This document shows, in pieces, positions 1 through 64,000 of a stretch of 64,000 bases of DNA; the stretch's first letter is position 1; each line of letters starts with the position of its first letter. The notes beneath the pieces are model-generated. The model was not told where the DNA came from, ran no database searches, and was given only the letters and a program-made list of their open reading frames with translations. Origin of the DNA: Saccharospirillum sp. (GTDB lineage Bacteria > Pseudomonadota > Gammaproteobacteria > Pseudomonadales > Natronospirillaceae); NCBI GenBank assembly GCA_022565595.1, contig JAIUML010000023.1:1-64000 (forward strand), written 5' to 3'. The translations under genes were made by a program, and so were the position numbers.

Positions 1-111
1 CCGTATGCCTATCTCAAGGATGTGCTGATGCGGTTACCGACGCAGAAGAACAACGCCATCGACGAGTTGTTGCCTCACAACTGGCAGCCGGTTATCTCTG
101 GCAAGGTGTGA
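1..111 (+). CDS. tnpC: IS66 family transposase TnpC, C-terminal fragment
   Basis: The last 36 codons of a transposase, cut by the window edge. The visible peptide runs through YLKDVLMRLPTQK and ends in LLPHNWQP plus a short tail. This is the typical C-terminal tail of IS66 TnpC, the DDE transposase of the family. The catalytic residues lie upstream and cannot be seen, so I cannot tell whether the transposase is intact. The stop is at 109-111, only 15 bp from the inferred end of the element. Confidence 0.8.
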   Translation, partial: PYAYLKDVLMRLPTQKNNAIDELLPHNWQPVISGKV

Positions 112-126
112 TGGCCGGACGCTTAC
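1..126 (+). mobile_element. Right end of an IS66-family insertion sequence
   Basis: The window opens inside the element. The tnpC reading frame ends at 111 and is followed by GGCCGGACGCTTAC (113-126), whose reverse complement GTAAGCGTCCGGCC matches my recollection of IS66-family terminal inverted repeats. Native DNA therefore probably resumes at 127, and an 8-bp target duplication would be expected at 127-134. The left end lies outside the window, so neither the partner repeat nor the duplication can be checked here. Confidence 0.7.
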
Positions 127-883
127 GATAGGCCGGGCTGCTGGCGCCCTCGAAGTCCATATAGGGGTATTTGATGATGTCGTAATAAGGGCTGTAGTCA
201 AAATCGCTGGGAGTGCATAGCTTGGGGTTGCGTTGAAACAACTTCACCTGCCCATCTTCAAGCCGTTTGACCAGGGGTAAAACCGGAAAGGATACCCTGC
301 CAAAGGCTTCCGCCAGCATAGTAGAGCAAACGGTGCGAGTACCTCCACCGGGACGCCAACGAAACAGGCTGGACCGGAAGCGACGAGGAATAATACTCCA
401 GGGTAAATAGAAGCGAGCCAGATCCAGAATCTGACGGACGTCATAACCCACGCCAAGGCGATTGATGGCGTATTTGAGGACCAGTTGCCCATCCTCATAG
501 GAAAGCTCTCTGGGGCGGCAAATGCGCAAATGGAAATGCTCATAAACCTCGAGTGGGCGAACCACAGTGCCCATGCCCAACTGGCTTTCGAGAATCAGTT
601 GAATGTCTGGCTGCCCATCGTAGCTGTCGCGAATTTTCTTGCGCAGCAGTGGGTCTTCTACATCATGCAGGCGGCCTACATAGAGGGCAGCGTGGGTCCA
701 GCGACTCTGAGTAATACCACCGATTACCTCAGCTACTCGGGAGCGACCTTCAACCAGTATGACATCACAACTGCGCAATTCCCGGCGCAACTTGCGAAAG
801 TCACTCATGGGGTGATTTGGCCGTATTTTCTCTTTCATCAGCCAGGTGGCAATACGTTGATAACAGCGTCTGAGAAGGCTCAT
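92..883 (-). CDS. YiiX-like permuted papain-like hydrolase, 3' end altered by IS66
   Basis: A 263-residue protein with the circularly permuted NlpC/P60 (YiiX/YebB) arrangement. A DVILVEG strand and WTHAALYVG, with the catalytic His, lie in the N-terminal half. TVCSTMLAEAF, with the candidate nucleophilic Cys, lies near residue 185. Such enzymes act as cysteine amidases or lipid hydrolases; the substrate is unknown here. No signal peptide is evident. The start at 883 has CGGAGT upstream. The last ten or so residues (after SSPAYR) are encoded by the IS66 end, so the native C terminus has been replaced. The enzyme core appears complete, so the protein may still work. Confidence 0.7.
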   Translation of the reverse strand: MSLLRRCYQRIATWLMKEKIRPNHPMSDFRKLRRELRSCDVILVEGRSRVAEVIGGITQSRWTHAALYVGRLHDVEDPLLRKKIRDSYDGQPDIQLILESQLGMGTVVRPLEVYEHFHLRICRPRELSYEDGQLVLKYAINRLGVGYDVRQILDLARFYLPWSIIPRRFRSSLFRWRPGGGTRTVCSTMLAEAFGRVSFPVLPLVKRLEDGQVKLFQRNPKLCTPSDFDYSPYYDIIKYPYMDFEGASSPAYRKRPAITPCQR

Positions 884-992
884 CTGGTACTCCGTTCAGG
901 GTGAAAACAGTTCAGGCGAAAGGGTTGATCGCTATTGCTGCCCCCCTACCACAGTTATAGACTAGCGATCCAGACTGTACCAATCCTGAACC

Positions 993-1610
993 ATGTTAAA
1001 TCCGATCTACCCTGTCAAAATTCTGCATCCGACGGAAACAGCCATTCTCAACACCGCTTTGAGCCAGCTTTTAATCGGTAATGTGCAACAACTCAGTGTT
1101 ACTCGTCTGGTCAAGTTGTCGGGGTTGAGTCGGTCGGTGTTTTACCAACACTTCAGCAGCAAGGAAGACCTTCTCGCCGGCCTGTTATTGGCAGATGAAG
1201 TCGGTCTGGCCGAAGCGATGAAGCCAGCCCTGGCGGAAAAAGACCTCAAGACTACTTTAAGGTCTTATCTCAAATATAGACTGCAAGACATTGATAAATA
1301 TAGACTAATGGTCGAACTAGAAACGACATTAAGTGCCGAGATGGAACCACCAAAACGCTTCAAGGACTGGCGACGCCTGCGCAAGATACACGCGGACCAG
1401 ATCCGATCCATAGCAGTGCAGGATCGGCCCGGTTCGCCCAATGATGATCAGGATCGGTACGACTTCTATTTTGGCCTTGTCTGGGCGCTGGCCAATGGAG
1501 TTGCCAGCATTTCGAATACCGATGCCTATACTGAATTGATAAAGGATCGTCGGGGCTTCAGCCGATATCTGCTGGAACTGATGGATACCTGGATCGCGGA
1601 GGACGCATGA
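993..1610 (+). CDS. TetR/AcrR family transcriptional regulator
   Basis: A 205-residue protein. The N-terminal helix-turn-helix (about residues 18-62) contains LSVTRLVKLSGLSRSVFYQHFSSKEDL, the TetR signature with the recognition helix and the Tyr-x-x-Phe turn. The C-terminal ligand domain is not similar to any subfamily I can name. It overlaps the next gene by 4 bp (ATGA), so the two are translationally coupled. The effector and targets are unknown. Confidence 0.8.
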   Translation: MLNPIYPVKILHPTETAILNTALSQLLIGNVQQLSVTRLVKLSGLSRSVFYQHFSSKEDLLAGLLLADEVGLAEAMKPALAEKDLKTTLRSYLKYRLQDIDKYRLMVELETTLSAEMEPPKRFKDWRRLRKIHADQIRSIAVQDRPGSPNDDQDRYDFYFGLVWALANGVASISNTDAYTELIKDRRGFSRYLLELMDTWIAEDA

Positions 1611-2149
1611 AACTGGAACGTTTGCTGGAGCAAATCAAGGGGCAGTCGCAGCCACCGGTCGAGCGATGGAATCCGGAATTCTGCGGCGAGTTGGACATGC
1701 GCATCAGCCGCAATGGCGAATGGTATTACCAGGGCTCACCCATTGGCCGTAAAGCCATGGTGAAACTCTTTGCCAGCATCCTGAAGCGTGAGCAGGACCG
1801 CTATTACCTGGTGACCCCGGTCGAAAAAGTAGGCATCCAGGTCGAAGCCACGCCCTTTGTCGTCATGCAGGCGCAACATGTAGAGGGCACCTGGATAATG
1901 ACCAACAACCTGGGCGAATCCGCACCACTGGATACAGAACACCCGCTGGACACCCAGTCAGAGCCGGATACCCCCCTGGTCACCTGGCGCCGCAACCTGC
2001 CGGCCCGAATTCACCAGAACGTCATGTATCAATGGCAGACCGAGGCTTTGGAAAAGGAAGGCGTCGATTCCGAGGGGCGTCTCTGGCTGGAAAGTGCCGG
2101 TGAGCGTTTTCTTCTGGCGCAATCAACTGAACTGGCGCCTGGAGATTGA
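1607..2149 (+). CDS. DUF1285 domain-containing protein
   Basis: A 180-residue soluble protein. Its N-terminal part (CGELDMRISRNGEWYYQGSPIGR, with conserved FASILKREQDRYYLVTPVEK) is characteristic of the DUF1285 family, whose members have no settled function. The start at 1607 has GGAGG just upstream and overlaps the stop of the TetR gene, so regulator and DUF1285 protein are probably made together. No membrane segment or signal peptide is seen. A compact hairpin (2148-2167) follows the stop. Confidence 0.8.
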   Translation: MKLERLLEQIKGQSQPPVERWNPEFCGELDMRISRNGEWYYQGSPIGRKAMVKLFASILKREQDRYYLVTPVEKVGIQVEATPFVVMQAQHVEGTWIMTNNLGESAPLDTEHPLDTQSEPDTPLVTWRRNLPARIHQNVMYQWQTEALEKEGVDSEGRLWLESAGERFLLAQSTELAPGD

Positions 2150-2167
2150 CGGTGCCGAAGCACCGTC
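2148..2167. terminator. Hairpin between convergent DUF1285 and etfD genes
   Basis: GACGGTGC, loop CGAA, GCACCGTC: a perfect 8-bp stem with a tetraloop between two convergent genes. There is no clear T-run on either side, so terminator function is plausible but not proven. Confidence 0.45.
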
Positions 2168-2178
2168 AAGGGGAATGA

Positions 2179-3834
2179 TTACATGTTGGGGTAGGTAGGG
2201 CCACCAGTGCCTTCTGGCGTTACCCAATTGATGTTCTGAGCCGGGTCCTTGATGTCGCAGGTTTTGCAATGCACGCAATTCTGCGCGTTTATCTGGAAGC
2301 GCGGCTTGCCTTGATCGTCTTCCACCACCTCATAAACACCGGCAGGGCAGTAGCGCTGCGCTGGCTCGGCGTACCTGGGCAGGTTATCGCGAATCGGCAG
2401 CTCAGGATCCGCCAGTTTCAAATGCACCGGCTGGTCTTCTTCATGGTTGGTGTTCGACAAAAACACCGAAGACAACTTGTCAAAACTGAGCACACCGTCG
2501 GGTTTGGCGTACTTGATCGGCTGAAAATCACTGGCCGGTTTCAACTGGGCATGATCCGCAATGGGATCCGATAAGGTCCAGGGCAATTTGCCGCCAAACA
2601 AATTCAAATCGATAAAGGCGTAAGCCGACCCCAGAATGTTGCCCCAACGGTGTTGAGCTGGCCCGAAATTACGTTGTTGATGCAGCTCCTGCCAAGCCCA
2701 GCTCTGTTTGAATGCTTCTTCGAACTGCTGAAGATCCTGGCCAGACTGCCATTCGCCCTTGGCCTGTTGCAGAATCACATCGGCCGCAACCATGCCTGAC
2801 TTCATGGCGGTGTGGCTGCCCTTGATCTTGGCAAAATTCAGCGTGCCTGCATCGCAGCCAATAAGAAGACCGCCCGGGAAATGCATTTTTGGCAGGCTTT
2901 GAATGCCGCCCTTGGCGATAGCGCGAGCACCATAAGAAACCCGCTTGCCGCCCTTGAGTACTTGAGCGAACAGGGGGTGGTGCTTCATCCGTTGAAATTC
3001 GTCAAAGGGGCTCAGGTAAGGATTCTGGTAGCTGAGGTCGGTGATCAAACCAATCACCACCTGGTGGTTCTCAAGGTGATACATGAAAGTGCCACCAGCA
3101 GCACCGTGCTCTTTCAGAGGCCAACCGGCGGTGTGGACAACCTTGCCAGGCTGATGGACCGCCGGATCAACATCCCACAACTCCTTGATGCCCAGGCCAT
3201 AATGCTGAGGCTCACAGCCCTGATTGAGACCAAATTTTGCCATCAACGATTTGCCCAGATGGCCACGGGCACCTTCGGCAAAGAGGGTGCTTTTGGCGTG
3301 CAGCTCCATGCCCGGCATATAGCTGTCTTTTTCAGTGCCATCGGCAGCAATGCCCATGTCCCCGGTGATGATGCCCTTGACCGAACCGTCTTCGGCATAG
3401 AGTACATCGGCAGCCGAGAAGCCAGGAAATATTTCAACGCCCAGTGCTTCTGCCTGCTCTGCGAGCCAGCGGCAGAGATTCCCCAGGCTGATAATATAAT
3501 TGCCTTCGTTGTGCATCGTCTTCGGCGCGAAAAAGCCCGGCACTTTCTGCTGTTTTTCGGCCGACGACAGAACGTAGATTTCGTCACCAGTGACGGCCGT
3601 GTTCAGCGGGGCACCTCGGTCCTGCCAGTCGGGAATCAATTCATTCAAGGCTCGGGGCTCAAACACCGCGCCAGAGAGGATATGAGCACCGACTTCGGAG
3701 CCCTTTTCAACGACACAGACGCTAAGCTCCTGGCCACTCTCTGCAGCGCCCTGCATCAAACGAATGGCTGCAGCCAATCCACTGGGGCCGGCACCAACGA
3801 TGACGACATCAAATTCCATGGACTCACGTTCCAT
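2179..3834 (-). CDS. etfD: Electron transfer flavoprotein-ubiquinone oxidoreductase
   Basis: A 551-residue ETF-QO that passes electrons from reduced ETF (EtfAB) to ubiquinone in the inner membrane, linking acyl-CoA dehydrogenases to respiration. The FAD dinucleotide motif GAGPSG is at residues 14-19. The C-terminal 4Fe-4S cluster ligands are visible as C496, C520, C523 and C526 (the CVHCKTC motif). Length is normal for the family. The start at 3834 is supported by AGGAGG a few bases upstream. The gene is transcribed away from etfBA, with a 298-bp region carrying PsrA-type palindromes between them. Confidence 0.95.
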   Translation of the reverse strand: MERESMEFDVVIVGAGPSGLAAAIRLMQGAAESGQELSVCVVEKGSEVGAHILSGAVFEPRALNELIPDWQDRGAPLNTAVTGDEIYVLSSAEKQQKVPGFFAPKTMHNEGNYIISLGNLCRWLAEQAEALGVEIFPGFSAADVLYAEDGSVKGIITGDMGIAADGTEKDSYMPGMELHAKSTLFAEGARGHLGKSLMAKFGLNQGCEPQHYGLGIKELWDVDPAVHQPGKVVHTAGWPLKEHGAAGGTFMYHLENHQVVIGLITDLSYQNPYLSPFDEFQRMKHHPLFAQVLKGGKRVSYGARAIAKGGIQSLPKMHFPGGLLIGCDAGTLNFAKIKGSHTAMKSGMVAADVILQQAKGEWQSGQDLQQFEEAFKQSWAWQELHQQRNFGPAQHRWGNILGSAYAFIDLNLFGGKLPWTLSDPIADHAQLKPASDFQPIKYAKPDGVLSFDKLSSVFLSNTNHEEDQPVHLKLADPELPIRDNLPRYAEPAQRYCPAGVYEVVEDDQGKPRFQINAQNCVHCKTCDIKDPAQNINWVTPEGTGGPTYPNM

Positions 3835-3897
3835 AGGGACCTCCTGAAGGTTGCTGGCCCGTCACGTCGGGATGAGACGGGGGGAATCTTTTGTTAT

Positions 3898-3910
3898 AAA
3901 CCGTCGGTTT
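3898..3910. promoter_or_regulatory. Palindrome AAACCGTCGGTTT upstream of etfD
   Basis: A near-perfect inverted repeat with AAAC/GTTT half-sites separated by 5 bp, located 64 bp upstream of the etfD start. It resembles a PsrA operator, but the spacer is one base longer than the published G/C-AAAC-N2-4-GTTT-G/C consensus. It could control the etfD side of the divergent region. Confidence 0.35.
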
Positions 3911-4023
3911 CAGTTAAGTCTTCACCGAACGGTTGGCGTACTGTTGGAGCTTGTCGGACTCAGGGTATATCGAGTCAACCGCCACTATTGGGCGGCAGTT
4001 TACCCCTAACCAACGAAAAATTA

Positions 4024-4035
4024 AAACAACTGTTT
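4024..4035. promoter_or_regulatory. Candidate PsrA operator at the etfBA promoter
   Basis: AAAC-AACT-GTTT followed by G matches the PsrA consensus G/C-AAAC-N2-4-GTTT-G/C with a 4-bp spacer. It overlaps the proposed -35 hexamer of etfBA, so bound repressor would block RNA polymerase. A psrA orthologue is present at 35462-36091. In Pseudomonas aeruginosa PsrA is known to repress fatty-acid oxidation genes, including etf genes. Confidence 0.6.
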
Positions 4036-4062
4036 GAAATTTTCGTTTAAAACGGATTAAAT
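4034..4062 (+). promoter_or_regulatory. Candidate sigma70 promoter of etfBA
   Basis: TTGAAA (4034-4039), a 17-bp spacer and TTAAAT (4057-4062), about 70 bp upstream of the etfB start. Confidence 0.5.
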
Positions 4063-4132
4063 GGGTGCCGAGTTAGGCCCCAGACCATGACTCCATGGTT
4101 CCGTCTGGGCTCATACAGATGATGAGGACACT

Positions 4133-4885
4133 ATGAAAATACTGGTTCCCGTGAAGCGTGTTGTAGACTACAACGTCAAAGTCCGCGTTAAACCAGACCA
4201 CAGTGATGTGGATCTGGCCAATGTCAAAATGGACATGAATCCTTTTTGCGAGATCGCCGTTGAAGAAGCCGTGCGCCTGAAAGAGCAGGGCATTGCTGAA
4301 GAAGTGGTGGTGGTCTCCATAGGCGAAGCCAAGTCGGAAGAGCAGATTCGCAAGGCCATGGCACTGGGTGCCGATCGCGGCATTCTGATCACCACCGATG
4401 TTGCACCCGGTTCTTTGAGCGTGGCCAAACTGCTCAAAGCTGTCGTTGATGAAGAGCAGCCTGGTCTGGTCATTCTCGGCAAGCAGTCCATCGACAGCGA
4501 CAACAACCAGACTGGACAAATGCTGGGCGCCCTCACCGGCATGGCTCAGGGCACCTTTGCCAGCAAGCTGGTTATTGAAGGGGATAGAGCCAAGGTCACC
4601 CGTGAAATCGATGGCGGCTTGCAGACAATCTCGTTGAAACTGCCTGCCATTGTCACCACAGATTTGCGTCTGAACGAGCCGCGCTATGCCAAGCTGCCAG
4701 ACATCATGAAAGCCAAACGCAAGCCGTTGGACAAGAAAACACCTGCCGATCTGGGTGTAGAGATCAAAGCCAGCTTGACTACGGTGAAAGTTGAACCACC
4801 AGCGGAGCGTCAAGGTGGTATCAAGGTGGGTTCTGTTGCAGAACTGGTCGATAAACTGAAAAACGAAGCGAAGGTGTTGTCATGA
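4133..4885 (+). CDS. etfB: Electron transfer flavoprotein subunit beta
   Basis: A 250-residue EtfB, the small ETF subunit, which binds AMP and docks on acyl-CoA dehydrogenases. It begins [20 protein letters not shown]. It contains the family signature region around [10 protein letters not shown] and [24 protein letters not shown], and a C-terminal [11 protein letters not shown] recognition-loop segment. The start has GAGGA upstream. It overlaps etfA by 4 bp (ATGA), so the two subunits are translated in a coupled way. Expression is probably PsrA-controlled. Confidence 0.96.
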
Positions 4886-5808
4886 GTATTCTTGTCATAG
4901 CGGAACACACCAACGACGCCCTGTCACCTGCAACTGCCTCAGTGGTTACCGCCGCTGCGGCCATCGGCGGCGATATTGACGTTTTGGTGGCCGGGCACAA
5001 TGCCGGCGCGGCTGCCGAGGCAGCCGCCAAACTGAGTGGTGTCAACAAGGTCCTGCTGGCGGATGCCAGTGCTTATGAGCACAGTCTCGCCGAAAATCTG
5101 GCCGCTCTGATTGCAGAGCAGGGCAAGGCTTACACCCATATTCTGACTGCCGCCACTACCGTGGGCAAGAACGTCCTGCCTCGCGTAGCGGCTCTGCTGG
5201 ATGTTGAGCAAATATCGGAAATTCTGGCGGTTGAGTCTGCGGATACGTTCAAACGGCCGATTTATGCAGGCAATGCCATAGCGACGGTTCAGTCCAGTGA
5301 CCCGATCAAGGTAATCACCGTCCGCACTACGGCCTTTGATGCCTGCGCCGAAGACGGCTCCGCCTCTATCGAAACCCTCTCGGCGGATACCGATGTTGGC
5401 ATCAGTGAATTTGTCGGTGAAGAACTCGCCAAGTCCGATCGCCCAGAGCTGACCGCTGCACGCATTGTTGTTTCTGGTGGTCGTGGTCTGCAGAATGGTG
5501 ACAACTTCCAATTGTTGTACAAGGTCGCTGATAAACTCGATGCGGCAGTAGGCGCCTCTCGTGCAGCGGTAGACGCAGGTTACGTGCCCAACGACATGCA
5601 GGTCGGCCAGACCGGCAAGATCGTCGCCCCTGAACTCTACATCGCTGTCGGCATTTCCGGTCAGATTCAGCATCTGGCAGGCATGAAAGACAGCAAAGTC
5701 ATTGTCGCGATCAACAAGGATGAGGATGCGCCCATCTTTCAGGTTGCCGACTATGGCCTGGTGGCAGACCTTTTCGAAGCACTGCCGGAGCTCGAACAAG
5801 CACTTTAA
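4882..5808 (+). CDS. etfA: Electron transfer flavoprotein subunit alpha
   Basis: A 308-residue EtfA, the FAD-binding ETF subunit. The C-terminal domain carries the family hallmark [19 protein letters not shown] and [26 protein letters not shown], which holds FAD. An earlier [10 protein letters not shown] motif marks the start of the FAD domain (about residue 195). With EtfB it forms the heterodimer that delivers electrons to EtfD. A weak hairpin (CAGGCCAG...CTGGCCTG, 5819-5845) follows but has no T-run after it. Confidence 0.96.
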
Positions 5809-6194
5809 CGATGGCATTCAGGCCAGGAACGCCTTTTCTGGCCTGCTACTGAACACCCGGCTTTGCATGCCGTTCGGCTTGCAAGGCTTGGGTTCCTCTT
5901 TAAGACGCGGTATAGTGCGTCGCCTTATTTGAGCACCCCTATACCGCTTCATTCTATCAGGTCACTTCGGCCTGAAGAGCCCGCAACTGGCGCAATTCTC
6001 CCGGTGATAGATGCCATCTGCGGTCAGGGTAACGCTCAGGGAAAAGTGCGTTCAGTCGGGCTGATCGTGAACCATTCATCAGAACAGGGTCGAGCTTTGG
6101 TGAACAGCGCAAGGACATCAGTTGCCATACCAGCCACACCAGCTAATCTTTGTCCCGGGCAATACTTCACCCACGCGAATGGGTACTGGCAGTC
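5809..6194. other. Gene-free stretch upstream of the hybrid kinase
   Basis: 386 bp between etfA and the probable kinase start. It holds the weak hairpin at 5819-5845 and a promoter-like pair at 5888-5916. The reading frames that cross it resemble no protein family I know. No tRNA or other RNA structure was recognised. Confidence 0.5.
5888..5916 (+). promoter_or_regulatory. Candidate sigma70 promoter of the hybrid kinase gene
   Basis: TTGGGT (5888-5893), a 17-bp spacer and TATAGT (5911-5916). Placed about 280 bp upstream of the kinase start, it would give a long leader. Confidence 0.4.
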
Positions 6195-8369
6195 ATGAGT
6201 TGGTTTTTCACCCCCAGGCACAAGGCTGAGAAAGACAGAGCCATACTGAAACGCATTGATCACACCCTCAGCCGGCAGGGCCTCCCCAGTTCGGTGCTGC
6301 ATTTTTTTGTCTTCATAATTCTGGAATGGCAGTGGATTACGGTCGCCCCGACCCCCGTAGGCAGTTACGGTTTTGGTGTCCTGCTGGTCATCATGGCGTG
6401 CTGGCGTTTTATCATGATTGCCCAGTTTGCAGAGTGGTACGGACGAGGGCCCGCGCGATGGCGTGACTGGTTTATCGCTTCGGGCTTCTTGCATGCGGGT
6501 GTCTGGTCGGTCTACCTTGTCTACCGGCTCAATGGCCCTGAACACCCCATAGCGATACTGGGTCTGCTGTACACCCTGGCAGTAGCAGCCGGCGGTACCT
6601 TTGTTTATTCTCTGTACGGAAAGGTCGTACGTTGGTATCTGGCCATTCTGCTTTTACCATTGGCGTTTCACTATGGCGTGCTGAGTGATGTATCCAGCCA
6701 TCTGTATCTTGGCATTGCCTTTGTTGCACTCTTTCTGTACCTGATCAGTACGGCGGGCCGAATCTCCGAATTGGTCTGGGGGTTCCTGATTCAGAACTTC
6801 GAACTCAAGCAACGGTTGCATTCACTGGAGAACACGCGTGAGGCGGGTCTGGTTGAGGCTTCTTCCAACCGTCGTTTTATCCAGCAACTGTTGCATCGCG
6901 TCAAGAACCCTCTTGGCGGCCTCCTTGGCGTGCTGGGCATGCTCAGCCATGAAGAGCAAAGCAGCGAGCAGAAGAGCATGCTTAATATTGCTCAACGCAG
7001 TGGCCATTCCATCCTGGATCTGGTCAACGACCTCGAAGCCTTTATTGAACAGCGCGATCAGGCTCGCGTGCCTCAAACCAGTGTATTCAACCTGCGTAAA
7101 ACCCTGGAACATACCCTGACTGGTTTGGGCGCCAAGGCGCATGAGCATAATCTGGAGCTGGCCTACCTTTATCATCCAGATGTACCGGAACGCATAGAGT
7201 CTGATCCCCAATGGTTGTCGAACGCCTTCCGCCGCATGCTGGATTTCGCCATCGACAGCGCCGAAGAGGGTGAAGTGACCGTTCGGGTAGCCCCTGACAA
7301 GTCGAGCGATACAGAGCGGTTATTGCTCTCGTTCTACTTCAGTGAGGAGGAATCCAGCGTCAACGACCTGAACGCGGCCATTTATCGCAACCTGGATACG
7401 CTGCCAGAAGACGAAGATGTGTCGGATCAGCTTACACTGATGGTTGCAGCGGCCCAGTTCCGTGCCATGGGCGCTCAATTATCAGCCAGTGAAGACGGCA
7501 CACTGAAGAAGATCAGGGTGTCGTTGCCGCTGACGGCATCTTCTCAACAGGCGAGTACCTTCAAGCCGGCACGGCTCATGAGCGGTCGCTCGGTATGGCT
7601 GGTCGATATGACCCCAATCAACAATCGTGCCCTTCAGGCCGAATTCGAAAGTTGGGAAATGCAGGTGACCAGCACCACACTTGAACAACTGACTCAGGCA
7701 GACCTGGGCACGCTGCCCGATGTCATCCTGGTCAATGTGCCAGTTGAAGATGCTCGGGCTGAAGAGCATGTTCGGAGTCTGGCCAATTGGATGGCAAGCG
7801 ACGCATTAATTAAAGAGCGATTGTTTGTCTACGCATCCCAGTTGCAACGCAGCCTGTTGAGTGCCTTGACTGATAATTTTCACTTTATTGAGAAGCCGGT
7901 AGCACGCGATGAGCTGTTGAATGTCTTAACATCTGTGCAGCGGCAGTCTGCGGATGAGACGCACGACCAGAATTGGGACGCCAGCCGTATACTGGTTGCC
8001 GAAGACAATCTGGTGAATCAGAAAGTCCTGGTCAAGCTGTTTGAACGCTTGGGGGCCACGGTCGATACCTGTGCCAATGGTCAGGAGGCGGTACAAATGG
8101 CGACCTCTGATCGTGACTATGATCTGGTGATCATGGATTGCCTGATGCCACGCATGGACGGACTGGAAGCTACCCGCCTGATTCGCCAGAGCGAACTGGG
8201 TACTGGCAAACACATGCCGATCATTGCCTTGACCGGCGAAGATACCCCTGAGCAGGAGCGAGCCTGCCTGGCAGCGGGTATGGATGATTTTATGGTGAAA
8301 CCAGTCAGTTACGAAAACCTGGTGACGCTGATGCAGCGCTGGCTGGGAAACAAGGAGTCGCCTTCCTGA
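6195..8369 (+). CDS. Hybrid sensor histidine kinase with degenerate ATPase region and two receiver domains
   Basis: 725 residues from the ATG at 6195. An in-frame TTG at 6150 would add 15, and neither start has a good ribosome site. Domain order is: about five to six membrane helices (to residue about 200); HisKA-like helix with HRVKNP (His about 234); an ATPase-like region; a first receiver-like domain; and a complete C-terminal receiver with acidic EDN, phospho-acceptor D648 (VIMDCLMP) and K702 (FMVKP). The ATPase region lacks the usual N-box Asn (MLDFAIDSA) and I see no DxGxG motif. The first receiver has Asn514 where the Asp should be (VILVNVPV), yet keeps the Lys (IEKPV). It lies 112 bp upstream of gspE and could regulate secretion, but that is inference. 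Confidence 0.8.
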   Translation: MSWFFTPRHKAEKDRAILKRIDHTLSRQGLPSSVLHFFVFIILEWQWITVAPTPVGSYGFGVLLVIMACWRFIMIAQFAEWYGRGPARWRDWFIASGFLHAGVWSVYLVYRLNGPEHPIAILGLLYTLAVAAGGTFVYSLYGKVVRWYLAILLLPLAFHYGVLSDVSSHLYLGIAFVALFLYLISTAGRISELVWGFLIQNFELKQRLHSLENTREAGLVEASSNRRFIQQLLHRVKNPLGGLLGVLGMLSHEEQSSEQKSMLNIAQRSGHSILDLVNDLEAFIEQRDQARVPQTSVFNLRKTLEHTLTGLGAKAHEHNLELAYLYHPDVPERIESDPQWLSNAFRRMLDFAIDSAEEGEVTVRVAPDKSSDTERLLLSFYFSEEESSVNDLNAAIYRNLDTLPEDEDVSDQLTLMVAAAQFRAMGAQLSASEDGTLKKIRVSLPLTASSQQASTFKPARLMSGRSVWLVDMTPINNRALQAEFESWEMQVTSTTLEQLTQADLGTLPDVILVNVPVEDARAEEHVRSLANWMASDALIKERLFVYASQLQRSLLSALTDNFHFIEKPVARDELLNVLTSVQRQSADETHDQNWDASRILVAEDNLVNQKVLVKLFERLGATVDTCANGQEAVQMATSDRDYDLVIMDCLMPRMDGLEATRLIRQSELGTGKHMPIIALTGEDTPEQERACLAAGMDDFMVKPVSYENLVTLMQRWLGNKESPS

Positions 8370-8481
8370 TTGGGGTCTCTGACGCTACGCGCCGTAACTC
8401 GGGCGAACTGCAGTTTGTCTGGATGGGCACTGGTTAGCACGAGTGTTATTCTTTCACGATGTTTTTGGATAGGACAGGTTA

Positions 8482-9975
8482 ATGACAGCGGTACCCCCAG
8501 GCGTGATGGAACGACGTCTGCCCTTTGCCTTTGCCAAGCGACACGGCGTGGTCATCGACTACACCCATGCCGATGGTCCCAGACTGCTATGCCGACCCGA
8601 CGTCAATCTGTTTGCCGTGCAGGAAGCGCAGCGTTTGTTGCAGCGTGTTTTGCCTCAGGTGTCAGTCAACGAGCAGGAATTTACGGAGCAGTTGAATCGG
8701 GCCTATCAGTCAGACTCGGACGAAGCCATGCAAATGGTGGAAGGTCTGGGCGATACCATGGACCTCAGTTCACTGGCCGACTCGGTACCAGAAACCGAAG
8801 ACCTGATGGAGCAGGAAGACGATGCGCCCATCATTCGACTGATCAACGCCATTCTGACCGAGGCCGTGCGTGAAAACGCTTCGGACATACATATCGAAAC
8901 CTACGAGAAACAACTGTCTGTGCGTTTTCGGGTAGATGGTGTACTGCGCGAGGTCGTTCAACCCAAGCGCGCCCTGGCCCCTTTACTGGTTTCTCGCATC
9001 AAGGTCATGGCTCGGCTCGACATTGCCGAAAAACGGGTTCCCCAGGATGGGCGGATTGCATTGCGTGTGGCCGGCCGGGAGGTAGACCTGCGCGTTTCCA
9101 CCATGCCGTCCAACCATGGCGAACGGGTCGTCCTGCGCTTGCTCGACAAACAGGCCGGTCGTCTCGATGTAAAGCATCTCGGCTTGACCAAGCGCGACAT
9201 GAGCACCCTGTTGGACCTGATCCATAGGCCACACGGCATCATTCTGGTAACCGGCCCAACAGGTTCTGGTAAAACCACTACCCTCTATGCGGCGTTGCAA
9301 TCTCTGAACAGCCACAGCCGCAACATCATGACGGTCGAAGACCCGATTGAGTACTCCTTGCCGGGCGTCGGCCAGACTCAGGTCAACACCAAGGTGGACA
9401 TGAACTTTGCCCGCGGCTTGCGCGCCATACTGCGGCAGGATCCGGACATCGTCATGATCGGCGAGATACGCGATTTCGAAACGGCCGATATTGCCGTTCA
9501 GGCCAGTTTGACCGGCCACCTGGTGCTGTCGACCTTGCACACCAACAGCGCCGTTGGCGCTGTGACCCGACTCCAGGATATGGGTATCGAACCCTTCCTG
9601 CTGTCTTCATCTCTGATCGGCCTGATGTCGCAACGTCTGGTACGGACCCTCTGCCCGGATTGCAAAACCCCTTATCAGGCCGACAGAGCAGAATGTGAAC
9701 TGCTTTCTGTGCCGGTAGAAGAAGCGCCCACCCTTTACCGCGCCAATGGCTGCGGCAGTTGCAAGAATTCCGGTTATCGGGGGCGTCAGGGCTTGTATGA
9801 AATTGTGCCGGTAGACGAAGCACTGCGCCAACTGATACACGACAGAGCCGGCGACATTGAACTGGAGCACCATGCCCGAACATTGGCGCCCAGCATTCTG
9901 GATGATGGCAAGTTGAAAATTCTCGCTGGCTTGACCACTGTCGAAGAAGTATTACGCGTTTACCGGAGCTATTGA
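8482..9975 (+). CDS. gspE: Type II secretion system ATPase GspE
   Basis: A 497-residue cytoplasmic ATPase that powers pseudopilus assembly in the type II secretion system. Walker A GPTGSGKT lies at residues 258-265. The Asp box (DIHIETYEK) and Walker B (DIVMIGEIRD) follow, then the His box (GHLVLSTLHTNSA). A C-terminal zinc module (CPDC, then CGSC about 40 residues later) is typical of GspE and PilB-type proteins. AGGA precedes the start. It is the first gene of a tightly overlapping operon gspEFGHIJKLM. Confidence 0.95.
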   Translation: MTAVPPGVMERRLPFAFAKRHGVVIDYTHADGPRLLCRPDVNLFAVQEAQRLLQRVLPQVSVNEQEFTEQLNRAYQSDSDEAMQMVEGLGDTMDLSSLADSVPETEDLMEQEDDAPIIRLINAILTEAVRENASDIHIETYEKQLSVRFRVDGVLREVVQPKRALAPLLVSRIKVMARLDIAEKRVPQDGRIALRVAGREVDLRVSTMPSNHGERVVLRLLDKQAGRLDVKHLGLTKRDMSTLLDLIHRPHGIILVTGPTGSGKTTTLYAALQSLNSHSRNIMTVEDPIEYSLPGVGQTQVNTKVDMNFARGLRAILRQDPDIVMIGEIRDFETADIAVQASLTGHLVLSTLHTNSAVGAVTRLQDMGIEPFLLSSSLIGLMSQRLVRTLCPDCKTPYQADRAECELLSVPVEEAPTLYRANGCGSCKNSGYRGRQGLYEIVPVDEALRQLIHDRAGDIELEHHARTLAPSILDDGKLKILAGLTTVEEVLRVYRSY

Positions 9976-9977
9976 GC

Positions 9978-11189
9978 ATGGCAGCCTTTGAATATTCTGC
10001 CCTGGATGCCCGCGGCAAACGACACAAAGGGGTGCTCGAGGCAGACAGCAATCGGCAAGTTCGGCAGCAATTGCGCGACAAGGGCTGGTTTCCAGTCGAT
10101 GTAGAGCTGACGCAACAGAAACACAAGGTCAGCACCTCTTTTCTTGGTGGCCCCTCACTGTCGATTCCGGATCTGGCCTTGCTGACTCGCCAATTGGCAA
10201 CCCTGGTTGCCTCCGGAATGCCGCTTGAGGAATGTCTGAGAGCTGTGGCAGAGCAATCTGAAAAAGCCAGAACACGCAGCCTGATGTTGGGCGTTCGTGG
10301 TCGGGTTCTTGAAGGGTACAGCCTTGCCCGGGCACTGTCCGACTATCCGCGGGCCTTTCCTGCGCTTTATCGCGCTACTGTGGAGGCGGGTGAACATACA
10401 GGCCACCTCGATCGGGTAATGGTGCGTCTTGCCGATTACATGGAAGAACAACAGCGGACGCGCAAGCAGGTGCAGATGTCGGCCATATACCCGACTTTTC
10501 TGACACTGGTGGCCATTGGTATTGTCGTCTTTCTGCTCAACTCCGTCGTCCCCGATATCATTGGGGTCTTTTCTTCTACCGGCGAGGCCTTGCCCGGGCC
10601 CACGCGAGCCCTTTTGGCCGCCAGTGACTGGGTACAAGCCTACTGGTTGTGGTCAACGTTGGTGTTTATCGGCCTGATTATAGTGTTTGCGGCATGGAAC
10701 AAAGCGCCACAAAGGCGTCGACGGACACATCGGCTGCTGTTGCGGTTACCGCTGATCGGCCGGGTAAACCGTGGCTTGAACACAGCACGTTTTACCAGCA
10801 CGGTGGCCATTCTCTCTGGCAGTGGCGTGCCATTGGTCGAGGCGATGCGTATTTCGGCCGCCGTCGTTACCAATCTGGAGATTCAGGCAGGTGTGAAGCA
10901 GGCCGCGATACGCGTCTCCGAGGGTGGCACACTGCACAAGGCGTTGGCAGAGGTTGGTTACTTCCGCCCCATGATGCTGCACATGATCGCCAGTGGCGAG
11001 GCCAGCGGCGACCTGGATACGATGTTACAACGCACAGCCGATGCTGAAGAGCAGCAGGTCAAGGATCTGGTCTCAACGGTATTGGGCTTATTTGAACCCT
11101 TAATGATTCTGCTGATGGGCGGTATCGTATTGATCATCGTTATGGCGATCGTACTACCCATCATGGAAATGAACAGTTTTGCAGGCTAG
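9978..11189 (+). CDS. gspF: Type II secretion inner membrane platform protein GspF
   Basis: About 403 residues. The ATG at 9978 gives the family-typical start MAAFEYSALDARGK and has GGAG upstream. An in-frame TTG at 9972 overlaps the gspE stop. Two repeats of the T2SSF cytoplasmic helical domain are visible (LTRQLATLVASGMPLEECL and FTSTVAILSGSGVPLVEAM). Three membrane helices are visible (around residues 170, 225 and 380). GspF couples the ATPase to the pseudopilus. Confidence 0.95.
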   Translation: MAAFEYSALDARGKRHKGVLEADSNRQVRQQLRDKGWFPVDVELTQQKHKVSTSFLGGPSLSIPDLALLTRQLATLVASGMPLEECLRAVAEQSEKARTRSLMLGVRGRVLEGYSLARALSDYPRAFPALYRATVEAGEHTGHLDRVMVRLADYMEEQQRTRKQVQMSAIYPTFLTLVAIGIVVFLLNSVVPDIIGVFSSTGEALPGPTRALLAASDWVQAYWLWSTLVFIGLIIVFAAWNKAPQRRRRTHRLLLRLPLIGRVNRGLNTARFTSTVAILSGSGVPLVEAMRISAAVVTNLEIQAGVKQAAIRVSEGGTLHKALAEVGYFRPMMLHMIASGEASGDLDTMLQRTADAEEQQVKDLVSTVLGLFEPLMILLMGGIVLIIVMAIVLPIMEMNSFAG

Positions 11190-11198
11190 GAATCAACA

Positions 11199-11624
11199 AT
11201 GAAGACACAACGTGAACGCGGCTTTACCCTGATTGAACTGATGGTCGTGCTGGTTATCCTTGGGGTGCTCTTTGGTCTGGTAGTGCCAAACGTAACCGGC
11301 CGAGGCGATGAAGCGCGAGTAACTGCAGTACACACGGACATACGCAGTATCGAAAACGCATTGGAGCAATACCGGCTACACAATTCCCATTACCCTTCGA
11401 CCGATCAGGGTCTTCAGGCACTGGTGACGCGGCCATCCGGTAACCCGGAGCCACGCAACTGGCGTGGCCCCTACGTAAGGCAGGTGCCAACAGACCCCTG
11501 GGGCACAGCCTATGCCTATATTCGCGATTCCGATGGCAGTTTTGAAATCATATCCTACGGCGCTGACGGAACCCCCGGTGGCTCTGGCATCAACGAGGAT
11601 ATTTCGTCTCGTAATCTGGAATGA
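11199..11624 (+). CDS. gspG: Major pseudopilin GspG
   Basis: A 141-residue prepilin. The short positive leader ends in RG, followed by FTLIELMVVLVILGVL with Glu at +5; cleavage and methylation after Gly would be done by a GspO/PilD peptidase not encoded here. The C-terminal globular domain has the GspG-typical DQGLQALV, PWGTAYAY and YGADG segments (calcium-binding loop). TAGGAA precedes the start. It forms the main shaft of the pseudopilus. Confidence 0.95.
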   Translation: MKTQRERGFTLIELMVVLVILGVLFGLVVPNVTGRGDEARVTAVHTDIRSIENALEQYRLHNSHYPSTDQGLQALVTRPSGNPEPRNWRGPYVRQVPTDPWGTAYAYIRDSDGSFEIISYGADGTPGGSGINEDISSRNLE

Positions 11625-12172
11625 ACCAACGGCATAACTTTCAGACTGGCTTTTCCTTGATGGAATTGCTGGTCGTGCTCATCATCATTGGTGTTGCAGC
11701 AGGGGCGGTAAGACTGGCCATGACCGACGAAGCGCCCATGGCTGAAGTGGAACGTGATGCCGAACGATTGGCTTATCGCTTCGGCCAGATACAGGATCGA
11801 GTGTTGCTGTCGAATCGAGAGCGTGGCGTGCTGATTCTGAGGGATGAACTGGTTTTTCTGGACTGGCGCGAAGGCGACCCCATGGAGGGAGAGCCTGATA
11901 TCGTCTGGTCTGAGTCTGCCAGCACTCCGAACCGCTGGCGGGCCAGCGAGCAGACCGAACTGACACTCCAGCTTGATGGTCGTTGGCTCGAACTCCTGCC
12001 TGAACCTCCAGAGGACGAACGAGACTGGCAGCCTCACCTGATCATCATGCCCTCCGAGGACTATCAGCCTGCTTTCCGGCTCAGTTTGCGCCATCGAGAG
12101 TTGATGCGTGGCGAAGTCTGGGTGGAAGGGGATGGCTTTAACCGGCTGCAGGTGATTCGTGATACGCAATGA
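11621..12172 (+). CDS. gspH: Minor pseudopilin GspH
   Basis: A 183-residue prepilin-like protein with leader plus GFSLMELLVVLIIIGVAAG, the type IV pilin N-terminal helix with Glu at +5. The C-terminal part is variable, as usual for GspH. It overlaps gspG by 4 bp and gspI by 14 bp. It is assigned as GspH from its place between gspG and gspI and its length; it would sit in the pseudopilus tip or shaft. Confidence 0.88.
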   Translation: MNQRHNFQTGFSLMELLVVLIIIGVAAGAVRLAMTDEAPMAEVERDAERLAYRFGQIQDRVLLSNRERGVLILRDELVFLDWREGDPMEGEPDIVWSESASTPNRWRASEQTELTLQLDGRWLELLPEPPEDERDWQPHLIIMPSEDYQPAFRLSLRHRELMRGEVWVEGDGFNRLQVIRDTQ

Positions 12173-12533
12173 ATCCGGCTTTACACTGATCGAGGTCATG
12201 GTGGCCCTGGCCATCTTTGCGGTTATGGCAGGCGCTGTCGCCCTGGCGAATACGCAGAACCTGATGGCGGCACAAATGATCAAGGAGCAGACCGAAGCTC
12301 GCTGGGTGAACCAGAATGCCCTCGCCGAATTGCGCCTGGATGCGTTGCCTGCACCGGGCACTCGCCGCATCAACACGGAATTCAATGGTCAGAGCTGGCG
12401 TGTTGAAGTCGAAGTCAGCGCTGTCGATATGCCATTATTGGGCGCCTCATTACGCCATATCGAACTCAGAGCTTATAGTGACGCCAGTGAACAGGCTGCT
12501 GACGTGCTGGTCGCTGTTCTGGGGGCGCATTGA
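12159..12533 (+). CDS. gspI: Minor pseudopilin GspI
   Basis: A 124-residue minor pseudopilin starting at a GTG inside the end of gspH. The leader is followed by GFTLIEVMVALAIFAVMAGA, with Glu at +5, and the GspI-typical NALAELRLD segment. GspI nucleates the tip complex with GspJ and GspK. Confidence 0.9.
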   Translation: MIRNESGFTLIEVMVALAIFAVMAGAVALANTQNLMAAQMIKEQTEARWVNQNALAELRLDALPAPGTRRINTEFNGQSWRVEVEVSAVDMPLLGASLRHIELRAYSDASEQAADVLVAVLGAH

Positions 12534-13216
12534 TGAAGGGCTTTACTCTGATCGAGTTGCTTATTGCCCTGGCCGTCTCTGCAGTACTGGCAACAGGCAC
12601 TTTTTATCTGGTCCAGGCGTCGGTCGGTACCCGTGAAACCTTGATGGAGCAGAATGACTACTTCTCCAAACTGACGCGTGTGATGAGAACGGTCGAAAAC
12701 GATCTCCTGCAATGGGCGCCAAATCGCCCGGTGCGCGATGCCTTTGGCACCATGCATCCGGCCATGCAGATCGATTTTGAAGGGTTTCGACTGACTCGCA
12801 ATGGCTGGCAATTGAGCCGGTTTTCCGATCTTGAAAGATCCGATTTGCAACGGGTACAGTACCGCCTGGCGGAGCAGGGCAGTGATATCTGCCCTTACGG
12901 TGAACCCGGTGAAGAGGGTGGCTGCCTTATTCGCAGTTATTGGCTGCATCTCGATAACGACGGCCGCCTTGAATGGCGTCACCAGGTCATGATGCGGTCT
13001 GTCCGCGCCATCGGCTGGCGCTTTCTGGTCGAGCACAATGGCCAGCGTAACTATCGCGACCTCTGGCCACCAGACGATGTTTTCCCCGGAACAGAGCCAC
13101 CGGAGTTGCTGGCCATCGAGTTCCGTTTGCAAACTGTCGCGGGCGATACGTTGCATCGTTTGATCCCGGTATCCCGCTTGCCGGCTGAGTTGACCGGAGG
13201 CACCAATGGCAACTGA
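12533..13216 (+). CDS. gspJ: Minor pseudopilin GspJ
   Basis: 227 residues from the ATG at 12533, which overlaps the gspI stop as TGATG. The very short leader MKG is followed by FTLIELLIALAVSAVLATG. The YFSKLTRVMRTVENDLLQ helix and the RPVRDAFG segment fit GspJ. It partners with GspI and GspK in the tip. Confidence 0.92.
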   Translation: MKGFTLIELLIALAVSAVLATGTFYLVQASVGTRETLMEQNDYFSKLTRVMRTVENDLLQWAPNRPVRDAFGTMHPAMQIDFEGFRLTRNGWQLSRFSDLERSDLQRVQYRLAEQGSDICPYGEPGEEGGCLIRSYWLHLDNDGRLEWRHQVMMRSVRAIGWRFLVEHNGQRNYRDLWPPDDVFPGTEPPELLAIEFRLQTVAGDTLHRLIPVSRLPAELTGGTNGN

Positions 13217-14186
13217 GCGTGGCTTCGCCCTGATACAGGTTTTGCTGGTATTTGCCATTCTGGCTGTCGTGGTCACCCGATTGCAGTACGAACAACGCAT
13301 TCAGATCGAACGGGCTTATCAGTCACTGTTTCTGAGTCAATCTCAATCCTATATCGACAGTGCGGAAGCCATCGCTAGAGTCGGCCTTAAGTTGGACCTG
13401 GAACAGACTCAAAAAGACCATTTTTATCAGGAGTGGAATCAGCCGATCGGCCCCTTACCGCTGGAAGAAGGGATCATCAGCCTGGAAATGAACGATCTCC
13501 AGGGCCGCTTCAATCTGAACTGGTTGCACCCGGATTCGGGCTATCGTGAAGGGGCTCGTGATGGTTTCAAAAGATTGTTGATTGAACTGGGCGAAGACAG
13601 CGCCATTGCCGATGAGCTCTTTAACTGGTTTGATGAAGACAGTGGTGCGGAATTCAATTATGGCGATCTGATGCCCAGTTATACGCCTTCTTTTCACCCG
13701 ATGGCTGATGTCACCGAGTTGCGGCTGCTAAAATTGGTCGATCGTGAGGTGTACGCTAATCTGGTACCCTATATTTCGTCTCTTCCCGCTAGAAGCACCT
13801 TGAACATCAATACGGCGACACCTCAGGTTTTGATGACACTGGCCAGCTACGTTGGCCTTGAGGATGCTCAAGGTTTTGTCGATGCGCGAGGTGAGAACGG
13901 CTTCGACTCGGTTGACGATTTGACCAATCAACCCCTTTTTCAGGAAGCTGAAGAAGCGATGTTGATCGACAACCTGGGAATACGCTCCTATTGGTTTGAT
14001 CTCTTTACCGAGGTCAGCGTTGGTGAGCGCAGTTTAACACAGCAGAGCCGACTGTTCAGAGATGAACTGGAAGGTGTTCTAGTGACGCAACGCAGCCAGG
14101 CCACCAATACCTCCAACCGAGCGGCGGGAGATCCGATCAAGAGTGAAGGCAATGACAACACTGGCAGTTTACCCGTCGGGTTTTAA
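13206..14186 (+). CDS. gspK: Minor pseudopilin GspK
   Basis: A 326-residue, large minor pseudopilin. The leader is followed by GFALIQVLLVFAILAVVV; position +5 is Gln rather than Glu, as is normal for GspK, which caps the tip. The alpha-helical insertion with FNWFDEDSGAE and the INTATPQVLMTLASYVGLE (helix-hairpin-helix-like) segment are family-typical. It overlaps gspJ by 11 bp. Confidence 0.93.
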   Translation: MATERGFALIQVLLVFAILAVVVTRLQYEQRIQIERAYQSLFLSQSQSYIDSAEAIARVGLKLDLEQTQKDHFYQEWNQPIGPLPLEEGIISLEMNDLQGRFNLNWLHPDSGYREGARDGFKRLLIELGEDSAIADELFNWFDEDSGAEFNYGDLMPSYTPSFHPMADVTELRLLKLVDREVYANLVPYISSLPARSTLNINTATPQVLMTLASYVGLEDAQGFVDARGENGFDSVDDLTNQPLFQEAEEAMLIDNLGIRSYWFDLFTEVSVGERSLTQQSRLFRDELEGVLVTQRSQATNTSNRAAGDPIKSEGNDNTGSLPVGF

Positions 14187-14270
14187 CGGCAGGCCTTTTC
14201 GCCCAGCCATATTGGACCGGAATGACCAGTTACGGCGGTCCGAACAGGGCAAGATTATGAGGGAGTCAAG

Positions 14271-15539
14271 ATGATACCGGACATCAGTCTTTTCTGGCAG
14301 GGGCCTGAACAAGTCTCCTGGCTTTGGCAGGGTGAAGCCGAGACTCAGCATGGCGACTGGGACGCCCTGGTGGATGAAAAACAGCAACGAAATCAGAATG
14401 ACATCAGCGCTCGCGTCTATTTCCCGCACCACTGGTTTACCTCCCTGAGTGTGGCCGTGCCAGGTAATGCTCGGCGTGTCCCCGAGGGCGTTTTACGGTT
14501 TGCTGCCGAGGAGCAATTGGCTCAGGACATCGACAGCTTACACATGATCGCCCTTGCCCGAGCCGAAGGTGGCCAGGTACCGGTTCTGGTGCTCGACCGA
14601 GAACGCTTGAGCCTGGTACAGGCCACTCTGGCCGAAGCAAACATGCAGATGGTACAGGCATTTGATGCGGGCTGGTTTCAGGTACCTGCCGATGCCCGGG
14701 CGGACCTGATTGTCGACTGTGATGAACAGAGCTTGCTGTGCCGTTCAGGCTGGGTGTTGCACCAGGTTCACCCCAGTGGTTTCAGCCAGTGGTATGACTT
14801 CTGGCGCAGCAATCAGGCGGCCAAAGAGCAGGATCAGCCGCTGCAGGTGAAGCTGGTCAGTCGCGACGCCAATGGCACTGCCAGGCAGTTGAAAACCGTT
14901 CTGGAAACCCATGGAGAAGAGGTTGAATGGCAAGTCACTGCACACACTACCCTCAGTGACTGGAACAACCTCTGCCGCCAGACTCGGGCTGCGGGCAACC
15001 TGATGACCGGGCCTTTTTCCATTCGCAAGAGTCGCAGCAACCTCGGGCTCTGGCTGCCGGGTGCGGTAGCGGCCAGCCTGGCAGTGGTGATCTGGAGTGG
15101 GGTCACCTGGACTGAGACGCGCCGCATGGAACAACAGGCAGAAGCCACCTGGCGCGCCAGCGAACAGGTGTTCAGGCAAATATTTGGCCCCGAAAAGCGC
15201 ATTCAACGGCCTCTGATGGTACGCGAGGTGGATAACGCTCTGGTGGCACAAAATCAGAACCAGGATGGCCCACGCGCATCTGTATTGGAAGCCCTGACGG
15301 CGCTGAGCAATAGTCACGCAGAAGGTCTCTTGCTGGAAGACTTTCGTTACCAGTTGAATCGACAGGAAATGTTGTTCACCCTCAAACAGGCACCCGAGAA
15401 TGAAGGCGATGCTTTTGGTCGTTTCGAACAGACCAAGGTGCAACTGGAGTCGGTAGGCTATGAAGTCGAATACTCGGCTTCGGCTGAGCGAGACAGCGCT
15501 CGTGGGCGGTATCGAGCGGTGAAAGGAGGGGCCTCCTGA
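14271..15539 (+). CDS. gspL: Type II secretion inner membrane protein GspL
   Basis: A 422-residue protein with a cytoplasmic actin-like N-terminal domain (residues 1 to about 245) that docks GspE. A single membrane helix (LGLWLPGAVAASLAVVIWSG, about residue 265) and a ferredoxin-like periplasmic domain follow. Sequence conservation in GspL is low; the assignment rests on topology, length and position before gspM. GGGAG lies just upstream of the start. Its stop overlaps the gspM start (TGATG). Confidence 0.88.
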   Translation: MIPDISLFWQGPEQVSWLWQGEAETQHGDWDALVDEKQQRNQNDISARVYFPHHWFTSLSVAVPGNARRVPEGVLRFAAEEQLAQDIDSLHMIALARAEGGQVPVLVLDRERLSLVQATLAEANMQMVQAFDAGWFQVPADARADLIVDCDEQSLLCRSGWVLHQVHPSGFSQWYDFWRSNQAAKEQDQPLQVKLVSRDANGTARQLKTVLETHGEEVEWQVTAHTTLSDWNNLCRQTRAAGNLMTGPFSIRKSRSNLGLWLPGAVAASLAVVIWSGVTWTETRRMEQQAEATWRASEQVFRQIFGPEKRIQRPLMVREVDNALVAQNQNQDGPRASVLEALTALSNSHAEGLLLEDFRYQLNRQEMLFTLKQAPENEGDAFGRFEQTKVQLESVGYEVEYSASAERDSARGRYRAVKGGAS

Positions 15540-16006
15540 TGTTTCAATCCATTGCTGATCAATGGGCTCTATTGGGTGAGCGTGATCGCCGTGCGCTGTC
15601 GGTGTTGATACCCATCGTCATCCTGTTGCTGCTATGGTTTGGTCTGATAGCGCCACTCCAACAGCGCCACACTCTGGCTCAGAGTCAACTGAACGCAGCC
15701 CAGAACACCTTTCAGGAGGTTGTCGCCAAGGCGCCTCAACTGGTGGGTCAACCCAACACGGCGGTGGCAGGCAGCACCAACCTGAACACCGATCTGAGAC
15801 GCCACGCCAACCGTCTGGGTATTAGCATTGTCGGACTGGAGCCGGATGGCGACCTGCTTCGGGTTCGTATTGACGAAGCCCGATACAGCCAGTTGGTGCG
15901 CTGGTTGGCGGTGCTGGAGCAGGAAGGCATTCTTGCCGACCAGGTGACTCTGGAAGCACGCAATCGGCCCGGCCTGGTATCTGCTCGAGTGGCGTTCAGG
16001 CGTTAG
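15539..16006 (+). CDS. gspM: Type II secretion inner membrane protein GspM
   Basis: A 155-residue bitopic protein: a short cytoplasmic N terminus with the ERDRRALSVL motif typical of GspM, one membrane helix (IPIVILLLLWFGLIAPL) and a periplasmic domain. It pairs with GspL. It is the last gene of the operon; no gspN or gspO follows. Confidence 0.88.
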   Translation: MFQSIADQWALLGERDRRALSVLIPIVILLLLWFGLIAPLQQRHTLAQSQLNAAQNTFQEVVAKAPQLVGQPNTAVAGSTNLNTDLRRHANRLGISIVGLEPDGDLLRVRIDEARYSQLVRWLAVLEQEGILADQVTLEARNRPGLVSARVAFRR

Positions 16007-16141
16007 GCCAGCCAGGGTTTTACCTCAGGCTGGAACTTCGCCTAGGCTTCAGGGTCTGTTCTGTACAGTTCTCGCGTTCGGTGATCTGGCGTATAAGTCA
16101 CCGAATCTTCTTATAAAGTTCGGTTTGTTAAAAGGTTCGCT

Positions 16142-17524
16142 ATGACATCCTCCCATGATTTTGATTTATTGGTCATCGGCGCCGGCTCCGGCGGCGTTCG
16201 GGCATCACGCATGGCTGCGGCCAAGGGTGCCAAAGTGGCGGTCGTTGAATCCCGTTATCTGGGGGGGACCTGCGTCAATGTGGGCTGCGTGCCCAAAAAG
16301 TTGTTTGTCTATGCCTCGCAATACCCGCATTACTTCAAGGATTCTATCGGATACGGCTACACGGTAGATAATATGCCCCGCTTTGACTGGGAACGCCTGC
16401 GAGACAACAAGACCTCAGAGATCCAGCGCTTGAATGGTATCTATGAACGGATGCTTGAAGGTGCGGGCGTGACCATTCTTGAAGGAGAGGGTCGCTTTGT
16501 TGATGCCCATACAGTGGCCGTCGGTGATCAAACCTATAGTGCTGCCAACATCCTGATTGCCACTGGCAGTTGGCCCGTCATTCCAGAGATTCCAGGTGAT
16601 GAGCACATTGTTACCTCCAATGAGGTGTTCTATCTGCCCGACTTTCCCGAGGAGGTCATCGTCATCGGGGGTGGCTACATCGCTGTCGAGTTTGCCGGCA
16701 TTTTCAATGGTCTGGGGGCAAAAACCCATCTGGTTTACCGAGGCGAGCCCGTACTGCGGGGCTTTGACGACGACGTTCGTACCTTTATATCCGATCATCT
16801 GGACCAGGCTGGTATCCAGTTGCATTATCACAGCACGATTGAATCGGTCGAGAAGTTGAGTACCGGGCGTTACTGCGCCACGCTCAATGACGGCCGCACC
16901 CTGGAGGCAGACCTGTTGGTATGTGCGACAGGCCGCAAGCCACTGGTAGATGGGCTCGACCTGAGCAAGGCTGGTGTAGTGTTGGCACCAGAAGGGCACG
17001 TTTCGGTCAATGATCATTACCAGACCAATGTGCCGCATATATTTGCTCTGGGGGATGTTATCGGCCGAGTTCAGTTGACCCCCGTCGCACTGGCGGAAGG
17101 CATGTATGTCGCCGATTACCTCTTTGGAGACTCCCCCAAAGCAGTGGACTACCAAAGCATACCAACCGCCGTATTCTGCCAACCCAATTTTGCCACCGTC
17201 GGGCTCAGCGAAGCCGATGCGGCGAGTCTATACGATCGTGTTGAGGTCTATGTTGCCAACTTCAAAGCGATGCGCAATACGCTATCCGGCAACCCGGAAC
17301 GCACCTTGATGAAACTGGTAGTCGATGCCAACACTCAAGCTGTATTGGGCATTCATATGGTGGGCGAGGATGCCGGCGAAATCATCCAGGGCCTGGCTGT
17401 CGCGCTGACTGCCGGTGCCACCAAAGCCGATTTCGACCGAACCATCGGTATTCACCCGACCGCTGCCGAAGAATTCGTCACCATGCGCACCCCAAGTCGC
17501 ATCGTTGGCCGTGCTGTTGATTAA
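16142..17524 (+). CDS. gorA: Glutathione-disulfide reductase
   Basis: A 460-residue flavoprotein that reduces glutathione disulfide with NADPH in the cytoplasm. FAD motif GAGSGG is at residues 13-18. The redox disulfide C44/C49 lies in GGTCVNVGCVPKK. The NADPH fold VIGGGYIAVEFAG lies near residue 175, and the C-terminal catalytic GIHPTAAEE has His at about 438. Length and motifs are typical. It stands alone, 135 bp after gspM. Confidence 0.93.
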   Translation: MTSSHDFDLLVIGAGSGGVRASRMAAAKGAKVAVVESRYLGGTCVNVGCVPKKLFVYASQYPHYFKDSIGYGYTVDNMPRFDWERLRDNKTSEIQRLNGIYERMLEGAGVTILEGEGRFVDAHTVAVGDQTYSAANILIATGSWPVIPEIPGDEHIVTSNEVFYLPDFPEEVIVIGGGYIAVEFAGIFNGLGAKTHLVYRGEPVLRGFDDDVRTFISDHLDQAGIQLHYHSTIESVEKLSTGRYCATLNDGRTLEADLLVCATGRKPLVDGLDLSKAGVVLAPEGHVSVNDHYQTNVPHIFALGDVIGRVQLTPVALAEGMYVADYLFGDSPKAVDYQSIPTAVFCQPNFATVGLSEADAASLYDRVEVYVANFKAMRNTLSGNPERTLMKLVVDANTQAVLGIHMVGEDAGEIIQGLAVALTAGATKADFDRTIGIHPTAAEEFVTMRTPSRIVGRAVD

Positions 17525-17652
17525 TGGAGAGTCGATATCAACGATGCAGTCGGTGTTAACCGACCGGTTGGAGCGGGCAAAGGCGACAGTGTCAATTGCA
17601 ATTCGGCACGCCAGACAGCAGAATTTGAACAAATCTGAAATGGAACAGAACC

Positions 17653-18198
17653 ATGGCAAAATCATTGGCGGAGCAGCTGATGGGTGCAGGTCTGGTCGAC
17701 AAGAACAAGGCCAAGCAAGCGCAGCGTCAAAAACGCAAGACCACCAAGCAACAGCAAAAAGGGCAGGTCGCTGCGGACGATACCGAAGCACGACTGAGGC
17801 AGGAGCGGGAAGCCAAAGCCGAGCGTGATCGGGAATTGAATCGTCAGCGCACAGCGGCCGAGCAGGCAAAGGCCATCAAGGCTCAGGTCGAGCAAATGCT
17901 GCAGCAGCACCAGATTGCGAGCAAGGGCGACGTTCGCTACAGCTTTACCGACAAACGCCACAACAAGATCAAGCAGCTCTATGTCTCGGCGACTGTTCAG
18001 GATGAACTGGCGCGTGGCCTGGTGGCCATTTGTGCCGATCAGCAGGATCGCTACTGTATCGTGCCCAAAGCCATAGCCGACAAGATCGTTGAACGCTCAC
18101 CCGAGAGCCTGGTGTTTCTGGCGGAAAAAAGCCAGCAACCGACCGATGAAGACGACCCTTATGCGGATTATCAGATTCCAGACGACCTGATGTGGTAG
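17653..18198 (+). CDS. DUF2058 (YaiL-like) protein
   Basis: A 181-residue, very charged protein. The N-terminal MAKSLAEQLMGAGLVDKNKAK with a Lys/Gln-rich coiled-coil segment to about residue 85, and a C-terminal globular part, are characteristic of DUF2058 / YaiL. The family is described as nucleoprotein or polynucleotide-associated, but its exact role is not settled. No membrane segment is seen. A good terminator follows at 18206. Confidence 0.85.
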   Translation: MAKSLAEQLMGAGLVDKNKAKQAQRQKRKTTKQQQKGQVAADDTEARLRQEREAKAERDRELNRQRTAAEQAKAIKAQVEQMLQQHQIASKGDVRYSFTDKRHNKIKQLYVSATVQDELARGLVAICADQQDRYCIVPKAIADKIVERSPESLVFLAEKSQQPTDEDDPYADYQIPDDLMW

Positions 18199-18205
18199 TG
18201 ATCGA

Positions 18206-18228
18206 GGGCTGCTGATGCAGCCCTGTTT
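18206..18228 (+). terminator. Rho-independent terminator after the DUF2058 gene
   Basis: Stem GGGCTGC / GCAGCCC with loop TGAT, followed directly by TGTTT, 8 bp after the stop codon. Confidence 0.65.
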
Positions 18229-18236
18229 AAAACCGA

Positions 18237-19496
18237 TCACACCGGACTAATCTTCTTCTTTTTCGCCGAATCATGACGGGCCTGGCGCTCCACATCGATG
18301 TAACGGTCGGTAATGGCGCTGGAGCCGTGTCCGGCGTCGTCGCGTACATGCTCACGAGGCCGGAACTTGACGTCTTCGGAAATGCCAGTGTGGCGCAGCC
18401 AGTGAACAGTCGCCACTTGCAATGCCTCGGCTTCTTCCACTTCGCCCTGAGCGCGCAGGCGATCCACGGCTAGATCAAAACATTCCTGAACAATAAAGCG
18501 AATTTGCCGTGTGCTGGTAATGCCGCCTTTGCCTCGCACCTTGGGCACCAGAGGGGTGTTGTCGCCCGGAACAGGCAGAGGAGTCAGGCCCAGAAAGCCG
18601 CGAAATCGACGTAACGCGGTCAGCATTTCATCCGAAACCGACACATCCCGCTCCTTGTTGCCCTTGCCAACGGTGGTAAACCACCAGTTGCCATGGGCAT
18701 CCTGCCGAAAGTCCCCCATGCTCGGTTGCCAGCGATCGGATTCTGCGAGCTCGGAAATCCGCAGGTACATGCCAAAAAGACTGCTGACAATGAAGAGCGC
18801 GCGTTCATAGCGTTCCGGGTTGTCCGGAATCGCCTTTTCGATTGCATTGAGCACCTCATGCCATTGTGCCTCGGACAGGCGTCGAATGTTCTGCGGCCCC
18901 TGCCGCTTGCGCAGGAACTTGCCTTTCTGGCGAATCTGGGCAACAGGGTTAAGACCGACATACTCTTCCTGGATCAGATAATTGAAAAAGGTACTGAGCA
19001 CCGAGAAAATGGCCTGCAGAGCACTTTGGCTGACCTGATAGTCGTTATTGTTCGCCAACTGACCCTTTTTATGTTCACGTTTGGAGATTTTCGCTACAAA
19101 TGGGCGCCAATCCGGGTTGATGACTCGCTCTCCACCTCGATCGGTAAAGCGTGCAACACTCTTGGTACCAATCCAGCGCCGGGGTGGGTTCTGACAGAAC
19201 TCGATAAAGCTTTCGATGTGCTGTCGGCGAACCTCGTCGAGTGAAATGCCCTCCATAAACCAGCACCACTGCATAAAACGTTCGATTTCACGACGATAGG
19301 AGGCGAAAGTATCGGCACTTCCACGGTAGCTGTAGAGAAACTCGGTGCTGATCTGCAGATCACGGGTCACCGTCGGCTGATCGAGACGTGCCTGGTCAAG
19401 CAAGGCTTCTGCGGGTTGAACCGGCTGTCGAAAAGGGTTTTCCAACTGACTCAGATTGTCGAATATGGGTATTGCACTGGGTGAACTGACGGGCAC
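18237..19496 (-). CDS. Orphan tyrosine-type site-specific recombinase
   Basis: A 419-residue phage-integrase-family recombinase. The N-terminal SAM-like core-binding domain covers about residues 55-190. The catalytic domain shows Arg in YLRISEL, Lys in VGKGNKERD, HWLR (H365, R368), H390 (AGHGS) and nucleophile Y399 (DRYID), so it looks active. It is longer than XerC/XerD. No tRNA, excisionase gene, attachment repeat or other phage genes lie nearby, so it is not evidently the end of an island. It may be a resident recombinase of unknown target. Confidence 0.82.
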   Translation of the reverse strand: MPVSSPSAIPIFDNLSQLENPFRQPVQPAEALLDQARLDQPTVTRDLQISTEFLYSYRGSADTFASYRREIERFMQWCWFMEGISLDEVRRQHIESFIEFCQNPPRRWIGTKSVARFTDRGGERVINPDWRPFVAKISKREHKKGQLANNNDYQVSQSALQAIFSVLSTFFNYLIQEEYVGLNPVAQIRQKGKFLRKRQGPQNIRRLSEAQWHEVLNAIEKAIPDNPERYERALFIVSSLFGMYLRISELAESDRWQPSMGDFRQDAHGNWWFTTVGKGNKERDVSVSDEMLTALRRFRGFLGLTPLPVPGDNTPLVPKVRGKGGITSTRQIRFIVQECFDLAVDRLRAQGEVEEAEALQVATVHWLRHTGISEDVKFRPREHVRDDAGHGSSAITDRYIDVERQARHDSAKKKKISPV

Positions 19497-19510
19497 GTTT
19501 GGGCTCTCTG

Positions 19511-20191
19511 TCAGGGGTTGAAGGGCAGGCAGTCATCGACGGCCAACAGAACCAATGGGCCACCAGCGTAGGCACCGCAATCCAGATAAAGACTGTTGGC
19601 TTTGCGGGTAACGCCGTCGACAATGGTATGGCCATGAAACAGGCAGTCAACCCCGACAACGCCGTTTGGTGTCGACTGTTTCACCCGATCACGCCCCCAG
19701 AGCCAATCAGTCTGATGTTGCTGACTGGCAGTCAGCCTGTCTTGCCAATCCGGCAGGCTGTATTGTGCATGACAGATACCATAGAGACCCTTCTGATGGT
19801 GGACGGTCAGTGTCAGTGGCAAGGCATCCAGGCGAGAAGCCCAGCCCTGCAACACCTCTTCGGAACACTCGAGAGCCCAACTGCCGCCGTTACGAACCCA
19901 TAGGCTCCAGGCGGTGGGGGCACCTTTCAGCACCGCATCGATCATCATCTGCTCATGGTTGCCGCGAACCAGGTAGAACCAGGGCTCGTTCAGGAGTTCA
20001 AGGCACGCCAGGCTGTCTGGACCGCGATCGATCAGGTCGCCGACAGAAATCAGCCGGTCGGCATCAGGGTCAAATTGACAACCCACAAGCGCTTTTTCCA
20101 GAAGATTTCGGTGGCCGTGCAGGTCGGCCAAAATGAAATCTCGGCCCTGGGTGTTGGCGAGGAGTACCGGATGCATGCTGTCCTGTTTCAT
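19511..20191 (-). CDS. PrpA/ApaH-like metallophosphoesterase
   Basis: 226 residues with the calcineurin-type metallophosphatase motifs: DLHGHRNLL near the start, GDLIDRGPDS (about residue 47) and RGNHEQMM (about residue 75), then a later HGHT. This set matches bacterial serine/threonine protein phosphatases of the PrpA/PrpB type more than ApaH. Substrate is unknown. It lies head-to-tail with the recombinase gene, separated by 14 bp, and may be cotranscribed with it. Confidence 0.85.
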   Translation of the reverse strand: MKQDSMHPVLLANTQGRDFILADLHGHRNLLEKALVGCQFDPDADRLISVGDLIDRGPDSLACLELLNEPWFYLVRGNHEQMMIDAVLKGAPTAWSLWVRNGGSWALECSEEVLQGWASRLDALPLTLTVHHQKGLYGICHAQYSLPDWQDRLTASQQHQTDWLWGRDRVKQSTPNGVVGVDCLFHGHTIVDGVTRKANSLYLDCGAYAGGPLVLLAVDDCLPFNP

Positions 20192-20345
20192 ACTGGCATT
20201 ATGCGCGCCGGGGACGACCTTGTCATGCCACCTAAGTCAACTCAGCATCGCTATTCTGGCAGGAAGTGACCTTTGGGCACTGGGCCTGGTGCGCCCCCAG
20301 GAGTAGACTGCTCGGCATAACACAGACTCGGCAGGCATCCACATC

Positions 20346-21482
20346 TTGTACAAGAACACCCTCGCACAGATTCTTGAAGGCAGCCTGGGCTATGTGGCCT
20401 GGGCGCTGGTGTGTTACCTGACGCTCAGCAATGCCGCCAGCGCCAATGATGGGGCGCTGGTTCTGGGCGGCATCGTTCTCGCCTTGTTGCTCTACATTGT
20501 CGGCTTTTACTTCACTACGCGCGAACAGCAGTATGTGCGTATGGATCAGCGCAAACGCCAGCTATCTTTCCTGCTTCAAGCCCTGGCAGTGCTGGCCATT
20601 CGAACGCTGACTGACGCCGGGGTCATAACCATTCTGAGCGTCGCTCTGGCCGCCCAGTTGCCCTTTCTGATGTCACGCCTCAATGCACTTTTTGGCACCT
20701 TGATCCTGGTGCTGGTCGATTTTCTGTTCAACGTCTTGTTCTGGCATACAGCCGATGCGCTGATCTGGTCCGGCCTGGGTGCAGCCTTCCATTTCTTTGC
20801 CTTGATCATGAGCCAGAGAGTCATACAGGAGCAGGAAGCCAGGGACCAGATTACTGCTCTGAATCGCGAATTATTGGCGACTCAGGCCTTGCTCGAAGAA
20901 TCTGCCAAGCAGACCGAGCGCTTGCGCATCTCTCGAGACTTGCACGATGGCCTGGGCCACAACCTGACAGCACTCATTCTCAAGTTGCAATATCTGACGC
21001 ACACCACCGACGGCGATACCAAAACGCGTGTCAGCGAGGTGCACCAGTTGGCGCGCCTGCTGATGAGTGATGTGCGCAACACCGTACATGAAATGCGTGA
21101 TGACACCCGAATTCGTTTGCGTGAAGGCCTACAGGCCATGGTTTCCCAGGTGCCACGACTGGACATAGAGTTGCACATGGACCCCAACCTCACCGTAAAC
21201 CAGGTTGAATTGGCCGAAACCCTGTTTCGGTGCGTTCAGGAAGCCATTACCAACTCACTCAAACACGGCAACGCCAGCCAGATGCGCATTCAACTGGGTG
21301 AGCAGGATGGTGACATTACCCTGGAAATACGGGACAACGGCGGTTGCCCCATGGATTGGCGTGAAGGCGCCGGCCTCGGCGGTATGCGTGAACGCATAGA
21401 AGCGCTCAGCGGCCGACTCGATATTCTCACTCGGGAGGGGTTCCAATTGAGCATTCGTATTCCGCAACTGGAGGCACTATGA
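20346..21482 (+). CDS. NarL-family sensor histidine kinase (HisKA_3)
   Basis: About 378 residues from a TTG at 20346; no better upstream start is seen. The N-terminal region has about five membrane helices (to about residue 145) and no periplasmic sensor loop of note. A short coiled coil follows. The HisKA_3 dimerisation box RDLHDGLGHNLTALILKLQ has phospho-His 200. The HATPase domain shows EAITNSLKHG and IRDNGG; the C-terminal G box GLGGMRERI is intact. It overlaps its response regulator by 4 bp. Confidence 0.88.
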   Translation: MYKNTLAQILEGSLGYVAWALVCYLTLSNAASANDGALVLGGIVLALLLYIVGFYFTTREQQYVRMDQRKRQLSFLLQALAVLAIRTLTDAGVITILSVALAAQLPFLMSRLNALFGTLILVLVDFLFNVLFWHTADALIWSGLGAAFHFFALIMSQRVIQEQEARDQITALNRELLATQALLEESAKQTERLRISRDLHDGLGHNLTALILKLQYLTHTTDGDTKTRVSEVHQLARLLMSDVRNTVHEMRDDTRIRLREGLQAMVSQVPRLDIELHMDPNLTVNQVELAETLFRCVQEAITNSLKHGNASQMRIQLGEQDGDITLEIRDNGGCPMDWREGAGLGGMRERIEALSGRLDILTREGFQLSIRIPQLEAL

Positions 21483-22138
21483 AAACGTCCATCAAAGTCA
21501 TGCTGGTTGACGACCAGAACCTGGTGCGTGAAGGCATCAAGTCGCTGCTGCAATTGGCGGGACATATCGACATCGTTGGGGAAGCCAGCGATGGTGAAGA
21601 GGCGCTGGCCATCTTACCGGATTGCCAACCCGATGTGGTGCTGATGGACATTCGTATGCCCAAACTCAACGGCATTGAAGCCCTGAAGCAGATGAAAGGG
21701 CGGGGCATCGATACACCGGTGATCATCTTGACGACCTTCGATGATCACGAACTGGTGCTGAATGGCATCAGTGCGGGCGCCAGGGGGTTTCTACTAAAGG
21801 ATGTTTCTCTGGAGAGCCTGGTCGAAGCCATTGAAACCGTGAATCAGGGCGAAACCCTGTTGCAACCGGCCATTACCGAACGCGTCATGAAGGGCTTTTC
21901 CGAATTGCGCGCTGATGATGGCCAAAGCCAGCAGGAACCATTAATGGAACCCTTAACGGCAAGGGAGATCGAAATCCTCCGGTTGATGGCTGGCGGTTAC
22001 AGCAATAAGGAGATCTCTCGCGCCATTTTCAAGTCCGAGGGCACCATCAAGAACCATGTCTCCAACATCCTCGCCAAGATGAATGTGAGGGACAGAACCA
22101 GGGCCGTACTCAAGGCACTTGAGCTCGGCGTGATATGA
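21479..22138 (+). CDS. NarL/FixJ-type response regulator
   Basis: 219 residues: a receiver domain with DD at 11-12, phospho-acceptor D57 (VVLMDIRMP) and the conserved Lys in LLKDVS. A C-terminal LuxR-type helix-turn-helix follows (LTAREIEILRLMAGGYSNKEIS, then SEGTIKNHVSNILAK). It overlaps the kinase gene (ATGA) and is its cognate partner. The output genes are not identifiable from the sequence. Confidence 0.92.
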   Translation: MKTSIKVMLVDDQNLVREGIKSLLQLAGHIDIVGEASDGEEALAILPDCQPDVVLMDIRMPKLNGIEALKQMKGRGIDTPVIILTTFDDHELVLNGISAGARGFLLKDVSLESLVEAIETVNQGETLLQPAITERVMKGFSELRADDGQSQQEPLMEPLTAREIEILRLMAGGYSNKEISRAIFKSEGTIKNHVSNILAKMNVRDRTRAVLKALELGVI

Positions 22139-22218
22139 CAGTTCCCGCAGGCATTGGCTTGCGTTCACTTACGTTCAGCGCTAATCTGGCAGCATAATAG
22201 CTACCGTGTAGACATTAT

Positions 22219-22929
22219 ATGCCCCGCCCACGCTACAAAATCCGCCCGGAAGACTGGTTCGACGTATTAGACTGGGTGGAGTATCAGCTCAAACAGCCCG
22301 ACTGGCTGACCGACCCGGAACACCCTGTTCACGAACAGGGCATCACCAATCTGGCCCAACGTATAGAACAACTGCGTCTGGTGTCGACTCCCACCTACCC
22401 GGATTGCGGCCTGTTGCAACGGCTGTTGAACGACTGTCTGCCCAGGTACGATTGGGACAAACTCAGGAAGAGCCTTTCAGCAAGGCGCCGTCGGCGACGC
22501 GAAAGACGGACTCGGCAAGCGCCTGTCAACCTGACCCTGACACCGGACGCCCATCACTGGATGAAACAGCTGGTCAGGGCAGGGGGCTTCGCTACGCTAA
22601 GCGATGCACTGGAATCGACCTTGCCTGATCTGGTGGCGGCACTGGAAAGCCAGGCTCGAGAAGCGCGCTACCAGGATCTGGCTACCATACTGGACCAATA
22701 CGATTCTGCAGCACTGTGCCGTGCAGTAGAGTTCTACCTTGAGCAGACCTCGGAACACCGCAGCCTGGCGACGGCCTGTCGCATCGCTTACCAGTGGTAT
22801 CTCGGTGCACCAGACGCTCACAAGGAAGGCTTGCTCCGGGAGCGTTTTCTGGAAGACCTGGTCTGGAACGAAACGCACCTGGGTTGGTCCGTGGCGGCTT
22901 TTATGAGTGATCTTGAACAGGATCTATAA
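22219..22929 (+). CDS. MatP-like ribbon-helix-helix protein (tentative)
   Basis: 236 residues, no membrane segment. The middle part resembles E. coli MatP, which organises the Ter macrodomain. A helix ends in LRKSLSARRRRRRERR (compare MatP's run before IRARRKRH). A ribbon-helix-helix-like strand and helices follow: VNLTLTPDAHHWMKQLV, then TLSDALESTL. The C-terminal about 80 residues have no counterpart in E. coli MatP. The comparison is from memory, so the call is provisional; an unrelated RHH DNA-binding protein is the alternative. It is convergent with the permease gene. Confidence 0.5.
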   Translation: MPRPRYKIRPEDWFDVLDWVEYQLKQPDWLTDPEHPVHEQGITNLAQRIEQLRLVSTPTYPDCGLLQRLLNDCLPRYDWDKLRKSLSARRRRRRERRTRQAPVNLTLTPDAHHWMKQLVRAGGFATLSDALESTLPDLVAALESQAREARYQDLATILDQYDSAALCRAVEFYLEQTSEHRSLATACRIAYQWYLGAPDAHKEGLLRERFLEDLVWNETHLGWSVAAFMSDLEQDL

Positions 22930-22937
22930 AGGACAGG

Positions 22938-24704
22938 CTACAGGAAATATTTCAACCAGATCACCAGAATCGTCACAGCGCCAATAAAGATATTCATCGG
23001 AATGCCCACCTTCAAAAAGTCCGAGAACCGGTAGTTTCCCGGCCCGAACACCATCAGATTGGTCTGATAGCCCAGCGGCGTGGCAAAGCTTGCCGAGGCT
23101 GCCATCATCACCGCCAGAATGTAGGGCTCCGGCGGCAGGTTCGCGGCCTGGGTGATGCTCAGAATAATGGGCAGCATGACTACCGCCGCAGCGTTGTTGG
23201 TGATCAGTTCCGTCATTAATGAAACGGAAATATACACCAGTATCAGGGTGAGCAGGGCATAGCCATTGCTCTGGCTAACCAGGCTTTGTGCAAGCCAGTT
23301 GGCGGCTCCGGTGACCACCAGCGCATTGCCCAGAGCGAAAGAGGCAGCGATGGTCAGGATCACCGGCAGGTTCAGGCTTTTTTGCGCCTGGTTGATGGTG
23401 GTGCAACCGGTTGCCATCATCAGGGCTGCGCCCAACAGTGCCGCATTCAGCATACTCAGCCAGCCTAGCGCCGCCGTCAGCACCAGACCACCCAGTATAC
23501 CCCAGGCCAGCCATGCCTTGTCGTGACGGGGGCGCTCGGTTTCCAGATCGTTGATCAGCAGAAAGTCTTTCACATAGCGCTGGCGACTGACAAAGGCCGG
23601 GCGCGCTTCCAGTAGCAAAACATCCCCAGCCAACAGCCGAATGTTACCCAGATTGCCCGAAACCCGCTCGCCGCCGCGCGCAACGGCCAGAACGACGGCC
23701 CCAAAACGATCACGGAAACGGGCATCCCTTATGGTACTGCCAATGACATCGGATTGAGGCGAGATGGCCGCTTCGACCAGGCAACGCTCGGCTCGGTATT
23801 GATCCATGGCGGGCTCGTTGTCATGCGTCGAAGGTACGATGCCCTGTATTCGCAACAGGTCGGAAATGGCCTGGGTTTCACCGGCGAAGACGAGCCGATC
23901 GCCAGCGCACAGTTTCTCTTCGGATGGAACTGCGGTAACCAGGGTATCGCCCCGCTCAATTTCCACCAGATAGAGCTGATCAAGCGCTCTGAGGCCCGCC
24001 TCCTCGACGGTTTTACCGACCAGAGGCCCCTTGTCATCGATCATCACTTCCAGAGTGAACTCTCGCAGGGAGCCAAACTTCTTGGCGTCGGGTCGATCCG
24101 GCAAAAAACCTGGCATCACCAACAGGATGGCCGCCAGGCCAGCAACCGCAACGGGGAAACCTATGGCCGTAATGGCAAAGATGGAGAACCCTTCATTGCC
24201 GGTTAACACCTGGTACTGACCATTGACGATCAGGTTGGTACTGGTCCCGATCAGCGTCAAAGTGCCGCCGAGAATGGCCGCATAGCTCAACGGGATCATC
24301 AAACGAGATGGGGCCACACCAATGCGGCGAGACCAGGCGTGCACGGCAGGAATCATGGTGGCCACAACAGGCGTATTGTTCAGAAAACCACTGAGCAGGG
24401 CGACTGGCAAGGTGATACGAGCCTGGGCACCGCGTACCGTTTTTGGCTGACGCAGCAGGTATTTTACCAGCAGATCCACACCCCCGGAGTGATGGATACC
24501 AGAAGCCACGACAAAAAGCGCCACAACGGTCATTAAACCGGGGTTGCTGAACCCCGCCAGAGCTTCTTCCGGCGCCAACAACCCACTGGCGCTGAGAATG
24601 ACCATCACACCCAGCATGACCCAATGCGGGCCAGAACGCCCGAAACTCATAAGCAATAGCGCTGACAGCGCCAACGCCAGGACAAACCAGCCTTGCCAAT
24701 CCAT
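22938..24704 (-). CDS. SLC13-family permease with TrkA-C domains
   Basis: About 588 residues from the ATG at 24704, which starts directly into the first membrane helix (WFVLALALSALLLMSFG). A TTG at 24758 would add 18 residues. About 10-12 membrane helices of the CitMHS/DASS type flank a cytoplasmic insert (about residues 205-370). The insert has two RCK_C/TrkA-C modules (GKTVEEAGLRALDQLYLVEI and GSTIRDARFRDRFGAVVLAV). SLC13-like hallmarks are SGFLNNTPVVATMIP and ELITNNAAAVVMLPI. Substrate could be a dicarboxylate, sulfate or another anion; the sequence does not decide. Confidence 0.85.
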   Translation of the reverse strand: MDWQGWFVLALALSALLLMSFGRSGPHWVMLGVMVILSASGLLAPEEALAGFSNPGLMTVVALFVVASGIHHSGGVDLLVKYLLRQPKTVRGAQARITLPVALLSGFLNNTPVVATMIPAVHAWSRRIGVAPSRLMIPLSYAAILGGTLTLIGTSTNLIVNGQYQVLTGNEGFSIFAITAIGFPVAVAGLAAILLVMPGFLPDRPDAKKFGSLREFTLEVMIDDKGPLVGKTVEEAGLRALDQLYLVEIERGDTLVTAVPSEEKLCAGDRLVFAGETQAISDLLRIQGIVPSTHDNEPAMDQYRAERCLVEAAISPQSDVIGSTIRDARFRDRFGAVVLAVARGGERVSGNLGNIRLLAGDVLLLEARPAFVSRQRYVKDFLLINDLETERPRHDKAWLAWGILGGLVLTAALGWLSMLNAALLGAALMMATGCTTINQAQKSLNLPVILTIAASFALGNALVVTGAANWLAQSLVSQSNGYALLTLILVYISVSLMTELITNNAAAVVMLPIILSITQAANLPPEPYILAVMMAASASFATPLGYQTNLMVFGPGNYRFSDFLKVGIPMNIFIGAVTILVIWLKYFL

Positions 24705-24827
24705 TCGATCTGCTCGTAACCATTCGGGCGAACAGAGTACGCTAAAATCATCCTTCAATTAACGAATATAAAATGATTAATCTAGATCATACAGAAATAT
24801 GAGGGCCGAGTAACAGGGAGGCAGGGT

Positions 24828-25580
24828 CTATCCCGTCGATACGGGCTTCAATACAAGAGGCTCCGCCTCTTCCAGAGCTTCGAACTCTGGTTCATTGACG
24901 GCAACGGCCTCCATGCTTTGTCGCACCTGATTCAGTGCAAACAGATGGCTAAAGTCGCTGTGGGGTCTGGTTGAATCCATCCATGGCGTCAATTCCTCAG
25001 GCTGAATGATCAGCGGGAAAGACTTGTGATGCACATCAAGAAAGGCCGGGTGAGGGGGCAGGGTGATGATGCCAACCGACGCTCGCGGCTGCTGTTCTTC
25101 ATCCAGCCAGTGTTTGCACAACGCACCGAAATACAGCAGGTGGCCTGGTTGCGACACCAGAAAGCGTTGTTTGGCGATGGGTCTGGGCGGTTTGGAACGC
25201 TCAGCTTCGGTGAGCGCCGAGTACAGGCGTCCACCCGAATAGATCGGCTGCCACTCGAAAAAGCCTTCGGCGGCGACAATAGCACGGTAGCTTCTGGGTG
25301 GAATGCGGTGCAGTTTGGACGTCAGGATATGATCCGAGCGACAGTTGAAGGTCGCCCAGCGCGTATCCGGTTTCAGCGTATTGGCATCCAGCTTCAACCA
25401 CCAGGTGGCGGGCATCAGCCTCAATCCAGAACGAGTCGGCACCAGGGTCAGCACTGGGTCCGTAGGCCTCAGCTCTCGTTTGGTGAGTATCTTGCGGATG
25501 TCAGCTTCTTCATAGCCACTGATCTCCAGCAAAGGCTCCAGTAACGGAAAGTCGGATACATTGAAAATGGCGCCACACAT
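24828..25580 (-). CDS. SOS response-associated peptidase/HMCES-like (YedK) DNA-crosslink enzyme
   Basis: 250 residues. The start is set at 25580 and not at the in-frame ATG at 25598. The family needs Cys at position 2, exposed after Met removal, to form a thiazolidine crosslink with abasic sites in single-stranded DNA. The residues that make this chemistry are present: Cys2, Asn in TFNCRSD, Glu in EGFFEW and His in LDVHHKSFP. Position 4 is Ala (MCGA) where most relatives have Arg. No LexA box was seen upstream. Confidence 0.82.
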   Translation of the reverse strand: MCGAIFNVSDFPLLEPLLEISGYEEADIRKILTKRELRPTDPVLTLVPTRSGLRLMPATWWLKLDANTLKPDTRWATFNCRSDHILTSKLHRIPPRSYRAIVAAEGFFEWQPIYSGGRLYSALTEAERSKPPRPIAKQRFLVSQPGHLLYFGALCKHWLDEEQQPRASVGIITLPPHPAFLDVHHKSFPLIIQPEELTPWMDSTRPHSDFSHLFALNQVRQSMEAVAVNEPEFEALEEAEPLVLKPVSTG

Positions 25581-25678
25581 AAGTCGCTTTGCTTGCATTC
25601 CATTCGAGTTTTGGTAAGCCTAGCAGCATGGCATAACGCTTACCAACCCGGTTCAAGGTCGTAACAGGAGCAACATCA

Positions 25679-26230
25679 GTGATTAGCAGCAAGGAGCTGA
25701 CGAACAATTGTCTATATCTGGTGTTGGCAACGGCACTGGCAGGTTGCGGTTCAAACAATGAAAACGCAGCGACGGACCCTGATCAAGCGCCCGGACCACA
25801 GCAGGAGCATCCTGAATCGGTATTACAGGCCACTATGACACCCAAGCCCGATACAGGGCGCTGGTATACCAATGCTATGGTTGAAGAAGGCAAAGCCACC
25901 TTCGCGCAGTACTGCGCCGCCTGTCATGGCGACCGCGCTCAAGCGACCCCGGACTGGAAAACACTGGACGAGAACGGCAATTATCCGCCGCCACCTTTGG
26001 ATGGCACCGCCCATGCCTGGCATCATCCGTTGGCTGACCTGGAAATGGTCATCAAACAAGGCGGCGCGCCGTTCGGTGGTGTCATGCCTGGGTGGGAATC
26101 GGTTTTGTCGGATCAGGACATCGTCAAAGTCATTGCCAGTTTCCAGAGTTACTGGAGTGATGAGATCTACGAGATGTGGCTCGAGCGAGAAAAGCTGTAT
26201 CGAGAGTATCGGATGGGAGAACAGGATTAG
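25679..26230 (+). CDS. Cytochrome c lipoprotein (class I, single haem)
   Basis: 183 residues from a GTG at 25679, with AGGAG 8 bp upstream. A signal peptide ends in the lipobox LAGC (C23), so it is probably lipid-anchored. The single haem motif CAACH is at 79-83, with the likely axial Met136 in GGVMPGW. Family comparison suggests a small monohaem c-type cytochrome acting in periplasmic electron transfer; the partner is not encoded nearby. A strong hairpin follows. Confidence 0.85.
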   Translation: MISSKELTNNCLYLVLATALAGCGSNNENAATDPDQAPGPQQEHPESVLQATMTPKPDTGRWYTNAMVEEGKATFAQYCAACHGDRAQATPDWKTLDENGNYPPPPLDGTAHAWHHPLADLEMVIKQGGAPFGGVMPGWESVLSDQDIVKVIASFQSYWSDEIYEMWLEREKLYREYRMGEQD

Positions 26231-26269
26231 AGCGCGAGTTGGCTAAACAGACCCTATGATCTGGCCCAA

Positions 26270-26309
26270 CACACTATTTCCTGTAATAAAGATTACAGGA
26301 AATAGTGTG
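26270..26309. terminator. Perfect 18-bp hairpin after the cytochrome gene
   Basis: The 18-nt arm CACACTATTTCCTGTAAT is repeated as its exact reverse complement with a 4-nt loop AAAG. It lacks a T-run right after the stem. It may terminate, or protect mRNA ends. Confidence 0.6.
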
Positions 26310-26312
26310 GGT

Positions 26313-26329
26313 GGCTAGATAGCCCTTTT
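26313..26329 (+). terminator. Short hairpin plus T-run after the cytochrome gene
   Basis: GGCTA-GA-TAGCC followed by CTTTT. It sits 3 bp behind the large hairpin and may be the actual release site. The stem is short. Confidence 0.4.
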
Positions 26330-26427
26330 ATAGATCCAGGGCCCCACCGGATTAGGTGTGGTATTTTCCAGTCAAGTCTGACAAAACTGATATCCTTCCT
26401 TTGCCATCAACCAAACAAGGAAACTCC

Positions 26428-27240
26428 ATGTCATCTTCACCTGGCCTTGGTGTGCTTGCTGAATGGGTGGTTGCTCATCTGGAAAGCACTCTGGAGCATC
26501 AGCCGGAATACAGTGTGCTGCGCACACCTGCAAGCCCGAGCTACTATTTTGGTAACGCCCTGGCCTTGCATGGGTCGCTGGAAACCAGGGACAGGGTCGG
26601 CTGGGAGGCCGAATTCAGGGCGGTTTTTCCCGATCAGGCTGTCACTCGCCACCGAACCTTTATCTGGACACCGACGCATTCAACGGCTGAGGCAGAGTGT
26701 CGTCAGACCTTCGAAGATGTCGGCTATAAATTCAATGAAACCCATGTGCTTACCCTGCCCCCTGGCCAGACAATCAGGCCGCTGGAGGTCCAGAAAGGCT
26801 TCGATATTAGGCCCCTGTCCGGTTCGGACCATTGGCAACAGTGGCTGGAGATGGAATTGGTCGGTCGCGAGCCGGGCCATGCTGAAGAGGATTATCGGCT
26901 CTATCTGGAGACTCGCCAGCACAACTACAGAGCGCTGGAAGCAGCCGGCCATGGGCAATTCCTGGGTGCCTTTGCCGGCCATCTATTAATTGGCGCTGCC
27001 GGCATCTACCATTATCAGCGTCTGGCTCGGTTTCAGTACGTTCGGGTGATTGGCGGCTGGCAAGGCCGTGGTATTGCCAAGCAACTGTTGGCGCAGTTGT
27101 CGAACTGGGTAAAACCCCATGCGGATACGCAGATCATCCTGGCCGATGCCAATTACCATGCGACTCAGCTCTATCAGAATCTGGGGTTTGGCGTGACCGA
27201 GCACGAGGCGTCACTCTGTTGGTGGCCCAAGGACGAATGA
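26428..27240 (+). CDS. GNAT family N-acetyltransferase
   Basis: 270 residues from the ATG at 26428, chosen because AAGGAAA lies just upstream; an in-frame start at 26356 would add 24 residues without a ribosome site. The C-terminal half shows the acetyl-CoA fold: LIGAAGIYHYQRLARFQYVRVIGGWQGRGIAKQLL, with the pyrophosphate-binding GGWQGRGIA, and a final LYQNLGFGVTEH. The N-terminal half is less similar to anything I know. Substrate is unknown. Confidence 0.75.
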   Translation: MSSSPGLGVLAEWVVAHLESTLEHQPEYSVLRTPASPSYYFGNALALHGSLETRDRVGWEAEFRAVFPDQAVTRHRTFIWTPTHSTAEAECRQTFEDVGYKFNETHVLTLPPGQTIRPLEVQKGFDIRPLSGSDHWQQWLEMELVGREPGHAEEDYRLYLETRQHNYRALEAAGHGQFLGAFAGHLLIGAAGIYHYQRLARFQYVRVIGGWQGRGIAKQLLAQLSNWVKPHADTQIILADANYHATQLYQNLGFGVTEHEASLCWWPKDE

Positions 27241-27253
27241 CCGAGGGCGCCAC

Positions 27254-27838
27254 TCAGTGCGCTTCGCCCTGCCCCATGGCCTCGCGATGGTGTCTGCGGC
27301 ACACGGAAACGTAACGATCATTGCCGCCAATCACGACCTGGTCACCCTCGCTGATGGGCTGGCCGTTCTCGTCGAATCGCAGCACCATGGTGGCCTTGCG
27401 GCCGCAATGACAAACAGTTTTCAATTCCGACAGTTTGTCAGCGATGGCCAGTAAACGCTCGGACCCGGGAAAGAGGTTGCCGAGAAAATCCGTACGGATG
27501 CCATAGCAAAGCACGGGCACATCAAAATCATCGGCGATGGCCGCCAACTGGTCGACCTGCGCCCGCGTCAGGAACTGGGCTTCATCGATCAGTATGCAGT
27601 GAGCAGGCTCGCTGTCGTCCTTGAACCAGGCCAGCAGATCGGTGCTCTCGTCAAAGGTGTCTGCGGACTTTTCAAGCCCGATGCGGGAACTGATGCAGCC
27701 CAGGCCGTATCGATCATCAATACGGGCGGTCAATAACCGGGTTTTCATGCCACGTTCGCAGTAGTTGTGGTCTGATTGCAGCAAAGAAGTGGATTTTCCA
27801 GCGTTCATTGCCGAATAATAAAAGTAGAGTTGGGCCAT
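27254..27838 (-). CDS. tdk: Thymidine kinase
   Basis: 194 residues, the type II (tetrameric) thymidine kinase that makes dTMP for salvage. Walker A is [13 protein letters not shown] near residue 10, and the Walker B-like DEAQFL near residue 88. The lasso zinc ligands are CHCG and the C-terminal CRRHH. Typical length. It is convergent with the GNAT gene. Confidence 0.93.
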
Positions 27839-27928
27839 GAGATTCCCGGTGCAGGAGGTTTTATTCGGTTGCAGACTTCGAAATAATAACGGCTTTTAGC
27901 AAGCCCGCCTACCAACAAAGGGAAGACC

Positions 27929-28756
27929 ATGCGCATCATTTCGTTCAATATCAATGGTATACGTGCCCGCCTCCACCAGCTTGAAGCACTGCGCAGCACC
28001 TGGAACCCGAATATCCTCTGCCTGCAGGAGATCAAGGTTCATGATGACATCTATCCCCACGAGTCGGTTCAGGACGCCAGTGGCCTGCAATCGGTCACCT
28101 GGGGGCAAAAAGGCCACCACGGTGTTGCCACCCTGACCCGCCAGGCACCGGTGGATGCGCAAAAAGGCTACCCTGGTGATGAAGCAGAGGCGCACAAACG
28201 CATGCTGATTACCCGCCATGCACTGGCCGATGGTCGTACCCTGACGGTGTTGAACGGCTATTTCCCTCAGGGTGAGAACATCAAGCATGAAACCAAATGG
28301 CCCGCCAAACGCCGCTTCTATGCGGACCTTATTGACTGGTTAAAGGCCAATGCACAACCGACTGACCCCATCATTGTATTGGGCGATTTCAACATCGCAC
28401 CGGTGGACGAAGACATCGGCATCGGTGTCAAGAACGCTCAGCGCTGGCTCAGAGAAGGCAAATCGGCATTTCAACCCGAAGAGCGAGGCTGGTTTGAGCA
28501 GTTAAGAGGCTGGGGCTTTACCGACAGCTATCGTCATCTTTACCCGAGCAAGAACGATGAATTCAGCTGGTTTGACTACCGCTCCAAAGGCTTCGACGAT
28601 GATCCCAAACGCGGGCTGCGCATTGATCACATCCTGGTCACAGAACCACTAGTGCCACTGATTCAAAGCGCAGGCATCGACTATCAGACACGCGCCATGG
28701 AGCGCCCTTCAGACCATGCGCCGGTTTGGCTGGACCTTGATCTGGAACTGGTCTGA
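27929..28756 (+). CDS. xthA: Exodeoxyribonuclease III
   Basis: 275 residues of the EEP superfamily: SFNINGIRAR at the N terminus, metal-binding Glu in LCLQEIKVHD, GDFNIAPVDEDIG (about residue 152), and the terminal DHAPVWLDL with catalytic His. AAGGGAAG precedes the start. It repairs abasic sites and degrades 3' ends in the cytoplasm. Divergent from tdk. Confidence 0.93.
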   Translation: MRIISFNINGIRARLHQLEALRSTWNPNILCLQEIKVHDDIYPHESVQDASGLQSVTWGQKGHHGVATLTRQAPVDAQKGYPGDEAEAHKRMLITRHALADGRTLTVLNGYFPQGENIKHETKWPAKRRFYADLIDWLKANAQPTDPIIVLGDFNIAPVDEDIGIGVKNAQRWLREGKSAFQPEERGWFEQLRGWGFTDSYRHLYPSKNDEFSWFDYRSKGFDDDPKRGLRIDHILVTEPLVPLIQSAGIDYQTRAMERPSDHAPVWLDLDLELV

Positions 28757-28782
28757 CTTGGTTTTTTGTCTACACGGTAGAC

Positions 28783-28809
28783 TTTAGAGACCCCTGTGGG
28801 GCCTCTAAA
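28783..28809. terminator. Bidirectional terminator between xthA and the M16C peptidase gene
   Basis: TTTAGAGACCCC, loop TGT, GGGGCCTCTAAA: a 12-bp stem with one G-T pair. It is preceded by a second small hairpin GTCTAC-ACG-GTAGAC (28768-28782) and a T6 run. It separates two convergent genes. Confidence 0.6.
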
Positions 28810-28816
28810 ACGGGCA

Positions 28817-31756
28817 TTACTCCTGAGAGAGCCTTTCAAGGTGGTAACCCTGATCATCCACCAGCGCTTTGGCATGCTTATGGTCGGTGACCACAGTGCG
28901 TGATGCCTGTTCCGGGTCAAAGTGATTGGCAGCAACCGCCTTGACCTGCTCTGGTGTAACTGCCAACAGGGCTTCACGATAGGCCTTGCGGAACTCATCG
29001 GTGCGTCCGAACAATTCACTGCGGAAGGCCTGTTTGGCTTCGCCTGCGGGCGAGCCCGGCTTGTCCATGGAACCGATCACGCCAAGAATGGACGATTCGA
29101 CCTGAGCGGCAGTTGCGCCCTCCTTCCGAATCCAGTCAATGCTGGCGTCGAAATCCTTCAGGGTGCCGTCGATGCGCGGGTCTCTATAGGAGAAAAAGCG
29201 GAAGGTGCCGGTGTTGCTGTCATGGCTGGCGCCGCCGCCATAGGCCCCGCCCTGCTCTCTTATGGTCCGGTGCAGGAAGTTGTCTCGCAGTATGCCGCCG
29301 AGTACCGTTAGCGCGGCTGAATCCGGATGCTCCGGCAGCACCGTCGGATAGGCCGCCGCGCAGAAGTTGACCTGAGTGTTGACACTCCAGACTGTGTTCT
29401 GCCTTGTGGTATCTGCCTGAGCGGTCTGGTCTTCGGTGGTCAACTGGTCGGTGCGGCTGGCCAGTCCTTGTTCATGCAGAATGCCCGCCAGTCGATCCAG
29501 CTCATGGGGTTCGGCAACCAGTACGGCATGAGCCGACTGTTGTTTCACCTTCTCGTGCAATTGGCTCAAGTCCGCCAATAGTTGTTCCAGTTGGCTGTCT
29601 TCGCTGTTAATTTGATCCAGCAGCGCTTTCAGTCGGCGCGTCGCCGGCAAGCCACCCATGCTGTAACCGAGCGCATTTGCCCTGTTGTGGTAAGCGCTGG
29701 CACTCTGCATGGCCAGCACATGGCCCTGGCCGGTCACGCTTTGCTGACGGCGGGCGCTCATCTGAGTCAACAGATCCCGCACGCGGCTTGCTTCATCGAA
29801 GCGCGGGCGCGTCCAGTGTTGGGTCAGTATTTGCGTCAATTCGTCCAGGTGCCTTACCAGAGCGCGGCCGCCCAGTACCAGGTAGCCGGCCACACTGTCG
29901 GCCGAGTTCACCGGGTTGCGTATTTGACTGGACAAACCAACACTGCCGGTTCGGGCAGCCTGCCATTGCTGCATCTGCAGGTAATCTTTATCGCCTGCGC
30001 CGAGTTCGGTCAGAAGCTGGGTATAGAGCGGTAATAGGGTCAGTTCTTTTTCGGATAAGACTGGCAATGGCAAATACCATTGCTGGTAGGCGAGGCCGTT
30101 TGTGCCGGCCTCATAGCCGGTAATGGTGCCGGTCAGGCGAGGCTTGATGCGTTTTACGTCGGGTTTAACGTCTTCCAGGGTTACCTTGGGCAGCAAACCG
30201 ATGTCGTCTTCCTGCTCCTGGCGTTGTTTCAATGCTGCCGCCTGAGTCACGATCTGTTGTTTTTCGCTGTCGCTGAGTGTTGCCTGGGTGCGCGCCAGCC
30301 GTGCGGCTTCATTGTCGAGCTGACGTTGATGCAGTTCCGGATCTGGCCGCATTGTCAGGCGTACACGGTGAACGTTGTCCAACAACAAGCGACGCACCAG
30401 GCCGGGAATGTAGTCCGGGTCCTTGCTGAGCTCCCGCAGTTTTTCCAGAGCGGGGTCGATGTCGAGGGCATCCATTACCGAGCCACCATGGGTGGCGGCA
30501 CCGATGACCGAAAAGATGAGCTGCAAGCCATAGGGGTGGCTATCACCGGTGATTTCGCGCTGCGATAACTCAAGCTGGTGCAGCATGGCTTCGACTTCCT
30601 CATGAGGCACTCCCTGCTCGGCAACTTCCGCCAGGGTGTCCAACACCAGTTGCTCGAAGCCTTCAGCCTTGTCCGGGTCACTGCCTTCGAGGCCGCAGAC
30701 AAACATCATTTCCCGGTTGGAATCTTCCAGGCCGCACATCGGTGAAGGGTTGGTACCAAGCTCGGTGTTTTCCAGTGCCTTGCGCAGTGGCGAGGCGCTG
30801 TTATCAAGCAGCACATCGCTGAGCAAGTGCGCCTCGAGTTGCGCAAAGAGGTCGGTCGATTCGCCCAACAGCCAGCCATACACATGGTGGGTTTTCTGTT
30901 TCAGGTCACCCGGCTCGGCGGCATAGGCTTCCTCTACCCTCAGTGTATGGGTAAATCGCTTCTCCAGCGGCACTTCCAGTTTATGTTCCAGCGCCTGGAA
31001 GCGGTGCAAGGCCTGATCGTGCATGCGTTGCTGAACATCGGCCGCAGGGCGATCACCAAAGGTGAAAAAGGTCGCATTGCTGGGGTGGTAATGCAGTTTA
31101 TAGAAGGACTTGAGCTGTTCGTAAGTCAAATCAGTGATGGCTTCAGGGTCGCCACCGCTGTTGTAATGATAGGTGTTGTAAGGGAACAAATAGCGCTTGA
31201 TGTTCTGGTACAACTGGCTGACCGGAGAGCTCATCGCGCCTTTCATCTCATTGAACACCACGCCCTTATACACCAGTGGCGTATCAGGATTGTCGGCCTC
31301 GGTAAACTCGAGGCGATGACCTTCCTGCAGAAAATCCAGCTCGTTCAGGTTGGAGAAGAAAACAGCATCCAGGTAAACCGACAAGAGGTTTTCGTAGTCC
31401 TTACTGTTTTCGCTGGCAAAGGGGTAAGCCGTCCAGTCGCTGCTGGTCATGGCGTTCATGAAGGTATTAAGCGAGCGCCGGATCATCATGAAGAAAGGGT
31501 CGCGAACCGGGTATTTCTCACTGCCGCACAGGGCGGTATGTTCAAGAATATGAGCCACCCCGGTGGAGTCGGTCGGCATGGTGCGCAAGGCCACCATAAA
31601 GACGTTTTCCGGGTTATCACTGGCGATGTGGAAGTGATCAGCCCCGGTCTGCTTGTGACGGTAGTGTTCAAGGGTGACGTTCAGAGATTCTATCGGACGC
31701 GCCTCGATGGGTTCGAAGGCGGCATGGGCATTCAAAGTCATAGGTTTCCACTGCAT
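28817..31756 (-). CDS. M16C (presequence protease-like) metallopeptidase
   Basis: A 979-residue insulinase-superfamily peptidase of the PreP/Cym1 type. The inverted zinc motif is HILEH (H69, E72, H73), followed by GSEKYPVRDPFFMM, which is diagnostic for M16C. A second, non-catalytic half follows, with a late GGAYGGGA. No signal peptide is evident, so it may degrade peptides in the cytoplasm. Length fits the roughly 970-residue family. An ATG at 31741 is an alternative start. Confidence 0.88.
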   Translation of the reverse strand: MQWKPMTLNAHAAFEPIEARPIESLNVTLEHYRHKQTGADHFHIASDNPENVFMVALRTMPTDSTGVAHILEHTALCGSEKYPVRDPFFMMIRRSLNTFMNAMTSSDWTAYPFASENSKDYENLLSVYLDAVFFSNLNELDFLQEGHRLEFTEADNPDTPLVYKGVVFNEMKGAMSSPVSQLYQNIKRYLFPYNTYHYNSGGDPEAITDLTYEQLKSFYKLHYHPSNATFFTFGDRPAADVQQRMHDQALHRFQALEHKLEVPLEKRFTHTLRVEEAYAAEPGDLKQKTHHVYGWLLGESTDLFAQLEAHLLSDVLLDNSASPLRKALENTELGTNPSPMCGLEDSNREMMFVCGLEGSDPDKAEGFEQLVLDTLAEVAEQGVPHEEVEAMLHQLELSQREITGDSHPYGLQLIFSVIGAATHGGSVMDALDIDPALEKLRELSKDPDYIPGLVRRLLLDNVHRVRLTMRPDPELHQRQLDNEAARLARTQATLSDSEKQQIVTQAAALKQRQEQEDDIGLLPKVTLEDVKPDVKRIKPRLTGTITGYEAGTNGLAYQQWYLPLPVLSEKELTLLPLYTQLLTELGAGDKDYLQMQQWQAARTGSVGLSSQIRNPVNSADSVAGYLVLGGRALVRHLDELTQILTQHWTRPRFDEASRVRDLLTQMSARRQQSVTGQGHVLAMQSASAYHNRANALGYSMGGLPATRRLKALLDQINSEDSQLEQLLADLSQLHEKVKQQSAHAVLVAEPHELDRLAGILHEQGLASRTDQLTTEDQTAQADTTRQNTVWSVNTQVNFCAAAYPTVLPEHPDSAALTVLGGILRDNFLHRTIREQGGAYGGGASHDSNTGTFRFFSYRDPRIDGTLKDFDASIDWIRKEGATAAQVESSILGVIGSMDKPGSPAGEAKQAFRSELFGRTDEFRKAYREALLAVTPEQVKAVAANHFDPEQASRTVVTDHKHAKALVDDQGYHLERLSQE

Positions 31757-31904
31757 CGACTATTATAGAGGTCATGATGAGGTTCTTCGGCTGGCAAGCA
31801 AGGCTTTTCTGAGAAATTTTCACGCTGTTTGCCTGCTATTGGCCTTTATCCCTCTGTCAGTTCCCGTAGAATAGCGGCCCTTTTGAAAGGGTACTGAGGG
31901 CAGA

Positions 31905-34562
31905 ATGTCAGAATTTGTTCAAGGCCAGCGCTGGTTGGCAGACGGGGAGCCCGAATTGGGCCTGGGTATGGTGCAATCCTTTGACGACCGCACCATTACG
32001 CTCTACTTTCCCGCGTCCGACACCGAGCGATGTTACGCGCTAAAGCAGGCCCCTTTAACCCGAGTTCGTTTCGAAGCGGGCGAGACCATCGACCGGCGCA
32101 GCAAGGGCAAGGTAGATGTCAAGGTCGTACATGAATTGAACGGCCTGCTGGTCTATGAGGTAACGTCCGGTGACATGGTACCCGAGACCGAACTCGGCGA
32201 TACCCTGGCACGCAACAATCCCCTGACAAGGTTGATGACTGGCCAGACAGACCATCCCAGTTGGTTCGCCTTTCGTTCCAGGCTCAATGCGGGCTATCAG
32301 TCCATCTGGAATGCGCACTTGAACGGCCTGCTGGGCACACGCTCCACGCTACTGCCGCATCAACTTTATGTGGCCCAACAGGCCACCGAACGCACCCGTG
32401 TGCGTGCCCTGCTGTCTGATGAAGTCGGTCTGGGCAAGACCATAGAGGCCGGGCTTATCATCAACCGGTTACGCCAACAGGGCCGTGCCAGCCGTGTGCT
32501 GATCGCCGTGCCCGATGCGCTGGCCGCTCAGTGGCTGGTCGAACTGGTACGACGTTTTTCGATCCATCCTGAGCTGTATCAGGACAACGAACACGATTTC
32601 AGCCTCGGCCAGGTGCACCTGATCCCTCACTCTTTATTGACCGACCCTGAAGAAATGGTATGGATCACGCCTCAGGAGTGGGACATCCTGGTGATTGATG
32701 AAGCCCACCATCTGAATATGGATGAGGCGGATCTGGATGAAACCACCTCCTGGCTGGCCCTGGCCAAGCGCACCCCGCATCTGCTGTTGCTGACCGCTAC
32801 GCCAGAACAGCTGGGCCACGAAGCCCATTTCAAACGGTTGCAACTGCTGGACGCCTCCCGTTTTGTCAGTTTCGAACAGTTTCAGGCCGAAGAGCAGCAG
32901 TTCCGCGCACTCTCGGAGCTGGCGAAGCAGTTATACGACGAAGAACCCGCTAAAACTGTGCAGCCCGCCCTTGCTGAGCTTGGCATAGAATGGCACGAGG
33001 ATCATCGCCGCGCCCTCGGTGAAGTCCTGGACCGTCATGGCACTGGCCGCGCCGTCTATCGCAATACTCGACGTGGTATTGATGGTTTCTACCCCAGGGT
33101 TGCCCATGCCCACCCGGCACTGGATGACGAGGACCGCCTCAGTTGGCTGGTGGAATGGCTCAAGGCCGATCGCTCACGCAAGACATTGCTGATTACGCAA
33201 AGCGCGGAAACAGCGCAGGAGCTTACCCATTTTCTGTGGCATGGAAACGGCATTGAGGCCACGGCCTTTCACGAGGGCTTGAACCTGATCGAACGCGACC
33301 GGGCCGCAGCACACTTTGCGGAAAGCACCGAAGCCGCTCAGATTCTGGTCTGTTCCGAGATTGGCGGCGAAGGCCGCAATTTTCAGTTCTGTCATCATCT
33401 GATTCTCTGGGACATTCCGGCACATCCCGATGTTCTGGAGCAACGCATCGGGCGGTTGGATCGCATCGGCCAGAGCGAAACCATTCAGGTGCACCTGCCT
33501 TTTGTGGCCGCTTCCGATGATGCCCTGCGGTACCGCTGGTACCACGAAGTATTGGGATGCATAGAACAGTTGCAGCCAGCAGCCGGCCCAGTACACGAGC
33601 GTTATGCAGACGCCTGGATGGCTCAGCCGGAAAACCCGGGACTGGAGGCCGAAATCAGAGCTGAAGTGGCGCGATTGAACGAGGAACTGGAACAAGGCCG
33701 CGATGTCATGCTGGAGCTGAACTCCTGCAGACAGCCCGATGCCGATGAACTCACCTTGCGCATTGAAGCGCTTGAAGCAACCACAGCAGAGACGGTTGTA
33801 GAGCAGGCGGCCGAGCTTCTCAATCTGCATTTTGAGGCCATAACCGAAGGTGTCTGGGAGCTCATTCCATCGGACAACATGATGATTCCGGTCATTCCCG
33901 GCATACCAGAGGGTGGCGCCCTGGTAACCTTTGATCGGGGCACCGCACTCAAGCGCGAGGATGTGCTCTTTGTTTCGTGGGAGCACCCCTTGATCCTGGG
34001 GCTATTGGACATCCTGAACAGCTCTGAGTTGGGTCAGGCCAGTGTCGCCCTTCTCGAAACCAGCCAGGTGCCAGCCGGCCAACTACTGTTGGAGATGCAC
34101 TGGCAAGTCAGCATTCCAGAGCGTGTCGCCCATGCGCTAAAACCCTGGGTCAATAACAGCCTGATTCGCACCCTGATGCTGGAAGGCGGCACCACTGACC
34201 TCGCCACGGCGTTGTCCGAGCAAGCGTTGGAGCCGCAAATTCGTACTTTGCCCAAGAAAACTGTGCGTCAACTGGTGCAAAGTGCCAAATCACGACTGAA
34301 CGCCATATACGAAGCCTCACTGGGCCACGCCCATCAACGGTACGACGTTGAAATTGAGCAGGCGCGTCAGGCTCTGCGCGCCAGCCACGAAGCCAGAATA
34401 GAGCGAACGCGCTACCTGGCCAGCGTTAACCCCATGGTGACTGAAAGTGACGTCAGCAAAGCCGAAATGCAGGCCGAAATGTACGACAGCGCCTGGGACG
34501 ATGTTGAACTGGTCGCTGTCGGTGTGCGTATGATTTTGTGTGCGCCACCAGGAACTTTGTGA
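31905..34562 (+). CDS. rapA: RNA polymerase-associated helicase-like protein RapA
   Basis: 885 residues; E. coli RapA has 968, so this one is shorter. N-terminal Tudor-like domains begin FVQGQRWLADGEPELGLG. A Swi2/Snf2 ATPase follows, with GLGKTIEAGL (about residue 175) and DEAHHL. A second helicase lobe has GGEGRNFQFCHHLILWDIP and QRIGRLDRIGQ. The C-terminal RapA domain is present. RapA recycles RNA polymerase after transcription. Confidence 0.92.
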   Translation: MSEFVQGQRWLADGEPELGLGMVQSFDDRTITLYFPASDTERCYALKQAPLTRVRFEAGETIDRRSKGKVDVKVVHELNGLLVYEVTSGDMVPETELGDTLARNNPLTRLMTGQTDHPSWFAFRSRLNAGYQSIWNAHLNGLLGTRSTLLPHQLYVAQQATERTRVRALLSDEVGLGKTIEAGLIINRLRQQGRASRVLIAVPDALAAQWLVELVRRFSIHPELYQDNEHDFSLGQVHLIPHSLLTDPEEMVWITPQEWDILVIDEAHHLNMDEADLDETTSWLALAKRTPHLLLLTATPEQLGHEAHFKRLQLLDASRFVSFEQFQAEEQQFRALSELAKQLYDEEPAKTVQPALAELGIEWHEDHRRALGEVLDRHGTGRAVYRNTRRGIDGFYPRVAHAHPALDDEDRLSWLVEWLKADRSRKTLLITQSAETAQELTHFLWHGNGIEATAFHEGLNLIERDRAAAHFAESTEAAQILVCSEIGGEGRNFQFCHHLILWDIPAHPDVLEQRIGRLDRIGQSETIQVHLPFVAASDDALRYRWYHEVLGCIEQLQPAAGPVHERYADAWMAQPENPGLEAEIRAEVARLNEELEQGRDVMLELNSCRQPDADELTLRIEALEATTAETVVEQAAELLNLHFEAITEGVWELIPSDNMMIPVIPGIPEGGALVTFDRGTALKREDVLFVSWEHPLILGLLDILNSSELGQASVALLETSQVPAGQLLLEMHWQVSIPERVAHALKPWVNNSLIRTLMLEGGTTDLATALSEQALEPQIRTLPKKTVRQLVQSAKSRLNAIYEASLGHAHQRYDVEIEQARQALRASHEARIERTRYLASVNPMVTESDVSKAEMQAEMYDSAWDDVELVAVGVRMILCAPPGTL

Positions 34563-34632
34563 TGTGGTTGGCGCTGACGCAAACCAGGCGTTCTTTCTGG
34601 CCACAAATACCGATTTTGACTGGCGGGAACAC

Positions 34633-34644
34633 CAAACCTGGTTT
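34633..34644. promoter_or_regulatory. Candidate PsrA operator before the enoyl-CoA hydratase gene
   Basis: C-AAAC-CTG-GTTT, a half-site pair with a 3-bp spacer, within the PsrA consensus range. It lies about 40 bp upstream of the hydratase start, and the psrA gene itself follows that gene. Confidence 0.45.
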
Positions 34645-34684
34645 AATGTGAATTGGACCCTTCACGGTAAACAAGAAGAACAAT

Positions 34685-35452
34685 ATGAAGGAAACCATAA
34701 TAATAGAACGGGACATTCCTGGTCTGGCGCGTGTTGTTTTGAACAAGCCAGAAACCGGGAACGCCTACGACGACGAACTGATCTGCACCCTGGTGACCGC
34801 ACTCGACGATCTGGCGGGCGACCCGGAACTCAAGATGGTCTGGCTGTCTGGCAAGGGCGCTCATTTTTGCACAGGTCCGGACCGGCAGTGGCTGGAACGC
34901 CGGAAACAGGTCGGGCGTGCGGAGCATTACCAGGACGCTGAGCAACTCGCACGGTTGCTCGCCACACTCTATCACTTCCCTGCCCCCGTGCTGCTGACGC
35001 TGCGCGGCGACGTGAACGCAGCCGCTGTCGGCATCGCCTGCTGTTGCGATCTGGTGTTAGCCAGCGAGCACACCTCCTTTTGCATAACGGAATCTCTGTT
35101 TGGTCAGGTGCCTGCCTTAAGTAGCCCCTATCTGGTTAAAGCGCTGGGGGAGAGAGCAGCAACCTATTACGCCTTGACTGGCGACAGCATTGACGCCTAC
35201 ACCGCAACCCGGCTGGGGTTGATCAATCGCCTGATTCCCGGGGATGAACTGGATGCTTACGCCGATGTGCTGGTCAATTCGATGTTGGCGCGCAGTGTAG
35301 ACTCGCTACGCACCACCAAACAAGTGCTGCATCTGGCCGCCAATGAAACCTATGATGACGATTTGATCGAGACGGTTATTGATTGCTCGACAGACGTACG
35401 TTTCCAGGTGAGCGAGAGCCGACGCCAATCGGCGGCCAGCAATAAACAATAG
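34685..35452 (+). CDS. LiuC-like enoyl-CoA hydratase/isomerase family protein
   Basis: 255 residues of the crotonase fold. The oxyanion-hole loop is GKGAHFCTGPD (about residue 60). The segment FCITESLFGQVPALSSPYLVKALGERAATYYALTG matches methylglutaconyl-CoA or isohexenylglutaconyl-CoA hydratases (LiuC/GnyH/AtuE) better than FadB-type hydratases. No other leucine-degradation gene lies nearby. It is convergent with psrA and has a PsrA-like site upstream. Exact substrate is uncertain. Confidence 0.8.
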   Translation: MKETIIIERDIPGLARVVLNKPETGNAYDDELICTLVTALDDLAGDPELKMVWLSGKGAHFCTGPDRQWLERRKQVGRAEHYQDAEQLARLLATLYHFPAPVLLTLRGDVNAAAVGIACCCDLVLASEHTSFCITESLFGQVPALSSPYLVKALGERAATYYALTGDSIDAYTATRLGLINRLIPGDELDAYADVLVNSMLARSVDSLRTTKQVLHLAANETYDDDLIETVIDCSTDVRFQVSESRRQSAASNKQ

Positions 35453-35461
35453 TGGTACAGA

Positions 35462-36091
35462 CTAACGCTCCAGTGCCGCAGCCAGAAACGGAATCATCTG
35501 GCGCATGACCTCGTCGATACCGGAATCTTCTCCGGTGTCAGCGATCGCCATATCTCGCAACACTTCGATGCTGGACATGGTAAATACACAGGCACCGATG
35601 GCGAAATGAATGCGCCAGAAGATCTCACGTTGAGACAATTCCGGGTGTGCGTTGCGCAAATAAAGTATGAAGCGACTGTATGTTTCGTTGTAGTTCTCAC
35701 GAAGAAATCGTCGCAAATGCCCCTGAGCCTGAGTGTAAGCCAGGCCCAGCAAGCGCATGAATACAGAAAGCTTGTTGGCATTGCCGGTCAAATGCACACC
35801 GGTAAGCATGGTATTGGCCAACACGCCCAATACATCATGCAGGTTGGGCTGCTGGTTACTGGCCACCAGAGCATTCAATTCTTTATCGAGCTTATTGCAG
35901 AACGGCGTCAGGAAGCGAGCAAAGACAGCCTGGATCAAGTCTTTTTTGGAGCCGAAGTGATAGTTTACGGCAGCCAGATTAACTTTGGCACGCGTCGTAA
36001 TCATGCGCAACGACGTTTCTGAAAACCCCTTCTCGGCAAACAACTGTTCGGCAGAATCCAGAATGCGGGTGACGGTATCGGCCTGGCTCAT
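35462..36091 (-). CDS. psrA: TetR-family fatty-acid regulator PsrA
   Basis: 209 residues. The N terminus (RILDSAEQLFAEKGFSETSLRMIT, then VNLAAVNYHFGSKKDLIQAVFARFL) is almost the same as Pseudomonas PsrA as I remember it, and so is LSVFMRLLGLAYTQAQGHLRRFL in the ligand domain. PsrA represses beta-oxidation and ETF genes and its own gene, and is released by long-chain fatty acids. A near-perfect palindromic operator lies 51 bp upstream of its start (36142-36153). Confidence 0.88.
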   Translation of the reverse strand: MSQADTVTRILDSAEQLFAEKGFSETSLRMITTRAKVNLAAVNYHFGSKKDLIQAVFARFLTPFCNKLDKELNALVASNQQPNLHDVLGVLANTMLTGVHLTGNANKLSVFMRLLGLAYTQAQGHLRRFLRENYNETYSRFILYLRNAHPELSQREIFWRIHFAIGACVFTMSSIEVLRDMAIADTGEDSGIDEVMRQMIPFLAAALER

Positions 36092-36134
36092 TCAGTACTT
36101 CACTTCTCTTATAAGACAACTGGGTTTCGTTCTA

Positions 36135-36160
36135 CTGTTTAAAACGATCGTTTAAAACAG
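36135..36160. promoter_or_regulatory. PsrA autoregulatory operator
   Basis: A 26-bp near-perfect palindrome centred on AAACGATCGTTT (36142-36153), i.e. AAAC-N4-GTTT as in the PsrA consensus. It lies in the psrA leader, divergent from yccA. Confidence 0.7.
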
Positions 36161-36306
36161 GAATATAACCGATTTACCGAAAAAAACCAGTCGATTTACT
36201 GAGTTTGGCGTGATCACCGGCCGCGAAATAGCGGGACAAGCAGCGGGATGGCCTATCACCTACTGTCAATGACAGGTATAGTGACTCTCAACCCCCCGAG
36301 CGATGC

Positions 36307-36334
36307 TTGAAAAGCCGGGAAATGCCTATAATAT
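36307..36334 (+). promoter_or_regulatory. Candidate sigma70 promoter of yccA
   Basis: TTGAAA (36307-36312), 16 bp, TAATAT (36329-36334); an overlapping TATAAT (36327-36332) also fits. About 30 bp upstream of the ribosome site. Confidence 0.5.
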
Positions 36335-36365
36335 TAACATCGACTCAACTTAAGGAGGTTTGCCT

Positions 36366-37034
36366 ATGGCCGACTATCAGAATACTGCTACGCACCGTCA
36401 AGACTCCGCGTTAGCGACCAATAAAGTGCTGCGCAACACCTACGCTCTATTGTCCATGACACTGGTCTTCAGTGCGGTTACTGCCATGATCGCCATGGCG
36501 CTGAACCTGCCACACGGAGCGGCCTTGATCATGATGATTGCCGCTATCGGCATCATCTGGTTCGTGCTACCAAAAAGCGTTAACTCCAGCATGGGTCTGG
36601 TGTGGACTTTTGTCTTCGCAGGCTTGATGGGTGCCAGTCTTGGCCCGATCCTGAACGCCTACCTGGCATTGGCCAATGGTCCTTCGATTGTGGCTCAGGC
36701 GCTGGGCGGTACAGCCATCGTAACCTTCTCCTTGTCTGCCTATGCAGTCACAACGAAGAAGGACTTCAGTTTCCTCGGTGGCTTTATCATGATCGGCCTT
36801 ATCGTCGCTCTGGTAGCTATCGTTGCTAACCTGTTCTTCAGCATTCCGGCTCTGAGCCTGGCCATTTCGGCTGGTGTGGTACTGCTGATGTCGCTGTTTA
36901 TCCTCTTTGATACCAGCCGCATCGTTAACGGGGGCGAGACCAACTACATTCGCGCCACCGTTTCCCTGTACCTGAGTATCTACAACATCTTTATCCACCT
37001 GTTGTCCCTGATTGGCGCTCTGAGCCGCGACTAA
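36366..37034 (+). CDS. yccA: Bax inhibitor-1/YccA family inner membrane protein
   Basis: 222 residues from the ATG at 36366, which has AAGGAGG 7 bp upstream; the TTG at 36360 is rejected. Seven membrane helices cover most of the protein after a polar N terminus of about 25 residues. The BI-1 family aspartate-containing end (FDTSRIVNGGETNYIRATVSLYLSIYNIF) is clear. In E. coli YccA is an FtsH substrate and modulator. A strong terminator follows and separates it from the tus operon. Confidence 0.92.
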   Translation: MADYQNTATHRQDSALATNKVLRNTYALLSMTLVFSAVTAMIAMALNLPHGAALIMMIAAIGIIWFVLPKSVNSSMGLVWTFVFAGLMGASLGPILNAYLALANGPSIVAQALGGTAIVTFSLSAYAVTTKKDFSFLGGFIMIGLIVALVAIVANLFFSIPALSLAISAGVVLLMSLFILFDTSRIVNGGETNYIRATVSLYLSIYNIFIHLLSLIGALSRD

Positions 37035-37066
37035 GCGACTCGAACAGCACTAATCCGAAATGTAAG

Positions 37067-37093
37067 AAAGGCCGCCTTGTGCGGCCTTTTTTT
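37067..37093 (+). terminator. Rho-independent terminator after yccA
   Basis: A 9-bp stem AAAGGCCGC / GCGGCCTTT with loop CTTGT, running into T7. Confidence 0.9.
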
Positions 37094-37152
37094 ATGATGA
37101 CCTTATCGGCTGCTATCTTAACGAGCCATGTCGCTGTGTTAGACTTTCCGCC

Positions 37153-37542
37153 ATGAACATTCAAATCAACGTCTATGCCTCACCCTGGAACCAACAGACC
37201 TGTCTGGACGCCCTCGCCTTCAGTCAGGCCGCTGTGGCTTCGGGCCATCAGCTCGTTAGGGTCTTTTTCTTTATGGATGGCGTCTACAACGGCATTCGCA
37301 GCCAGGCGCCTGCCACCGATGAACCCGATATTCTGGCGCAGTGGCAAAGCCTGAAGCAAAACGCTCAATGTGAACTGCTGTTGTGCGTGGCGGCCAGCGC
37401 CAACCGAGGCTTGTTGAGCGCCGCCGAAGCGAAGCGACAATTGAAAGACACTGCCACCGTCGCTGAAGGGTTTGAGTTGGTGGGCCTGGGCCAATGGGCT
37501 CTGGGTTATGGCGAATGCGACAGGGTGGTGTCCTTCCGATGA
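37153..37542 (+). CDS. tusD: Sulfurtransferase complex subunit TusD
   Basis: 129-residue DsrE-fold protein of the TusBCD complex, which takes persulfide sulfur from TusA and passes it to TusE for tRNA 2-thiouridine. The active cysteine is C78 in LLLCVAAS, the same position as in E. coli TusD. Start MNIQINVYASPWNQQ is family-typical. It overlaps tusC by 4 bp. Confidence 0.93.
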   Translation: MNIQINVYASPWNQQTCLDALAFSQAAVASGHQLVRVFFFMDGVYNGIRSQAPATDEPDILAQWQSLKQNAQCELLLCVAASANRGLLSAAEAKRQLKDTATVAEGFELVGLGQWALGYGECDRVVSFR

Positions 37543-37898
37543 GCGATGCCCCCTACGAAACTGTGGTATTGGTCACCTGTGCGCCTTATCAGGGGCGCAA
37601 GAGCGAAGAAGTTCTGGAAGCCGTCATGAGTCTCGCTTTGTTTGACCGCTCCCATGCGGTTGTATTCTGGGACCAGGGGCTGGAATGGCTGGTTGATGGA
37701 CAGTCCCCTGCACAAGGCAAGAACCTGTCTCGCCAATTGGCGGCACTGCCGCTCTATGGCAGTGAGGCGCTGTTTTACTGTGAAGAACATCGCGAGGCAG
37801 GCTGGCAAGCTCAACCAGGCTCTGATGTTGCAACGCCTCTGACAGTGCAATCCATCGCTCAGACATTGCGTCAAGCTCGCTACATTGAGGTGTTTTGA
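37539..37898 (+). CDS. tusC: Sulfurtransferase complex subunit TusC
   Basis: 119 residues from the ATG at 37539 (ATGA overlap with tusD); a longer in-frame version from 37494 lies inside tusD and is rejected. DsrF-like fold: VTCAPYQGRKSEEVLEAVMSLALFD and VFWDQGLEWLVDGQSP. TusC is a structural partner of TusD and TusB. Confidence 0.9.
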   Translation: MSDAPYETVVLVTCAPYQGRKSEEVLEAVMSLALFDRSHAVVFWDQGLEWLVDGQSPAQGKNLSRQLAALPLYGSEALFYCEEHREAGWQAQPGSDVATPLTVQSIAQTLRQARYIEVF

Positions 37899-38164
37899 TG
37901 ACAACGCTGCTTACCCTGACTCAGCCATTAACGGATCGTCAGCAGCAATTGCTGCAACTCTGGCTGCAGCCCGAAGACCACTTGTTGGTACGCGAAGATG
38001 CCCGCACCATGGCACGTGTGCCCTGCCCCTTTGCGCTCAATGCCTGTATCCGAGCCGAAGATGCAGCGCGCATTGGCGGTATCCTGCATCCGGATTGGCA
38101 GGTCATCGACGATGCGGCCTGGGTATCCCTGGTAGAACAGAACCAGCCAGTGGTGACCTGGTAA
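37898..38164 (+). CDS. tusB: Sulfurtransferase complex subunit TusB
   Basis: 88 residues, starting at TGATG with the tusC stop. Small DsrH-like subunit, weakly conserved; the assignment relies on length, ARIGGILHPDWQVIDDAAWVSLV at the C terminus, and position between tusC and tusE. The stop TAA is directly followed by the tusE ATG. Confidence 0.85.
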   Translation: MTTLLTLTQPLTDRQQQLLQLWLQPEDHLLVREDARTMARVPCPFALNACIRAEDAARIGGILHPDWQVIDDAAWVSLVEQNQPVVTW

Positions 38165-38485
38165 ATGACCTTGATGCAATTGGAAACGGATCACCTCGGG
38201 TTTCTCAAGAACGCACGCGACTGGAACGAAAATTGGTGCGCAGAACGAGCTCGTGAACAAGGGCTGACCCTGTCCGAATCAGACTGGCAGATTATTGCAG
38301 CTCTGCGCGCCTTCTATTTCGAATACGATCTGTCGCCCGCCATGCGACCACTGGTCAAACACCTGAAGAACCAGTTTGGCGCAGAGATTGGCAACAGCAT
38401 CTACTTGATGCGACGCTTCGGAGAGAGCCCAGCACGCATTCTGGCGCTGCTGGCTGGGCTGCCGAAACCCAAAAACTGCCTTTAG
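38165..38485 (+). CDS. tusE: Sulfur relay protein TusE (DsrC family)
   Basis: 106 residues. It contains the DsrC core (FLKNARDWNENWCAERAREQGL, then FYFEYDLSPAMRPLVKHLKN) and the C-terminal arm GLPKPKNCL with the active Cys105. TusE carries persulfide from TusBCD to MnmA, which is encoded at 62460-63560. Confidence 0.93.
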   Translation: MTLMQLETDHLGFLKNARDWNENWCAERAREQGLTLSESDWQIIAALRAFYFEYDLSPAMRPLVKHLKNQFGAEIGNSIYLMRRFGESPARILALLAGLPKPKNCL

Positions 38486-38494
38486 AGCCCGATC

Positions 38495-39472
38495 ATGACC
38501 GAAGAATTCCAGTTTCCCGCCATCATTCGCGCCCTGGGGCGAGGCAAAAACGGTTCGCGCTCGCTGACGCGAGATGAAGCCGAGTTCGCCATGCGCAGCA
38601 TACTGGCCGATCAGGAAACCCCCGCCCAATTGGGCGCTTTTCTGATGTTGATGCGGGTGAAGGAAGAAACCGCTGAGGAGCTGGCGGGCATGGTCGCAGC
38701 GGTTCGAGCCTGCTTGTCCGAATGGTCTGGCGCCTCAATTGACCTGGACTGGCCAGCCTACGCGGGCAAGCGACGTCAACCCTCCTGGTATCTATTGGCA
38801 GCTCAGACCCTGTCCAGAGCAGGCTATCGACTTTTTATGCATGGTGGCGGTGAGCATACCCCGGGCAGGCAATACGCACGCACTGTCTGCCAGGCATTGG
38901 ACTTGCCGGTTGCCGAGAACTGGCTCCAGGCACAACAGTTAACGCTGCATCACAACCTGGTTTACAGCCCATTGGCGCACTTCGCACCCAAGCTGTCCCA
39001 CATCATCGACATGAAGGCCGAATTGGGTCTGCGCTCGCCGGTCAATACCCTGGTGCGCAACATCAATCCGGGCCAGGCCCGTGTCAGCCTTCAGGGCATG
39101 TTCCATCCCGGTTATCAGGCCTTGCATCACGATACGGCGGCAAATCTGGGCGACACCTATAATCTGGTCCTCAAAGGTGACAGTGGGGAGTTTGAAGTTC
39201 GGCCAGACTCGGACAGCACCTTGCTTGTTTTAAGCCCGGGGCACGAAACCAGCCTGACGCTTCCCAAACGCTTACAGCGGCGATCGGTGCGACCAGAGGC
39301 CCCAACCCTCGAAGCCTTGACAGACCTTTGGCAGGGTAAACAAAGCGACCCCTATGGTGAAGCGGCCGTCCTGGCAACCCTGACGCCCTTGCTGATGGTG
39401 CTGGATCAGGTGGACCTCGCCACGGCTGAGCAGAAAGCCGAGCAACTCTGGAGCGCCAGGCACCATCAATAA
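38495..39472 (+). CDS. TrpD2/YbiB-like DNA-binding glycosyltransferase-fold protein
   Basis: 325 residues, homologous to anthranilate phosphoribosyltransferase (AILADQETPAQLGAFLMLMRVKEETAEELAGM, MHGGGEHTPGRQYARTV, LAHFAPKLSHIIDMKAELGLRSPVNTLVRNINP). Residues for phosphoribosyl pyrophosphate are degenerate, as in E. coli YbiB, which binds DNA and has no TrpD activity. It sits 9 bp after tusE and is the usual neighbour of tusE in Pseudomonas. Its cellular role is not settled. Confidence 0.8.
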   Translation: MTEEFQFPAIIRALGRGKNGSRSLTRDEAEFAMRSILADQETPAQLGAFLMLMRVKEETAEELAGMVAAVRACLSEWSGASIDLDWPAYAGKRRQPSWYLLAAQTLSRAGYRLFMHGGGEHTPGRQYARTVCQALDLPVAENWLQAQQLTLHHNLVYSPLAHFAPKLSHIIDMKAELGLRSPVNTLVRNINPGQARVSLQGMFHPGYQALHHDTAANLGDTYNLVLKGDSGEFEVRPDSDSTLLVLSPGHETSLTLPKRLQRRSVRPEAPTLEALTDLWQGKQSDPYGEAAVLATLTPLLMVLDQVDLATAEQKAEQLWSARHHQ

Positions 39473-39570
39473 TCAGGCGGTTCCTGCGATCCAGAACTGG
39501 CACGTTAATTGATATAACCTCCTCATAAGGACAAAAGGCTACGGACAGCGCCTCAAATTGCACCTTGATG

Positions 39571-39584
39571 GTTCAAATTTGAAC
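39571..39584. promoter_or_regulatory. 14-bp perfect palindrome upstream of the small membrane gene
   Basis: GTTCAAATTTGAAC, its own reverse complement, 36 bp upstream of the ATG at 39620. Possible operator. A few such palindromes are expected by chance in 64 kb. Confidence 0.3.
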
Positions 39585-39619
39585 AATGACTGCATCAAAA
39601 CAGTGAGGAGAACCGAGAC

Positions 39620-39835
39620 ATGACTGACCCTGCTTCGTTTACTCTGGGAGATCGCCAACAACGCTGGCTGATGGCGACGGTGTTTTTTATCGGCGTACTG
39701 TTGTTGCTGGTGGCTGTGTCTGTCCTCGGGGCCGCGCTGCTTGGTCTTGTACCCGCCGAAAGTGCGAACTTCGGGCTGGCTCCGCTGATCAGTGGCATCG
39801 CTTCCGTTCTGGCGGCACTCTACCTTGCTCCTTGA
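39620..39835 (+). CDS. Small two-helix membrane protein of unknown function
   Basis: 71 residues with GAGGAG 9 bp upstream of the ATG, so likely real. A polar N terminus of about 15 residues precedes two hydrophobic helices (WLMATVFFIGVLLLLVAVSVLGAALLGLV and LISGIASVLAALYLA). I do not recognise a family. It precedes the ligase/E1/E2/ACP module, separated by 185 bp that hold the inverted repeat at 39885-39931, so it is probably a separate unit. Confidence 0.6.
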   Translation: MTDPASFTLGDRQQRWLMATVFFIGVLLLLVAVSVLGAALLGLVPAESANFGLAPLISGIASVLAALYLAP

Positions 39836-39884
39836 CCCTCCAGAGTCCTGCTTCTGTCGCAAGTCAACCCATCACTATTGTCCC

Positions 39885-39931
39885 TTGATCTGGACCAGGT
39901 TTTAACGACGTTCTAACCTGACCCAGATCAA
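39885..39931. promoter_or_regulatory. Large inverted repeat of two FNR/ANR-like boxes
   Basis: Left arm TTGATCTGGACCAGGTT (39885-39901), right arm AACCTGACCCAGATCAA (39915-39931), 15 of 17 positions complementary, 13-bp spacer. Each arm reads as an FNR-type box: TTGATCTGGACCAG, and on the other strand TTGATCTGGGTCAG, each matching TTGAT-N4-ATCAA at 8 of 10 positions. It lies 90 bp before the ligase gene. No T-run follows, so a terminator is less likely. Confidence 0.45.
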
Positions 39932-40020
39932 CACCCCTCCTTCTGGTACCCCCTAAGCTTACAAACAGGCTGTCTACTTTTTATACGCGGAGGCCGGTGA
40001 CCTCGGCCAAGGGGGCTCCA

Positions 40021-41781
40021 ATGACTTACAAAACAATAGAAAAAGGCGCTGTCGATGCTGCCTGTGTAATGCAGGACTATCAGCTCGAGTATCAGAAGTT
40101 TCATTGGGAACAAGCCGAACAGGCACTGGCGGGTTTGCCCGAGGGAGGCTTGAACATCGCCTTCGAAGCGGTGGACCGGCATCTGAATACGGATGTAGCA
40201 GAAAAAGCCGCTTTAACGTTTTTATCACGAAACTCAACGGATATTGAACACAGCCTGACCTACCAGCAATTGGCGGAGCAGAGCAGTCGTTTTGCCAGCG
40301 CATTGCAGCAAATGGGGCTCAAACCTGGAGATCGGGTATATTGCCTTGCAGGGCGCATTCCTGAACTCTTCATTACCGCCCTGGGTACACTCAAGTTCGG
40401 TGGTGTTTTCTCGCCACTCTTCTCTGCGTTTGGCCCGGAACCTATCCGCTCTCGCCTGGAAATCGGTCAGGCATCGGTTCTGGTAACAACTGAAAAACTC
40501 TATCAGAAAAAACTGGCCACCTGGCTGCTGGAGCTCGACTTTCTAAAGCATTGTCTGGTAGTTACAGAGCCCGAGCACACTGCCCCTGCCGGCACAGAAT
40601 CCTTTCATACCCTGCTTCAACAGGGTGATCCGGGCTATCAATGCCACCCCACTCGCCCAGAGGATCCTGCACTGTTGCACTTTACCAGCGGCACTACCGG
40701 GAAGCCCAAGGGTGCCTTGCATGTTCATCAGGCCGTGGTAGCGCATCGAATGACTGCACAATTTGCATTGGATCTTAGACAGGACGACATCTATTGGTGC
40801 ACGGCGGATCCGGGTTGGGTCACAGGTACCTCTTACGGCATCCTGGCCCCTCTGACTCTAGGTGCTACCTTGATCATTGATCCTGCAGACTTTGATGCCG
40901 AGCGCTGGTACAGCATTCTTCAGGACCGGGGCGTTACCGTCTGGTATACAGCACCCACTGCTATTCGCATGTTGATGAAGTACGGCACCGAATTGCCTCA
41001 ACAAGTTGATTTAACCGCACTGCGGCACATGGCCAGCGTTGGTGAGCCCTTGAACCCAGAGGCCGTTGTCTGGGGTACCAAAGCTCTGGGCAAGCCTTTT
41101 CACGATAACTGGTGGCAGACGGAAACTGGCGGCATCATGATTGCCAACTACCCTTGCTTGCCCATCAAACCGGGCTCCATGGGCAAACCGATGCCGGGTA
41201 TAACTGCTGCTATAGCGCGTCGAACTGATGCAGGTATTGAATGGGTTGACGCGCCCGGAGAGGCCGGAGAACTGGTGTTGAAAGCAGGCTGGCCCTCCAT
41301 GTTCCGAAGCTATCTGCATGAAGAGGCTCGTTACCAGAAGGCTTTTCAGGACGGCTGGTATTTCACAGGTGATTTGGCCCAGTTCGACGAAGAAGGCTAT
41401 TTCTGGTTTGTCGGTCGCGCCGATGATGTCATCAAATCATCCGGGCATCTGATAGGCCCCTTTGAAGTAGAAAGCGCGCTCATGGAGCACCCGGCCGTTG
41501 CCGAGGCCGGTGTGATCGGTGTACCAGACGAGCTCGGTGGAGAAGTTGTAAAAGCGTTTATTGCCTTGAAGCCTGGCTATCAGGCCAATGAAGAGCTAAT
41601 TCGAGAGGTTTTAGGTCTGGCCAGAAAGCGGCTCGGACCTGCTGTGGCTCCCAAGAGTATAGAGGTACGCGACAACTTGCCCAAAACACGCAGCGGCAAG
41701 ATCATGCGACGTCTGTTGAAGGCCCGGGAGTTGGGTCTGCCCGAAGGCGATATCTCAACCATGGAGGGAAACAACGAATGA
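40021..41781 (+). CDS. AMP-forming acetyl-CoA synthetase-like ligase
   Basis: 586 residues from the ATG at 40021 (AAGGGGG upstream); a GTG at 39997 would add 8. Adenylate-forming family: phosphate loop [11 protein letters not shown] at 221-231, WWQTETGG (about residue 370), [31 protein letters not shown] hinge region, and catalytic Lys560 in RSGKIMRR. The WWQTETGG motif and the size match the AcsA type (acetate or short acyl). It is first of four overlapping genes with E1, E2 and an ACP. The true acceptor, CoA or ACP, is open. Confidence 0.88.
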
Positions 41782-43823
41782 GTACCCATCTGGAAGCGTC
41801 ACAAATTGATGAAACACCGGTAAAACACCGGGAAAAGCTGCGACTCAGTCGTGATCATCTATTGTCCTTGCTCAGCAACATGGTGCGCATTCGCCGAATG
41901 GAAGAGCGATGTGCTGAACTCTATACTCAGGAAAAGATTCGCGGCTTTCTGCATCTCTACATCGGTGAAGAGGCTGTAGGAACGGGGGTTATGGCCAACC
42001 TTGGGGCAGAAGATGCGGCCGTGGGAACCTATCGTGAGCATGGCCATGCCTTGCTTCAGGGTGTTCCCATGAACGCCATCATGGCCGAGATGTATGGCAA
42101 GTATTCAGGCTGTAGCCTTGGCCGTGGCGGTTCCATGCATCTGTTCGATGCAGAGCACCGCTTTTACGGGGGCAATGCCATCGTCGGGGGTGGTTTGCCG
42201 CTGGCCGTCGGCCTGGCCCTTGCCGACAAGTTGCAGGGTCGCAATCGGGTTACGGTGTGCTTCTTTGGCGAAGGGGCCAGTGCCGAAGGGGTCTTTCATG
42301 AAAGCCTCAATCTGGCCTCATTGTGGCAATTGCCTGTGCTCTTTGTTTGTGAAAACAATCTCTATGCCATGGGTACGGCCTTATCTTTGTCACAGGCTCA
42401 GACTGATATCTACCGTAAAGCCGAATCCCACAATGTTGCCGCCAGCTCTGTTGATGGCATGAATGTGGTCGACGTGGATGCCGCTGCCAAAATTGCTGTA
42501 GAACATATCAAACAGGGTAATGGCCCATATTTCCTGGAATGCCATACCTATCGATTTCGTGCCCACTCGATGTTCGACCCTCAGTTGTATCGGGACAAGG
42601 CCGAAGTCGAAACCTGGAAAAACAAGGACCCCATCAACCAGTTAAGGGACTGGATGATGCATAGCGCCTTGCTGAATGAAGAACAATGGTCACAACTGGA
42701 AAACAAGGTGGTTGAGGAAGTGGAGGCAGCCGTTGCCTTTGCCGAAGCAGCTCCCTGGGAGCCTGTTGAAAACTTGACCGAGCATCTGCTAAAGCCTCTG
42801 CCTGAGCCACTGGTACCGCCGCCCAACAAGCTGACACATGACCAGGAGTTGACCTACCGGGATGCCTGCCGCCTTGCCATTCAGGAGGCCATGCAGGCAG
42901 ATGAACAAGTTTTCCTGATGGGTGAGGATGTTGGCCACTATGGTGGCTGCTATGCGGTCACCAAGGGCTTGTTGGCAGAATTTGGAGAGAAGCGCATACG
43001 TGATACGCCACTTTCCGAGGATACATTCACCGGTGCAGGCATTGGCGCAGCCCTGGGGGGAATGAAGCCAATCGTCGAAATCATGTCTGTCAATTTCAGT
43101 TTGCTGGCCATGGATCAGATCGTCAATACGGCTGCGGCGTTGTTGCATATGTCGGGGGGCCAGTTCCATGTGCCCCTGGTCATTCGCATGGCAACCGGGG
43201 CGGGCCGGCAACTCGCTGCACAACATTCACACAGCCTTGAACACTGGTATGCCCACGTTCCCGGCTTAAGAGTCTTGACCCCGGCAACCCATCAGGATGC
43301 ACGTTATATGCTCTGGGCTGCCCTTCAGGACCCCAATCCAGTGCTGATTTTTGAGCATGTACAGTTGTATAACCGCAAAGATCAACTTGAGGATGTGCCA
43401 GAAGGTGTTGATTTGGACAAGGCTGCCATTCGCCGGCCCGGAAAAGACATCAGCCTGATCACCTATGGTGCCAATCTGTACAAGGCACTGGAGGCGGCCG
43501 ATGCTCTGAAACAGGAGGGCATCGATGCCGAAGTCATCGATCTACGTGTATTGCGCCCACTGGACGAAGCGACCCTGCTTGAGTCCATCGCCCGTACGCA
43601 CCGAGCATTAATCATTGATGAGGCCTGGAAAACCGGTGGCATGTCCGCCGAAATCAGCGCCCTCTTTGCCGAGAAAGCCTTCTGGGAGCTGGATGCCCCA
43701 ATTGCTCGCCTGGGGGCCTGCGAAGTGCCGATACCGCACGCTGCACATATGGAGGCGGCGGCTTTACCCCAGGTTGATGAGATCGTCCGTTTGGCGGGTC
43801 AACTGGTTCGGAGTGCCCCATGA
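41778..43823 (+). CDS. Fused E1 alpha-beta subunit of a 2-oxoacid dehydrogenase
   Basis: 681 residues. The N-terminal half (to about residue 345) is an E1 alpha subunit with the thiamine diphosphate motif starting GEG (residues 164-166) and ending NN about 30 residues later. The C-terminal half, from about residue 357 ([15 protein letters not shown]), is an E1 beta subunit with GEDVGHYGG and [21 protein letters not shown]. Both active halves are needed for decarboxylation of a 2-oxoacid, so one polypeptide can replace the usual alpha2beta2. Closest in type to acetoin or pyruvate dehydrogenases. ATGA overlaps on both sides. Confidence 0.9.
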
Positions 43824-45070
43824 GCGACTTTTTGATGCCCTCACTTGGCGCCGATATGGACAGCGCCACTCTGGTGGAATGGCTTGTCAAGCCGGGTGAT
43901 TCGGTCAAGCGTGGCGACGTTATTGCTGTCGTCGAGACGGCGAAGGGTGCCATAGAGATTGAAGTGTTTGAAAGCGGCGTGGTCGATGCACTGTTGATCG
44001 AAGTGGAAACGGAAATAGACGTAGGCACCCCACTGGCACGTATTCGCGGTGCTCAGCAGAGCGCTGAACCCCCTGTTTCGTCGCCACCAATGGAAGCGCC
44101 TTCAGTCGCTTCGCCGGTTGAAGCAAAGGCAGCAACCGAGCCTGAGGAAACTGAGGCTGATCAGCTTATCGCTCCGCACCCCTCGCCCTCTTCTGGAGAG
44201 CGCCTGCGTGCTTCGCCGCTTGCCCGAGCAAGGTCGAGCCAGCAGCAACTGGACCTTGAGCAGATGAAGGGTTCAGGGCCGGCAGGCGCCATATTGGCTA
44301 GAGATCTTCCTGCTGACAATCAAGCGTCTGAAGCGGTGAGCAGAAAGGCGGGCAAGCTGGGTTTTGATCCCGGTGCAATGCGTAAGGCCATTGCCAGTGC
44401 CATGGCACGCTCCAAACGGGAGATACCACACTACTATTTGCAAAACCGGTTCGATATGTCGGCCGCTGTCACCTGGCTGGCTGAATACAATGCCGGTCAG
44501 GAGCCAGCACAGCGACTGATTCTCTCCGCGCTGTTGCTGCGTGCTACGGTTCTGGCGCTGCAGTCTTATCCGGAATTCAACGGATTCTGGCAAGATGAGG
44601 CATTCCAACCCAGTACTGACATCCATCTGGGGATGGCCATTAACATTCGCAGTCTGGGCCTGATCACCCCTGCACTGCGTAATCTGGAACAGGCCTCCCT
44701 GGCGGAGGTCATGCTGAAACTTCAGGATGTCACCAAAAGAGCGCGTAACGGCGGCTTACGCAGTTCTGAAGTTGGCACGGCAACCCTGACAGTTACGGCT
44801 CTGGGAGAACGAGGTGTCGACAGCGTCTTTGGCGTGATATTCCCGCCTCAGGTTGCCATTCTCGGCTTTGGTCGAATGCATCGGGAGCCGGTCGCCGTCG
44901 GCGATGCGCTCGCTGTTCGCCCCATTATTCAGGCAACTCTGGCTGCTGACCATCGCGTCAGCGACGGCCATCGCGGCGCCCTCTTCCTGGATCGCATTGG
45001 TCAACTACTCAATGAACCGGCGAAATTGGCCGAGTCATCCTCAATAGATAAAGGAGCTCATCATGACTGA
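43820..45070 (+). CDS. Lipoyl-bearing E2 acyltransferase of a 2-oxoacid dehydrogenase complex
   Basis: 416 residues: one lipoyl domain (lipoyl Lys42 in ETAKGAIE), a linker of about 60 residues rich in Pro/Ala/Glu, and an E1/E3-binding segment ([10 protein letters not shown], then [15 protein letters not shown]). The C-terminal catalytic domain has DHRVSDG (His378, Asp382). The binding segment implies docking of E3, which is not encoded here. The start overlaps the E1 stop and the stop overlaps the ACP start by 8 bp. Confidence 0.9.
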
Positions 45071-45305
45071 AAGCAGCTTGCGCTCAGCAATAATCGAAGA
45101 ATTGATCAAGATAGCCCCCGATCTTGACGCCGCAGATATCGACGACGACGGTCTGCTACACGATGATTACGACCTGGACTCGATGGACTCTTTCAACCTT
45201 GCCTCGGCCATTCACCAACGCCTGGGCATCAATATCCCGGACAGCGACTTTGCTCGTCTGCAAAGTGTCGGTGACCTGGTTCGCTACCTGGCACAGAAAG
45301 CTTAA
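45063..45305 (+). CDS. Dedicated acyl carrier protein
   Basis: 80 residues, acidic, with the phosphopantetheine site LDSMDSFNL (Ser40) and the following helix [37 protein letters not shown] is placed well before the ATG. It is not the fatty-acid synthase AcpP, being joined to a ligase/E1/E2 operon and not to fab genes. Its stop overlaps the end of cysG (opposite strand) by 4 bp. Confidence 0.85.
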
Positions 45306-46696
45306 GTGTCGATTACAGGGTGAGTGGCGGTACCTGCCCATTGCAGCCTCTCGTGCAGCGATACCACTTCACCGACGATGATCAGCGTTGGCGCCCTGGG
45401 TGGATCCTGTTGAATCAGGTCCGGCATGGTGGCCAGGGTCGCGACCCAGAGCCGCTGATCTGGAGTGGTTCCCTTTTGCACCAGGGCGATGGGCGTGTCT
45501 GGCGCGCGCCCATGCTGAATCAGTTTGGTGCAAATTTTCGGCAACCCCATCAGCCCCATATAGAAAACAACGGTCTGCTGCTTGCTGGCCAGCTCTGTCC
45601 ATGGCAGATCCAGGGAGCCATCCTTGAGGTGACCGGTGACAAAGCGTACCGATTGGGCGTAGTCACGATGTGTCAGCGGAATGCCGGTATAGCAGGCACA
45701 ACCGGAAGCCGCTGTGATGCCCGGAACCACCTGAAACGGCACTCCATGCTCGGCCAGCAGGTCAATCTCCTCGCCACCGCGTCCAAAAATAAAGGGATCG
45801 CCCCCCTTCAAGCGCAGTACCCTTTTGCCTTGCTGGGCCAGTTCCAGCAGCGTTTGGTTGATATCAGCCTGAGGTACGGCATGTTCAGAGCGCTGCTTGC
45901 CGACGTAGAGCCTTTCTGCATCGCGCCGAACCAGATCCAGAATGGCGTCAGACACCAGTCGGTCATAGAGCACTACATCAGCCTGTTGCATCAGGCGCAG
46001 TGCCTTGAAGGTTAATAAATCCGGGTCTCCAGGCCCCGCTCCGACCAGATAGACTTCCCCGGTATGGGACACTTCCGCTCGTTGCAGTTCAGCTTCCAAC
46101 AATTTTTCCGCCTGCTCCATGCGCCCAGAGTAGACATGCTCAGCGACCGTTCCGTTGAGAATTTTCTCCCAAAAATAGCGCCGGTCATCGAGCCGATCAA
46201 AACGCTGTTTGACGGCGTTGCGAAAGCGCGATGCCAATTGCGCCAAATGGCCATAACTGGCCGGTATGGTGCTCTCCAGCTTGGCGCGAATTGAGCGCGC
46301 CAGGACGGGGGCCTGGCCACTGGAGGTAATACCGATGATCAAGGGGTCACGGTCTACGATGGAGGGGAATATGACATCGCAGAGGTCTGGCGTGTCAACC
46401 ACATTAACCAGCACGCCCGCAGCCCTTGCACTGTCGGCAACCAGCTGATTGACCTCGGTTTTATCTGTCGCGCTTACGACTAGCGCCATTCCTTGCACAT
46501 CCTCACGCTCGAAGCGTCGATAATGGCAATCACATTGGGGCTTGCTGGCAATGCCGTCACTGATTTCGGGCGCCACCACCTTGATCTTGCATCCTGAACG
46601 TTGCAGCAAATTGATTTTTCGCACCGCAATATCGCCGCCGCCCACCACGAGAATGGGCTTGTCTTGAAAACGGTGAAACAAGGGGAAGTATTGCAT
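45302..46696 (-). CDS. cysG: Trifunctional sirohaem synthase CysG
   Basis: 464 residues from the ATG at 46696 ([10 protein letters not shown]); the longer frame to 46918 runs into serS and is not used. N-terminal precorrin-2 dehydrogenase/ferrochelatase with [12 protein letters not shown]-terminal uroporphyrinogen-III methyltransferase with [19 protein letters not shown] and [17 protein letters not shown]. It makes sirohaem for sulfite or nitrite reductase. E. coli CysG has 457 residues. Confidence 0.93.
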
Positions 46697-46793
46697 CAGC
46701 AGATCACTCTCGCTGTATTGGCGTGAAGCAGGCCCCTGTTGGGGCCATTTGATGGCATCGACTGTTGACAGCTGCCGACCGACAACTGCTGCT

Positions 46794-48549
<1,756 letters not shown>

Positions 48550-48553
<4 letters not shown>

Positions 48554-49872
48554 TCGGTTTTACCCTCCAGCGCTTTGGCATCCAATTCTGCAAGGAACGC
48601 CAGTTTCTCGGCTATCTTCTTCTCCAGGCCCCGGTCAACAGGCTGGTAAAAGCGACGACCTTTGAAGCTCTCCGGCATATAGGTTTCGCCAGCGGCATAG
48701 GCAAAGGGCTCGTCATGCGCGTAACGATACTCAGCACCGTGGCCCAGCTCCTTCATCAATTTCGTGGGGGCATTGCGTAAATGCACCGGTACTTCGCGGC
48801 TGGGATCCTGCTTCACGCTGGCCATCATGTCGTTGAAGGCGGTATAGACGGCGTTGCTTTTGGGAGCGCAGGCGAGGTAGACCACGGCCTGTGCCAGGGA
48901 GAGCTCCCCTTCCGGGCTGCCAAGGCGTTCCTGCACTTGCCAGGCATCCATGGCCAGGGTCAGCGCTCGGGGGTCAGCATTGCCGATGTCTTCGCTGGCC
49001 ATGCGTACCAGCCTGCGAGCGATGTACAGAGGATCACAGCCACCGTCGAGCATACGACACATCCAGTACAGCGCACCATCCGGGGATGAGCCGCGCACAC
49101 TCTTGTGTAATGCGGAAATCTGGTCATAAAAAACATCGCCGCCCTTATCGAACCGGCGGGTCTGCCCTTGAGTCAGTTGGGCAAGCCTGGCCTGAGTCAG
49201 GCCTTCGGGGTCGTCTGCATAGAGATCAACCGCCAGTTCCAGCAAATTGTAGAAGCGCCGCGCATCGCCATCAGCCAGCCGAAACAGGCTTTCTTCGATG
49301 CCCGTTTCAAAGGTCAGCCTGGCCAGCCTCTCGTCTGCGCCCCTGGCCTGCGCCAGCAACTGGGCAAGCTCTTCTTCCGTCAGTGACTTGAGCGGATAGA
49401 CCCTGGCACGCGACAACAGGGCTGCGTTGAGCTCGAAGCTGGGGTTTTCGGTGGTGGCGCCAATAAAGACGAAGGTGCCATCTTCAACATAAGGCAAGAA
49501 GGCATCCTGCTGGGCCTTGTTGAACCGATGCACTTCATCGACAAACAACAGGGTCCGTTTGCCCTCGGCCATGGTCTGGCGGGCGCGCTCAGCCGCTAGT
49601 TTGATGTCCTTGACTCCGGACTGCACGGCCGACAACGCCTCAAAACGGCTCTTGCTGTGTCCAGCGAGGAGCCGAGCCAGAGTCGTCTTGCCGACGCCCG
49701 GTGGCCCCCAGAGAATCATGGAATGCAGTTGATCCTGCTCTATGGATTGGCGCAGCGGCTGGCCCGGGCCCAATAAATGCGATTGCCCGATGTACTGATC
49801 CAGATGCCTGGGCCTCAGTCGCTCCGCCAGGGGTTGAAAAGGCGTTGAGCGGTCGTTCTCGAAAAGGTCCAT
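48550..49872 (-). CDS. rarA: Replication-associated recombination protein RarA
   Basis: 441 residues from the ATG at 49872 ([21 protein letters not shown]); the longer frame to 49956 extends into lolA and is rejected. AAA+ ATPase: Walker A GPPGVGKT (56-63), Walker [16 protein letters not shown], and the C-terminal MgsA/WHIP-like domain with [21 protein letters not shown]. It begins 8 bp after lolA. Confidence 0.94.
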
Positions 49873-49879
49873 GAGCTGC

Positions 49880-50506
49880 TTACATCTGCTCGAAAACGTC
49901 CGTGCCTGGCGGCGGTTCAAAATCGAACAAGCCAGGGTCGAGCGTTTCGCCAACACGCACTTCGGTCAGGCTGATGCGGGTATCCTGGCCGAGGTTGTCG
50001 GTCAGGCGAATTTCGCTGATCACGCCGCTTTCAAACAGCAGGGTCATATCGGTAAACATGGCATTGGTGTCATGCGGATAGAGTCGATAGGCCGTCAGCT
50101 CCTTGTCGGAAGCCTCGACCACGTCGTATCTCTGACCCAGGGCCTGGCGTGGTTGGGCCAGAATCATTGCTGGCGATTGTTGAATCTGATCGGTCACCGG
50201 CTGGTAGGTGGCCTGCATCAGGTCTGGTTCGTATACCCAGAGCGTCTGACCATCGGAAATAACCTGCTGTTCAAAAGGTTCATCGACCAGCCAGGCAAAC
50301 TTGAGCGGCCTGGAAACGATCATGCGGCCTGTGGACCGCTCGCCACGCATCTGGCCTTCGGCATAGGTCGTTTGTTCGAAGTTGGCCTGCAGAGTCTCGG
50401 TCGCTTCAAGACGCTCTATCAGGGCTTCCTGTGCGCGCTCATCGGCCCACCCCGGGGTGACGATTAACAGCGCGCCAAGAACGGTCGCCAAGGTTTTCAA
50501 TGTCAT
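49880..50506 (-). CDS. lolA: Outer membrane lipoprotein carrier LolA
   Basis: 208 residues with a signal peptide [21 protein letters not shown] cleaved before DER. The LolA beta-sheet fold is suggested by [20 protein letters not shown] and [14 protein letters not shown]. It moves lipoproteins across the periplasm to LolB. Immediately downstream of ftsK. Confidence 0.92.
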
Positions 50507-50518
50507 TCAAGACTCCTG

Positions 50519-52825
50519 TTATCCTGCGGGTGGCGGCGGCGCCAACACTTCTCGGGTGCCATTATGGCCAGCGGCACTGACCACGCCGGCGGCCTCCATG
50601 GCGTCTACCAGGCGAGCAGCCCGGTTGTAGCCAATTCTTAACTTGCGTTGTACGGCCGATATGGAGGCCTTGCGACTTTGGGTGACAAAGGCAACTGCCT
50701 CATCGAATAAAGCGTCTGCTTCGGGGTCATCCTCGCCATCGTCCAGTCTGGGCACACCTGGCAGGTCACTGTCGCCGCCCTGGAGGATCTCGTCGAGGTA
50801 GTCCGGCTGCCCCCGCTCTTTCCAGGCCGCAACCACACGGTGAACTTCATCATCGTCCACAAAGGCACCGTGAATACGAACCGGTAACCCGGTACCGGGC
50901 GGCAGGTAAAGCATATCGCCATGACCCAGCAATTGTTCAGCACCGCCCTGATCCAGAATGGTACGGGAGTCGATTTTGGACGACACCTGAAAGGCGATAC
51001 GGGTGGGAATGTTGGCCTTGATCAGGCCGGTAATCACATCGACCGAGGGTCTCTGCGTCGCCAATATCAAGTGGATGCCCGCAGCCCGTGCTTTCTGTGC
51101 CAGGCGAGCAATCAGCTCTTCCACTTTTTTGCCGACAATCATCATCATGTCGGCAAACTCGTCCACCACTACCACGACAAAGGGCAACGGCTCGAGTTCC
51201 GGCGCCGGTGCATGAGGATCGAGTGTTTCGAAGGGTTCATAAAGCGGATCAACAATGGGTTCTCCCGCTTTTTTGGCGTCTTCAACCTTCTTGTTGAAGC
51301 CGGCGATATTGCGCACGCCCACAGCGGCCATCAACTTGTAACGGCGCTCCATCTCGGCGACACACCAGCGCAAGCCGTTAGCGGCGTCTTTCATGTCGGT
51401 AATGACCGGTGTCAGCAAATGGGGAATGCCCTCATAAACCGACAGTTCGAGCATTTTCGGGTCGACCAGAATCAACCGCACTTCTTCGGGAGTGGCCTTG
51501 AACAGCAAGCTGCAGAGCATGGCGTTGACGCCAACGGATTTGCCCGAGCCGGTGGTACCGGCGACCAACAAGTGCGGCATCTTGCCAAGGTCCGCCACCA
51601 TGGGCGCTCCAGAGATGTCGTGCCCCAGAGCCAGGGTCAGTGCCGATTTTGACTTGTCATAGACAGGCGAACTCAATACATCGCTGAGCCGGACGATGTC
51701 CCGTTTCTCATTGGGAATCTCAATACCGACCGTGGTCTTGCCAGGAATGATCTCGACCACCCGGACACTGACCAGCGCCATGGAGCGCGCAAGATCCTTG
51801 GCGAGGTTGGAAATCTTGGAAACCTTGATGCCAGCCGCGGGCTGGATTTCAAAACGAGTGATTACCGGGCCTGGCGACACTTCGGTTACTTCGGCTTCGA
51901 CGTTGAAGTCGCGCAGCTTGATTTCGAGCAAGCGAGACATGGCTTCAAGCGCTTCTTCGCTGTAACCGTTGCTGGTGTCGTGTTCACTGGAATCGAGCAG
52001 ATTCAAGGCGGGCAAGCCGCCTGTGGTATCCTTTCCGGTAAAGAGCGGCTGTTGTCGCTCTCGGCTGGCTCGCTCACTTTCCACCTTAGCTTTGGGCTGT
52101 AAGGGTTTGATTTGTGGCGGTTTTCTCTTCGCCTGTTTTTCCAGATGAACTTCGAGATTGGCCTTGCGCTCCTCAACACGTTGTTGCACTTCGCGCTCTT
52201 CAGCCCGGTGTCTGCGCGCAGCGCCAAGTTTTTGCCCGAGCCAGGCAACGGCCGCCAGAACCATGGCGCCGAGGCGTTCCATCAATGCCAACCAGGAGAC
52301 ATTCATGGCGATGGTCAAGGAAATGAACCAGAGCACGACCAACAAGAGAGTAGTACCGGTCAACCCGAGAATGGGAAACACGCGCTCCGAAAGCTCGATA
52401 CCCAAATAGCCACCGGAACTGGCTTCACTGCTGCTTTGCACATGAACCGTTGCCAGCGTACAACTGACCGCGACAAACAACGCCCAGCCCAGAGTGCGCA
52501 ACACAATCAGCAAGGGGTTCCAGGCGTGGCCAAGGCGCCGCTCTCGGAAGGTCGCCCAGGCGCGATAAAAGAAAATGACGGGCAGACCATAGGCCAGAAT
52601 ACCGAACAGATTGAACAGCAAGGAGGACAACCAGGCACCTGCCGTACCGGCCATATTGCGCACTGTGTCGCCAGTACCCGAGGTTCCCCATCCGGCATCC
52701 AGAGGATGATGGGTGGCCAGTGCAATCAACAGATACACACCCAGTGCCAGCGCCAGCAACATGCTGCCCTCGTGTAACAGGCGTTGCTTTAAATCCAGTA
52801 CTCTGTTGTCGTCTCTTGCTCGCAT
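50519..52825 (-). CDS. ftsK: DNA translocase FtsK
   Basis: 768 residues from the ATG at 52825; a TTG at 52840 would add 5. Four N-terminal membrane helices (to about residue 185), a short charged linker, the motor domain with Walker A GTTGSGKS (about residue 420) and Walker [12 protein letters not shown]. The C-terminal gamma domain ([24 protein letters not shown]) reads KOPS. It moves the terminus DNA at division and activates XerCD. The linker is shorter than in E. coli. Confidence 0.95.
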
Positions 52826-53026
52826 GGCTTTTTGTGTCAAAGTAGTTGGTTCCCGTTCATTCAGTGTGCAATCTTACCTTATTTTCAGTAGTGAGCTGTA
52901 AAAATAACCAGTAAAGCCTGGACTGACTGGTCCTGCTGGCATTTTCTGGCCTGGTGACAGCCCAACAAGCGTTTCGTAAGATACCACAGGTTGACCCACT
53001 AACTCATTGAAACAGTGAGCATTTTT

Positions 53027-53797
53027 ATGCCACAACTAAGCTGGCTGGAAGCTGAACAGCCAGTTGCTTTTCCACCTACCTCTCGGGCGCTGGATCACCC
53101 CAACGGCCTGTTGGCCGCCGGTGGTGCCTTGTCGCCGAAGTGGCTGTTGGCGGCTTATTGCCGGGGTATTTTCCCCTGGTTCAATCCGGGGGAACCCATC
53201 CTCTGGTGGAGCCCTTCGCCTCGCATGGTATTACCAGTCGGTAAGGCCCATACCAGCCGTAGTTTGCGCAAGTGGTACCGTCAGGACCAGCCCAGGGTCA
53301 CCTTCAACCGCGCCTTTGCGGAAGTGATCACGGCTTGTCGTCAGCCACGGGCAGGCCAGGCAGGGACCTGGATAACCGACGAGATGACCCAGGCCTATAT
53401 TGAAATGCACCATCAGGGTTGGGCACACTCCGTGGAGGTCTGGCAAGGTCAGCAATTGGTAGGCGGTCTTTATGGGCTCGGAATCTGGCCTGTTTTTTAC
53501 GGAGAGAGCATGTTTTCGCGCCGACCAAACACCTCCAAACTGGCTTTTGTCGCACTGGATGAATGGGCCTATCATCAACACCTGACGTTGATAGACTGTC
53601 AGGTATACAATGATCATCTGGCAAGTCTCGGTGCCGTTGAGATCGATCGCCATCAGTTCGAATCGGCCCTTCCGACCAAAGCCAGTCGCTTGCAGCCGAT
53701 CGACGAAACCGAATTGTCTCGCCTATTGCAGCAACGCTTGGGTGTGGCTGGCAGCCATCAACAGCACATGACAGGGCGCTCGCATAATGAAGAGTGA
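53027..53797 (+). CDS. aat: Leucyl/phenylalanyl-tRNA-protein transferase
   Basis: 256 residues from the ATG at 53027; a GTG at 53015 is possible. Signature NGLLAAGG and YCRGIFPWFNPGEPILWWSPSPR, then SVEVWQGQQLVGGLYGLG. It adds Leu or Phe to N-terminal Arg/Lys and makes N-degrons for ClpS-ClpAP, which is encoded 2 kb further on. It overlaps bpt by 11 bp. Confidence 0.94.
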   Translation: MPQLSWLEAEQPVAFPPTSRALDHPNGLLAAGGALSPKWLLAAYCRGIFPWFNPGEPILWWSPSPRMVLPVGKAHTSRSLRKWYRQDQPRVTFNRAFAEVITACRQPRAGQAGTWITDEMTQAYIEMHHQGWAHSVEVWQGQQLVGGLYGLGIWPVFYGESMFSRRPNTSKLAFVALDEWAYHQHLTLIDCQVYNDHLASLGAVEIDRHQFESALPTKASRLQPIDETELSRLLQQRLGVAGSHQQHMTGRSHNEE

Positions 53798-54536
53798 ATC
53801 AGAGAACCAGGAAGAGTCGATCAAGCTCTATCGTACGGGTGAGCACCCCTGCAGCTATCTTCCCGGCCAGCAGGCTCGAACGCTGTTTCTCGACCCTGAA
53901 TTGCACTTCAATAGATCACTCTATGAACAATTGACGCACCTCGGCTTTCGTCGCAGCGGCATGCATCTCTACCGGCCAGACTGTGAGAGCTGCGGAGCCT
54001 GTATGCCCACTCGGGTACGCGTGGCCTCCTTTCGTCCAAAACGACGGTTTCGCCGGGTTCTGAAAGCCAATAGTGATCTGGACATTCGTGTCGTCCCATG
54101 CCAGTACAGCCGCGAACACTACCGTCTCTACGAGCGCTATATCAGCCAACGCCATCGCAATGGTGACATGTATCCGCCCTCCCCCGATGCCTACCGGGAT
54201 TTCCTGACCAGCCGCAGTGATCTGAGTTTCATTATGGAGTTTCGCAAGGATGGCGTCCTGCTGGCGTCAGCCTTCACTGACAGACTGGTCACTGGCTTGT
54301 CTGCCACTTATACCTGTTTTGAGCCCGAAGAAGACGCCAGGAGCCTGGGCACCTTTGCCATTCTCAGTCAGATTCAGTACTGCCAGTCACAGCAGTTGCC
54401 CTTTCTGTATTTGGGGTATTGGGTGCCGGGTTCGCAGCAGATGCATTACAAGGCCGACTTTCAGCCAATGGAACTGTTGATCAATAGGCAATGGCGCCCG
54501 CTCGGTGAAGATCTAATCCGTTCATTGACGGACTGA
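53787..54536 (+). CDS. bpt: Aspartate/glutamate leucyltransferase Bpt
   Basis: 249 residues of the Ate/Bpt family: CSYLPGQQARTLFLDPE, FRRSGMHLYRPDCESCGACMPTRV (conserved cysteines), and YWVPGSQQMHYKADFQP. Bpt adds Leu to N-terminal Asp or Glu, again feeding the ClpS N-end pathway together with Aat. It is placed directly after aat. Confidence 0.93.
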   Translation: MKSESENQEESIKLYRTGEHPCSYLPGQQARTLFLDPELHFNRSLYEQLTHLGFRRSGMHLYRPDCESCGACMPTRVRVASFRPKRRFRRVLKANSDLDIRVVPCQYSREHYRLYERYISQRHRNGDMYPPSPDAYRDFLTSRSDLSFIMEFRKDGVLLASAFTDRLVTGLSATYTCFEPEEDARSLGTFAILSQIQYCQSQQLPFLYLGYWVPGSQQMHYKADFQPMELLINRQWRPLGEDLIRSLTD

Positions 54537-54590
54537 ATCGCTACTGCTGCTGTTTCGGAACAAAGTTCTAGTTCCACAAACCAGATAACT

Positions 54591-54619
54591 TTGATAAATG
54601 CCTGGAAATAAGGCAGAAT
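54591..54619 (+). promoter_or_regulatory. Candidate sigma70 promoter of infA
   Basis: TTGATA (54591-54596), 17 bp, CAGAAT (54614-54619), about 85 bp upstream of infA. Confidence 0.45.
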
Positions 54620-54702
54620 GCGCGGCGGTTAGTAACGGACCGCCCTTGTAAAGATCCGGTCGCGTAGTCACTTTCAGCAAATTGAGGCAAATATAAGCAT
54701 CT

Positions 54703-54921
54703 ATGGCAAAAGCAGACGTCATTGAAATGGAAGGCGAGATTCTCGATACCCTTCCCAACACCATGTTCCGGGTCAAGCTTGAGAATGGCCACGTCATTAC
54801 TGCCCACATTTCGGGTAAAATGCGCAAGAACTACATTCGTATTCTGACTGGCGACAAGGTCAAGGTTGAACTGACACCTTACGATCTGACCAAAGGCCGC
54901 ATCGTTTACCGGGCTCGTTGA
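54703..54921 (+). CDS. infA: Translation initiation factor IF-1
   Basis: 72-residue S1-like OB-fold protein ([19 protein letters not shown], then [33 protein letters not shown]), essential for start-codon selection. Length is exactly typical. Confidence 0.97.
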
Positions 54922-55078
54922 TACCCCCGAGAGCGTCGCTTGCCCGGCCTCGCCCTACCCGATTCCGCATCGCAATTTGCACATCTGCATCACCAGATGC
55001 CCATTTTCATGGGACGATACTGTCGTGCGCCCTGGGCAGAGTCGGAAGTAATTTCAATGTGGGAGAGTAAAGAAAGGT

Positions 55079-55106
55079 AGCCGGAGTCGCCTTGACGACC
55101 CCGGCT
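55079..55106 (-). terminator. Terminator after clpA
   Basis: On the minus strand AGCCGGGGTCG, loop TCAAGG, CGACTCCGGCT (11 bp with one G-T pair), then ACCTTTCTTT. It lies 11 bp after the clpA stop. Confidence 0.6.
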
Positions 55107-55116
55107 GGTTCCATCT

Positions 55117-57387
55117 TCAGGCGGGTTCTACCGCTTCGTCGACGATCAATTCGAGTTCGCCGTCCACCATTTTCAGTTGAACAGTCCCCCCCTTGTTCAG
55201 GGAGCCGAACAGAATCATGTCTGCCAATGGTCGCTTGACCTTGTCCTGAATCAGACGATGCATTGGACGAGCCCCCATGTTCGCATCATAGCCCTTCTCG
55301 GCGAGCCAGATTCGGGCTTCGTCATCGACTTCCAGCATGACGCGCTTGTCATCCAATTGAGCCTGGAGCTCGGTCAGGAACTTGTCGACAATGTTGGCGA
55401 CAACAGACATTGGCAAGGCCCGGAACTGGACAATGGCATCCAGACGGTTACGGAATTCCGGCGTAAAGGCCTTGCGTATGACCTCCATGCCATCTGTACT
55501 GTTGTCCTGTGCCATGAAACCGACAGAGCGACGGTTCAATTCCTGAGCGCCTGCGTTACTGGTCATGATCAAAATCACATTGCGGAAATCCGCCTTGCGA
55601 CCGTTGTTGTCGGTCAGGCCACCGTGGTCCATAACCTGCAATAACAGATTGAACACATCCGGGTGCGCTTTCTCGATCTCATCCAATAGCAGTACACAGT
55701 GAGGGTGCTTGGTCACACCATCTGTCAGCAGGCCACCCTGATCAAAACCAACGTAGCCTGGCGGTGCACCAATCAGGCGAGAAGCGGTGTGTCGCTCCAT
55801 GTACTCGGACATGTCAAAGCGCAGCATGGGAATGCCCAGTGACTCTGCCAATTGCTTGCACACCTCGGTTTTACCGACACCTGTAGGGCCGGCAAAGAGG
55901 AAGGAGCCAATGGGCTTGTCAATCGACTTCAACCCGGCTCGGGCCAACTTGATGGCCGAAGAAAGCTGCTCAATAGCCTGCTCCTGACCGAACACCGTCA
56001 TCTTCAGGTTGCGCTCCAGGTTACCGAGCACCTCCTTGTCGTTCCGGCTGACACTTTTCTCAGGAATACGGGCAATGGAGGCGACGATTTTCTCGACATC
56101 GGCCACATTGATGGTCTTCTTGCGTTTGGTTGCAGGCAGTAAGCGTTGAGCGGCGCCGGCTTCGTCGATGACATCAATGGCCTTGTCGGGCAGGTGACGG
56201 TCTGAAATATAGCGCGCCGAGAGCTCTGCTGCCGCCTTGAGTGCCTTGTCGGTGTACTTGAGGTGGTGGTGATCCTCGAACCGGCTCTTCAGCCCCTTGA
56301 GGATGCGATAGGTCTCATCCACTGTTGGCTCATTGACATCGATCTTCTGAAAACGTCGCGTTAAAGCGCTGTCTTTCTCAAAGATGCCGCGGAATTCCTG
56401 GAATGTAGTAGAGCCCATGCAACGCAGCTCACCAGAGCTCAACATGGGCTTCAAAAGGTTGGAGGCGTCCATGACACCTCCGGATGCGGCCCCTGCACCA
56501 ATGATGGTGTGAATTTCATCGATGAACAGTATGGCTTTCTCTTTCTTCTTCAGTTCCGCCAGCAGGGCTTTCAGTCGCTTCTCGAAATCCCCACGGTATT
56601 TGGTGCCCGCCAACAGGGCGCCGAGGTCAAGTGAGTAGACTTCTGCATTGCCGACGACTTCAGGTACATCCCCATCAACGATGCGCTTCGCCAGCCCTTC
56701 AGCGATGGCAGTTTTGCCAACACCGGTCTCCCCGACTAACAGGGGGTTGTTCTTGCGACGGCGCGACAGCACCTGGATGACCCGTTCTACTTCGAACTCT
56801 CGGCCAACCAGGGGGTCTATACGGCCCTTGCGTGCGAGTTCATTCAGGTTGGCTGCAAAGCTTTCCAGAGCACTGCCATTCACGCCTTCGTTGCCGCCTT
56901 CTTCCTGGTGTTCGTTGTTGAAATCTTCACTCGGTTGGGCATTCTCGTTTTGCACCTTGGAGATGCCATGGGCAATGTAATTGACGACATCAATGCGCGA
57001 AATGCTTTGCTGCTTGAGGAAAAACACAGCCTGACTTTCCTGTTCGGAGAAGATGGCAACCAGCACATTAGCGCCAGTGACCTCTTTCTTCCCGGAAGAC
57101 TGAACATGGAATACGGCCCGCTGCAGGACGCGCTGGAACCCCAGGGTAGGCTGCGTCTCACGGTCATCGTCGCCCTTGGGAATCAGCGGCGTGGTGGAGT
57201 CAATAAACTCGGTCAAATCGCGGCGCAGTTGCGGAACATCGGCTGCGCAAGCGTTCAACACCTCGGTCGCCGCATTGTTGTCGAGCAGGGCTAACAACAG
57301 GTGCTCAACGGTCATGAACTCGTGCCTTTTGGCACGAGCATCTTTGAACGCACTGTTGAGGGTTAACTCGAGATCTTTACTTAACAT
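55117..57387 (-). CDS. clpA: ATP-dependent Clp protease ATPase subunit ClpA
   Basis: 756 residues from the ATG at 57387 ([14 protein letters not shown]); a GTG 6 bp upstream is less likely. N domain, then two AAA+ rings with Walker A GETGVGKT (about residue 210) and GPTGVGKT (about residue 490). Feeds unfolded substrates to ClpP. The adjacent clpS encodes the adaptor. Confidence 0.96.
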
Positions 57388-57408
57388 GGTCACTGACCCT
57401 CTCGTTGA

Positions 57409-57810
57409 TCACTCGTCATCGGCCTTTTCAACTTCGCACACCAGAGGGTGTTCGTTGTCCCGGGCGTACTGGTTTACCATCGCCGCTTTCGTTTCGGCAA
57501 TATCTTTAGTATAGACTCCACAAACACCTTTGCCTTGTGTATGCACTGTTAACATGATCTGGGTTGCCTTATCCCGGTTCATATAGAAGAACTGTTCGAG
57601 AATGTGCACCACAAACTCCATAGGAGTGTAATCATCATTCAGCAACACCACTCGGTACAGAGGTGGCTTTTTCAACTTGGGGTCTTGCGTCTGCGTGACC
57701 GTCCCGACCCCGAACTGGTCGTTCTGGTCGTCACTGTTCTGAGCTAAACGCACAGAGGTCTCCATTATCATCACCGAAGGATGCCATCGGCTATTGCTAC
57801 CACTATTCAT
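57409..57810 (-). CDS. clpS: ATP-dependent Clp protease adaptor ClpS
   Basis: Up to 133 residues; an ATG at 57765 is an alternative start, and the N terminus is variable. The core [27 protein letters not shown] has the N-degron-binding acidic and Met residues; [19 protein letters not shown] follows. It delivers N-end substrates, such as those made by Aat and Bpt here, to ClpA. Confidence 0.93.
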
Positions 57811-58239
57811 ATCAGAGCGAAAAATCCTGTTTAAAGTAAGTACGCTGTTAATTTACATACAGTTTGCTGAAACTCCGGCCTTATCATTGTAAAGACAAGC
57901 AACCAAACGGGGTTCAGGGCAGCCTTTTTCAACCAGAACGTGAGCCACTTCATAAGTTAAAGGCATGGTAGTTGACTTGGAAGGCGACAAACTAAATATT
58001 GATCTCTACGCGATGAGTGGTTATTCAGCATTTAACTACGCATCAGGGACCTCGATCAGCCTAAACAAGTGTAATAGCCTGGTCTTGAGTTCGCTACCGA
58101 ACATACATGCTCTTCTATCGCAGTGTGTAATAGCCCAGAAGCAAGGAGCTAATGCTACCTTACTTTATCGCGAAAAGGGGCCAGACAACAGCCGTTGCCT
58201 GGTACAGGCTCAGTTTAACGTGGTTTTAAGGAGTCCGTT
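57811..58239. other. Gene-free stretch between clpS and cspD
   Basis: 429 bp that look AT-richer by eye and have no convincing gene. A frame from 57965 to 58249 (94 codons) resembles nothing known and overlaps cspD. A promoter-like pair at 57972-58000 suggests a long cspD leader, which is common for cold-shock family mRNAs. Confidence 0.5.
57972..58000 (+). promoter_or_regulatory. Candidate sigma70 promoter of cspD
   Basis: TTGACT (57972-57977), 17 bp, AATATT (57995-58000). It would give a leader of about 230 bases. Confidence 0.35.
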
Positions 58240-58521
58240 ATGCCAGTAGGGAAAGTGAAGTGGTTCAATAATGCCAAAGGTTTTGGCTTTGTTGTTTGTG
58301 ATGAACACAAAGAGGACCTCTTCGCACATTTCTCTTCCATACAGATGGAAGGGTACAAAACACTCAAGGCCGGTCAGACGGTTGAATTTGAAACTGTCAA
58401 AGCCGACCGTGGAATCCATGCCGTCAACATCACCATCGTTCCGGAGAAAACCTCCAGTCCACGAACGACGGAACAAGCCACCGTCCACCGACAGCAAAAG
58501 GTCAGCAGCGAAGCAGAGTAA
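58240..58521 (+). CDS. cspD: Cold-shock domain protein CspD
   Basis: 93 residues. Cold-shock domain with RNP1 KGFGFV (13-18) and RNP2 DLFAHF, then a polar tail of about 25 residues, which is longer than in CspA and typical of CspD. It binds single-stranded nucleic acid and in E. coli inhibits replication in stationary phase. AAGGAG precedes the start. The clpA-clpS-cspD-icd order is conserved. Confidence 0.92.
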   Translation: MPVGKVKWFNNAKGFGFVVCDEHKEDLFAHFSSIQMEGYKTLKAGQTVEFETVKADRGIHAVNITIVPEKTSSPRTTEQATVHRQQKVSSEAE

Positions 58522-58625
58522 AGCCTGGGGTAAGCAAGGTGTGTGGCCCATAAACCGGCCTTAAAGTTCCTGTACAACTTGCCTGCCCTTAGAGGGTGCC
58601 CCTGATGAACCATCAGAGCGCACAA

Positions 58626-58651
58626 AAAAACCCGGCCTTGGCCGGGTTTTT
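58626..58651. terminator. Bidirectional terminator between cspD and icd
   Basis: Stem AAAAACCCGGCC / GGCCGGGTTTTT with a 2-nt loop, A-rich before and T-rich after, between convergent genes. Confidence 0.88.
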
Positions 58652-58667
58652 CGCTTATGACTGGTTA

Positions 58668-59924
58668 TCAGCCCATATTCTTGATGATTTCCTGACCAAA
58701 TTCGGACGCCTTGACCAGGGTTGCACCCTCCATCAAGCGCTCGAAGTCATAGGTGACACGTTTGGAGGCGATAGCGCCGCTCATGCCCTTCAACACCAGG
58801 TCGGCCGCTTCAACCCAACCCATGTGACGCAACATCATCTCACCTGAGAGGATCAGAGAACCGGGGTTAACCTTGTCCTGACCTGCGTACTTGGGTGCGG
58901 TACCGTGAGTGGCTTCAAACACGCCGATGTCGTCAGACATGTTGGCGCCAGGGGCAATACCAATGCCACCAACTTCCGCTGCCAGGGCATCTGACAGGTA
59001 GTCGCCATTCAGGTTCAGAGTGGCAATAACGTCATAGTCGGCCGGACGCAACAGAATCTGCTGCAGCATGGCGTCAGCAATGACATCCTTGACGACGATG
59101 TCTTTACCGGTTTTCGGGTTCTTGAAGTGCATCCAGGGGCCGCCATCGAGCAGCTCTGCACCAAACTCTTCTTTGGCCAGCTCATAGCCCCAATCCTTGA
59201 AGGCACCTTCGGTGAACTTCATGATGTTGCCTTTGTGGACCAGAGTCAGGCTGTCGCGATCGTTGTCGACCGTGTATTGCAGGGCTTTACGCACCAGACG
59301 CTTGGTACCTTCTTCCGACACCGGCTTGACACCGATACCGCACATTTCAGGGAAACGGATCTTGTTGACACCCATTTCTTCACGCAGGAACTTGATGACT
59401 TTTTCAGCTTCTGGTGAACCGGCTTTCCACTCAATACCAGCGTAGATGTCTTCGGAGTTTTCACGGAAGATGACCATGTCAACATCGCCAGGAACCTTCA
59501 CCGGGCTTGGCACGCCTGTAAACCACTGGACAGGGCGCTGGCAAACGAACAGATCCAGCTCCTGACGGATGGCCACGTTCAAAGAACGGATACCGCCGCC
59601 AACAGGCGTCGTCAATGGGCCTTTGATGCCAACCTTGAATTCGCGGAAGGCTTGCAGCGTTTCTTCAGGCAGCCAGGTATCGGCATCGTAGATCGTGGTC
59701 GCTTTCTCACCGGCATAAACTTCCATCCAGGAGATCTTGCGTTCGCTGCCATAGGCTTTTTCGATCGCGGCATCAATTACCGCAATCATGGGAGGGGTAA
59801 CGTCTACACCAATACCGTCACCCTCGATATAAGGAATAATCGGGTTGTTGGGTACATTCAAAGTGCCATTGGCATCGGCGGTAATTTTTTCACCGGCAGG
59901 CACTTCAATTTTTTGATATCCCAT
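58668..59924 (-). CDS. icd: NADP-dependent isocitrate dehydrogenase
   Basis: 418 residues, E. coli Icd type: [61 protein letters not shown] is cut here only for description; the phosphorylation loop PSPVKVPGD is present. Also [23 protein letters not shown]. It runs the TCA step to 2-oxoglutarate. GGAG upstream of the start. Confidence 0.95.
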
Positions 59925-60041
59925 GATTCACTCCATCTGTGTGTTATGGTTCGTTCGGCGGCGGAGTATACCGGAAAGAGATGAACTCTTATAGACACTC
60001 TCACCTTCGACTTTGGTCCTTAGCGGAGCTTATTCAGACAG

Positions 60042-60788
60042 ATGGCCCGGCTCGTACTGTTCAATAAACCCTTCCAGGTCTTGACCCAATTTACTGACGA
60101 CTGTGGCCGCCCTACCCTGGCTGACTACCTTGCCATTCCGGGAGTCTATGCTGCCGGACGACTGGACTATGACTCAGAGGGACTGCTGTTGCTGACGGAT
60201 GATGGCGGGCTGATCCATCAATTGGCCAGCCCGGCATCCGGCACAGCCAAGGTTTATTATGCTCAAGTGGAAGGCCAGCCAACAGAGGCTGATCTGAAGC
60301 CTCTGCGCAAGGGGGTCGTGCTAAAAGACGGGCCCACCTTGCCGGCAGAGGTACAGTGCGTACCAGAGCCGGAATGGTTGTGGGCGCGAACGCCTCCGAT
60401 ACGCGAGCGCAAGCAGATCCCCACTCAATGGCTCAGGCTTGTCATTACCGAGGGGCGTAACCGCCAGGTACGCCGAATGACGGCTCATATCGGCTTTCCA
60501 ACCTTGCGCCTTATTCGCTGGTCGATTGGCCCCTACTCTCTGGCCGGGCTGGATTCGGGTGCTCACAGCCAGACAGACATCGAGGCAGTGGCAGGCAAGT
60601 CATCCGCATCTAAAAATCGAAAAAAAAGGCGCTCAACAGGCGCCTTTACGGGTCAAGCAGATGCCGTTAAACCTCAGGGCTTACGTCGGCGTCGTAGTCC
60701 ACATCCTCGTAACCAAAGCCAAACAGCTGGAAAAACTCCTTCTGATAGCCCTCGAAGTCGGTCAGGTCGGTCAGGTTCTCGGTTGTGA
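60042..60788 (+). CDS. rluE: 23S rRNA pseudouridine synthase RluE, with read-through C terminus
   Basis: 248 codons. The RsuA/RluB-type catalytic domain is complete: [19 protein letters not shown] (catalytic Asp in GRLDYDSEG) and [26 protein letters not shown]. Its expected end is about residue 185-195. The frame then continues across a terminator-like hairpin and 122 bp into the antisense of fabV, encoding a basic tail rich in Arg/Ser. A TAA sits in another frame at 60611-60613, so a small frameshift or sequencing error at the 3' end is likely. Order icd / rluE / nudJ / mnmA as in E. coli, with fabV inserted. Confidence 0.85.
60618..60647 (-). terminator. Terminator of fabV inside the rluE frame
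   Basis: Stem AAAGGCGC / GCGCCTTT (60625-60632 and 60640-60647). On the minus strand it is followed by a T8 run, 20 bp after the fabV stop. On the plus strand only TTT follows. Confidence 0.75.
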
Positions 60789-61842
60789 CCTGGTGCCACA
60801 AGGCTTCGACCTTGCCCTGAACCTCGTCGGTCAGCTCTTTCAGATCAACTCGTACCCGACCAGACTCATCCAGCGTCAGCTCACCATCGCCATAGAGCTC
60901 GCCGGTCAATAGCTGGTGAATCTGCTCGATACAACCTTCATGGGTGCCCTGCTCTTTCATGACGCGATACAGCAGAGAAATGTAGAGTGGCATGACTGGA
61001 ATGGCCGAACTGGATTGCGTTACAACGGCCTTCAAAACGGATACGCGTGCGTCGCCGTTCAGCGGCTTCAGCTTTGCCTGAATGGCAGTTGCCGCCCGGT
61101 CCAGATCTTCCTTGGCTTTGCCAATGGTCGCCTTGCCGTAAATTGGGAATGTCAGCTCACGACCAATATAGGTATAGGCCGTCGTTTTAGCGTTCTCTGC
61201 CAGCACATTGGCTTCCAGCAAGGCATTGATCCAGAGCTCCCAGTCTTCGCCGCCCATCACCTTGACCGTACTGGCAATTTCCTCGTCACTGGCCGGTTCC
61301 AGACTGATTTCGCTGACTTCGCGTGTATCTGTATTCAGTGTTTTGCGCGATACCGGCTCACCTATGGGTTTGAGCACGGAGGAGTAGACTTCACCGTTGT
61401 CCGGGTCTTTGCGGCGTGGCGAGGCCAGGCTGTAGACCACCAGGTCAATCTTGCCCAGGTTCGCTTTAATTTCAGCGATGACATCGGCTTTGGCCTCGTG
61501 ACTGAAAGCGTCCATGTTCATTGACTTGGCGTACAGACCTTCGGCGCTGGCCGCCGTCTCAAACGCTCGGGTGTTATACCAGCCCGCCGATGCAGGACGG
61601 CGCTCCGTTGGCTCCTTCTCGAACATGACGCCTAGGGTATTGGCCTTGTGACCAAAGGCCGAAACAATACGAGAGGCCAGGCCATAGCCGGTTGAACAGC
61701 CGATCACCAGAACATTTTTCGGCCCTTGTGCAGAGGCTGAATGCTGTTTAACGTAATCGATCTGGTCCTGCACATTACGGGCGCATCCGGTTGGATGGGC
61801 CGTGGTGCAGATAAAGCCACGAACTTTGGGTTGTATGATCAT
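60667..61842 (-). CDS. fabV: FabV-type NADH-dependent enoyl-ACP/enoyl-CoA reductase
   Basis: 391 residues. The N-terminal [22 protein letters not shown] and the NADH fold [12 protein letters not shown] are FabV hallmarks, as is the extended Y-x8-K motif in [20 protein letters not shown]. It completes the elongation cycle of fatty-acid synthesis; FabV proteins are usually resistant to triclosan. Its 3' end overlaps the rluE frame by 122 bp. Confidence 0.93.
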
Positions 61843-61985
61843 CTCGAGGTTCCTTCAGTCTTCTGGTATTGCAAAACGGCAATCATACCCACAAAACCCT
61901 GTTCCAGGCAGCTGAACAATGCAAGAATCCTTGCACAAGTGTTATGAACTGCACGAAATACCCCTTTTTGAAGGCAAAAAAGACA

Positions 61986-62438
61986 ATGGAACCCTACCCT
62001 CACCTGACGGTGGCAGTCCTGGTCACCGACAACGACAATCGGATACTAATGGTCAATGAAATGGAAGACGGACGCAGTGTCTGGAACCAGCCGGCTGGCC
62101 ATGTCGAGTATGGTGAAGACCTGAAACAGGCAGCCATTCGCGAAGCGCTGGAAGAAACGAGACATGAGGTGAGGCTGACCGGGCTACTGGGCATCTACCA
62201 GACGCGCAACCTGGCCGCCAATCGCCACTATGTCAGGCTTTGTTTTCACGCCGAATCCCTGGGCCTGGTTGAAAAGGCCACCCTGGATACCGATATTATC
62301 GAAGCGAGGTGGCTGAATATAGATGATATACTGGCGGGCAAATACCCCTTGCGTCATCCAACCGTACAGCAATGCCTGGTCGATTTCCGCAACGGGCAGT
62401 GTTTTCCCATGCAGTGCCTGAGCCCATTTTCCAGCTGA
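61986..62438 (+). CDS. nudJ: NUDIX hydrolase NudJ
   Basis: 150 residues from the ATG at 61986 with GAAGG upstream; the longer frame from 61869 is rejected. Nudix box lies within GHVEYGEDLKQAAIREALEETRHEV (residues about 38-62). In E. coli NudJ dephosphorylates thiamine precursor pyrophosphates and nucleoside triphosphates. Placed just before mnmA as in E. coli. Confidence 0.88.
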   Translation: MEPYPHLTVAVLVTDNDNRILMVNEMEDGRSVWNQPAGHVEYGEDLKQAAIREALEETRHEVRLTGLLGIYQTRNLAANRHYVRLCFHAESLGLVEKATLDTDIIEARWLNIDDILAGKYPLRHPTVQQCLVDFRNGQCFPMQCLSPFSS

Positions 62439-62459
62439 ACCACGGAGCCTTTCAGTTTT

Positions 62460-63560
62460 ATGAATACCCCTGCCAATACCAAAGTCATCGTCGGCATGTC
62501 AGGTGGCGTTGACTCTTCCGTTACCGCCGCCTTGTTACTGGAGGCCGGATATCAGGTAGAGGGGCTCTTCATGAAAAACTGGGACGAAGACGACGGCACC
62601 GAATACTGCACCGCCAAGGCCGACCTGGCCGACGCCCAGGCCGTCGCAGACCGGCTGGGCATCCACTTGCATAAAGCCAACTTCGCTGCAGAATACTGGG
62701 ACAACGTGTTCGAGCATTTTCTGGAAGAATACCAGGCCGGACGCACACCGAACCCGGATATCCTCTGTAACCGGGAAATCAAATTCAAGGCCTTTCTGGA
62801 CTACGCCCTGGTACTCGGTGCCGACAAGATCGCCACCGGCCACTACGCCAGAACGGCCAGCGGCAGCGATGGCAAAGCCCAGTTGCTGCGCGGCATAGAC
62901 GCCAACAAGGATCAATCCTACTTCCTGCACGCCGTTGGCCACGAACAACTGGGGAAAACCCTCTTTCCACTGGGCGACATGGAAAAGCCGGAAGTCCGCG
63001 CCCTGGCGGAGCGCCTGGATCTGGCCACAGCAAAGAAAAAGGACAGCACCGGTATCTGCTTTATCGGTGAGCGCCGTTTCAGTGACTTCCTCAAGCAATA
63101 CCTGCCCGCACAGCCTGGTGATATAAAAACCCTGGAAGGCGAAGTAATAGGCAAACATCAAGGCCTGATGTATTACACCCTCGGCCAACGCCAGGGCCTT
63201 GGCATAGGTGGCACCGCCAATCATGACGAAGCGCCCTGGTTTGTCGCCGGAAAAGACCTCGAACACAACGTACTGCTGGTGGTACAAGGTACCGATAACC
63301 CGGCACTGTTTTCACAACATATGGCACTGGGCCGACAATACTGGGTGGCAGGTGAAGCACCGAGCCTCCCCTTTCGCGCCAGTTGTAAACATCGCTATCG
63401 GCAGCCCGACCAGAGGTGTGAATTGATACCCACCGAGTCAGGCATTCAAGTCCGTTTCGATCAACCACAGCGAGCCATAACACCCGGTCAGTCGGCGGTA
63501 TTCTACGATGGCGATCAATGCCTCGGCGGAGCCATTATCGAGCGCAGTTGGAACGAATAA
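62460..63560 (+). CDS. mnmA: tRNA 2-thiouridine synthase MnmA
   Basis: 366 residues. PP-loop SGGVDS at 14-19 activates U34 with ATP. Catalytic C103 (ILCNREIKF) and C200 ([11 protein letters not shown]) match E. coli C102/C199, the latter carrying the persulfide received from TusE. It works on Lys, Glu and Gln tRNAs. Its sulfur donors TusBCDE are encoded at 37153-38485 in this window. Confidence 0.96.
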
Positions 63561-63612
63561 TCAACCTTAAAAAACACACTTACACCATTGATTTATAAGG
63601 CATTTAATCTAT

Positions 63613-64000
63613 ATGGATGCATTTTCCAATCAGGTTCTCTCACTGGCCGGTGTTTTTCAATCCGCTCTTTATGTGGAGCGTCTGGCACGTAATGGCAGCC
63701 TTGATGGCGAAGACATGGCGCGCTGCATCCGCAGCGTATTGAACCTGAACCCGGAGTCCGTTGAAGCCATCTATGAAGGCATTGAAGGTAACCAGGCCGG
63801 GCTTGAAGGCCTTGGTAAGGTATTATCCAAACGAGGCGATGGTGTTTCCCAGGAAGTCGTTCGCTATGCCATGGGCATTTTGCATGCGCAACGCAAACTT
63901 ATGAATCGCAGCGACCTGATGGAAACTCTCGGCAAAACTCTTGATCGAGCAGCAGACCAGTATCGTTATTTTGACGACCCCTTACATGAAGCCGTCGTCG
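63613..64000 (+). CDS. hflD: HflD-family protein, truncated by window edge
   Basis: 129 codons of the N-terminal part are visible: MDAFSNQVLSLAGVFQSALYVERLA and the helical repeat RSVLNLNPESVEAIYEG. E. coli HflD binds the lambda CII protein and lies after mnmA, before purB, as expected here. ATAAGG is 12 bp upstream. The C terminus is outside the window. Confidence 0.9.
   Translation, partial: MDAFSNQVLSLAGVFQSALYVERLARNGSLDGEDMARCIRSVLNLNPESVEAIYEGIEGNQAGLEGLGKVLSKRGDGVSQEVVRYAMGILHAQRKLMNRSDLMETLGKTLDRAADQYRYFDDPLHEAVV

Follow-up and report, generated by a model that had tools for sequence, protein, structure and literature searches.

An operon encoding, in this order, an AMP-forming acetate ligase, a fused E1 dehydrogenase, an E2 component, and an acyl carrier protein (ACP) is widespread and conserved far beyond chance, and on balance it is probably a low-oxygen pyruvate/acetate module that holds acetyl groups on its own ACP, which would be served by both the E2 and the ligase. 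New here are the FNR-type boxes upstream of the operon, an E2 without its C-terminal knob, and a ligase-ACP pair that occurs without E1 and E2. Among the titles and abstract openings that searches of the open PMC literature listed, none describes a ligase-E1-E2-ACP operon.

Gene organization and distribution

The window, a 64,000-nucleotide stretch of a Saccharospirillum genome, carries the module at 40021-45305 as four plus-strand genes that overlap at every junction. The ligase (40021..41781, 586 amino acids; ORF check, Pfam, and NCBIfam) is an AMP-forming acetate ligase of the PRK04319/AcsA type, and its end shares an ATGA with the start of E1 (41778..43823, 681 amino acids; Pfam and NCBIfam), a fused alpha-beta protein of the pyruvate dehydrogenase type. 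A second ATGA is common to the end of E1 and the start of E2 (43820..45070, 416 amino acids; Pfam, NCBIfam, and alignments), which overlaps the gene for the dedicated ACP (45063..45305, 80 amino acids; ORF check, Pfam, NCBIfam, and alignment) by 8 bp (ATGACTGA); an E2-ACP overlap of exactly 4 bp was found at 44/64 junctions measured in module loci. A first-pass annotation had given these reading frames and overlaps correctly to the base, its gene identities (ligase, fused E1, one-lipoyl E2, and ACP with Ser40 in LDSMD) were confirmed by Pfam and NCBIfam, and the operon indeed contains no E3 gene; one Lpd over its cut-off is encoded elsewhere in the genome (contig C28), adjoining an ordinary E2.

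The same annotation had read the four genes as a single module that includes its own ACP. The gene order bears this out: when the 80 best GTDB loci for the ligase were taken from 580 confirmed relatives, 64 had all parts in sequence, in a sample biased toward close relatives and containing many metagenome-assembled genomes. The remaining 16 of these loci comprised 13 cut by a contig end, one with E1 replaced, one ligase-ACP pair, and one without a module. Order-bearing loci among the best 80 came from Proteobacteria, Nitrospira, Acidobacteria, Planctomycetes, Chloroflexi, Deinococcota, and others, and the module was also found on Streptomyces and Rhodococcus plasmids. The possibility that the ACP gene is absent beside most E1/E2 genes had also been raised; instead, ACP followed E2 at 11/11 places (≥44% identity, E ≤ 1e-50; 369 gammaproteobacterial genomes) and was missing from none of the uncut E1/E2-bearing loci among the best 80 of the 580 GTDB relatives. 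Across 54 loci, which include relatives and are not independent, distances were correlated between ligase and E2 (0.79), ligase and ACP (0.64), and E2 and ACP (0.60), values reached in 0/1000 shuffles. The distances of E1 tracked those of the other parts less well (r 0.35-0.49), perhaps only since E1 varies less.

The ligase-ACP pair also exists without E1 and E2, where its divergent neighbour was a Pat-like gene in 6/6 assessable cases. Exceptions to the pairing were a ligase with neither ACP nor E1/E2 within 10 kb downstream (L145) and two cases in which the ACP does not adjoin the ligase (G068 and G199); no ACP match was obtained in G362, where the ligase sits at a contig end. The pair bears on a doubtful alternative, in which the operon would encode an auxiliary CoA-using complex producing acetyl-CoA from pyruvate and acetate at low oxygen, with the ACP as a helper such as a stabilising subunit or an octanoyl donor for E2 lipoylation. 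Lipoyl synthesis is known to draw on ACPs as donors, which counts in its favour, but ligase and ACP remain together at loci that have no E2, where lipoylation is irrelevant, and the genome already encodes another ACP, a canonical Acs, and three other full E2s. The role of octanoyl donor is itself unlikely because the ligase-ACP pair occurs without E2.

Properties of the enzymes and the carrier protein

Both halves of E1 scored over the cut-offs of curated NCBIfam models, the alpha half with TIGR03182 (450 vs 393.85) and the beta half with NF006667 (393 vs 321). That both are pyruvate dehydrogenase models counts against glycolyl loading as in naphthyridinomycin, a very improbable reading in which a ketose phosphate, in place of pyruvate, would supply E1 with a two-carbon unit and E2 would pass it on to give glycolyl-ACP, and for which the proposed E1/E2-to-carrier precedent cited in the excerpted text of PMC5384830 speaks.

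The E2 consists of one Biotin_lipoyl, one E3-binding, and one 2-oxoacid_dh domain (Pfam). Its single lipoyl domain (43826..44044, plus strand; Pfam and alignment) carries Lys42 in ETAKGA, which is invariant among 60 aligned module E2s, its peripheral-subunit (E3) binding domain (44207..44305, plus strand) scored 31.3 bits against a cut-off of 23.7, and its catalytic domain (44375..45028, plus strand; Pfam and alignment) contains DHRVSDG with His378 and Asp382. The lipoyl lysine and DHR are retained by module E2s, with ordinary catalytic residues kept; the E2 fell under the cut-off of every NCBIfam model that it matched (best TIGR01349, 234.8 vs 445 bits), and the module E2s of loci L103 and L081 were likewise under curated E2 cut-offs. 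The module therefore resembles the pyruvate dehydrogenase complex (E1p/E2p/E3) in an E1 over curated cut-offs and in the lipoyl, E3-binding, and catalytic domains of an E2 with DHR and the lipoyl lysine, and it differs from that complex in having a dedicated ACP and no E3 gene and in an E2 that lacks the C-terminal knob and lies under the curated cut-offs tested.

In place of the hydrophobic knob of ordinary E2s, the module E2 ends in a polar tail (45029..45067, plus strand; tail comparison). Both knob residues were hydrophobic in 0/85 module E2s and in 32/32 ordinary E2s of module-bearing genomes, with related loci non-independent in this comparison; one hydrophobic residue was retained in 7/85. 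The motif filter retained 85 of 104 module loci, L108 among them being an antisense artefact. The other 19/104 gave no E2, mostly at cut contigs; L140, L151, L155, and L181, also among the 19, were not picked up. The controls comprised 29 of the best 30 ordinary-E2 loci (module locus L226 left out) and three from the window genome. In ordinary E2s, the knob forms the trimer-trimer contact of a hollow core, and CoA enters E2 from inside that core (PMC8421416). Judged from the tail alone, the module E2 would stay a trimer without a hollow core, and since module E2s have no core-joining knob, their acceptor mouth may be open to a protein; the missing knob also counts against the auxiliary CoA-using complex. 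Actinobacterial E2p/OdhA, as described in the excerpted text of PMC10415282, similarly has a trimeric E2 that has lost core assembly via its C-terminus, but there through a three-residue insertion with Phe rather than the loss of terminal hydrophobic residues, and with no ACP in that account.

The ACP has a PP-binding domain (Pfam, 44.8 bits vs a cut-off of 20.8), and its profile matches solved ACPs, while it lies under the cut-off of all NCBIfam ACP models matched, for example TIGR00517 (38.0 vs 70.45) and NF002147 (42.4 vs 84). The predicted phosphopantetheine site is Ser40 in LDSMD (codon 45180..45182, plus strand; sequence and ACP alignments); this serine is invariant in an alignment of 23 ACPs, and a serine motif was present, by a loose pattern, in 66/66 GTDB ACPs.

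The ligase has AMP-binding and AMP-binding_C domains (Pfam) and scored 879.1 bits against the cut-off of 729 for the acetate--CoA ligase model NF003313. Among 81 ligases, W364, W365, Q366, and E368 of the acetate motif were present in 81/81, which argues against glycolyl loading, as were T268, V340, and K560, and position 267 was Val in 78/81 and Ile in 3/81; we take these acetate-pocket and catalytic positions to be those of Salmonella Acs. The basic residues K164 and R535, presumably CoA-binding, were kept in 81/81, and together with the ordinary acetate--CoA ligase score they are compatible with CoA use by the ligase, which may occur; the ordinary catalytic residues of E2 likewise count against the carrier reading. 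In this comparison of 81 ligases, the residues did not discriminate CoA from ACP as the acceptor. The auxiliary CoA-using complex gains from the scores of E1 and ligase over curated models of CoA-linked enzymes and from the retention of the tested Acs motif residues, save Ile for Val267 in 3/81. DltA/DltC, AasS, and similar pairs also join an adenylating enzyme to a dedicated carrier, but they handle other acyl groups and lack E1/E2; the window ACP scored 19.1 with the DltC model (cut-off 68). The closest family of the module ligase is AMP-forming acetyl-CoA synthetase, in which Syntrophus Acs1 provides a precedent for the ATP-forming direction, running in reverse from acetyl thioester, AMP, and PPi to ATP and acetate (PMC4992975), whereas the module ligase is coupled to its own ACP gene.

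Upstream boxes and flanking genes

A FNR/FixK-type box with one mismatch (CTGACCCAGATCAA; sequence match) lies at 39918..39931 on the plus strand, 103 bp before the ligase ATG, and part of it pairs with 39885-39893 in a perfect 9-bp inverted repeat (TTGATCTGG...CCAGATCAA). Congeners carry a perfect box upstream (L070 at -209, L072 at -121, and L074 at -210). With the consensus TTGAY-N4-RTCAA, perfect boxes occurred upstream of 23/87 modules and of 17/374 neighbouring genes (p = 1e-8), in sets that each contain close relatives (L116/L135 and L090/L106; L042/L043 and L048/L049) and share one organism (L043/L081), L071 having been dropped as a duplicate of L074; 54/87 module upstream regions had no box of one mismatch or less. 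These predicted FNR-type boxes suggest low-oxygen induction of the module; the boxless regions and the mismatch in the window copy speak against it.

PEP synthase/PPDK was encoded near 6/69 modules and 0/20 random stretches, the latter taken from six gammaproteobacterial genomes; the queries came partly from loci in the tested set, and related loci are non-independent. Malic enzyme accounted for 3/84 upstream proteins scanned, and these two neighbours point to pyruvate and thus away from glycolyl loading. No enrichment near modules was found for universal stress proteins (1/69 vs 1/20), P-type ATPase (4/69 vs 1/20), or PRPP synthetase (7/69 vs 1/20), queries for AckA, Pta, FabI, FtsH, CbpA, DUF3775, and PfkB matched 0/69 flanks and 0/20 controls, and none of the stress-island families among the flank queries matched in the window. 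The genes inserted at a few of the loci are unlike one another, with DnaJ in L093 and flavodoxin in L133, and a RlaP-family gene follows the ACP in L093 and L103 only, among the loci scanned.

The first-pass annotation had suggested looking for a conserved fifth gene, and none emerged: no flanking family occurred in more than 16 of 80 GTDB loci plus the window, the most frequent one lying at varied distances, and no NRPS/PKS or other synthase recurred among the commonest flanking families listed. ACPs normally feed synthases, and it is possible, if rather unlikely, that pyruvate and acetate are two entrances to an acetyl-ACP supply that primes an unlinked ketosynthase (fatty acid, polyester, or lipid). 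The Sulfitobacter SK012 island, which adds FabI, enoyl-CoA hydratase/phosphate acetyltransferase, and acetate/propionate kinase, favours such a consumer, but the want of a recurrent flanking family and the empty single queries for FabI, AckA, and Pta tell against it. A paper on OsdR/DevR names PPDK and Usp genes in the same kind of island, and the terms "acyl carrier" and "pyruvate dehydrogenase" do not occur in its excerpted text (PMC5069765).

Proposed route and its significance

In the favoured reading, the module would be induced by low oxygen or stress, and E1 would decarboxylate pyruvate and acetylate the lipoyl arm of E2. The E2, remaining a trimer with an open acceptor mouth, would pass the acetyl group from its lipoyl arm to the phosphopantetheine arm of the ACP, instead of or besides CoA, with acetyl-ACP as the putative intermediate. 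The lipoyl arm would be re-oxidised by the housekeeping E3, and the ligase would exchange acetate with the ACP, either charging it with acetate as a second entrance or working the other way, from acetyl-ACP to free acetate and ATP; we infer the direction of the ligase and the use of housekeeping E3 and AcpS.

In naphthyridinomycin and quinocarcin biosynthesis, Peng in 2012 reportedly described glycolyl loading of an ACP by E1/E2 with a ketose donor, in secondary metabolism. The module shares with these pathways 2-oxoacid-dehydrogenase-like parts beside a carrier protein, which they load there, and differs in its pyruvate-type E1, its acetate ligase, and its stress or housekeeping surroundings. 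The earlier statement that such complexes hand acyl groups to CoA and not ACP thus needs qualifying, since carrier loading by E1/E2 has been proposed for pepteridine and, as cited there, for naphthyridinomycin (excerpted text of PMC5384830). In the pepteridine locus of Photorhabdus (plu2792-plu2799), an E1-like protein and the E2-T-C fusion Plu2796 are encoded without E3, output depends on the carrier serine, and E2 is the proposed acyl donor to the carrier (PMC5384830). The module is similar in encoding E1 and E2 with a carrier protein and no E3, but its ACP is free, whereas the pepteridine carrier shares one polypeptide with E2 and an NRPS condensation domain and serves a pteridine product; unlike pepteridine, the module has a ligase, a very wide distribution, and no recurrent NRPS or pteridine genes.

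A narrower version, which we consider unlikely, is a closed, CoA-independent energy pathway at low oxygen, from pyruvate through acetyl-E2 and acetyl-ACP to acetate and ATP, with the ligase running backwards on AMP and PPi and the ACP insulating the flux from the CoA pool. Under such a closed pathway, no fifth conserved gene would be expected, and the PEP synthase/PPDK neighbours, the loss of the knob, and the enrichment of FNR/FixK-type boxes would be accounted for.

If acetyl groups do travel on this ACP, many phyla would retain a second, carrier-protein route alongside CoA in central pyruvate/acetate metabolism, one apparently activated when oxygen is low. Dormancy and stress islands would thereby gain a link to an ACP gene that is annotated but unexplained, and the missing knob of E2 would make sense.

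The four genes and the genome that carries them

On the forward strand of the window, a ligase (40021-41781), a fused E1 (41778-43823), an E2 (43820-45070) and a separate acyl carrier protein (ACP; 45063-45305) lie at the positions that the first-pass annotation gave them, and re-reading of the sequence bore out the claimed junctions of ATGA, ATGA and then an 8-bp overlap. The claimed functions also held: the acetyl-CoA synthetase-like ligase passes the NCBIfam cut-off as a PRK04319-type acetate--CoA ligase, E1 unites an alpha chain of pyruvate type with a beta chain in one protein (both over cut-off), E2 has a single lipoyl, a single E3-binding and a single catalytic domain, and the ACP contains LDSMD with Ser40. 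E2 and ACP both fall under the cut-offs of all NCBIfam models that they matched. The window E1 alpha has GEG as its thiamine-diphosphate motif; E stands at this position in 45 of 75 family sequences and D in 30.

A 71-aa ORF immediately upstream of the module (39620-39835) gave zero matches in a Pfam and NCBIfam scan, and a crotonase-family gene at 34685-36091 adjoins a PsrA-like TetR regulator (237.9 bits, under the 300-bit cut-off). The module is flanked by tusE/YbiB-like genes and cysG, which also border it in genome G371 (locus L072) and had zero matches at loci L070, L071 and L074.

Elsewhere in the genome there are three full-length E2s and one E2 fragment at a contig end, one Lpd (E3) over cut-off, adjoining an ordinary E2 on contig C28, and a canonical Acs; the module is therefore an extra and not the sole acetyl-CoA route. 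A genome search found one further PP-binding match besides the module ACP and one phosphopantetheinyl transferase match, AcpS-sized. The E3 reaction and holo-ACP formation for the module would fall to housekeeping enzymes.

Distribution and composition of the module

The ligase clade (E <= 1e-150, at least 59% identity) was found in 18 of 369 gammaproteobacterial genomes, and the order ligase-E1-E2-ACP was recovered in 12 of these. Three of the 18 have ligase-ACP only (G084, G208, G303), two have the ligase and an ACP match on different contigs (G068, whose ACP aligns closely with that of G303, and G199), and no ACP match was found in G362, where the ligase stops at a contig end. The E2 search at E <= 1e-50, which missed the module of G107, gave 14 places in the 369 genomes; far from being mostly absent beside E1/E2, the ACP adjoins E2 in a module at all 11 places of at least 44% identity, and the remaining three (32-35%) are other E2s. 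The ACP is present in four of six genomes of the window's genus (E < 1e-26), and in 16 genomes from other genera of the family the strongest match reached only 3.3e-5.

A GTDB scan by ligase alignment confirmed at least 580 relatives, and among the best 80 the full order ligase, E1 alpha, E1 beta, E2, ACP is present in 64, a contig ends inside the module in 13, L089 has ligase-ACP, L094 is the E1 variant described below, and the 10 kb downstream of the L145 ligase contain no module; E1 alpha and beta share a single frame in 19 of these 80. By record title, the full-order loci include members of Proteobacteria, Nitrospira, Acidobacteria, Planctomycetes, Chloroflexi (Anaerolinea), Deinococcota (Trueperaceae) and Myxococcales, and many of the records are metagenome-assembled. 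The module E2 also matched 22 plasmid records, and acsA, pdhA, E1 beta (separate or fused), E2 and ACP stand in order in all nine plasmid regions examined (Streptomyces, Methylocystis, Sinorhizobium, two Rhodococcus, Sulfitobacter, Cupriavidus, Burkholderia, Leisingera). With rule-chosen start codons at the GTDB loci, the most frequent exact spacing is an overlap of four bases at the ligase-E1 (48/77), E1 alpha-E1 beta (24/73) and E2-ACP (44/64) junctions, and the E1 beta-E2 junction has an 8-base overlap in 19 and a 4-base overlap in 18 of 71.

Pairwise distances across 54 complete loci correlate at 0.79 for ligase-E2, 0.64 for ligase-ACP, 0.60 for E2-ACP and 0.81 for E1 alpha-E1 beta, and at only 0.35-0.49 for E1 against the other parts, although the smaller variance of E1 may itself depress its r; in each of the six comparisons tested, all 1000 label shuffles stayed below the observed value. 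One variant locus (L094:7786-13228) keeps ligase-E2-ACP and has divergent E1 alpha and beta genes (41% and 48%) upstream of the ligase instead. Together, the correlations and this variant suggest a core of ligase, E2 and ACP with an exchangeable E1.

Where the ligase lacks E1/E2 and its flank could be assessed (six loci: L048, L049, L052, L068, L069, L089), a divergent gene resembling that for Pat, a protein acetyltransferase, adjoins the ligase every time; this Pat-like gene encodes ~897 aa with CoA-binding, succinyl-CoA-ligase-like, ATP-grasp and GNAT domains (ADP-forming-synthetase-like plus GNAT), as read with Pfam on L049 and L068, and was traced by tblastn. The count leaves aside a seventh such locus, L145, where only 163 bases precede the ligase, and at L067 (G362, cut downstream) a Pat-like match was absent in the 6.9 kb upstream. 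Among the remaining loci searched, the gene was found only at L079 (35% identity, 2.4 kb beyond the ACP) and near L056, a second ACP locus of G120 without a ligase. Ligase-ACP thus seems, from gene neighbourhood, to have two alternative partners, E1/E2 or the Pat-like gene.

E2 tail, upstream boxes and surroundings

In published work on E2 cores, the knob that joins trimers is a short hydrophobic C-terminal helix, CoA enters the active site from the inside of the hollow core and the lipoyl domain from the outside (PMC8421416), and actinobacterial E2p is merely trimeric owing to a C-terminal insertion (PMC10415282). Counting from DHR, residue 27 is the last in 68 of 85 module E2s (a set that includes an antisense artefact, L108; the filter picked up no E2 at 19 of 104 loci), and the window E2 runs on past it as a polar tail. 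Hydrophobic residues fill both positions 28 and 29 in 0/85 module E2s versus 32/32 ordinary E2s (drawn from the window genome and 14 gammaproteobacterial genomes that carry the module), and one of the two is hydrophobic in 7/85. Other positions differ consistently as well: the residue before PPQ, for example, is Asn in 32/32 ordinary E2s, while 81% of module E2s have Tyr and the window has Phe. We infer that the module E2 may be a lone trimer, with an acceptor mouth that a 9-kDa carrier could reach.

A perfect TTGAY-N4-RTCAA box lies within 300 bp upstream of 23/87 GTDB and plasmid modules versus 17/374 further genes at the same loci whose upstream region is free (Fisher 1.0e-8), and with one mismatch allowed the counts are 33/87 versus 44/374 (5.5e-8), 28 of the 33 boxes falling at -57 to -112. 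An earlier pattern, TTGAT-N4-ATCAA with at most one mismatch, gave 16/78 modules versus 4/400 random stretches, and a second set (gammaproteobacteria plus the window; counted without a control set) has a perfect box in 9/20 upstream regions. This box is of the type used by FNR/FixK/Anr-type regulators, here as a candidate site by sequence. The window box, at -103, has one mismatch and lies within a perfect 9-bp inverted repeat upstream of the ligase (TTGATCTGG/CCAGATCAA enclosing CAGGTTTTAACGACGTTCTAACCTG, 39885-39931), a possible operator.

Modules are often set in stress or dormancy islands. Universal stress proteins are annotated in 7/9 and Hsp20 in 5/9 plasmid regions (counts without a control), and neighbours at other loci include LonB, P-type ATPases, PEP synthase/PPDK, DnaJ and erythromycin-esterase-family genes. 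With queries taken partly from the loci under test, any of nine stress-island families was found in 26/69 module flanks versus 2/20 random stretches, two or more in 11/69 versus 0/20, Hsp20 in 9/69, PEP synthase/PPDK in 6/69 and NAPRT in 5/69 (each versus 0/20); universal stress proteins (1/69 versus 1/20) and P-type ATPases (4/69 versus 1/20) showed no enrichment, and the window outside the module had zero matches to the query families.

Erythromycin-esterase-family proteins occur in 15/69 flanks versus 0/20 random stretches (L076, L079, L088, L093, L095, L097, L103, L111, L130, L134, L140, L144, L145, L146, L148); the one at L084, which served as a flank-test query, forms a fusion with a phosphoribosyltransferase. 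Two Nitrospira genomes have a gene of the RlaP family of RNA repair nucleotidyltransferases directly after the ACP (L103:15372-16049, L093:16778-17455), and at L103 it overlaps the ACP by four bases.

Proposed working of the module

The module as a whole probably operates as E1 to E2 to ACP, with the ligase acting on the ACP: E1 would decarboxylate pyruvate and pass acetyl to the lipoyl arm of E2, which would hand it to the arm of the ACP; the ligase would swap acetate on and off the same ACP. The E2-to-carrier step proposed here has a precedent in pepteridine synthesis, where one protein combines E2 with a carrier and a condensation domain and functions without its own E3, and where production requires the carrier serine; the authors propose direct carrier priming and name further proposed cases, including naphthyridinomycin (PMC5384830). 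Syntrophus Acs1, an AMP-forming synthetase that yields ATP from an acetyl thioester, is a precedent for what the module ligase may do (PMC4992975).

No consumer gene conserved beside the module was found, and the boldest reading is for this reason a closed route on the ACP, from pyruvate to acetate and ATP; alternatively, acetyl-ACP may be supplied to an unlinked synthase. No description of the module operon was found in the open-access PMC literature. Carrier loading by E1/E2 is already known or proposed for natural-product pathways; what is new relative to those cases is that the module is free-standing, includes an acetate ligase, is very widespread, and combines an E2 that lacks the knob with upstream regions enriched in FNR-type boxes.
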